A stretch of 25,678 nucleotides of DNA from IMG/VR virus record IMGVR_UViG_3300023184_003513, positions 1 to 25,678 of that record. One strand, written 5' to 3'. Under the pieces are notes generated by a model. The model saw nothing but the letters and a program-made list of their open reading frames with translations, was not told where the DNA came from and made no database searches. The DNA comes from a virus. The translations under genes were made by a program, and so were the position numbers. Shown piece by piece: positions 1 through 25,678 of this stretch (the first letter of the stretch is position 1; each line of letters begins with the position of its first letter).

Positions 1-2
1 TC

Positions 3-1820
3 AAAGAAGATACAATTAACAAATGGGATAAATTAGGATTCCTAGAAGGCCTTAAAGGTCACCTAAAAGAGAACGTAGCTCAGTTATATGAGAATCAAGC
101 GTCTCACTTAATAAACGAAGCTACTGCAGAAGGTTCTTCAGGTTCATTTGAAACTGTTGTTTTTCCTATCGTTAGACGTGTATTCTCTAAATTATTAGCG
201 AATGATATCGTTTCTGTACAAGCGATGAACTTACCAATCGGTAAATTATTTTACTTTGTACCTAAAATTCAAGGGTATGATGGATATTCCGCACAAACAC
301 CAGATAGTAATTACGCAGGTCAATCAGGTGAACATTACGGACCAATCGGTTCTGCTGGAGGTCCAACTGCGGCTGACGGAAGAGAAGGTTTAGGTTACGG
401 TTCAACATCAACTTACGGTAAGAAAAATCTTTATGATTTATTCTATGAAGGAAATGAAGGACAATTAGACCCTCCAGGTTTATTTGACTATTCTAAAGGA
501 CAATGGTCAGCAATTACTGTTGGAACTCTTGTTCAAGTTTGGCAAGACGGTAATTTAATGAACTTATCTGCGGCTACTGACCCAACAATGCTTGACGGTA
601 CAAACCAAAGAAAACTAATCGTTAAAATGTGTGGATTTGCTAACGCAGGTTCAGGAAAATTAATCGGACCTGATGGTAATGAGTATGACTCAGAATCTTT
701 CTTGGCTGACTTAAGAATTTATGCTAACACTGATTTTACCGCAACAGGTAACACATGTAACACATTATTTAATGCTAGCAACAAACCTAACTCATTATTG
801 TTCAGAGTTGTTACTCAACAATATGGTCAAGGAATCGTTAGTGGTTTAAATAGTATGGCACAAACAGAATTCGCATCAACAGGTAATGGTGGTCAATATA
901 ATAATGTTTGTAACCAAAGTGGTTGTATCTATTTAGAAGTGGATTTATCTTGTCCAGCATGTGCTGACTGTGGTTCAACTTCATTAGATGGTTACACAGG
1001 AACAACTATTGAGACATTAGGTGGTACTGAATTCACAACTGTATTCAGACGTTATGCTGATTTAGAGTTTGAAGACAAAATTGGTGAGGTTTCTTTCGAA
1101 TTAGATTCTGTTACAGTATCTGTTACTGAAAGAAAATTAAGAGCACAATGGTCTCCTGAGTTAGCTCAAGACGTTGCGGCTTTCCACAACATTGATGCTG
1201 AGGCTGAATTAACGGCTTTATTATCTGAACAAGTTGCAGCTGAAATCGACCGTGAAATCTTAAGAGATTTACGTAAAGGTGCGGCTTGGAACTTACGTTG
1301 GGATTACAATGGTTGGAGAAGAATTTCTGCTACAACTAACTACACTCAAAAAGACTGGAACCAAACATTAATCACTGCGATTAATCAGTTGTCGGCACAA
1401 ATCCACAAATCTACTTTAAGAGGTGGAGCTAACTGGATTGTTGTTTCTTCTGAAGTTTCTGCGATTTTTGATGATTTAGAATACTTCCACGTATCTAACG
1501 CGTCTCCTGAGCAAGACCAATACAACATGGGTATTGAAAGAGTTGGTACATTAGCTGGTCGTTACCAAGTTTACCGTGACCCTTACTTCCCACCAAACAC
1601 AGTTTTGATTGGACACAAAGGAACGTCATTGTTAGACACAGGTTACATCTACGCACCATACGTACCATTACAATTAACACCTACAATGTATAACCCATTC
1701 AACTTTACACCTATTAAAGGTATTATGACACGTTACGCTAAGAAAATGGTTAATAACCGTTTCTACGGACGTATCACTGTTGACGGTGTTCGTACATTCG
1801 ATTTAAGAGAATTGAGATAA
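3..1820 (+). CDS. Major capsid protein, T4 gp23-like (5' end outside the window)
   Basis: This is the main shell protein of the phage head. The frame is open to the left edge, so the gene begins before the window; the first ATG at 225 is internal. Residues read upstream of it (W-D-K-L-G-F-L-E-G-L, then the FPIVRRVFSKLLANDIVSVQ block at about 150-220) follow the gp23 family pattern, and the C-terminus (NRFYGRITVDGVRTFDLREL) is also gp23-like. A propeptide cleavage site is visible: LINE (108-119) followed by Ala, placed before the FPIVRR block just as the T4 site (IAE/A) precedes its MVRR block. The middle has a Cys-rich insertion (about 900-985, with C-x6-C and CPACADC) absent from T4 gp23. 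A strong terminator follows. The family assignment is firm; the role of the Cys insertion is unknown. Confidence 0.93.
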   Translation, partial: KEDTINKWDKLGFLEGLKGHLKENVAQLYENQASHLINEATAEGSSGSFETVVFPIVRRVFSKLLANDIVSVQAMNLPIGKLFYFVPKIQGYDGYSAQTPDSNYAGQSGEHYGPIGSAGGPTAADGREGLGYGSTSTYGKKNLYDLFYEGNEGQLDPPGLFDYSKGQWSAITVGTLVQVWQDGNLMNLSAATDPTMLDGTNQRKLIVKMCGFANAGSGKLIGPDGNEYDSESFLADLRIYANTDFTATGNTCNTLFNASNKPNSLLFRVVTQQYGQGIVSGLNSMAQTEFASTGNGGQYNNVCNQSGCIYLEVDLSCPACADCGSTSLDGYTGTTIETLGGTEFTTVFRRYADLEFEDKIGEVSFELDSVTVSVTERKLRAQWSPELAQDVAAFHNIDAEAELTALLSEQVAAEIDREILRDLRKGAAWNLRWDYNGWRRISATTNYTQKDWNQTLITAINQLSAQIHKSTLRGGANWIVVSSEVSAIFDDLEYFHVSNASPEQDQYNMGIERVGTLAGRYQVYRDPYFPPNTVLIGHKGTSLLDTGYIYAPYVPLQLTPTMYNPFNFTPIKGIMTRYAKKMVNNRFYGRITVDGVRTFDLRELR

Positions 1821-1843
1821 TCATAATCTTAAAGAATAACACT

Positions 1844-1873
1844 AAAGGAGACAAGAAATTGTCTCCTTTTTTT
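1844..1873 (+). terminator. Rho-independent terminator after the capsid gene
   Basis: An 11-bp perfect stem (1844-1854 with 1859-1869, arms AAAGGAGACAA and TTGTCTCCTTT) closes a GAAA tetraloop and runs into a T tract to 1873. It sits 23 bases after the capsid stop codon and should isolate the highly expressed capsid unit from the secreted-protein genes downstream. Confidence 0.93.
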
Positions 1874-1946
1874 GTGTATGATAATTAAATAGTGTTATTT
1901 ATTCATTTAAGTCATTTTTACATGTGAATGTTATATTAATGGAGTA

Positions 1947-1954
1947 TATTTATA
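1947..1954 (+). promoter_or_regulatory. TATTTATA box, possible phage late promoter
   Basis: TATTTATA lies 14 bases before the ATG at 1969, in the 148-base gap after the capsid gene. The same box recurs ahead of other units (4442, 5038, 6921, and on the minus strand at 8763, with TATTTATT at 10266 and 14341). It is the first transcription-like signal after the terminator. The promoter role is inferred. Confidence 0.4.
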
Positions 1955-1968
1955 ATAAAAAATTAATC

Positions 1969-3120
1969 ATGAAAAAAATATTATTATTTTTAACTTTCTT
2001 AATCTCCACGACAGTATTTTCACAAGGAGTGGGGATTAACACCGATGGAAGTTCACCGAATACATCCGCAATATTGGATGTTAAATCAACATCTCAAGGT
2101 GTCCTTATCTCAAGGATGACTGAAGCAAATAAAAATGCGATAACATCACCAGCAACAGGGTTGATAATTTATCAAACAGATGTTGTGTCGGGGTTTTATT
2201 ATTATAATGGAACAATATGGGTTAAAATGTCTGTAGATGGTGATAATATTAAAAACGGAACCTCAATTCAAACATCCGCTAATTATAATATAGATGGGAA
2301 TGGAACATTAGGGGGAGATATTAATGTTAATGGTCAAGATATTAATGGTTCAGGTATTAATGGAGGAACCAGCGGGATATTAAGAATTAATTCAAATACA
2401 GATGTTAGAGTTGCGTTAGATAAAGACGCCAATGGAAGTCAGCAGTTTGAGGTAACCAATGACGGAGGGTCAACCTCAGTGTTTTCGGTGACTGAGGCGG
2501 GGAATGTGACAACTAAAGGTTATGTTAGAATGTTAGAAACAGGAACAACACCAACACTATATACGGCAATACAAAGTGGGGATTTAACAGGTTCTAATTT
2601 AACTTTAACTTTACCAACATCTGCAGGTACCTCAGGTCAATTTTTAAAAACTGATGGTACAGGTGTGACTTCATGGAGTACTTTAAGTCAAAGTTCATCA
2701 ACTACTTATCAAACCGCGGCTCTTGTACCAACAACCACAACATCATCAGTTGTTACAGGATTAACCACAACTTTTACTGCTGATGCCAATCACGTTTATT
2801 ATATATCAACAACGGGATGTGTTTATGACGCTTCTGCAACAACAAATAGAAATGTTAACTCACAAGTTAGTATTTTTGTTGACGGGGTAGTATTAACCGC
2901 AGGAACTCAAGTGGCTTGTGCCCAAAATTTAGGTACAACATCTTTATGGACCTACGGTAATTGGTCATTAAATCAAGTCGTGTCACTTACCGCTGGGTCA
3001 CATACAATAGATGTTAGAGCAAATAGAAGGTCCGACTCTAATATTGATAATCCTACTGTTGGTGGGGCGGCAGCATCTGTTTGTCAAGGACAACTAACGG
3101 TTATGGTTATTTCTAAATAA
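1969..3120 (+). CDS. Secreted Bacteroidota-type surface protein, phage-encoded
   Basis: This 383-residue protein begins with a clear Sec signal peptide: MKK, a hydrophobic stretch ILLFLTFLISTTV, and likely cleavage after FS before QGVGIN. The ATG at 1924 is in frame but would put 15 residues before the signal, so 1969 is preferred. The first 80 residues (GVGINTDGSSPNTSAILDV, then GVLISRMTEANKNAI and GLIIYQTD) match the opening of many flavobacterial exported proteins that end in fibre-like domains. The middle is Gly/Asn/Thr-rich and fibre-like, including SAGTSGQFLKTDGTGVTSW. The C-terminal 130 residues look like a beta-sandwich with several Cys. It is 10 bases upstream of another secreted protein, so the pair are probably co-transcribed. 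The surface location is inferred from the signal peptide; the activity is unknown. A host-derived origin is likely. Confidence 0.8.
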   Translation: MKKILLFLTFLISTTVFSQGVGINTDGSSPNTSAILDVKSTSQGVLISRMTEANKNAITSPATGLIIYQTDVVSGFYYYNGTIWVKMSVDGDNIKNGTSIQTSANYNIDGNGTLGGDINVNGQDINGSGINGGTSGILRINSNTDVRVALDKDANGSQQFEVTNDGGSTSVFSVTEAGNVTTKGYVRMLETGTTPTLYTAIQSGDLTGSNLTLTLPTSAGTSGQFLKTDGTGVTSWSTLSQSSSTTYQTAALVPTTTTSSVVTGLTTTFTADANHVYYISTTGCVYDASATTNRNVNSQVSIFVDGVVLTAGTQVACAQNLGTTSLWTYGNWSLNQVVSLTAGSHTIDVRANRRSDSNIDNPTVGGAAASVCQGQLTVMVISK

Positions 3121-3130
3121 AAATCGTACG

Positions 3131-4438
3131 ATGAAAAAATTTATAATTACCTTATTTATTTCTTATGGTCTTTTGGGGTATTCTCAAAACGCAACATTTA
3201 AACCAACAGGAGGGGTTAACATTGTCTCAACGAACGACCCTTATTTGGTTTTAAATAATACTGACTACAATAACGTATCATCAACAAATGTCGGTGGTAA
3301 GTGGATTTTCGTAGGAATTAATCAACAAACAATAAGTGGGACTCAAACATCATTTTATAAAGGAACTTTAAATAATTCTAATGGATTTATAATATCAACA
3401 CCCGTAACATTTAGTGATGAATTAAATATGGTTACAGGGATTGTGACAAATACAAGTATGATTGAAGTCGGTACAGGAACCTCAAATATAGGGGTTTTAA
3501 ATTGGACTGACGGAACGATAACAGGTCAACTTAAAAGATGGTTTGACGGTACAACAAACTCAACTCAATCAAGTGGTATTTTCCCAATTGGAACATCCTC
3601 ATATAATAGAAACATTCTAATTAACTACACTGAATCGACTTCGGGAGGTTATTTAGTTGGTGAATATGTCTCAGGATTACCGTCTATGAGTAATATATAC
3701 AATGGACTACCATTAACCTCATCTGATGCTCAATTAGTTACTGATTATGTTCCTGACGGATATTGGAGTATTACTCCCGATAGTTACAGTAGTACAATGA
3801 ACACTAAAAAATATTCAACAACAATTAGAGCGAATACTCTGACAAATATTGTTGATAGAAATTTAACAAGGATTATTAAGAATGTCGGACCGTCAAATAC
3901 AATATGGTCCGCTGGAGGAACCCACAATTCAATAAATGGTACCACAGACTTAGATTATACGTTAATTAGTGACAACATCATTGGTTTTAATTGGTTACAA
4001 GTTGGAATAGTTAATAGTAATCCACTACCAATCGAATTATTATATTTTAATGGTGTATCGTACCCTAAGTACAATTTATTAAGATGGTCAACCGCAACAG
4101 AAAATAACGCAAGTCATTATATTCTTGGTAAAAGTGTCGATGGTATAAATTGGTTACAGGTCGGTAAGGTAACCGCCTCAGGTAATTCAACGGTCAAACT
4201 AAACTATAGTTACGTTGATTTATTCATAGAACCCACAATCAATTACTACAGATTGACACAGTTTGACTACGATGGTAAATCAAAAACGTATGATATTATT
4301 GATTTAGATAATAGAATCAAAACAAAGACTATTGTTAAATATTTTAATTTATTGGGTCAAGAAATTAATGAGTCGAATGCGTTTGGGGTAATAATTGTTA
4401 TTTATAGTGACGGAACAAGTCAAAGAATTATAAAATAA
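3131..4438 (+). CDS. Secreted protein with a type IX secretion-like C-terminal tail
   Basis: This 435-residue protein has an N-terminal signal peptide (MKKFIITLFISYGLLGYS, probable cut before QNATF). Residues 20-290 are a beta-rich Ser/Thr/Asn region of unknown function. From about 298 the sequence is typical of Bacteroidota exported proteins: PLPIELLYFNG, then NLLRWSTATENNASHYILGKS and INYYRLTQFDYDGKSKTY. The last 35 residues (YFNLLGQEIN, GVIIVIYSDGTSQRIIK) resemble the end of a type A sorting domain for type IX secretion. The usual PNP segment that opens that domain is not visible, so the tail may be a short variant or degenerate. The gene lies directly downstream of another secreted protein and before the leader-bearing genes. 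Display on or release from the host surface is inferred. Confidence 0.78.
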   Translation: MKKFIITLFISYGLLGYSQNATFKPTGGVNIVSTNDPYLVLNNTDYNNVSSTNVGGKWIFVGINQQTISGTQTSFYKGTLNNSNGFIISTPVTFSDELNMVTGIVTNTSMIEVGTGTSNIGVLNWTDGTITGQLKRWFDGTTNSTQSSGIFPIGTSSYNRNILINYTESTSGGYLVGEYVSGLPSMSNIYNGLPLTSSDAQLVTDYVPDGYWSITPDSYSSTMNTKKYSTTIRANTLTNIVDRNLTRIIKNVGPSNTIWSAGGTHNSINGTTDLDYTLISDNIIGFNWLQVGIVNSNPLPIELLYFNGVSYPKYNLLRWSTATENNASHYILGKSVDGINWLQVGKVTASGNSTVKLNYSYVDLFIEPTINYYRLTQFDYDGKSKTYDIIDLDNRIKTKTIVKYFNLLGQEINESNAFGVIIVIYSDGTSQRIIK

Positions 4439-4441
4439 GAG

Positions 4442-4449
4442 TATTTATA
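4442..4449 (+). promoter_or_regulatory. TATTTATA box
   Basis: The box lies only 3 bases before the ATG at 4453 and 3 bases after the previous stop. If it is a promoter like the others, the message would be nearly leaderless. The unusual spacing makes this copy less certain. Confidence 0.3.
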
Positions 4450-4452
4450 TAT

Positions 4453-4869
4453 ATGAATACTTTAAGGGGAATAATCCAAGAACACCTTTTATTAGAAAAA
4501 AGAATTGCTCAAATTGTACATGAGATACAAACACAATTCAATTTTGAAGTTTCAAGAACGGCCCATTCTTCTGATAGGTCAACAAGACCTGAATTAAAGG
4601 ATTCATACAATCAAAGAGAAATTACGAATTTAGAGGTAAAAGAATTTGTCGCACTATTCATTAGAGAGATTGCGGAAAGAATTGTTTACCGTGAAATTAA
4701 TGATGGTGATGCGTTTGTAATTAAATCAAACAAGTGGGAATTGGCTTTACCAATTATACCGATTCATAATGGGGGTTCAAGTTGGACTTTATTATTCAGT
4801 ACTGCCTTTAGAGAGTCTGAGGGTAATCCGTTTAGAGTTGGTAAAAATCAATTAGTCTTGTGGAGGTAA
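4453..4869 (+). CDS. Putative capsid-internal protein with leader; possible RelE/BECR-like fold
   Basis: A 138-residue protein of uncertain function. It opens with a short helical leader, MNTLRGIIQEHLLLEKR, containing (L/I)xE sites (LLE at 13-15, IQE at 8-10). The leader resembles the T4 capsid-targeting sequence MKTYQEFIAE that sends internal proteins into the prohead. After the leader comes HSSDRSTRP (about residues 38-46), a Glu-rich helix (NQREITNLEVKEFV), and then beta strands (DAFVIKSNKWELALPII, WTLLFSTAFRE). The H-x2-D-R, helix and beta-sheet order recalls small RelE/BECR-type nuclease folds, but no catalytic set can be assigned by eye. It stands before two peptidoglycan-binding proteins with similar leaders. 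Its stop codon overlaps the 3' end of the candidate small RNA on the other strand. Confidence 0.7.
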   Translation: MNTLRGIIQEHLLLEKRIAQIVHEIQTQFNFEVSRTAHSSDRSTRPELKDSYNQREITNLEVKEFVALFIREIAERIVYREINDGDAFVIKSNKWELALPIIPIHNGGSSWTLLFSTAFRESEGNPFRVGKNQLVLWR

Positions 4870-4913
4870 AAAAAGGGGTGGACATTGTATCTTAATCGTC
4901 TTCCATTCCACCC
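4868..4913 (-). terminator. Rho-independent terminator of the candidate small RNA
   Basis: GGGTGGA (4913-4907) pairs with TCCACCC (4882-4876), followed by C and seven Ts (4874-4868) on the minus strand. The U tract exists only in this direction, so it serves the minus-strand RNA and not the plus-strand gene that ends at 4869. Confidence 0.75.
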
Positions 4914-4982
4914 GATAAGTTAGGATTGTTTCGTTCTAACCTATTGTGATTAATTGTATCTAAATTGTTTCCCTTAATCACA
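4868..4982 (-). ncRNA. Candidate small RNA: three abutting hairpins with repeated GAWACAAT loops
   Basis: Read on the minus strand, the stretch folds into three consecutive hairpins. Stem 1 has 9 perfect pairs (4982-4974 with 4953-4945) and a 20-base loop. Stem 2 has 9 pairs with one G-U (4944-4936 with 4923-4915) and a 12-base loop. Stem 3 has 7 pairs (4913-4907 with 4882-4876), a 24-base loop and then seven Ts, giving an intrinsic terminator. The linkers are 0 and 1 base. The motif GAAACAAT or GATACAAT occurs four times (4971-4964, 4960-4953, 4932-4925, 4891-4884), essentially all in loops. A Bacteroidota-type promoter lies immediately upstream. There is no open reading frame of note. I do not recognise the RNA family. 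The start point is inferred from the promoter position. Confidence 0.72.
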
Positions 4983-4985
4983 TTA

Positions 4986-5015
4986 CAAAGATAAGCAAAT
5001 AATTCGAACCTACAA
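4986..5015 (-). promoter_or_regulatory. Bacteroidota-type promoter (TTG-N19-TATCTTTG) for the small RNA
   Basis: On the minus strand TTG (5015-5013) is followed after exactly 19 bases by TATCTTTG (4993-4986). This fits the known Bacteroidota consensus of TTTG or TTG near -33 and TAnnTTTG near -7. Transcription would start at about 4982-4980, at the first base of hairpin 1. It therefore looks like a promoter read by the unmodified host polymerase. Confidence 0.7.
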
Positions 5016-5037
5016 CTTTTTTTTTCAAAAAAACAGA

Positions 5038-5045
5038 TATTTATA
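5038..5045 (+). promoter_or_regulatory. TATTTATA box before the annexin-like/PG-binding gene
   Basis: TATTTATA ends 18 bases before the ATG at 5064, a comfortable promoter distance. It follows a T9 tract (5017-5025) and lies upstream of, and divergent from, the small-RNA promoter. Confidence 0.45.
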
Positions 5046-5063
5046 TATTAAACAGAAATAGGT

Positions 5064-5945
5064 ATGAAAAAATTATATTTTTTAAATGAAGAAGAATCAA
5101 ATAGAATTCTAAATCTTCACAAACAAGCGACTAAAAAACAATATTTATCCGAACAATCTTTACCTAACAAAGAGATGGAGGAACAAATAGATTGGGGTAG
5201 AGTAGGTACTTCAGCGGCGGCGGGAGCGGCGGTAGGTTCTTTAGGTCTCGGTGTTACCGCGATTCCAGGGGCGATTATTGGTGCAGGTGCATCGATATTA
5301 AGTCAAGCGTTTGGTGGTGCGGCGTCTTTAGCAGGTGCTAAGAAAATATTAGACGCCTGTAACGTTAAAGGTGCGGTTGGTCCAGCTCAAATGACAAGAC
5401 AACAGTTAAATGCGATTGCTGACGGAATTAATACTGCGATTGATGGTATAGGGACTGATGAAGATGCGATTAAAGCAAATTTATCAAAAATACAAACTAT
5501 TCCTGATTTATGTGGTATGGCGACTACCTATGAAACAAGACACGGTGAAAGTTTATTTGACGCTATTGATGGTGATATCGATTCTGCAGGACAATGGAAA
5601 ACATACGTGTTTTTACCATTATTAGACGCATATGAAAATAGTAAAGAAATAGGTGAGAAAGCGGCAGCGGCAGCAGCGGCGGCAGCGGCATCAGGAACTA
5701 CTTCAGGAACTACATCAGGAACTACTTCAGGAACTACTTCAGGTACAACAGGTACTACGGTTACAACAGGTGTTGCTAAAAAAGGTGTGGCGACTAACTT
5801 ACAACCTAAAACCAAAACAATACAATCTACTTTAGGTGTGTCACAAACAGGTACGATGGACCAAGCAACGATTGACGCGTTAATTACTAAACTAAATGGT
5901 GGAGGAAACCCTCAACAATCTACTTCAGGTAGTAATGTTCAATAA
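5064..5945 (+). CDS. Leader-bearing protein with glycine-rich segment, annexin-like repeat and peptidoglycan-binding domain
   Basis: A 293-residue modular protein. Residues 1-30 form a charged leader (MKKLYFLNEEESNRILNLHK, ending YLSE), with a probable T4-type prohead-protease cut after LSE. Residues 48-90 are Gly/Ala-rich and hydrophobic with repeated small residues (glycine-zipper-like), which could insert into a membrane. Residues 117-175 resemble one annexin repeat (DGIGTDEDAI, then a helix and GESLFDAIDGDIDSAG). A ten-Ala run (200-209) and TSGT repeats make a linker. Residues 249-278 (IQSTLGVSQTGTMDQATIDAL) resemble a PG_binding_1 domain. The next gene has the same leader type and a clearer PG-binding domain. 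The arrangement suggests a packaged protein that is ejected into the cell envelope. No enzymatic motif is seen. The annexin call is by pattern only. Confidence 0.75.
   Translation: MKKLYFLNEEESNRILNLHKQATKKQYLSEQSLPNKEMEEQIDWGRVGTSAAAGAAVGSLGLGVTAIPGAIIGAGASILSQAFGGAASLAGAKKILDACNVKGAVGPAQMTRQQLNAIADGINTAIDGIGTDEDAIKANLSKIQTIPDLCGMATTYETRHGESLFDAIDGDIDSAGQWKTYVFLPLLDAYENSKEIGEKAAAAAAAAAASGTTSGTTSGTTSGTTSGTTGTTVTTGVAKKGVATNLQPKTKTIQSTLGVSQTGTMDQATIDALITKLNGGGNPQQSTSGSNVQ
5661..5750 (+). repeat. Coding repeats: Ala10 run and five 12-bp TSGT-type units
   Basis: Ten GCN codons (5661-5690, mixed GCG and GCA) encode poly-Ala. Five 12-base units based on TCAGGAACTACT follow (5691-5750) and encode Ser-Gly-Thr-Thr. 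Both lie in frame inside the linker between the annexin-like and PG-binding parts, so this is a protein linker and not a mobile or regulatory repeat. Near-identical units are prone to copy-number change. Confidence 0.9.
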
Positions 5946-5975
5946 AAAAAATTAAAAAATATAACAAAATATAAT

Positions 5976-6305
5976 ATGAAAAGATTAATTATAACCGAAA
6001 GTGAAAGAGCAAAAATTCTTAATATGCACGGGTTTAAAAAAATGTTATCTGAATCGACAATACAAGATGTACAAACTTTACTAAATAGTAAATTTAGTGC
6101 GGGGTTAACCGCTGATGGTAAATATGGTCCTAAAACCGCTGCGGCAATTGAAAAAGCTTTAGGTATTGGTGGAACACCTGCGGGAACTTCGACAGGAACA
6201 CCTGCGGGAACTACAACAGGAACACCTGCGGGAACTACAACAGGAACACCAAATGCTGGCGATATTGCTGGCGGAGACAAGGGTGAACCAAGTGACGTAG
6301 GTTAA
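5976..6305 (+). CDS. Small leader-bearing peptidoglycan-binding protein with Gly-Thr-Pro tail
   Basis: A 109-residue protein. Residues 1-26 (MKRLIITESERAKILNMHGF, ending KKMLSE) align with the leader of the gene before it: MK+L, an acidic turn, ILN(L/M)H, a Lys-rich turn and LSE. Residues 29-62 (IQDVQTLLNSKF, LTADGKYGPKTAAAIEKAL) are a good PG_binding_1 domain with the usual DGKYGPKT turn. The rest is a low-complexity Gly-Thr-Pro-Ala tail. Binding to peptidoglycan is well supported. Packaging into the head and processing after E26 is inferred. Its stop overlaps, tail to tail, the stop of the methylglyoxal synthase gene by 4 bases, leaving no room for a terminator. Confidence 0.8.
   Translation: MKRLIITESERAKILNMHGFKKMLSESTIQDVQTLLNSKFSAGLTADGKYGPKTAAAIEKALGIGGTPAGTSTGTPAGTTTGTPAGTTTGTPNAGDIAGGDKGEPSDVG
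6171..6250 (+). repeat. 24-bp coding repeat (GTPAGTTT units)
   Basis: Three 24-base units (6171-6194, 6195-6218, 6219-6242) and a partial fourth (6243-6250) encode repeats of Gly-Thr-Pro-Ala-Gly-Thr-x-Thr in the C-terminal tail. The second and third units are identical, which points to recent duplication. Confidence 0.92.
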
Positions 6306-6682
6306 AAAACAATACAATCAATTAATCTACTTGCCGTAGAGTAATTTGTTGCTAAAGGAATGTCGTGAACATTACATATCCTTAATAACATACTAACATC
6401 CACTTGATGTGGATGAACTTCCAAGGGGTCGATGAAGAATATAACTACATCGACCTCTTTGTTTACAATCATTGACGCAATCTGAGCATCACCCCCCATT
6501 GGTCCACTAAACATTGTTCTAACCTTTTGTAGACCCGCATGAATTAAATGTTTACCTGTAGTTCCCGTGGCAATTACCTCAACATTTTTTGATGTGAAAA
6601 AAGGGATTCGTTTCATTACAAACGATACCATATCGGCCTTCTTACCGTCATGAGCAATTAACGCAATTCTAATGTTGCTCAT
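6302..6682 (-). CDS. mgsA: Methylglyoxal synthase
   Basis: The enzyme converts dihydroxyacetone phosphate to methylglyoxal and phosphate, a bypass of lower glycolysis. From MSNIRIALIAHDGKK the 126 residues follow bacterial MgsA throughout: the AHD start, the phosphate loop ATGTTG (38-43), SGPMGGD (59-65), and FFIDPLEVHPHQVDV (82-96). D65, D85, H92 and D95 correspond to E. coli D71, D91, H98 and D101, so catalysis is probably intact. It is shorter than the E. coli enzyme (152 residues), lacking the C-terminal helix. An in-frame ATG at 6700 would add MKNLPK; 6682 is preferred because the sequence matches the family from there. It overlaps the preceding gene by 14 bases. A metabolic enzyme among virion-type genes is unusual. 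Confidence 0.93.
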   Translation of the reverse strand: MSNIRIALIAHDGKKADMVSFVMKRIPFFTSKNVEVIATGTTGKHLIHAGLQKVRTMFSGPMGGDAQIASMIVNKEVDVVIFFIDPLEVHPHQVDVSMLLRICNVHDIPLATNYSTASRLIDCIVF

Positions 6683-6905
6683 CTTGGGTAGGTTCTTCAA
6701 TTTTTGACAAGGTTCTAATACATTTTGAGATTACTTCTGTTTCACCCAAAGAATATACACCCGATTCGTGAGCGTACTTAACCGCCCGAATTAAAAAGTA
6801 TATTGAGGTGTCCTTATCCATTGTTTGTAATATCACCTCCAAATGGTCCTCATTTAAAATAGGTATTGAGTTAAATAAATTTCCAAATAGTTTTTGTTCT
6901 TCCAT
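6669..6905 (-). CDS. Small hypothetical protein upstream of mgsA
   Basis: A 78-residue, acidic, mostly helical protein (MEEQKLFGNLFNSIPILNED, later IYFLIRAVKYAHESGVYSLGETEVISKCI). I recognise no family. It overlaps the methylglyoxal synthase gene by 14 bases, so the two are probably co-transcribed and translationally coupled. A TATAAATA sequence, identical to the T4 late-promoter core when read on the minus strand, lies 15 bases upstream of its ATG (6928-6921). No leader of the (L/I)xE type is evident. Confidence 0.65.
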   Translation of the reverse strand: MEEQKLFGNLFNSIPILNEDHLEVILQTMDKDTSIYFLIRAVKYAHESGVYSLGETEVISKCIRTLSKIEEPTQDEQH

Positions 6906-6920
6906 TTTAATAGTTTAAGA

Positions 6921-6928
6921 TATTTATA
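6921..6928. promoter_or_regulatory. TATTTATA/TATAAATA box between divergent genes
   Basis: In the 45-base gap between divergent starts at 6905 (minus) and 6951 (plus), the plus strand reads TATTTATA and the minus strand TATAAATA. The minus reading equals the T4 late consensus for the 6905 gene; the plus reading matches the box seen before other genes. One element could serve both directions. Confidence 0.45.
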
Positions 6929-6950
6929 AGTATAAGTAATTATTTTCAGA

Positions 6951-7355
6951 ATGTTAAGAGATATTGTAAACAAGGTAAAACAGGAAATCATCAAAGAAGC
7001 GACAAGTGATGGTGGCGGTAGAGGGTCATATGTTGGTCCTATGCAACTTGGGACAAAGGAGTTTGATAAAACCTCTCTACAACCTTTTAATATCCCTGTA
7101 TCGAAGTATAATGACGCAATGTTGGCTTACGATAGTTATGATGGTAAAATGAGTTTACCTAAAAAACAAATCAATAAGATTGAACGTAAAGCAAAGAAAG
7201 ACTCGGATTATCTGAAGAAACATCCTAACCTAACCTCAAGTGATGATGATGGTAATAATATTAATCAAACGCCAGGATATAAGAAAACGGTTGTTCCTAT
7301 TAAGGAGAGCCCATTAAGGAATTTCATCAAGAGTGTCTTGAGAGAATCCTTCTGA
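6951..7355 (+). CDS. Small leader-bearing phage protein, function unknown
   Basis: A 134-residue, Lys-rich hypothetical protein. The first 16 residues (MLRDIVNKVKQEIIKE) form an amphipathic helix ending in IKE before Ala, which fits the T4-type (L/I)xE cleavage rule. The middle is polar and disordered-looking (PKKQINKIERKAKKDSDYLK, then SSDDDGNNINQTPG). The C-terminus (PLRNFIKSVLRESF) repeats the style of a leader helix, with LRE near the end. This fits a capsid-internal or scaffold-like protein better than an enzyme. It converges on the next gene and overlaps it tail to tail by 42 bases. Confidence 0.65.
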   Translation: MLRDIVNKVKQEIIKEATSDGGGRGSYVGPMQLGTKEFDKTSLQPFNIPVSKYNDAMLAYDSYDGKMSLPKKQINKIERKAKKDSDYLKKHPNLTSSDDDGNNINQTPGYKKTVVPIKESPLRNFIKSVLRESF

Positions 7356-7754
7356 GGTTTCTATTTTAGTTAAGATTGTTCGTAAAGAATATTTAATTTG
7401 AGACGTGATTTCTTCCTTATATTGTTGACGAATAACTTCAGTCTTATTATCGTACATCTTTGTTAATCTATCCCACTCTCTTTCATATAATGTAACGTCA
7501 TAATGATACACATGATTAGTAACACTAATATGTCTATCATCAAGAATAACGAATAGTCCTAATTCAGAATTTTTAATATAACGTTCACCTGATAATGGGG
7601 CAATAAGGAATTTAGAACTTGGGTGATTTATTAATGACCGACAAATACCCAAACAAATTCGTTGGCTATCGGTTAATTTATCTATGGGTTTGAGACCTCT
7701 ATAACGAGACCATAATACCCACTTAACATATAACCGTTTAAACATTTTTTCCAT
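7314..7754 (-). CDS. Hypothetical protein
   Basis: A 146-residue protein, basic at the N-terminus (MEKMFKRLYVKWVLWSRYRG) and otherwise mixed alpha/beta with a long C-terminal helix (YEREWDRLTKMYDNKTEVIR and following). I recognise no family. It has its own Bacteroidota-type -7 element 20 bases upstream. That suggests expression by unmodified host polymerase, perhaps early, unlike its plus-strand neighbours. Confidence 0.65.
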   Translation of the reverse strand: MEKMFKRLYVKWVLWSRYRGLKPIDKLTDSQRICLGICRSLINHPSSKFLIAPLSGERYIKNSELGLFVILDDRHISVTNHVYHYDVTLYEREWDRLTKMYDNKTEVIRQQYKEEITSQIKYSLRTILTKIETSEGFSQDTLDEIP

Positions 7755-7773
7755 AGTTTATTTTTACTTCTAA

Positions 7774-7804
7774 CAAAGATATACAAAAAATATTAATTAT
7801 GAAA
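7774..7804 (-). promoter_or_regulatory. Bacteroidota-type promoter (TTTC-N19-TATCTTTG)
   Basis: On the minus strand TATCTTTG (7781-7774) is a perfect TAnnTTTG element. Nineteen bases upstream is TTTC (7804-7801), one mismatch from the TTTG -33 element. It carries the same -7 octamer as the small-RNA promoter at 4986-4993, and lies 20 bases before the ATG at 7754. Confidence 0.55.
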
Positions 7805-7812
7805 GGATTTCG

Positions 7813-8124
7813 TTAAAAATCGAACTTATTATTTTTCATATACGCTTTATCAGCATAATCTAAAAACTTTTTACCATAGATAACGGACAATCTGTCCATA
7901 ACCAATTGAGGATTTTTTCTCATATAACGTAAGATGTCTGCAGGAATTTGGTCGCTATATTTTCCAAATAACCCTTCGATATCTTTTTCTCTTGGGGTCA
8001 TTCTAACATGTGGTTCCACAGTAAACTGAGGTTTACCTATTTCATCATCGAATTCTTCTTCGTTAATGATTCTTTTAACAAGTCTGTTTAAATCAGATTC
8101 GGTTAGTTTAACAATTTTTTTCAT
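7813..8124 (-). CDS. Leader-bearing small phage protein
   Basis: A 103-residue protein. Residues 1-22 (MKKIVKLTESDLNRLVKRII, then NE) form a charged amphipathic leader ending in INE before Glu, nearly the same residues as the capsid propeptide site (LINE before Ala). The TES-x-L-x-R pattern also resembles the leader of the protein at 5976 (ITESERAKIL). The remainder (VRMTPREKDIEGLFGKYSDQ, then ILRYMRKNPQLVMDRLSVIYGKKF) is helical with no domain I recognise. It is 5 bases downstream of a Cys-rich structural-type gene. Internal-head localisation is inferred. Confidence 0.7.
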   Translation of the reverse strand: MKKIVKLTESDLNRLVKRIINEEEFDDEIGKPQFTVEPHVRMTPREKDIEGLFGKYSDQIPADILRYMRKNPQLVMDRLSVIYGKKFLDYADKAYMKNNKFDF

Positions 8125-8129
8125 ATTAT

Positions 8130-8750
8130 TTACGAGTTTAATCCGTTCATTCCTCCTAAAACGATTGCGTCTAATAGAACTACCGCCTTACCTTGTTCGT
8201 TGGTCCAAGTAGGGTGTGGAGGTGTTATAGACACAGTGTTACCACTACAATCAATAACACATACGTTATATTCAGTCCCTGCCGATAATGGGGCGATACA
8301 TTCCGAACAATCGGAGTAAGGACCTGAAATACCAAAATCGTATGTGTAAGGGATTGGAGTTGATTCAGTCACCTCAAAACATAAACAATCTTCATTTGTA
8401 AACAAGTTAAATTCATCTCTATCAGTACAAATTTGGTAGACCTGACCAATTGGCCATTGTGTAAATTGTGTTGCGTTGACAGGTCCACCTAAAAGTGGAT
8501 AGTTACATGATACCACTAAAAAAGCCCCATTAATACTTTGTAAACAATCTAAACAATTTGAGTGTCCTGTTAGAGAATTTATCCCTTCTGTTACTGGGTC
8601 TGTTGTTCCTGATATAACAGTAAAACAACTTTGAGGTGATGCTCCTGTGAAAACTATGGAGTATGTATTTGCGGTTAATCCTGGTTCTAAAGAATCGTCA
8701 ACTACGTATTCGTAAATTTCGTCACAACTTCTTATAAGGTAATTTGCCAT
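8130..8750 (-). CDS. Cys-rich repeat protein, probably virion
   Basis: A 206-residue beta-rich protein with 12 Cys in a recurrent pattern: a C-x2-C pair (CLDC, CSEC) or close pair (CLC), followed by a short strand and further Cys (VSC, VCVIDC). It seems to contain two to three related modules, for example SNCLDCLQSINGAFLVVSC near residue 63 and YSDCSECIAPLSAG with YNVCVIDC near 143. There is no signal peptide, so it is made in the cytoplasm, where the CxxC pairs may bind metal. Its place between leader-bearing genes and a fibre or baseplate protein suggests a virion part. I do not recognise the family. Confidence 0.65.
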   Translation of the reverse strand: MANYLIRSCDEIYEYVVDDSLEPGLTANTYSIVFTGASPQSCFTVISGTTDPVTEGINSLTGHSNCLDCLQSINGAFLVVSCNYPLLGGPVNATQFTQWPIGQVYQICTDRDEFNLFTNEDCLCFEVTESTPIPYTYDFGISGPYSDCSECIAPLSAGTEYNVCVIDCSGNTVSITPPHPTWTNEQGKAVVLLDAIVLGGMNGLNS

Positions 8751-8762
8751 AATATTTTTTTA

Positions 8763-8770
8763 TATAAATA
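8763..8770 (-). promoter_or_regulatory. TATTTATA box (minus strand)
   Basis: The plus strand reads TATAAATA, so the minus strand reads TATTTATA, 12 bases before the ATG at 8750 in a 31-base gap. The spacing matches the copy before 1969. Confidence 0.4.
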
Positions 8771-8781
8771 GTTTTATTTTT

Positions 8782-10251
8782 TTATTTAGTACTTACTATC
8801 TGAAACTTTATTTGTCTTTTATAAGTGTTAACCTCACCTGAACTCTCAACCTTAATATCAATAAAATATTCATTCGGTATTTTATCTCTTGTGTCAAACA
8901 TAAAATAGTACTCATTAGGTGTCCTGTTTATCTTTGTCCAATCTTGAACTTGGACTTCTGTTTGACCTTCTCTAACATAAATTCGATAATAAGAATCGAC
9001 TTTCTGTAGTAATTTTTGAGTACTGTACGCCTGTTTTATTATAACCCCAACTTTTCTAATATCAGTATTTAAAATTTTCTCATCTTGTTTAATACCGTAA
9101 AAGTCAAAACCATATAATTTAGGGTCAACCGAGGTCGTTCCTATTTGGATTGAATTTTTGTATGGGTATAGTGTAAAGTCGTTAGTTATTGGTGGAATTG
9201 GAAATCCGTTTAGACTTAGGTTATACCATTTATCTGAGAAAGTACAAGGTGTTTTATAACCTGATAATGGAGGTATCTCCACTTCGTAAACTCCTTTGGT
9301 TTTTTGACAAATAGTTGGTACCCCGATTAATCCTGGTATTTGGTTACCTGATGAGTCCAATATATCCACACTTGGTAAATAATCTAAATTAACAGGTTGA
9401 CCATTATCATATAGATAAAGATAAAGTCTGTTAACATGTCCTAATGTGAATAGATTTCTATCGTCATCAATTAAGTCATTATAGTTGGTTTCTAAAAATG
9501 GTTCGTAGAATGTTTGGGTATGTCTTGTAAAGAATTGTACTTCATATGCGTCAGTCAACCCGATTAAGTTTTCGACCTGAGGTTTATATGCGATACCCCA
9601 TCCTGACACATTTGTCAATGTGCCATCTAAGATTGCATTTATTTCCTTAGTCATATTAAAACTAATGTTCTCATTACCAAACTCAAAATGTTGTGTGTCA
9701 ACAATAGTTAACGCACTATACGGAACCGTTCCCGTATTCATGTTGTTGTATATTCCTGGCTCAGTCCACACACCAATAGTAGTTGTTTGAACCCAATTAG
9801 AAGGTCTGTCAGAGAAGTTCTTGTCAAAGTCACTATAGTCATAGATTAAGTCCGCAAAGTCATAACCAACCCCTTCATCCCACACTTGTGGTGTTGATGG
9901 GTCGTCATTAATGTACGGAATCCTAAATAAAATTAAGTCAAATGAAGTCGCCCTCATTCTTGCCTGAGACGTTTTAGTGTTCAACAAGTCAACATTAAAC
10001 CATGACGTGTTAGTCATTCTTAACGTATGTTTAGTTGTGTCGGGACAAGTGGTACTGATAGTACCATCAAAAACCTTTTCCATTAATAATGAAAGGTCTA
10101 AGTCAAAAATAAAACGACTATACCCATTTGGAAACTGAGAAGTCGCCAAAGAGCCGTAAAATAGTTCCGTCACAGGGTTTCTTCCTGTGTTGGTAAAACT
10201 ATTAGACACTATCGTGTTATTTTTACTGAAATACGAATTGTTAATTGACAT
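8782..10251 (-). CDS. Virion protein with DNRLRE-like beta domain (fibre or baseplate)
   Basis: A 489-residue beta-rich protein. The first 260 residues resemble a DNRLRE/carbohydrate-binding jelly roll: YSRFIFDLDLSLL at 44-56 as the opening strand, and GWGIAYKP then FFTRHTQTFYEPFLETNY (240-257) as the closing strands of such modules. Residues 270-489 are further beta modules (RLYLYLYDNGQPVNLDYLP, YRIYVREGQTEVQVQDW, EYFIDIKV). A tail-fibre, baseplate or glycan-contacting role is inferred from this fold and from the OB-fold baseplate gene 22 bases upstream. There is no transmembrane or signal segment. It is confidently a gene; the exact virion part is not known. Confidence 0.7.
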   Translation of the reverse strand: MSINNSYFSKNNTIVSNSFTNTGRNPVTELFYGSLATSQFPNGYSRFIFDLDLSLLMEKVFDGTISTTCPDTTKHTLRMTNTSWFNVDLLNTKTSQARMRATSFDLILFRIPYINDDPSTPQVWDEGVGYDFADLIYDYSDFDKNFSDRPSNWVQTTTIGVWTEPGIYNNMNTGTVPYSALTIVDTQHFEFGNENISFNMTKEINAILDGTLTNVSGWGIAYKPQVENLIGLTDAYEVQFFTRHTQTFYEPFLETNYNDLIDDDRNLFTLGHVNRLYLYLYDNGQPVNLDYLPSVDILDSSGNQIPGLIGVPTICQKTKGVYEVEIPPLSGYKTPCTFSDKWYNLSLNGFPIPPITNDFTLYPYKNSIQIGTTSVDPKLYGFDFYGIKQDEKILNTDIRKVGVIIKQAYSTQKLLQKVDSYYRIYVREGQTEVQVQDWTKINRTPNEYYFMFDTRDKIPNEYFIDIKVESSGEVNTYKRQIKFQIVSTK

Positions 10252-10265
10252 TGAATACTTTATTC

Positions 10266-10273
10266 AATAAATA
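10266..10273 (-). promoter_or_regulatory. TATTTATT box (minus strand)
   Basis: The minus strand reads GATATTTATTG across 10275-10265, 14 bases before the ATG at 10251. It fills the short gap between two structural genes. It differs by one base from the TATTTATA copies. Confidence 0.3.
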
Positions 10274-11845
10274 TCAATTAATTCGGATATTTTGATTTAA
10301 GATGTTATTTTCGGCATCGGCAAGTATTTGGTCAATCTCTGTTGTGGTTTGACCATTACCCGCAGCTACAGGAATAGGTGGGACTGTCGCAATTGCGTGA
10401 ACATGTCCTTTAACAAATGAAAAGATTTTTCTAAGTAGTATCATTAACTCATCACCTCTTACAGAAGGATATGTTATGTTTGAGAGGCTTTTTTCATCCC
10501 CAATAAATTTGTCCTGAGGAATACCGTATAAAGTTTGTTGTAAACTAATCTGTCCTTTAGGTCCCGTTGAGTCTTGTGATAATAAATAAACTCGTTGAGC
10601 GCCTAATACTCCATAGGTAATTGACGATGGTGTAAATTCGGCGGGTGTAAATGTTTCTTTTTTAATCTTAGATTGAGGACCAATTAATGGTTTACCATTT
10701 TTATTCTCAGATACCAAGAAAAAACCACTAGTCACTTTACCTGTGGATAATTTTATTTTAGAGTAGAATCTAACATAATTACCTAATTCCGTAACATCAT
10801 CAACTGTCGTAGAGTTTGAGAATTTAATTCCTGTCTCATACGTTAATTTTGATGGGGTCACAATGAATGGGAACGAATCGTTAGAAAAGTTTTGTTGGTT
10901 ATTAATAGTGTATCCCGTAATATCTAAATAACCTTCGAACAACCCAGTTACAAATTTATTAATTAAATAAACCGCATCATCAAACGAGACGTTAGTGAAT
11001 TTAAATTCTTCTAACGGTCCTGTATAGTTAGTTCCGACACTTAATTTAGTTATGGTATTAGGCTTAAAGTTCTGAGTATTCACTATATCAGATGTCGGTA
11101 ATACGTTATATAACCCAACAGTCCCATTAAACACGTTTTGAGCGTTCTCAAGATTATCGATATTCCATATGACCATTTTTTTAACAACTTTAACAATTTC
11201 TTGTAATTTAGTTTCCGTTTGAGGTTCCCCCAAAACCTTTGTTTGGGTAAAATTAGATAATTGTAAAAATGACCTAAATTGATTCCCAATAGGGAGTTCA
11301 TCTTTAGATAATGTTTTAGTTTTTCCCGCCCTTATTAAAACCTCATTTTCTTTTATAATAACATCGGCACTTCCCCTACCTAAAAGAGAATTATCTCCAG
11401 GTTCAGGAAAAACACCGTAACTATTTTTATCTCGATAAGTACCATCAATATTTTTAATACTTCTACCTTCTTTGATTCTATCTCCCGCAGAAAGAAACTT
11501 CTTAGCTCCTTGATAGTTTTCAAAAGGAGTTATCATTGGTGATGAAAATGGTCCTTGAATGTAAAATTGGTTTTGGAAAACAAAATTTTTGTCCTGATAA
11601 ATTATATGAACATACTCGTCTTTTCTTGGGGTTTGGCTGATATAAAATGGTAATAATGGTAAAAAAACAATAGGGTCTTTAGATGACCATACATCCGTCT
11701 CCTCATTCCAATTAGGTACTGCCTTAATAATTGACGCGTAATCTTTTGTTTCGGGTATAACACGGATTCTACCCAACATCATCGGGTCTTGGTCGTCATA
11801 GACAATACCAGGAAATATTATTTGGTCTCTATTAATTGCGTCCAT
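10274..11845 (-). CDS. Baseplate hub protein with gp5/VgrG-type OB-fold
   Basis: A 523-residue protein. Residues 10-29 ([20 protein letters not shown]) are the hallmark opening of the OB-fold in T4 gp5 and VgrG-like hub proteins, and [19 protein letters not shown] near residue 80 completes the barrel. No lysozyme domain, Cys-His peptidase or spike repeat (VxGxxxxx) is visible, so it is the OB part without the T4 lysozyme. The C-terminus has [20 protein letters not shown], a His-Pro-rich tail common in phage hub proteins, then a short helix. It overlaps the start-proximal small gene by 14 bases. The role would be the central baseplate hub through which DNA leaves. Confidence 0.8.
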
Positions 11846-12053
11846 TCTTAGTTCTTGTTTCGAATTCTTTTAATATTAGGTCGTAAGTTGTTTCTAACTT
11901 ATCAATATGATGAGTTAATTTAAGTAATGTTTCTTTAGTCATATTAAAGTCATTTTGAATAATATCCATAGCAAAAATTAAATCTTTGTTTGAATGAGAC
12001 TTATAGTCTTTAATAATGTTTAACGCTTTTTCTGCGGTTTCTTTTTTTGTCAT
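11832..12053 (-). CDS. Small helical protein between baseplate genes
   Basis: A 73-residue, all-helical, charged protein ([20 protein letters not shown], then [20 protein letters not shown]). I recognise no family. Its start is 3 bases after the stop of the 635-residue protein, and its end overlaps the OB-fold hub gene by 14 bases, so it is translated as part of the same unit. It could be a chaperone or minor baseplate part. That is context only. Confidence 0.7.
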
Positions 12054-12055
12054 GA

Positions 12056-13963
12056 TTATGATTTTTTACCGTAAGCACTTGCGGGTACTGTCATACCTGC
12101 AGGTGTGATACTTAATGCCCCAACGGCAATTTGTACTTTACCATTTTCTGCCTCTTCATTCGCCATGGCCTTCATCTGAGCAAATTTACTTAAAACTTCT
12201 AAATTAGGACTACCATCGGGCATTGGTCCTGTTGGAATACCTAATTTTTGCATCTCCTCGATTGCTCCAAGAAACGCCCTTGATTCTGAATATCCACTCA
12301 TTAATTGTGATGCAAATAATAAAGGTAAAGGTATACCTTGACCACCCCATCCTGAGGTGGCAATTTTCAATAACCACAATAACTCATCAACAACACTTTT
12401 ACACCTCCTCCAATCATTAATAAACTGTATTATCACTAACAACAGTTGGATTAATTTTAAAATCATAATGATTCTTTTATCTCCTTGTTCTTTAGCAACA
12501 TCCATAATAACCTGTTGGATTAGGTTTTTAATATCTTTCTTAATTAATTCAAACAATTCTTTAACAAATAATGACCCTATTTTTGAGACTAAATTAATGA
12601 CAAAACTTTTAAATTTTTTAGCAAAATCTATAAATGAATTAATTTGGTCAGTTACAGTATTACCCAAAGATTTTAACATAGTAAAAATTGGTAGAAGTAC
12701 TTTTGGGGATAGTATTGCCGTTACCAATCCTTGAGCCAATAGTTTTACGAAGTTTAAATCAACCGCCGCATTAATGTTACCCGAAATTGCTAATCCCGAC
12801 CAATCAGGGTTGTCTGTTAAAGATTGTGTTAAAGCGTCGGCAGCGTTTACTAAATCACTATCAGGAACAAATAATAAATTATTTAACGAATCCAAGACCG
12901 CTCCAGAATCAACGGGTAGTTTAACGTTGTCACAATTTTCATACTCAACAACACCATTTTTAATGTTGTTTACTTTTAAATCAATATTCCTTAAATCTAT
13001 TTCGGTAAATTCAAAAAACGAATCATCAACACCATCTAATTCAGCGACTTTTGCAACACCACTAACATCGATTTCTTTCTTACTATCAAAACAAAGACCT
13101 AATATTCTTTGTAATAATAACTCAAATTTTGTTGCGTCCTCCGCTTGGACTAACCCAATATTTGCTTGTATTGAGATTGCCCCTGATAATGAATTCATTA
13201 TTGACGCTAATATATTATGATAATCAACTATTTTAATTGTTTTATAGTAGTCAATCATAAATTCACCAACTTTATTTACATTATTAACTCGATTAACTAA
13301 AGTCACTTTATACCAAGGACCTGTTTGACCTAAATTATCTGTTTCCACATATTGAATATCAAAAAGGTCTTGACCTGATTGCCCAATGTATAATTGACCA
13401 TTATCAACTGAGTATGGTTGACCGCTCTCAATTCGTTTATAAAGTTCTTTATTTAAAGAAAAAGGATACTGTTGGACCTGTATTGGGTCTTTTTCATATA
13501 ATACTTTACCAATAGGTTCTGATGGGTCTTTTTTTAGGAGATTACCAAGGTCAATTGACGAAACTTTTATATAAAGAGTTTGTCCGTTATACATTTGTTG
13601 TTGGTCACAACCAACCGCATTTAAAGCTTCCTCGTTAACAAGTTCTAATATTTTCGGCTCAATATTTTTTAGGGTTTGGAGTAATAATTTTTTAACATAT
13701 TTAATTGAGTTACTACCCTTACCACCAGTGATATTATTAATATCTAATAGTTGCTCAAATTGACTCTTAATTTGTTTTTCATACCGCTTTGTTTGTTCTT
13801 TAGCCTTATTAAGACTTTGAGTAACATCCGATTTTTTATCGTCAAAACTTTCCCCCGACTTTTTTTTCGCGTCACTATATTGTTTCTTTAAATTAGTGTA
13901 CGATTTAGTTGCGGAAACTTTATCTTGTACCTTTTTATAATCGGCATTAAGGTCTAAACTCAT
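12056..13963 (-). CDS. Large structural protein with helical hydrophobic C-terminal half (tape-measure or hub candidate)
   Basis: A 635-residue protein. Residues 1-100 are charged coiled coil (KKQYSDAKKKSGESFDDKKS, KAKEQTKRYEKQIKSQFEQ). Residues 120-240 are beta-rich (YNGQTLYIKVSSIDLG, WYKVTLVNRVNNVNKVGEF). Residues about 410-560 are long amphipathic and hydrophobic helices (LVTAILSPKVLLPIFTMLKS, IIMILKLIQLLLVIIQFIND). A large helical protein with a hydrophobic stretch next to the gp5-like hub would suit a tape-measure or hub-associated protein, and the length is close to T4 gp29 (590 residues), but I see no diagnostic motif. The gene is intact. The identity is inference from context. Confidence 0.6.
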   Translation of the reverse strand: MSLDLNADYKKVQDKVSATKSYTNLKKQYSDAKKKSGESFDDKKSDVTQSLNKAKEQTKRYEKQIKSQFEQLLDINNITGGKGSNSIKYVKKLLLQTLKNIEPKILELVNEEALNAVGCDQQQMYNGQTLYIKVSSIDLGNLLKKDPSEPIGKVLYEKDPIQVQQYPFSLNKELYKRIESGQPYSVDNGQLYIGQSGQDLFDIQYVETDNLGQTGPWYKVTLVNRVNNVNKVGEFMIDYYKTIKIVDYHNILASIMNSLSGAISIQANIGLVQAEDATKFELLLQRILGLCFDSKKEIDVSGVAKVAELDGVDDSFFEFTEIDLRNIDLKVNNIKNGVVEYENCDNVKLPVDSGAVLDSLNNLLFVPDSDLVNAADALTQSLTDNPDWSGLAISGNINAAVDLNFVKLLAQGLVTAILSPKVLLPIFTMLKSLGNTVTDQINSFIDFAKKFKSFVINLVSKIGSLFVKELFELIKKDIKNLIQQVIMDVAKEQGDKRIIMILKLIQLLLVIIQFINDWRRCKSVVDELLWLLKIATSGWGGQGIPLPLLFASQLMSGYSESRAFLGAIEEMQKLGIPTGPMPDGSPNLEVLSKFAQMKAMANEEAENGKVQIAVGALSITPAGMTVPASAYGKKS

Positions 13964-13965
13964 AA

Positions 13966-14337
13966 TTATTTTTTCATTTTATATGTATCATCTTTAGCAA
14001 TATCTTTTTCGATTAGATTTTGGATAATATCATCATCCATATTTAAATCAGATATTGAGAAGGACTCGACAGTTGAATTTGATTTTTCCCAAATTGACGA
14101 TTGTAATTTAGATAGAGATAGTTTTTTCTCAACGCAGTCATTAATTATTTTTTGTTGTTTTTCGATAACAGGACCAATAAGAGTCATGTCCTCAGGTTCT
14201 TTCATCATCGACAACATTTTGTTTTGAATTCTTATTGCAGTGTTTCTTTGTTCTACAAGTTCATTGTAAATTTCTTGTAATAAAGAAAGAATTGATTCTT
14301 TCGTTAAATTAATCTCTTTTTTTTGTGGTCTTCCCAT
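13966..14337 (-). CDS. Small coiled-coil protein
   Basis: A 123-residue helical protein. It starts with a basic MGRPQKKE motif resembling an AT-hook core, then long helices (SILSLLQEIYNELVEQRNTA, VIEKQQKIINDCVEKKLSLS) and an acidic C-terminal part. I recognise no family. It lies between the sigma-factor gene and the large helical structural gene, with 2 bases to the latter. The possible nucleic-acid contact through the GRP motif is weak; a coiled-coil assembly partner is equally likely. Confidence 0.65.
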   Translation of the reverse strand: MGRPQKKEINLTKESILSLLQEIYNELVEQRNTAIRIQNKMLSMMKEPEDMTLIGPVIEKQQKIINDCVEKKLSLSKLQSSIWEKSNSTVESFSISDLNMDDDIIQNLIEKDIAKDDTYKMKK

Positions 14338-14340
14338 TAC

Positions 14341-14348
14341 AATAAATA
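14341..14348 (-). promoter_or_regulatory. TATTTATT box (minus strand)
   Basis: The minus strand reads ATATTTATTGTA, 3 bases before the ATG at 14337. It lies in the 26-base gap after the sigma-factor gene, at the boundary between early-type and structural genes. The spacing matches the copy at 4442. Confidence 0.3.
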
Positions 14349-14363
14349 TTTAACCCTTGTTTT

Positions 14364-15113
14364 TTATTGAGACATCTTTTCAACCAAGTTAAGATATATG
14401 ATTCTATATTTTTTCATAGAACTACGAATCTCCTTTGTAGATAGGTTAGTCATTTCTCTTAAGGATAAGAGTATTATGTTTTTATTGAATTTATTATTTG
14501 ACGCCCCAACAAAAATATTTTCATAATCGTTGAACAAATCATATAATGCGTGACCTAACTTAATTTCATTTTCGTTTAATGTTTCCTCATTTAAAAATTT
14601 ATCTAATTCTCTCAGGAAATTTTTAATGATTTGTTCCGAGTCTACAGAATCACCGTCCATTAAGTACGAAAATTCTGGACTATTTTCAATACTTGATGAT
14701 ATATCTTCGTATGAAATTTTTCGATTGGTCTCTTTTTGGTCTTTAATTATTTGACCCATTAAGTAGTTCTTACAAATGGTCCCAAAATATGAATAAGCCT
14801 TTTTTTCCTTCGCGGGTTTAAACTTATCTATTTTTGTCATTAGAAAAGAATGTGTGTCAGTATGGATTTCTATGAAGTCCATATCTTTACGATACAATTT
14901 ATATCTCCTAATAATCGAGGAAATCATCTTGTCCAAAGGTTTTCTCAAAAACTCATTGTAGATTTTATTTTTTTCTTCTGAGGATTCGGTTGATAAAAAT
15001 CTTACCACGGCCATTTCTTCTCGGACATCAAAATAATTTGCTTGTTTTGGTTTTCTTCCTTTCTTTTTTAAGTCTGTATCTGTCGCACCTGATAAAATTA
15101 TTATTTCGCTCAT
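14364..15113 (-). CDS. Phage RNA polymerase sigma factor, gp55-like
   Basis: A 249-residue protein. It probably directs host RNA polymerase to late promoters. Residues 80-134 read as a sigma region 2 core: HTDTHSFLMTKIDKFKP, AYSYFGTICKNYLMGQIIKD, QKETNRKISYED. These parallel the T4 gp55 order of W/F-rich helix, YFDPxK-like turn and AYxxxxxxNxxxxxI helix. The C-terminal third (LSLREMTNLSTKEIRSSMKK) looks like a helix-turn-helix, which T4 gp55 itself lacks. The N-terminus has a basic KKKGRKPKQ tract. The stop and start codons overlap the upstream glycosyltransferase gene as TAATG. It lies just before the structural genes it would be expected to switch on. Confidence 0.75.
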   Translation of the reverse strand: MSEIIILSGATDTDLKKKGRKPKQANYFDVREEMAVVRFLSTESSEEKNKIYNEFLRKPLDKMISSIIRRYKLYRKDMDFIEIHTDTHSFLMTKIDKFKPAKEKKAYSYFGTICKNYLMGQIIKDQKETNRKISYEDISSSIENSPEFSYLMDGDSVDSEQIIKNFLRELDKFLNEETLNENEIKLGHALYDLFNDYENIFVGASNNKFNKNIILLSLREMTNLSTKEIRSSMKKYRIIYLNLVEKMSQ

Positions 15114-15916
15114 TAAACTGTTTGGGGTTCATACTTTATGGCTCTATCATTGATAAAGAAATATTCTTTTTTCGCCGACTCTACCCAAAATCTAACTTCT
15201 TCATCAGTTAGTTTGTCATCACCATTTTTATAGTTCCAAAAAATTGACCCTTCACGCAAATTAATATGTTTATAACCAATTTTAGGTATTGACATTATTT
15301 TTACAGAATTATTTGTCATTCTTAAAAAGAATTCATATCCAAACGTTAATTTAAAAGACGGTTTTAATAATCCAAAATCGATAAAGGACGATTTTCTAAT
15401 GACCATACCTGAAATTTGGAAGTTTTGATATGTTTGAAGTGTTTCATTACTCAGGACACCCATTTCCGCTGCAATATTTAATGCGAAAGTTGCCTCATTT
15501 GTAAAACCTGCGAATTGACCTTTTTCATCCGTATCAATAACAATAGGTAAGAAAGCATCAACTTCAGGATGAGCTATAGTATATTTCTCGACATTTTTAA
15601 ACCAAATGTTTGAGTATTCATCATCAAATTCAAGTAACGAAACCCATTTAGATTCTGAGGACCTAACACCGTGATTTACTTGTTCTGAGAAATTAGGGTC
15701 CTTAGTCCAAACAATTTTATTTACTTTTAAATCCCCAAAGTCAAAACCACCTAAAAACTCAACTAAAGATGTTTCATCGGTATGAACAATTATTAGTTCG
15801 TTAATTTTTTTTGTTTGGTTTTTAAGAGAAGTAATGGCCTTTTCGAAATATTCCGCAAATCCATTTGTTTTAGACGATTTAATTGGTAGTATTACCGATA
15901 CATCAAATTTTTCCAT
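15113..15916 (-). CDS. Glycosyltransferase, GT2-like (GT-A fold)
   Basis: A 267-residue protein. It begins with the GT-A strand FDVSVILPIKSSK, then LKNQTKKINELIIVHTDE as the nucleotide-binding turn, and WVSLLEFDDEYSNIWF (about 92-107), in which FDDE stands for the metal-binding DxD. A later VIRKSSFIDFGLLKPSF and YEFFLRM supply the usual acceptor-side motif. The donor sugar and acceptor cannot be read from sequence. It overlaps the sigma-factor start codon as TAATG. Confidence 0.8.
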   Translation of the reverse strand: MEKFDVSVILPIKSSKTNGFAEYFEKAITSLKNQTKKINELIIVHTDETSLVEFLGGFDFGDLKVNKIVWTKDPNFSEQVNHGVRSSESKWVSLLEFDDEYSNIWFKNVEKYTIAHPEVDAFLPIVIDTDEKGQFAGFTNEATFALNIAAEMGVLSNETLQTYQNFQISGMVIRKSSFIDFGLLKPSFKLTFGYEFFLRMTNNSVKIMSIPKIGYKHINLREGSIFWNYKNGDDKLTDEEVRFWVESAKKEYFFINDRAIKYEPQTV

Positions 15917-15937
15917 AGTGTATATTTTTAATTTTTT

Positions 15938-16996
15938 TTATTCTGTTGGTTCTAGTTTATTTAATTGTTCTTCGAAAGAATTAAGTCTTGTTTGAAGGAA
16001 CCCGTCAAAAAGGGAAACTACATTCGTCTCAAAATCCGTTTTTGAACTTAGTTCGTTTGTAGTTAACGACATTGATTCATACATTTTTTCATTAACGTTA
16101 TCTTCTAACCAATTTTGTAAAAAGTCAGCGACAAAATCCACCATTTGATTTTTATTATTAATCCAAAGACCGTTGTCTTCATTCATCCATGATGGTACAA
16201 GATTAGGTACTAATCCTAATACAGGAACATTTGATTTCATTGATTCAAGAGGGAAGGTCCCAAAAGAACTTGTCTCATCTACCCACACTGATAGGAAACA
16301 GTCTTGTAACGCTTCGGCAAATTGTTTTTCTGTTAATCCTCTCATATCTCTGAACGTAATCCATCTATATTGAGGGAATTTAATATAAAAGTTTTTAATG
16401 ATGTTTGCGGTATCTCTTTGTTCTCTAGAATGAATAGCAATCATTGGTTTTGGTGGTAATGTTTGTAATTTAAATTCTTCGGAAATATATGGAGGGATAA
16501 TATCGATAGATACTCCTCTCATGACATTTGAAATATATTCTTTTTGTGTTTCAGAAGTTGTAATACATTTATAAAACCCTAACTGTGACCAAGTTTGACC
16601 TGGTTGTAATGTTTCTAACATATGGTCGTATGATTGACACAATACAATTTTACCGCAAGGTAATTTTGTAATTTGACTCATAACAAACCCATAAAGTTCA
16701 GGAACGATTATAAAATCCTCAGGAGAAACTTCTAAGTTTTGACCTTCAATAGCTTGGTGAGGTAATTCCATATATTCACCACCTAACCATTCCGAAACAC
16801 CTGTATAATCTGATTTTTCATGTAGCATAATCATATTATATCCTTGTTTTGAAAGGGTCATACCTAATCGGTAACTATAGGCAATCGACGCTTTGGCATG
16901 CCCTTTAGTATCTTGAACTAAGAGATAGATTTTTGATTTCTTATCTTTTAAGTTCTGAATTGATTTTTCGACTTTTTTAATTTGTTCTTGATTCAT
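15938..16996 (-). CDS. Glycosyltransferase, GT-B fold (GT4-like)
   Basis: A 352-residue protein. The N-terminal Rossmann part has KIYLLVQDTKGHAKASIAYS and a helix (RLGMTLSKQGYNMIML). The C-terminal part has KPMIAIHSREQRD and the nucleotide-sugar segment SSFGTFPLESMKSNVPVLG (about 240-260), which corresponds to the G-F/L-x-x-x-E-A-M-A-x-G-x-P-V signature of GT4 enzymes. The first 20 residues are a charged coiled coil. It is 4 bases downstream of a small gene and 21 upstream of the GT2 gene. The acceptor is unknown. Confidence 0.78.
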   Translation of the reverse strand: MNQEQIKKVEKSIQNLKDKKSKIYLLVQDTKGHAKASIAYSYRLGMTLSKQGYNMIMLHEKSDYTGVSEWLGGEYMELPHQAIEGQNLEVSPEDFIIVPELYGFVMSQITKLPCGKIVLCQSYDHMLETLQPGQTWSQLGFYKCITTSETQKEYISNVMRGVSIDIIPPYISEEFKLQTLPPKPMIAIHSREQRDTANIIKNFYIKFPQYRWITFRDMRGLTEKQFAEALQDCFLSVWVDETSSFGTFPLESMKSNVPVLGLVPNLVPSWMNEDNGLWINNKNQMVDFVADFLQNWLEDNVNEKMYESMSLTTNELSSKTDFETNVVSLFDGFLQTRLNSFEEQLNKLEPTE

Positions 16997-17000
16997 ATTT

Positions 17001-17270
17001 TTAGTATTTGTTTATTAATTTTTTATTTATCAAACTGTTAAACGCCAGTTTAAATGGTATGGTTACCTCATTACTTTTCATACCTAAAGTCTCATCAATC
17101 TGTTCGTTTTCGGTCATTAAAATTTCAATAAGTAATTTAACCATATCATATTTAACCACACTTATGTGGTTTTCAGAAACACCTGTAAAGCTTTCCGATG
17201 GTGCCGCGTTTGTGAACTCCTCAATTTTATCCAAATCTAAGTAATAGTGTTCTCCTAATATTTTTAACAT
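17001..17270 (-). CDS. Small conserved-looking hypothetical protein
   Basis: An 89-residue protein (MLKILGEHYYLDLDKIEEFT, then ISVVKYDMVKLLIEILMTEN and FKLAFNSLINKKLINKY). It is a short beta hairpin followed by helices. I recognise no family. It overlaps the upstream HAD-like gene by 7 bases and ends 4 bases before the GT-B gene, so it is part of the same unit. Confidence 0.65.
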   Translation of the reverse strand: MLKILGEHYYLDLDKIEEFTNAAPSESFTGVSENHISVVKYDMVKLLIEILMTENEQIDETLGMKSNEVTIPFKLAFNSLINKKLINKY

Positions 17271-17866
17271 GATATAATTTCTTTTAATTTGTCTTCAAAC
17301 TCCTTAAGTGATTTAATACTATGGGAAGTTTTTATGTTTTTATTATAGTCAGTTTCGTATTTAATTAATATTTTATCTGACGGATGTTCTAATAATAACG
17401 CAGGATTTGCCGTAAGTAAAAGGTCAATTTCCTCCCACATAGAATTAATTGTGTAATTACTATAAAATTTTATTTTTTCTAACTGACACCCAAACTTAGA
17501 TATAAAAAACAAAGATGCGGGTTTAGATTTCCCAATCTCATCGGACACTATAACTAAATCATGGTTATCCCGTAGATTAAGATACACCTCATTCAAATCA
17601 TTAAATGTTGAATATTCTGATGATTGGGAATGACCAAAAATTTCCATAGGGAATTCCTCATATAAAAATGAAAATAATTCTTCATCATTTTGAAATTTAA
17701 AATGGTCTTTTAGTGATAAACTATCGACAGGTAAGGTCATACTATATTCAAACGATTCTTCGTTTTCAATACCATCCGTTTTATCAATTAAAAATTTTTG
17801 ATACGTCTGTTCAATCTTACCAATGGTGTTCCTCAGAACCCCGTTTATTTCGATACCAATCCTCAT
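17264..17866 (-). CDS. HAD-like protein with altered motif I
   Basis: A 200-residue protein with the layout of a HAD-superfamily phosphatase: motif I at residues 1-14 (MRIGIEINGVLRNT), a cap region, motif II as HDLVIVSDEIGKSKPASLFF (103-121, Ser108), and LLTANPALLLEHPSDKIL near 150-167. In motif I the canonical D-x-D-G-V-L-x-D-T is E-I-N-G-V-L-R-N-T, so the nucleophile Asp and the second Asp are both changed. That suggests a non-catalytic or altered HAD protein. It overlaps phoH by 1 base (TAATG) and the next gene by 7. Substrate or partner unknown. Confidence 0.65.
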   Translation of the reverse strand: MRIGIEINGVLRNTIGKIEQTYQKFLIDKTDGIENEESFEYSMTLPVDSLSLKDHFKFQNDEELFSFLYEEFPMEIFGHSQSSEYSTFNDLNEVYLNLRDNHDLVIVSDEIGKSKPASLFFISKFGCQLEKIKFYSNYTINSMWEEIDLLLTANPALLLEHPSDKILIKYETDYNKNIKTSHSIKSLKEFEDKLKEIISC

Positions 17867-18600
17867 TATTCTTCGTATTTTTCTAAAATTTTAGTTATCA
17901 ACTTATTTCTAACAATATCGTTCTTATCCTTAAATTCAAAAACAGATATGTCCCCACCATCTCTAAATTTTTCGATTGCGTCCCATAAACCACTTTGAGT
18001 TTTGTTTTTGTACTTATCGGACTGTTCAACATCACCTGAAATAAAAAACTTACTATTAAACCCTATTCGAGTTAATAATAATTTCATTTGACTTGGTGAC
18101 GCGTTTTGACCCTCTTCAAAAATAAGAATTGAGTTGTCGATATTCATTCCTCTCATGTAAGCCAACGCAAAAACTTCAATCACATCAATTTCTTTTAATT
18201 TTTCTCGAGCCTCTTTACCAATAATCTTATTTAACAAATAGTACGATGGGAAAATATAAGGGTCTAATTTCTCCTCAACATTTCCTGGTAATGAACCTAA
18301 TTTTTCTTCGGCCTCTACCGCAGGTCTAACTATGATTATTTTTTCATAAGGGGTTAATGGGTCGGCAATTAAATCAATTGCTGCTTTCATGGTTATGTAA
18401 CTTTTACCAACACCCGCAGGTCCTGAACAAACAGTTATTTCACTTGAAATTAGTGTGTCGTAATATTTTTTTTGGTTGGTGGTTAAAAATTTTTCTTTAG
18501 TTTTTTTCTTGACAATTTCCGAAATCAACTCCTTACTATTTAAATTTTTTTTCGACTCATCAGGTGATTGATTTTTATTTGGTTTGTTTTTTTGTGTCAT
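17866..18600 (-). CDS. phoH: PhoH-like P-loop ATPase
   Basis: A 244-residue ATPase of the PhoH family, very common in aquatic phages and thought to act on RNA. Seen: a charged 40-residue N-terminus, Walker A GPAGVGKS (60-67), IIIVRPAVEAEEKLGSLPG (88-106, the family's RPxxxxGExLGFLPG block), Walker B ILIFEEGQN (158-166), LLLTRIGFNSKFFISGD (174-190) and Gln193 (GDVEQ). Walker B has FEE where most members have DE, a conservative but unusual change. It lies between the HAD-like gene and a two-domain glycosyltransferase, with a 57-base gap upstream in which I see no convincing promoter. Confidence 0.92.
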   Translation of the reverse strand: MTQKNKPNKNQSPDESKKNLNSKELISEIVKKKTKEKFLTTNQKKYYDTLISSEITVCSGPAGVGKSYITMKAAIDLIADPLTPYEKIIIVRPAVEAEEKLGSLPGNVEEKLDPYIFPSYYLLNKIIGKEAREKLKEIDVIEVFALAYMRGMNIDNSILIFEEGQNASPSQMKLLLTRIGFNSKFFISGDVEQSDKYKNKTQSGLWDAIEKFRDGGDISVFEFKDKNDIVRNKLITKILEKYEE

Positions 18601-18657
18601 AGACTTTTTTAATTTAAATTTATACCAAATTAATATAATGTAAACTAATTTGATTTT

Positions 18658-20166
18658 TTAGGTTACGATAACGTGGCTCTTCAGTTTATCAAAATGTTTA
18701 ACAACGAAGGGTAATAAGTTTTTTTGGTAATCTTGTATTAATTTATTCATATTTTCAGAATCCTCCATCCTTGTTTGACTTTCATAATGATACGAAACTA
18801 AACTACCATCATAATAGTTATCATACCCCAATAAAAGACACTTTAAGTTTAGTTCAACATCTTCAAAACAACTCACATAATTTTCATTAAAGTACTCACA
18901 CTTCTCAAATACCGATTTTCGAATCATTAATAATGCCCCCGTACTACCAACAATTTTTTTAGTTGATAGGGTATATGAGTAGTAACTTCGTAAATTTAAG
19001 TGGGAGACTTGGAAAGAGTGATTTTTATCGAGAAACGTAACAATACCGTCATGTTGTACCGTATTATCTTCAAAGTGAAGTCTACAACCAACTGTACCTG
19101 TTCTAGGATTGTCTTTAAATGTTTTTAACATCCCATAAACAACGTTATTTAATATTTTAATATCGTTATTACAGAATAAAATAAATTCGTAATCTTTGGT
19201 GACATGGTTTTTTACCACATCATTATTTATCTTAGCAAAATTATAATAATCGTACTCTAATAATTTAATGTTACCAAACGGTAATATTTTATCTTTAATC
19301 CACTCCTTTTCAGATTCTGATGACCCTGTGTCAGCAATAAAAATGTCAAATAGGTCTTTGTTACTATGTTCATAGAATGAAGAAACACAATCAAACAAAA
19401 GATTAACTTTCCCTTTTGTTGGGATTATTATGGCTACTTTACCAATATTTTTTAACGGTTTTTCTTTAATCTCAGGGATGTACACTTTGGTGGGTTTTAA
19501 GTCTAACGGTAACTCATGTCCCCATTTTTCTAAAAACTTATCCTTACTTTCCCAAAATTCCTGATTTGGTTGACCAACAGATTGATGGGTTATTTCAAAT
19601 GAGGAAGTAACCCCAATTTTAACACCGTCTAAATAATTTGGTAAACAAAATAAATGGTCATAGAAATGAAATTTACCAATAGTTTCGTCAAAGTTATGTT
19701 TTATCTTAGTTTTATCGAATGAGATAAAAAGACCATCAATTGTTACAACAGGTACTAGATGAGGTAATTTTGTTGAATAATTATTCACCCATTTTTTACG
19801 TCCCTCGGGATGATGGTAAACTTGACCAACCATAGTCTGATTCATTTTTTCCCAATAAATCCCTGATTCAGGGAAATAACAAGAACCCGCTTTTCCAATT
19901 ACACCGAATTCGGGGTTGTTAGAGAAATCCTCAATCAGACTTTTACCCCAATTTTTCTCAAGTTTAATATCATTATGACAACAAACAACAATATCATATA
20001 TCGACTCATCAATACCTTTATTATAAAGTTCTGATAATGAAAATTGATTATGATTAACATATTCTAAAATTTGTATATCTTTAAGTCCAACGGTTTGTAA
20101 CAAATGTTGTCTAAATTTGTTATTATATTCCGAATCTTTATGTGTTGAATATATTATTGTTATCAT
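18658..20166 (-). CDS. Two-domain glycosyltransferase (tandem GT-A)
   Basis: A 502-residue protein with two GT-A-like halves. Residues 1-215: MITIIYSTHKDSEYNNKFRQ, then DESIYDIVVCCHNDIKLEKN with HND as the DxD-like site, and PVVTIDGLFISFDK. Residues 240-490: VAIIIPTKGKVNLLFDCVSS, FIADTGSSESEKEW, FILFCNNDIKILNN (NND), then GSTGALLMIRKSVFEKC and ENYVSCFEDVELNLKCLLLG, a textbook GT2 C-terminal signature (ED motif). The two domains may add two sugars in turn, or the first may position the acceptor. The gene ends 57 bases before phoH and starts 2 bases after the next glycosyltransferase. Confidence 0.85.
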   Translation of the reverse strand: MITIIYSTHKDSEYNNKFRQHLLQTVGLKDIQILEYVNHNQFSLSELYNKGIDESIYDIVVCCHNDIKLEKNWGKSLIEDFSNNPEFGVIGKAGSCYFPESGIYWEKMNQTMVGQVYHHPEGRKKWVNNYSTKLPHLVPVVTIDGLFISFDKTKIKHNFDETIGKFHFYDHLFCLPNYLDGVKIGVTSSFEITHQSVGQPNQEFWESKDKFLEKWGHELPLDLKPTKVYIPEIKEKPLKNIGKVAIIIPTKGKVNLLFDCVSSFYEHSNKDLFDIFIADTGSSESEKEWIKDKILPFGNIKLLEYDYYNFAKINNDVVKNHVTKDYEFILFCNNDIKILNNVVYGMLKTFKDNPRTGTVGCRLHFEDNTVQHDGIVTFLDKNHSFQVSHLNLRSYYSYTLSTKKIVGSTGALLMIRKSVFEKCEYFNENYVSCFEDVELNLKCLLLGYDNYYDGSLVSYHYESQTRMEDSENMNKLIQDYQKNLLPFVVKHFDKLKSHVIVT

Positions 20167-20168
20167 AT

Positions 20169-20870
20169 TTAAATGAGTTTAATTAGTTTGTCTTTAATTG
20201 AATTATAATAATTTACAATTTCTTCTGTTTTCTGTTTATAATGATACGACCACCTATATTTGTGGTTCTCCTCACATAATCTATCTGAAAATAATTTATA
20301 TCTTTCAATCGTATAATTAACCCCAATATATTTATAATGAAATAGTTTATACTGATGTTTACTAAGTACATTTTTTCCGTTAGGGTTAAATTGATGACAT
20401 CCTGGAGAATAATTAATATCTTTAATTTTAGATTTGTTAAATAAAAGAGTTTTATCGTAAATAGAATTACGATGTCCAAAAGAAATGGTTTTTAAATCAA
20501 TAATGTCGTCATAATTTACCATATCATAACCTTCAAATTGGAATAAAGTTATTCCATTATTATCTTCATTAATTAATTCATCTTGAGTTATTTGAATTAA
20601 TTCATCACAATCGCACACAACAACCCAATCAGTTTCTGAGTTTTTCCAACAGTTATTTTTAATTTCTAAAAATTTAGAATCGGACAATTGGTTATCTGAA
20701 TCATAATAATTTATTTCACAATTAAATCTTTTAGCGATTTCTACGGTATTGTCTGTCGAATAATTGTCGTAAATTTTAATGACACAATCAGGAAAAATTT
20801 TTCTATAATGACTAATAAAAAATTCAATCATTAACTCTTCATTATACGTTATTGTATGAACCGTTACCAT
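20169..20870 (-). CDS. Glycosyltransferase, GT2/GT92-like
   Basis: A 233-residue protein. The opening MVTVHTITYNEELMIEFFISHY and KIYDNYSTDNTVEIA are the classic start of the family that includes GT92 and related GT2 enzymes. VVVCDCDELIQI (about 83-94) has the DxDE metal site. The C-terminal part has HQFNPNGK, FHYKYIGVNYTIERYKLF and a helical end. It is one base downstream of the methyltransferase gene and two upstream of the tandem glycosyltransferase, so these probably act on the same glycan or target. Confidence 0.83.
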   Translation of the reverse strand: MVTVHTITYNEELMIEFFISHYRKIFPDCVIKIYDNYSTDNTVEIAKRFNCEINYYDSDNQLSDSKFLEIKNNCWKNSETDWVVVCDCDELIQITQDELINEDNNGITLFQFEGYDMVNYDDIIDLKTISFGHRNSIYDKTLLFNKSKIKDINYSPGCHQFNPNGKNVLSKHQYKLFHYKYIGVNYTIERYKLFSDRLCEENHKYRWSYHYKQKTEEIVNYYNSIKDKLIKLI

Positions 20871-20871
20871 A

Positions 20872-21435
20872 TTATTCTATAATTTTAAACCAAGACCCAT
20901 CACCAAAAACCATATCAGGACTTCCTAATAATTCGTCTACCGCCTGTCTTACTCCTTTGATATGTGGGTGAGAATTAATAAAATCCAAGTTTAGATAATA
21001 ATCATGACCCGAAATTATTTTACCAACTAAAGGTAACCAATGTAAAATATCTTCCTTAACACATTCATATTTATGACACGCGTCAATATACACCATATCA
21101 CATTTAATTTTTGTACAATTACTTAAACCTTTAATTTTAGTGATGTTAGTAGAAGACGATAATCTAAGGTCAAATTGTTCCTCGACTAAACTATAATTGT
21201 CAGAACTACAAGTGTCCATAGTATCAAACCCCCCTTCCCAACTGTCGATACACGTAATTTTTGCGTTAGGGAATTCTTCTGAGAAAATTAAACTACTCTC
21301 TCCCATGTAAGAACCTAACTCAACTATTGTTGGTGATTCACCAATATGTTTTTTAAGTTCGTCACAAAAACGTCTTAGTTCTTCGTCTAAATGAGTCCCC
21401 TTAGGTCTCATTACCTCCATTAAATTATTTTTCAT
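20872..21435 (-). CDS. Class I SAM-dependent methyltransferase
   Basis: A protein of 187 residues from the preferred ATG at 21435; an in-frame ATG at 21462 would add 9 residues but overlap dut by 26 bases. The preferred start sits one base after the dut stop. SPTIVELGSYMGESSLIF is motif I (ELGSYxGxS), ITCIDSWEGGF the acidic end of strand 2, and CDMVYIDACHKYECVKEDIL motif IV with an HxxYExVxxD pattern typical of the Methyltransf_24 group near cell-surface glycan genes. GKIISGHDYY follows. A sugar or glycan O-methyltransferase is likely from its neighbours, but the substrate is not proven by sequence. Confidence 0.82.
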   Translation of the reverse strand: MKNNLMEVMRPKGTHLDEELRRFCDELKKHIGESPTIVELGSYMGESSLIFSEEFPNAKITCIDSWEGGFDTMDTCSSDNYSLVEEQFDLRLSSSTNITKIKGLSNCTKIKCDMVYIDACHKYECVKEDILHWLPLVGKIISGHDYYLNLDFINSHPHIKGVRQAVDELLGSPDMVFGDGSWFKIIE

Positions 21436-21436
21436 A

Positions 21437-22027
21437 TTAAATTCCTGTTGAGCCAAATCCATTATTCCCTCTGTCTTTTTCGTTTATTTTATTTTGTTGT
21501 ACCAAATTAACCCATTTCCCATTAACAACAGGACAAAGAACTGCTTGCCCTATTTTCATACCTTTGGTAATCGTTACGGGGTGATTGTTTGTATTAAAAA
21601 TAATCCCTTTAACTTCACCTGTATAACCATTGTCCACGGTCCCTGGTGAGTTAAGAATCATTAAACCTTGATTAATCGCTAACCCACTTTTTGACCTAAC
21701 TTGGATTTCGTACCCATCTTTAATGTCAAACGAGATTCCTGTTGGGACTAACGCTCTACCAAAAGCGGGTATTTCCACCTCCTCAACTGCATGTAAATCA
21801 AACCCTGAATCTGTTTCATAGTTATATTTTGGGTCAACCGCATCAGGACGTAGTTTAACATACCCCAAGTCTAATTTAGGGGCATAATTATCCATTTCCC
21901 TTTCTAACGATTTAACATCGAGACCGTACTCCTGTAAAATCATATCGTAATCTAGTTCATTGTCATCATGTTGACTTAAAAACTCTTGTAATTTATCCGC
22001 TTGCTCTTTTAGTGAATCTATATCCAT
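21437..22027 (-). CDS. dut: dUTP diphosphatase (trimeric dUTPase) with N-terminal extension
   Basis: Hydrolyses dUTP to dUMP and pyrophosphate, keeping uracil out of DNA and feeding thymidylate synthesis. All five motifs are present: DSGFDLHA (73-80), RSKSGLA (111-117), NSPGTVDNGYTGEVKG (126-141, with catalytic D132 and the uracil-binding Tyr135), GMKIGQAVLCPV (156-167), RGNNGFGSTG (186-195). The enzyme should be active. At 196 residues it is longer than usual (about 150) because of a 50-residue acidic helical extension (MDIDSLKEQADKLQEFLSQH and on) of unknown role. Its start overlaps the exonuclease stop as TAATG. Confidence 0.95.
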   Translation of the reverse strand: MDIDSLKEQADKLQEFLSQHDDNELDYDMILQEYGLDVKSLEREMDNYAPKLDLGYVKLRPDAVDPKYNYETDSGFDLHAVEEVEIPAFGRALVPTGISFDIKDGYEIQVRSKSGLAINQGLMILNSPGTVDNGYTGEVKGIIFNTNNHPVTITKGMKIGQAVLCPVVNGKWVNLVQQNKINEKDRGNNGFGSTGI

Positions 22028-22728
22028 TATTCTAATTCTTTTAATTTTTTTATCACATCGATTAATACTTGAACATCTTTTTCACAGTATTCCGATATTT
22101 CTTTTAACATATTTTTATTCCAATACGAATCATGTACCTTATCGCCAGTCACTTCACCATTTTTTGGTGATGGGACATCCATACAAGTACACATTAAATC
22201 CAATGACCCAATTGACGTATATGAACCGTATTGCCAAATTTCTTTGGTATCGATTGCCTTAATCTCCCATGGTTTGGTGTCATATGACGGAAGTATCGAT
22301 GGTGGTAATATACCATTAACTATCATACGTTTTGCCAACATGGGAATGTCGAAGTTTTTTAAGTTATGTCCACATAAAAAGAAATCTAATTTACCACATC
22401 TATCTAATAGTTTCTGAACTCCTTTTAAAAGTTCTTTTTCATCGTCACCAGAAAACGTTTGAGATTTAGTCTCACCATTGTCAGTAACAAATGCGACACT
22501 AACACAAACTATTTTAGCAAATTCAGGAACAAGTGCCGTTCTTTTTGCGAAAATCTCGTCCAAGGATAATTGAGAATCCTCGGGAAATCTTTTTTGAAAC
22601 CAATCAATGTATTTAATAAATTGTTCGGCAACCTTAGGATTATTAGTCTTACAACTTTCATAATCTTTACAACCACCAACAGTTTCTATATCAAGAAACA
22701 AAATTTTTGTAATAGGTATTTTTATCAT
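22027..22728 (-). CDS. DEDD-family 3'-5' exonuclease (PolB exonuclease-like)
   Basis: A 233-residue nuclease. ExoI ILFLDIET (9-16; D13, E15), ExoII CGHNLKNFDIPML (119-131; D127) and ExoIII EYCEKDV (213-219; Y214, D218) place it in the DEDDy class, like the proofreading domain of family B polymerases but freestanding. SLDLMCTCMDVPSPK near 175-189 is the specificity segment seen in this predicted-exonuclease group. Trimming of DNA 3' ends in replication or repair is the likely role. It overlaps dut by 1 base and follows the GT4 gene by 4. Confidence 0.87.
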   Translation of the reverse strand: MIKIPITKILFLDIETVGGCKDYESCKTNNPKVAEQFIKYIDWFQKRFPEDSQLSLDEIFAKRTALVPEFAKIVCVSVAFVTDNGETKSQTFSGDDEKELLKGVQKLLDRCGKLDFFLCGHNLKNFDIPMLAKRMIVNGILPPSILPSYDTKPWEIKAIDTKEIWQYGSYTSIGSLDLMCTCMDVPSPKNGEVTGDKVHDSYWNKNMLKEISEYCEKDVQVLIDVIKKLKELE

Positions 22729-22732
22729 TTTA

Positions 22733-23953
22733 TTATTTAATTAAGGATTTGTAAAATTCTGCTCTTGTTTTAGTTACGACTCTAAGGTCATAAGTGTCTT
22801 TAACCGTTTCATAAAGACGTTCTCCCATGTCAGTAATCAAATTAGGATTTGTGACTAATTTTTTAATGAATTTAGACCAATCACCATGATTTCTGTTCTC
22901 CTGTACCAACATCGCGTTACCATCAACAAACTCGCCGTTTTTTAAACAATGTTTAAGGTCAATAGTATATGGACCAACTTCTGAAGCGATAAGGGCTTTT
23001 TTATAGAACCCCGCCTCAATAACTTTAAGTTGAGATTTCATTCTATTAAAGATATGGTTTTTAATTGGTGCCAATGAAATATCAAATTTAGAATAGTTCA
23101 TCGCATATGACGTAACAGGTTTTGTCCAAACTCGTTGATATGGTAATTGTATATCAGAAGGGTATGGGGTCTCTTTAAATTCTAATAGAAATTTTTTGTA
23201 TTTTTCATCAACAATTTTATAGTTATTTGTAAAGATTTCTTCGTACCTCGCCCAAGTGGTTTCTTCGGGTTTAATAGGTCTTTGTGTTTTTTCATTTGTT
23301 TGTCGATTGATTTCGGTAACACTTCCTCTCGTATCAAACCCACATAAAACATATTGAATTTTTTCATTTAAGTCTCCACCAACTTTAGATACAAAACCAT
23401 CTAATAGTTTTAAGTCATGTAAGTGAGAGGACCCTCCTAACCACCCAATTCTTATTTTGTCAGACTCTTCTGATTTTTGGTTAAACTGTGGTTCATTAGG
23501 GTCAATCGCATTTGGTAAAACAATTACGTTTTTGTTTACCTTACGAATTTCGTTAGCAAATAAGTTAGTGGTGGTAGTAACATAATCAGCCTCTCTTAAA
23601 TTTGCCACAATCTTTTCGTTTATTTTTTCTTGAACGATAATACTGTGGATTGGGTGTTCCATAGTTGGTAACCAATAATCGTCAATATCCACAATGGTGA
23701 TGATTCCCATGGCTTTTAAATTTTTAAGAATTTGTGGGGTGTGTTCATAAATTTGACCAATATTTCTATGGACATGAACTATTTGGTAGTTTTTCCAATA
23801 GTTAGGGTCATTTAGTTTTGGTTCGTAATCGATATCTACATGAAAATCATCATTATACATGTTTTGTAACATTACGTGAGGGTCAACAGACCTAAATTTT
23901 CCTACACCTGTTTTATCTGATGGTAGAACTAATACTTTAATTTTTTCTGACAT
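22733..23953 (-). CDS. Glycosyltransferase family 4-like
   Basis: A 406-residue GT-B enzyme. The N-terminal half has KIKVLVLPSDKTGVGKFRS (a GxGxxR loop), QIVHVHRNIG and IVDIDDYWLP, then the connecting helix with ADYVTTTTNLFANEIRK and VIVLPNAID. The C-terminal half has RIGWLGGSSHLHDLKLLDG and the sugar-nucleotide segment QLKVIEAGFYKKALIASEVG (about 315-335), matching the E-x7-E signature region. It is the first gene after a TTGATA-N17-TATACT promoter and heads the run that includes exonuclease, dut, methyltransferase and further glycosyltransferases. Confidence 0.85.
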   Translation of the reverse strand: MSEKIKVLVLPSDKTGVGKFRSVDPHVMLQNMYNDDFHVDIDYEPKLNDPNYWKNYQIVHVHRNIGQIYEHTPQILKNLKAMGIITIVDIDDYWLPTMEHPIHSIIVQEKINEKIVANLREADYVTTTTNLFANEIRKVNKNVIVLPNAIDPNEPQFNQKSEESDKIRIGWLGGSSHLHDLKLLDGFVSKVGGDLNEKIQYVLCGFDTRGSVTEINRQTNEKTQRPIKPEETTWARYEEIFTNNYKIVDEKYKKFLLEFKETPYPSDIQLPYQRVWTKPVTSYAMNYSKFDISLAPIKNHIFNRMKSQLKVIEAGFYKKALIASEVGPYTIDLKHCLKNGEFVDGNAMLVQENRNHGDWSKFIKKLVTNPNLITDMGERLYETVKDTYDLRVVTKTRAEFYKSLIK

Positions 23954-23972
23954 AATTTTCTTTTAATAAGGA

Positions 23973-24001
23973 AGTATAACATGAAAAACGGGTATTATCA
24001 A
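23973..24001 (-). promoter_or_regulatory. Sigma-70-consensus-like promoter (TTGATA-N17-TATACT)
   Basis: On the minus strand TTGATA (24001-23996) and TATACT (23978-23973) are separated by exactly 17 bases, near the Escherichia coli -35/-10 consensus. The expected start, about 23966, is 13 bases before the ATG at 23953. It follows directly on the terminator of the upstream unit. Bacteroidota housekeeping promoters differ from this pattern, so either the match is chance in AT-rich DNA or a different sigma factor or phage activator is used. Confidence 0.5.
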
Positions 24002-24009
24002 CTATACTA

Positions 24010-24040
24010 AAATAAAAAACCCCCACTTTAGGTGGAGGTT
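24010..24040 (-). terminator. Rho-independent terminator of the 25678-24072 unit
   Basis: On the minus strand AACCTCCAC (24040-24032) pairs with GTGGGGGTT (24026-24018) with one U-G, around a 5-base loop. A TTTTTT run (24019-24014) follows. It ends transcription of the four small genes to the right before the glycosyltransferase unit begins. Confidence 0.88.
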
Positions 24041-24071
24041 AGCCGATGTAATAAAATACAAAGGGATGATA

Positions 24072-24644
24072 TTATTGAACCTTTTTAATTTTGGTTACTT
24101 TACCCTCAAAGATATGTTTACCAACTCTAAAAGAAAAAATGTCATTCGATTTACTTACCGACTCAACTAGTAATCCGTTTTCAGATAAAACTTCCTCAAC
24201 AACTTCTCTCATCATTTGTTTTAACGATTCGTTATTTACGGATGGTTGAGGTTGACTTGTTTGTTGTCTTGTTGGTTCACCATTACCTTTATTCATTAAT
24301 CTTGAAGCCTTTTCAACTAACTCATTCGATAATGACGGACCCGACATTGAATCAGGTTGTTGTATTGGATGTTCAATCATTAACATTTTAATTTCGTCAG
24401 GTAATTTTGACGACATGATTCTATCTTTAGCCGCCATCTGAGGCATTGGGTTATTCATTGGTATATTACTTTCCTGTAATACATCTGAAGGTAAATTATA
24501 TTTTGCCGCTGGTGCGGAATAATCTTCTACCATAGGTGAGCTAAGTACATTACCTTGGGTACCATTTCTTGGTATTTGACCATGTTTCTCCATTATTTTT
24601 TTAGAGACCATTAGTTTTTGTATTAATTCGTTTTCTGTTGTCAT
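24072..24644 (-). CDS. Disordered phage protein with C-terminal helix-plus-beta module
   Basis: A 190-residue protein. Residues 1-130 are rich in Pro, Met, Gln and Asn and look disordered (for example PSDVLQESNIPMNNPMPQMA, TRQQTSQPQPSVNN). Residues 138-190 form a compact end: a helix (SLKQMMREVVEEVLSENG) then beta strands (LLVESVSKSNDIFSFRVGKH, FEGKVTKIKKVQ). The helix ends in LSE before Asn, the same rule as the leaders elsewhere in the window, but placed near the C-terminus. It precedes the terminator at 24010-24040. A scaffold or head-assembly role is a guess from composition. Confidence 0.65.
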   Translation of the reverse strand: MTTENELIQKLMVSKKIMEKHGQIPRNGTQGNVLSSPMVEDYSAPAAKYNLPSDVLQESNIPMNNPMPQMAAKDRIMSSKLPDEIKMLMIEHPIQQPDSMSGPSLSNELVEKASRLMNKGNGEPTRQQTSQPQPSVNNESLKQMMREVVEEVLSENGLLVESVSKSNDIFSFRVGKHIFEGKVTKIKKVQ

Positions 24645-24646
24645 AT

Positions 24647-25051
24647 TTAAACGGTTTGTTCCTGTCTATTATCAAAGGTAACATTAATTATTACCCTATT
24701 CATACTTCTATCCCCATTTGGGTTATAGTTAGGTTTTGGTTCGTGGAATTGTTCTCCTGAAGGTTTAAACGATAGAATTTTATCAACTCTAAATAATCTC
24801 CACCCAGGAAGAGGTTGTTCCCCTTTATATGAAGTATGGGAAGACCCTTCACTATCCCATGCTCGTAAAACAGGATTATCTGATTTACTGTAACCAAGAC
24901 AAACAGGTTCGATTTCTCTTAAACCTCTACCTCCTGGCTCATCACCATCATAATAAATCACTATTTTGTGTCTTTTCTTAATAGCGTCAACGATAGAATC
25001 AATTGATGCTACTTCTAAAATAAGGGATTTTGTTATGTTGTAAAGTTTCAT
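24647..25051 (-). CDS. WYL-domain-like protein with short leader
   Basis: A 134-residue protein. Residues 1-13 (MKLYNITKSLILE) resemble the T4 capsid-targeting leader and end in ILE before Val. Residues 18-98 read as a WYL-like ligand-binding fold: IVDAIKKRHKIVIYYDG, then RGLREIEPVCLGYSKSDNPVL, RAWDSEGSSH and GWRLFRVDKILSFKP. The basic residues of the R-x-hydrophobic-EPxxL segment and the final LFRVDKI strand fit the family, whose members are usually regulators that bind nucleic acid or nucleotides. There is no helix-turn-helix. The stop codon region touches the next gene in TAATG fashion at 25051. It could be an injected regulator, which is inference. Confidence 0.65.
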   Translation of the reverse strand: MKLYNITKSLILEVASIDSIVDAIKKRHKIVIYYDGDEPGGRGLREIEPVCLGYSKSDNPVLRAWDSEGSSHTSYKGEQPLPGWRLFRVDKILSFKPSGEQFHEPKPNYNPNGDRSMNRVIINVTFDNRQEQTV

Positions 25052-25347
25052 TATGCGCTTGGTGTTGTGTACGGTTTGTTAGGTTGATATTCATTCACTA
25101 CGGTTTCTGCTTTTCTCTCAAGAATATCTTGGATTGCTCCCGCATTTTGATTATAAACATCCAAATCACCTCCTGTACCTTTACCTTGAGCATCACCATT
25201 GGCGATGGCGTCAGGGTTAACTGAAGAGTATTCAAAAGCCTTTTGTTTATAATCATTCTTAGGAATAAGTTTTGCTCTTTCCATTTCTGCGATTGACGTT
25301 AAGTCGTTTTTCGGTTGAGAAAAATCTAAAGGTTCTGTTGTTGCCAT
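25051..25347 (-). CDS. Hypothetical protein, probably structural
   Basis: A 98-residue polar protein (MATTEPLDFSQPKNDLTSIA, then KGTGGDLDVYNQNAGAIQDI and NKPYTTPSA). Gly, Asn and Gln are frequent, a helix near 30-45 is likely, and there is no signal or membrane segment. I recognise no family. It shares a base with the WYL-like gene (stop and start overlap) and starts one base after the previous stop, so it belongs to the same tight unit. Confidence 0.6.
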   Translation of the reverse strand: MATTEPLDFSQPKNDLTSIAEMERAKLIPKNDYKQKAFEYSSVNPDAIANGDAQGKGTGGDLDVYNQNAGAIQDILERKAETVVNEYQPNKPYTTPSA

Positions 25348-25348
25348 A

Positions 25349-25678
25349 TTATATTATTTTTTTTATTAGGTCGTTTATTCTTTTTAGGCTTTCTGTGACT
25401 TGTAAATCGTAGTCACCAAGACTTGTTTTATGACTTTTAGTAGGTCTATTCATATCCGTTATCCCATTCTTTTCGTGTGGTTGGATGAATTGATTAGGTA
25501 ATACCACAGATATATTTTTTTTTGAGTTATTGACACCGTCCCTCATAGAATCCAATGTTGTATTAACCCAACCTTTAACATAATGACCACCATTTAATAT
25601 ATGAGGAAGTTCATTCTCATGTCCATTAAAGTCATCAAACCAATTTTTCATTCGTTTAAGTTGTTGATAGGTAACTTC
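25349..25678 (-). CDS. Hypothetical phage protein (5' end outside the window)
   Basis: The frame stays open to the right edge: before the ATG at 25651 it reads EVTYQQLKR without a stop, and this runs on naturally into MKNWFDDFNGHENELPHIL. The gene therefore probably starts beyond the window and the ATG at 25651 is internal. Visible residues include LNGGHYVKGWVNTTLDSMRD and a C-terminal helix (QVTESLKRINDLIKKII). I recognise no domain. It is the first gene seen of the unit ending at the terminator at 24010-24040. Confidence 0.6.
   Translation of the reverse strand, partial: EVTYQQLKRMKNWFDDFNGHENELPHILNGGHYVKGWVNTTLDSMRDGVNNSKKNISVVLPNQFIQPHEKNGITDMNRPTKSHKTSLGDYDLQVTESLKRINDLIKKII

Follow-up and report, generated by a model that had tools for sequence, protein, structure and literature searches.

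Two surface-protein-like genes behind a phage capsid gene point to a possible remodelling of the infected cell's surface by the virus

In P. intermedia, which has been termed the sole species reported with both long and short C-terminal domains (CTDs), the short CTDs span about 40-55 residues (given as 40-51 in one place and 43-55 in another), typically form one three-stranded sheet, contain motifs B, D and E only, with 1-6 residues between B and D and sometimes a helix in the loop, and support cleavage and glycosylation (PMC11969387). For HBP35, the last 22 residues, which hold motifs D and E, were found to suffice for secretion of GFP (PMC10202324). Proteins destined for the type IX secretion system (T9SS) have also been found in phages. 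Cryophage, a 76 kb Bacteroidetes phage, encodes endoglucanase, GH39 and PA14 proteins with type A sorting domains, and its authors proposed that the host system is hijacked for roles that include competition or superinfection exclusion (PMC7468147). Like the relatives of the gene described below (ORF2), these are variable phage genes for proteins with T9SS type A sorting domains; the accessible parts of the Cryophage description, however, make no mention of a short tail, of a site linked to the capsid gene gp23 or of a match to the host's dialect of the signal (PMC7468147). Proteins with T9SS sorting domains are likewise encoded beside crAss-BACON genes, upstream of the head section, in phage contigs whose hosts are predicted to be Bacteroidetes, but these are different phages with different cargo, and no short tail is described in the accessible parts of that article (PMC6949934). 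T9SS cargo in a phage has been in print earlier, as a unique occurrence; in the open-licence PMC literature no reports of tail-bearing phages beyond those two articles were found, nor were the short tail, the gp23-linked site or the host-dialect match found in print.

The window analysed here, meaning the whole stretch of 25,678 nucleotides, is a 25.7 kb virus record whose left end carries a gp23-type capsid gene, followed in order by a terminator-like hairpin, ORF1, ORF2 (ten bases after ORF1) and a 138-aa gene (Table 1). The original prediction, made from the letters of the sequence, had placed two exported proteins of host style between the capsid gene and candidate internal-head proteins of a lytic-type phage. 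Reading of the window confirmed both genes at their coordinates; the 'lytic-type' label is a provisional one that rests on the T4-like gp23 (Pfam Gp23, 6.1e-64). The mechanically called frame of ORF1 begins at a GTG at position 1924. Its start is taken here as the ATG at 1969, which gives a protein of 383 aa; the homologues in two further phage contigs (L081 and L002) also begin at that point.

Table 1. Positions of the features discussed, in the window and, where a locus handle is given, in other loci
Feature	Location	Strand	Basis or remark
gp23-type major capsid gene	3..1820	+	5' end cut by window; Pfam PF07068 6.1e-64; PHROG 138 major head protein 1.8e-69
Terminator-like hairpin, between gp23 and ORF1	1844..1869	+	11-pair stem then T run; consensus match only
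ORF1	1969..3120	+	signal peptide, C-terminal head as in exported collagen-like host proteins, no T9SS tail
ORF1 predicted signal peptide (18 aa)	1969..2022	+	direct reading; calibrated rule
ORF2	3131..4438	+	435 aa; signal peptide, body, FnIII domain, short CTD-like tail
ORF2 predicted signal peptide (18 aa)	3131..3184	+	direct reading; calibrated rule
ORF2 body, residues 19-298	3185..4024	+	module of giant host T9SS surface proteins; in 36/299 host genomes
ORF2 fibronectin type III (FnIII) domain, residues 300-396	4028..4318	+	AlphaFold2 pLDDT mostly >90; FnIII chains at Z ~10
ORF2 short CTD-like tail, residues 397-435	4319..4435	+	three strands in model; profile of 36 tails; host occurrence
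Exported M54-like metallopeptidase / DNA/RNA non-specific endonucleases, behind gp23	L090 7797-8399, L093 7875-8450, L121 4510-4995		signal peptides
Subtilase genes near tail genes	L149 8027-9457, L302 2770-4224, L304 6822-8291, L306 6919-8454, L321 6510-7913, L326 4193-5698, L288 3-503		
Membrane-type protein	L109 9984-10442, L113 5523-5990, L133 7325-7783, L148 7189-7668, L160 10375-10854, L263 6414-6890, others		

Both proteins begin with a basic n-region, which is followed by a hydrophobic core and then S-Q, with cleavage predicted after residue 18 and, by reading, no lipobox Cys at +1 of that site. Signal peptides were called with a simple self-made rule, calibrated on non-redundant control ORFs of at least 150 aa that are complete at the 5' end and lie elsewhere than behind gp23 in 80 related phage loci. 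The Sec signal peptides of the original prediction were borne out by the sequence, and the same rule was positive for 56 of 58 5'-complete proteins that share the ORF2 tail, as against 4 of the 238 controls; the two negatives, in L312 and L084, look broken or split.

The remainder of each protein points to an origin in the host. ORF2 matched no family in NCBIfam (E <= 10), Pfam (E <= 1) or PHROGs. In host genomes its body lies mostly within open frames of more than 1000 aa, and in eight host loci that were read the module precedes an FnIII domain and a C-terminus of canonical type, which in one of the eight (L358) is without the PNP part. Given these matches in giant host proteins, ORF2 resembles a signal peptide to which the final 400-odd residues of a giant T9SS protein of the host have been attached; its AlphaFold2 model has pLDDT below 50 at residues 1-28 and 138-299. 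ORF1 has no Pfam or NCBIfam match, two insignificant matches to PHROGs (E 0.43 and 0.46) and a poor structure model (mean pLDDT 41.9). Of 299 host genomes from the order around G003, 14 contain a match to its last 149 residues (the head). The host proteins with this head, in eight loci that were read, all carry signal peptides and measure about 280-350 aa; both of the two tested contain collagen repeats above cut-off, and none of the eight, by reading, carries a T9SS-like tail. A 'GVGINT...AILDVKST' segment in ORF1 is one that we take to be typical of flavobacterial proteins, and the head is C1q/TNF-like by impression only.

ORF2 ends in KYFNLLGQEINESNAFGVIIVIYSDGTSQRIIK without a PNP part, as had been recorded in the original prediction, which likened this end to a type A sorting domain, left that call open because of the missing segment, and named a profile search and a structure prediction as checks. 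The profile search went against the likeness: neither Pfam nor NCBIfam (the latter even at E 10) gave a T9SS sorting-domain match for ORF2, so that the tail is not filed as a member of TIGR04183. The two signals share their C-terminal place and an N-terminal Sec signal peptide, but the type A domain (TIGR04183, PF18962) is a seven-stranded Ig-like beta-sandwich with a PNP motif, whereas the ORF2 tail has no PNP, matches no model and is predicted to consist of three strands (residues 401-405, 420-425 and 430-434, pLDDT >90), the first loop containing a short helix. The original prediction would have counted a C-terminus other than a type IX beta-sandwich as a refutation; three strands, however, are the form that has been predicted in print for short CTDs, and the missing sandwich does not refute a T9SS-like tail. 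The likely answer to the missing PNP, judged from sequence and model, is that the tail resembles a short CTD without motif A.

That resemblance extends to length, the three-stranded sheet, the position at the extreme C-terminus, the lack of motif A, the Gly in B and D, a B-D gap of 1-6 residues and a basic motif E (PMC11969387). Across 36 aligned tails the pattern reads roughly K-x-V-K-Y-x-N-L-x-G-Q-E-V ... G ... Y-x-D-G-T ... K-x-I-R, with G20 and G30 in at least 90% of tails and K/R near the end, the assignment of motifs being our own. There are also differences. Motif D reads GVI in ORF2 as against GxY or GxN in P. intermedia, and the PT/GI-like cleavage consensus of that species, which is possibly species-specific, is absent from ORF2 residues 386-405 (PMC11969387). 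Among the 36 tails GxY occurs in three (L112, L314 and L319), and in the tails of certain phage subtilases the motif is GxY or GFY/GFYF. The short CTDs of P. intermedia are moreover carried by bacterial cargo with experimentally shown cleavage and glycosylation (PMC11969387). Because GxY/GxN and the PT/GI-like site are both absent, membership in that group is not claimed; by analogy, the ORF2 tail may work like a short CTD.

Direct comparisons with canonical domains were faint. A global alignment of 42 short tails with 72 canonical host CTDs brought each of the motifs B, D and E onto its counterpart, though with weak statistics, and hhalign gave a local probability of 8.5 (E 0.0039) and a global probability of 0.1; one phage subtilase (L321) aligned with positions 9-71 of the 72 in TIGR04183 at 7.6 bits, far under the cut-off. 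A Foldseek search of the ORF2 model returned no match at E <= 0.001, and a second structure comparison covered the FnIII domain (residues 300-396) and hardly the tail, with no T9SS CTD entry among the matches listed.

A link to type IX secretion is provided by two other phage contigs in which ORF1 and ORF2 are neighbours. One (L081/L001) is from the same kind of phage and has the pair behind gp23, with ORF1 97% and ORF2 74% identical to the window; in the other (L002, 75 kb) the pair follows a gene that we read as topoisomerase-like, gp23 is not adjacent in the DNA examined, and ORF1 is 79% identical overall. The ORF2 homologues of L081 and L002 both carry the full sorting domain, scoring 24.8 and 33.5 bits with TIGR04183 (cut-off 23) and 35.3 and 30.2 with PF18962 (cut-off 27). 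Between the window and L081, ORF2 is 89% identical over residues 1-298 and 41% from residue 299 onward, which indicates that the end was exchanged or diverged and the body was kept; given this shared body and the canonical ends of the homologues, the short tail occupies the place of a working signal in a sister gene. The T9SS-like tail of the original prediction is thus upheld by these homologues and by the likeness to short CTDs, and not by any curated match of ORF2 itself. In the same comparison dN/dS was 0.14 for ORF1 and 0.11 for ORF2 residues 1-298, against values of 0.28 in gp23 and 0.08 in the 138-aa gene; such low values indicate that ORF1 and ORF2 are both maintained genes under purifying selection. 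Signal peptides, host homologues and purifying selection together support reading the two as exported, host-derived proteins.

The tail and its position recur widely among related phages. A search with gp23 yielded 80 loci, 51 of them with at least 2.5 kb downstream, and in 13 of the 51 a gene combining FnIII and tail starts within 3 kb behind gp23. A separate search with the FnIII-plus-tail alignment yielded 80 loci, and the 96 tail proteins of all loci were reduced to 60 by merging those identical in the last 200 residues. Chance similarity of the tail was rejected, as the same tail closes these 60 non-redundant phage proteins, whose bodies are unlike: some contain GEVED, CUB or FnIII domains above cut-off and others none. 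The locus DNA of 40 of the 60 genes contains gp23, which lies upstream in all 40 (31 within 1 kb, nine within 1-3 kb); by origin, gp23 was present for 28 of the 47 genes that the tail search contributed, for 12 of 12 that came from the window or the search with gp23, as they must by construction, and for 0 of 1 from huge phages. With 20 of the 60 genes lacking gp23 in the DNA examined, the site is not exclusive. Nineteen of these 20 entered a gene-sharing comparison and 13 a further comparison, L084 being in neither; for 16 of the 19 the locus shares no gene with the window, L081 or the Flavobacterium phage immuto, while L304 and L306 contain gp23-like pieces on the opposite strand and L288 has four genes in common with the window, L081 or immuto. 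Immuto itself, whose gp23 is related, has no annotated T9SS gene in the 15.5 kb examined.

Among proteins without the tail encoded within 5 kb behind gp23, 17 of 125 have signal peptides, and among the signal-peptide neighbours are subtilases (PF00082), DNA/RNA non-specific endonucleases (PF01223) and one peptidase of M54-like type. In L119 (11562-13850, 3' end open) the gene behind gp23 encodes a signal-peptide protein that, in our reading, resembles a TonB-dependent outer-membrane receptor. A subtilase gene lies within 4 kb of seven of the 60 tail genes, the complete ones having signal peptides; these subtilases close with a different short tail, which likewise lacks PNP and in many cases contains GxY, a possible second family of phage short CTDs. 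Fourteen of the 60 tail genes have nearby a gene, not present in the window, for a hydrophobic protein of membrane type that measures about 155 aa and reaches the cut-off of no Pfam family; start and stop overlap or touch in about 11 of the 14 cases. In L081 an endonuclease-like gene (our reading) at 4007-4738, absent from the window, separates gp23 from ORF1, and similar genes follow gp23 in many loci.

The short tail is equally a feature of certain hosts. An initial scan found it on 96 of 102 viral and 1 of 98 host FnIII proteins (duplicates included), and a tail confined to viruses was considered; that idea was dropped when a search with the tail alone was run on the order around G003 (L190, Fluviicola), where 181 of 299 genomes proved to carry it, with up to 14 matches per genome. 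The host loci of the first scan, having been chosen by FnIII patterns, were a poor sample for tails. In a phylum-wide draw the tail was found in 3 of 395 genomes, one being the centre itself and two weak. The T9SS protein SprA (TIGR04189) was matched in 292 of the 299 genomes and in 304 of the 395, and being common in both it shows that the phylum draw was not short of T9SS. Three of the seven genomes of the order without a SprA match (G047, G098 and G298), which may be incomplete, have the tail, so SprA presence is no test of dependence. Most of the 5'-complete host tail proteins that were read have signal peptides, their bodies are unlike, and none of three tested reached a T9SS model match. 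The order is inferred to be Flavobacteriales, and in it the short tail is probably an unlisted class of T9SS signal; since such a signal is common there and unmatched by curated models, secretomes in the order are probably undercounted. The phage of the window probably infects Bacteroidota of Flavobacteriales type. The original observation is real, and more general than first noted.

Export is well supported by sequence, and beyond it we infer the passage of ORF2 through the T9SS, surface location, late timing and benefit. We consider it quite probable that ORF2 is exported by the T9SS through its short tail. ORF1 and ORF2 would be host-derived, Sec-exported surface proteins whose genes occupy a hypervariable cargo site that T4-like phages have behind gp23. 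ORF2 would cross the inner membrane via Sec, after which the host T9SS would recognise it by a short C-terminal domain that lacks motif A, as in many hosts of the order, and it would be displayed on the outside of the infected cell or released into the medium; ORF1 would be exported alongside, to the periplasm or the surface. The phage would in this manner alter the cell surface during infection, probably late because of the gene neighbourhood.

The strongest competing explanation, although an unlikely one, is that the tail is a decayed or altered CTD, so that the proteins act in the periplasm, or that it is a decoy which clogs PorV or the T9SS and lowers the display of native cargo such as phage receptors. 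The missing TIGR04183 match, the absent motif A, the atypical motif D, the weak profile similarity and the appearance of ORF2 as the stub of a giant surface protein are all compatible with it, and in F. columnare phage resistance accompanies loss of gliding, with the receptor suspected in the gliding machinery (PMC7345892). Decay, however, would not yield a tail conserved in 60 non-redundant phage proteins and present on many host proteins, and the modelled tail agrees with short CTDs for which cleavage and glycosylation have been published (PMC11969387).

FnIII and Ig-like domains are common on phage heads, and the T4 Hoc protein, a head decoration, has Ig-like domains. Such domains, on which a paper is cited in PMC6949934, and the position of the genes directly behind gp23 suggest that ORF1 and ORF2 might instead belong to the virion, made together with gp23 and attached to the capsid as head fibres or decoration. 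Whereas a virion decoration or fibre protein is taken to have no signal peptide, both proteins carry one, as do nearly all tail proteins; this, and the canonical T9SS domains on the homologues of ORF2, kept the explanation from being the first choice. Their bodies are host surface modules, exported subtilases and nucleases occupy the same site, and a place in the virion is accordingly judged very improbable. The last alternative, that the two are host passenger genes recombined in beside homing endonucleases and useless to the phage, draws on the endonuclease-like genes and high variability of the site but is hardly credible given their dN/dS of 0.11-0.14 and the single domain plan (signal peptide, body, FnIII, tail) that recurs in 60 non-redundant phage genes.

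If the T9SS does export ORF2, the most likely benefit would be that further phage particles, own progeny included, are kept off the infected cell or its debris, or else that native T9SS cargo serving as receptor meets competition; blocked or changed adsorption to infected cells is favoured, with the T9SS decoy as second choice. The original prediction had listed receptor masking, a block on superinfection and altered host adhesion or gliding as possible roles. A benefit of the pair in adsorption or superinfection is nonetheless a tentative proposal, somewhat doubtful on present evidence. A broader conjecture, to which we give slightly less than even weight, is that T4-like phages of one Bacteroidota order maintain behind gp23 a dedicated, recombining cargo site that exports adhesin-like proteins, proteases and nucleases, many via the host T9SS with a short tail in a dialect of the host order that current models miss, and some in sets of several parts (an adhesin with the short tail, a subtilase that is exported and ends in a short tail of its own, and a membrane protein made by translational coupling), so that the infected cell presents a phage-controlled surface. 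If true, lytic-type phages on many contigs would use an outer-membrane secretion system, with exchangeable cargo, to act outside their host, and it becomes possible to test whether phages use the T9SS to keep rivals out or to alter the adhesion of the host.

When named isolates were searched by tblastn with the FnIII-plus-tail region, only four uncultured huge phages matched. These (L083-L086; LR756502, LR745206, LR756500 and LR756504) measure 462-642 kb and encode FnIII proteins that carry signal peptides and whose T9SS-like ends are short, canonical or altered; the L084 gene seems split in two.

Among other elements, the T4-type late promoter TATAAATA gave seven matches, a count not above chance. 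Its reverse complement, TATTTATA, is present on the plus strand of the window at 1947, 4442, 5038 and 6921, shortly upstream of four plus-strand genes; across loci it was found upstream of gp23 in 14 of 83 cases (0.35 expected from shuffles) and upstream of tail genes in 12 of 57 (2.6 expected), a weak hint of a phage promoter element, the motif having been picked post hoc and the sequences being related. A methylglyoxal synthase gene is located at 6302-6700 on the minus strand of the window (PRK05234, 155 bits, cut-off 84) and is also found in L081 (dN/dS 0.04); mgsA is mentioned on a viral scaffold in one article (PMC8066274).

Follow-up and report, generated by a model that had tools for sequence, protein, structure and literature searches.

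Phages of Bacteroidetes-type bacteria carry a previously unlisted family of small RNAs, known only from viruses, in which a hairpin loop of conserved sequence is displayed on stems that change freely and stay paired through compensating substitutions. These RNAs are preceded by recognizable promoters, and their free-standing members nearly always end head-on against homologs of a gene for a 138-aa protein, while single hairpins of the same kind stand in front of GOLLD and of tRNA arrays. The RNA family and its linkage to the gene can be regarded as virtually certain. A search of the open-access literature did not find the loop sequence printed in a phage context.

Layout of the element

The window, i.e., the whole stretch of DNA analysed, comprises 25,678 nt of IMG/VR record IMGVR_UViG_3300023184_003513, and the RNA locus occupies positions 4868-5015 on its minus strand. 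The features of the locus and of the gene that faces it are as follows.

4986..5015, minus strand: putative Bacteroidetes-type promoter of the small RNA, read directly (TTG at 5015-5013, N19, TATCTTTG at 4993-4986)
4868..4982, minus strand: small RNA gene of about 113-115 nt, its start placed by promoter spacing and its end by the T7 tract, with fold and homologs as basis
4945..4982, minus strand: hairpin 1, 9 bp with a 20-nt loop, stem TGTGATTAA/TTAATCACA
4915..4944, minus strand: hairpin 2, 9 bp with the 12-nt loop AACGAAACAATC
4876..4913, minus strand: hairpin 3, 7 bp with a 24-nt loop containing GGAAG and the conserved core ACGATTAAGATAC at 4899-4887
4868..4874, minus strand: T7 tract, putative intrinsic terminator tail, sharing 2 nt with the convergent gene's stop codon
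4453..4869, plus strand: convergent partner gene, 138 aa, with a predicted RelE/RegB-like fold, an invariant H38 and the N-terminus LRxLIKExLLLEKRI

An earlier, sequence-only reading of this DNA had described promoter boxes, three stems of 9, 9 and 7 pairs and a T7 tract on the minus strand, and both this architecture and its coordinates check out. Hairpins 1 and 2 abut, and a 1-nt linker separates hairpins 2 and 3. The loop core of hairpin 1, ACAATTTAGATAC at 4968-4956, is a G-to-A variant (ACAATT) of ACGATT, and the loop of hairpin 2 is less conserved, this hairpin being present in many relatives and absent in others (e.g., L095, L144, and L147). Since a U-run comes after hairpin 3, the latter probably acts as the terminator stem as well.

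The RNA had also been called undescribed, and this agrees with Rfam 15, in which no family covers the hairpins of the window or the related hairpins at gathering score, a result that leaves an undescribed family possible. The sole Rfam hit in the window is to a eukaryotic microRNA model, far under the cut-off. The single-sequence folding energy of the element is unremarkable (z -1.5) and uninformative taken alone; at the level of sequence it is conservation, not folding energy, that proves the RNA's reality. Blastn hits to the flank at window positions 5035-5146 were considered as RNA homology and rejected, as they actually represent the conserved start of the next gene.

A conserved loop on variable stems

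Across relatives, the conserved unit is a hairpin with a variable, compensating stem and the loop GGA(N0-3)ACGAUUHAGAUAC(A/U)(A/G). Among 94 distinct units, position H is C in 43, T in 29, A in 22 and G in none, and GGA lies within six bases ahead of the core in 78. Nine close relatives keep the entire RNA at 89-95% identity; in distant ones, the loop GGA..ACGATTHAGATACA(A) is common to hairpins 1 and 3, and hairpin 2 is variable or absent.

The motif originally proposed from the window was GAWACAAT. All four of its copies lie where they had been reported, and with only 7 occurrences on both strands of the window against 4.7 expected, the clustering of four within 88 nt on a single strand is far beyond chance, but GAWACAAT is not the unit conserved across relatives. 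What the relatives keep is the loop ACGATTHAGATAC, carried by hairpins 1 and 3. In hairpin 1, GAAACAAT represents a local variation on GAAACGAT; in hairpin 2, it is kept in close relatives only. The copy of GATTAAG in stem 1 is a coincidence. The broader idea of a repeated loop motif displayed on changing stems was borne out in the relatives.

Stem sequences differ entirely from unit to unit. A set of 19 units showed both-side changes at all six stem pairs, and because these units were chosen for having stems, their 100% pairing is partly by construction. An unbiased stem test was made at loci selected via the neighbouring protein, where 19 of 20 distinct flanks formed a stem better than shuffled sequences (p<0.05; Fisher about 2e-21); the same test was passed by 5 of 36 bacterial chance matches, two of them from locus L238. 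The sequence-only reading had put itself at risk on stems that do not covary and loops that are not kept, and with this outcome at the protein-selected loci, together with the kept loops, the check came out in its favour.

Copy number, promoters and distribution

The units occur in one, two or three copies and take two forms, either free-standing RNAs or single hairpins at promoters before GOLLD or tRNA arrays. The commonest arrangement has two motif copies, mostly with a further hairpin in between; three tandem copies were found in L145 and L215, and single copies in many contigs. TTTG, in the form TAnnTTTG, is the promoter element of Bacteroidetes. A TA..TTTG box ends exactly 13 nt before the GGAAAC of loop 1 in 28 of 30 two-motif relatives, a spacing from which the transcript should start with hairpin 1. 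The box is present within 110 nt upstream at all of 71 gene-selected RNA loci (71/71), and a T-run (U-run) follows the last motif at 62 of the 71. In six contigs (L018, L019, L167, L179, L160, and L331), hairpins 2 and 3 alone make up the RNA, and in the last two of these an outer stem, AAGTAG/CTACTT, encloses both hairpins as a three-way junction.

The loop pattern gave 36 hits in 84,980 bacterial and archaeal genomes, nearly all stemless and in unrelated contexts, and its core gave 15 hits in 395 Bacteroidota genomes, about the chance expectation. A covariance-model search of 299 genomes, run with strict filters and no positive control, returned no match. Only one hit in a bacterial assembly, L238, is real; it lies on a 13-kb contig of a metagenome-assembled genome, and this contig may itself be viral. 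A host origin of the motif was considered and rejected on its chance-level frequency in Bacteroidota. Viral contigs, on the other hand, yielded at least 119 hits to the loop pattern, some of them arising by chance in coding sequence. The loop is present in one to four copies in phage records of 13-385 kb, in which the reversed pattern is almost absent. As to named phages, the hairpins were found in LR745206 only and are absent from Flavobacterium phage immuto, Elizabethkingia phage TCUEAP1, and LR756502.

The carrier phages are T4-like: among the window's products is a Gp23 major capsid protein (PF07068), whose named relatives include that of Flavobacterium phage immuto (43% over part of the protein). 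Another product, 132 aa long and encoded at 6302-6700 on the minus strand, contains an MGS-like domain (PF02142, 1.7e-16) and may be a phage methylglyoxal synthase.

Hairpins upstream of GOLLD and tRNA arrays

A single hairpin lies right behind a promoter upstream of GOLLD in L285, L292, L296, L297, L298, L182, L325, L326, L328, L333, L334, L156, L177, L189, L191, L207, and L301. In over ten phage contigs, the hairpin is separated from the Rfam match for GOLLD (RF02032), on the same strand, by 0.52-0.9 kb, usually by 0.52-0.6 kb. Other hairpins are placed upstream of tRNA clusters (L289, L142/L299, L190, and L329). GOLLD forms nanocages and is frequently close to tRNA islands (PMC12286853).

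The hairpin and GOLLD share contigs and strand, but the hairpin is distinct from GOLLD and has a promoter of its own. RF02032 has no match in the window, and the related hairpins fall outside the GOLLD matches. The free-standing RNA and a hairpin ahead of GOLLD can share one phage genome (e.g., G005 and G008). GOLLD occurs without the hairpin in G031, G032, G033, and LR756502, where it has the downstream promoter alone, in most cases with a boxA-like sequence; the hairpin is thus an optional addition.

Two further observations concern these regions. L292 has, at 1927-2219, two successive leaders of promoter, hairpin and boxA-like sequence (GTTCTTTGA) before one GOLLD, and in other GOLLD genes a boxA-like sequence comes after the downstream promoter. 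Phage tmRNA genes (RF00023) lie on the opposite strand at about 1.5 kb or less from GOLLD in L285, L325, L326, L328, and L334, and at about 3 kb, again on the opposite strand, in L156.

Linkage to the convergent gene

Among 80 contigs selected by the 138-aa protein alone, the strand opposite the gene carries the motif no more than 260 nt from the gene's 3' end in 71 and the motif variant ACTATTCAGATAC in 2 more. In the other 7, another structured RNA takes its place; no motif was found on the gene's other side at these 80 loci. The substitute RNA (L376, L377, L378, L380, L381, L395, and L404) lies just 3' of the gene on the opposite strand, is about 140 nt long and conserved (GGGTTGAACCGAGATTACCC ... 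CTCCCCYYTTGGTACCARRGGGG TTTTATTTTT), and has a visible promoter in most cases. It has no match in Rfam.

The gene and the RNA have been found together near the capsid gene and also inside tRNA arrays (L147, L155, L166, and L185), which indicates that the pair travels as a unit. Hairpin and gene are both present in the large records LR745206, G033, and G004, and both absent in LR756502, G031, G032, and immuto, while G001 combines the hairpin with a remote homolog of the protein (E 0.001). Separations also occur. The RNA is found without the gene in L011, L018, L019, L095, L144, and L167, and the gene without an adjacent RNA in G018 and LR745206; G034 and G002, possibly fragments, have the hairpin only. 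Many single-hairpin contigs lack the gene as well, but these contigs are fragments.

At most of 23 loci, a TATTTATA box begins 12-13 nt ahead of the 138-aa gene's start codon, against a background of 0.05 per 60 nt, and in the window the box precedes genes 1972+, 4453+, 5064+, 6951+, and 8750-. Read on the complementary strand, the box is TATAAATA, the late box of T4, and it could be either the promoter of a near-leaderless mRNA or an initiation element. Window ORFs 4453+, 5064+, 5976+, and 8124- also have a common N-terminal I/L-x-E pattern (e.g., LRxLIKExLLLEKRI and MKRLIITESERAKILNMHGFKKMLSE), which, judged from the pattern, could be a capsid-targeting peptide of the T4 type, cut by a gp21-like protease.

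Possible nature of the 138-aa protein

An AlphaFold2 model built with 30 homologs of the 138-aa protein reached pLDDT 76.8 and pTM 0.68. Foldseek searches with this model gave no significant match in the PDB, and among viral models (BFVD) they gave an annotated phage site-specific RNA endonuclease (probability 0.97) and uncharacterised phage proteins. When the PDB candidates from Foldseek were realigned, RelE1 scored Z 5.1 (rmsd 3.2 over 71 residues), with HigB, RelE, YoeB, and BrnT among the best, and T4 RegB scored Z 3.6 (rmsd 5.1 over 96 residues); similar Z values were obtained for the unrelated folds of TrmO, PanK, DnaK, and YeaZ. The remote homolog from G001, modelled separately (pLDDT 65.8), aligned to RelE, HigB, YafQ, ParE, and RegB, mixed with DnaK and YeaZ. 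RelE, HigB, YoeB, and RegB thus recur among the best alignments of two models, at Z values of only 3.5-5.1, and on these models the protein may be RNA-cutting and RelE/RegB-like.

Profile comparison of the 138-aa family with RegB was not significant (probability 0.3-0.5%), no family member matches Pfam REGB_T4 (PF10715), and no second invariant histidine exists among the homologs, RegB having the catalytic pair H48 and H68. The best hhalign alignment, which is not significant, pairs the invariant H38 with catalytic H48. In LR745206 (L451), a 363-aa S1-domain protein (PF00575, 4e-22) is encoded at 1219-2310 on the minus strand, convergent with the 138-aa homolog. In T4, S1 is the stimulating cofactor of RegB, whose strong sites are GG*AGRAYARAA (PMC3014915). 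The two systems are alike in the predicted fold of the protein (like RelE/YoeB/RegB), in belonging to T4-like phages, in the S1-domain gene beside one homolog, and in a GGA that precedes a purine-rich stretch, here in the hairpin loop. They differ in that the 138-aa family has no significant sequence similarity to RegB, no PF10715 match and no invariant second histidine. The S1 neighbour, the pairing of H38 with H48, and the likeness of GGA are suggestive of kinship with RegB, not proof of it. T4 RegB has no known dedicated RNA partner.

Proposed mechanism and alternatives

By analogy with established RNA-protein systems, a loop whose sequence is fixed while its stem changes freely marks a site recognized by a protein: the loop stays fixed and the stems change, so it is the loop that a protein would read, and the stem would merely hold up the sequence-specific loop GGA..ACGAUUHAGAUACA(A). 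The reader would most likely be the product of the convergent 138-aa gene, a better partner candidate than any known host protein. An RNA made from a host-type promoter and presenting two or three loop copies would restrain this protein as its decoy, inhibitor or preferred substrate, and the hairpin at the 5' end of transcripts running into GOLLD or tRNA arrays would be a site where the protein binds or cuts. The analysis demonstrates the RNA family with its conserved loop and compensating stems, the promoters, the linkage to the gene and the placement by GOLLD and tRNAs. From these we infer transcription of the RNA and recognition of its loop by a protein, and further that this reader is the 138-aa protein and that the latter is a nuclease; the mechanism as a whole, with a RelE/RegB-like protein reading the loop, the RNA as its decoy, inhibitor or substrate, and the leader hairpins as its sites, is tentative, with a chance somewhat short of even.

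Next in order of probability comes the possibility, which we consider rather unlikely, that the hairpins are decoys for a host protein, be it an RNA-binding regulator or a defence protein that senses or cuts RNA, and that the convergent gene merely shares an accessory slot. A motif restricted to viruses, a host-type promoter and free-standing multi-copy RNAs would all fit such a role, as would the siting by tRNA arrays, tmRNA, and GOLLD, which are likewise accessory RNA regions, and the fact that the slot can hold a different RNA. However, the linkage to the gene is far above what a shared slot predicts and the pair recurs in tRNA arrays, and no titrated host transcript with the motif was found, its frequency being at chance level in the 395 Bacteroidota genomes. 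The sequence-only reading had proposed a decoy of the CsrB/RsmY type. The phage RNA does resemble these in having motif copies in the loops of abutting hairpins, its own promoter and terminator, and GGA in most loops, but it differs in having about 13 more fixed loop bases, loops of ~20 nt, and a convergent gene partner. GGA, as in loop sites of the ANGGA type, occurs in 78/94 units, yet the invariant portion is ACGATTHAGATAC. Titration of CsrA in particular found no support: CsrA (PF02599) was found in 0/60 genomes of Flavobacteriaceae, the assumed host family, in a search of host genomes with positive controls.

A leader function is more improbable still. The hairpin would here sit at the 5' end of stable-RNA transcripts and bring in a transcription or processing factor, like boxB or the HK022 put elements with boxA, and the free-standing RNAs would be a truncated or titrating form. 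In the leaders of GOLLD and tRNAs, the hairpin begins directly behind the promoter, followed in L292 by the boxA-like GTTCTTTGA. Nevertheless, GOLLD of relatives has a promoter, a small hairpin and a boxA-like sequence without this hairpin, which is therefore optional; where the hairpin accompanies tRNAs, it often terminates in a T-run ahead of a second promoter; and the free-standing RNA of the window has no downstream genes on the same strand. Very little probability attaches to a multi-site antisense RNA whose loops pair with phage or host messages, as the earlier reading had alternatively suggested. Conserved single-stranded loops of about 20 nt would suit pairing, but 7-mers complementary to the loops number 101 around phage ORF starts versus 245 expected, GOLLD has no consistent complement, and one loop position varies freely among A, C, and U. 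Least credible of all, and hardly to be expected, is an RNA anti-CRISPR (Racr) that mimics a CRISPR repeat. A small viral hairpin beside a promoter, often in single copy, recalls the solitary repeat units of that system (PMC10651486), from which the motif differs in belonging to no CRISPR array: across the 84,980 genomes the loop pattern gave only single matches, at about chance level, none in a repeat array. Mimicry of 16S rRNA was also considered, as the loop resembles the h24/790 loop GGATTAGATACCC, and was rejected because 25 of 100 shuffled loops align to 16S equally well.

Like the ToxN-ToxI type III systems and the phage pseudo-ToxI decoys, the phage pair combines a small RNA of repeated units with a gene for a small RNase-like protein. 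The phage pair is convergent and its units are hairpins, whereas ToxI, an array of 36-nt pseudoknot repeats, precedes the toxin within a single operon. The suggested fold of the 138-aa protein is, we presume, RelE-like and not ToxN-like. On present evidence, the RNA resembles a protein-titrating RNA or a type III antitoxin in its working and is a member of neither group.

Significance

An abundant RNA family of environmental phages, absent from the libraries and with a loop fixed enough to call for a specific reader, can now be discussed together with a named and testable candidate for that reader. Its ties to the phage tRNA arrays and to the giant RNA GOLLD, whose function is unknown, provide a first handle on the control of both. 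With regard to the preferred mechanism, in which the 138-aa protein reads the loop, its boldest form is a new phage RNA-protein control pair: a RelE/RegB-like nuclease would be held or guided by a convergent, multi-hairpin and exchangeable RNA, and the hairpin-marked GOLLD and tRNA transcripts would belong to one regulon. This scenario is unlikely. If the partner is a nuclease, the pair would represent a RegB-like system of mRNA control with a dedicated RNA partner.
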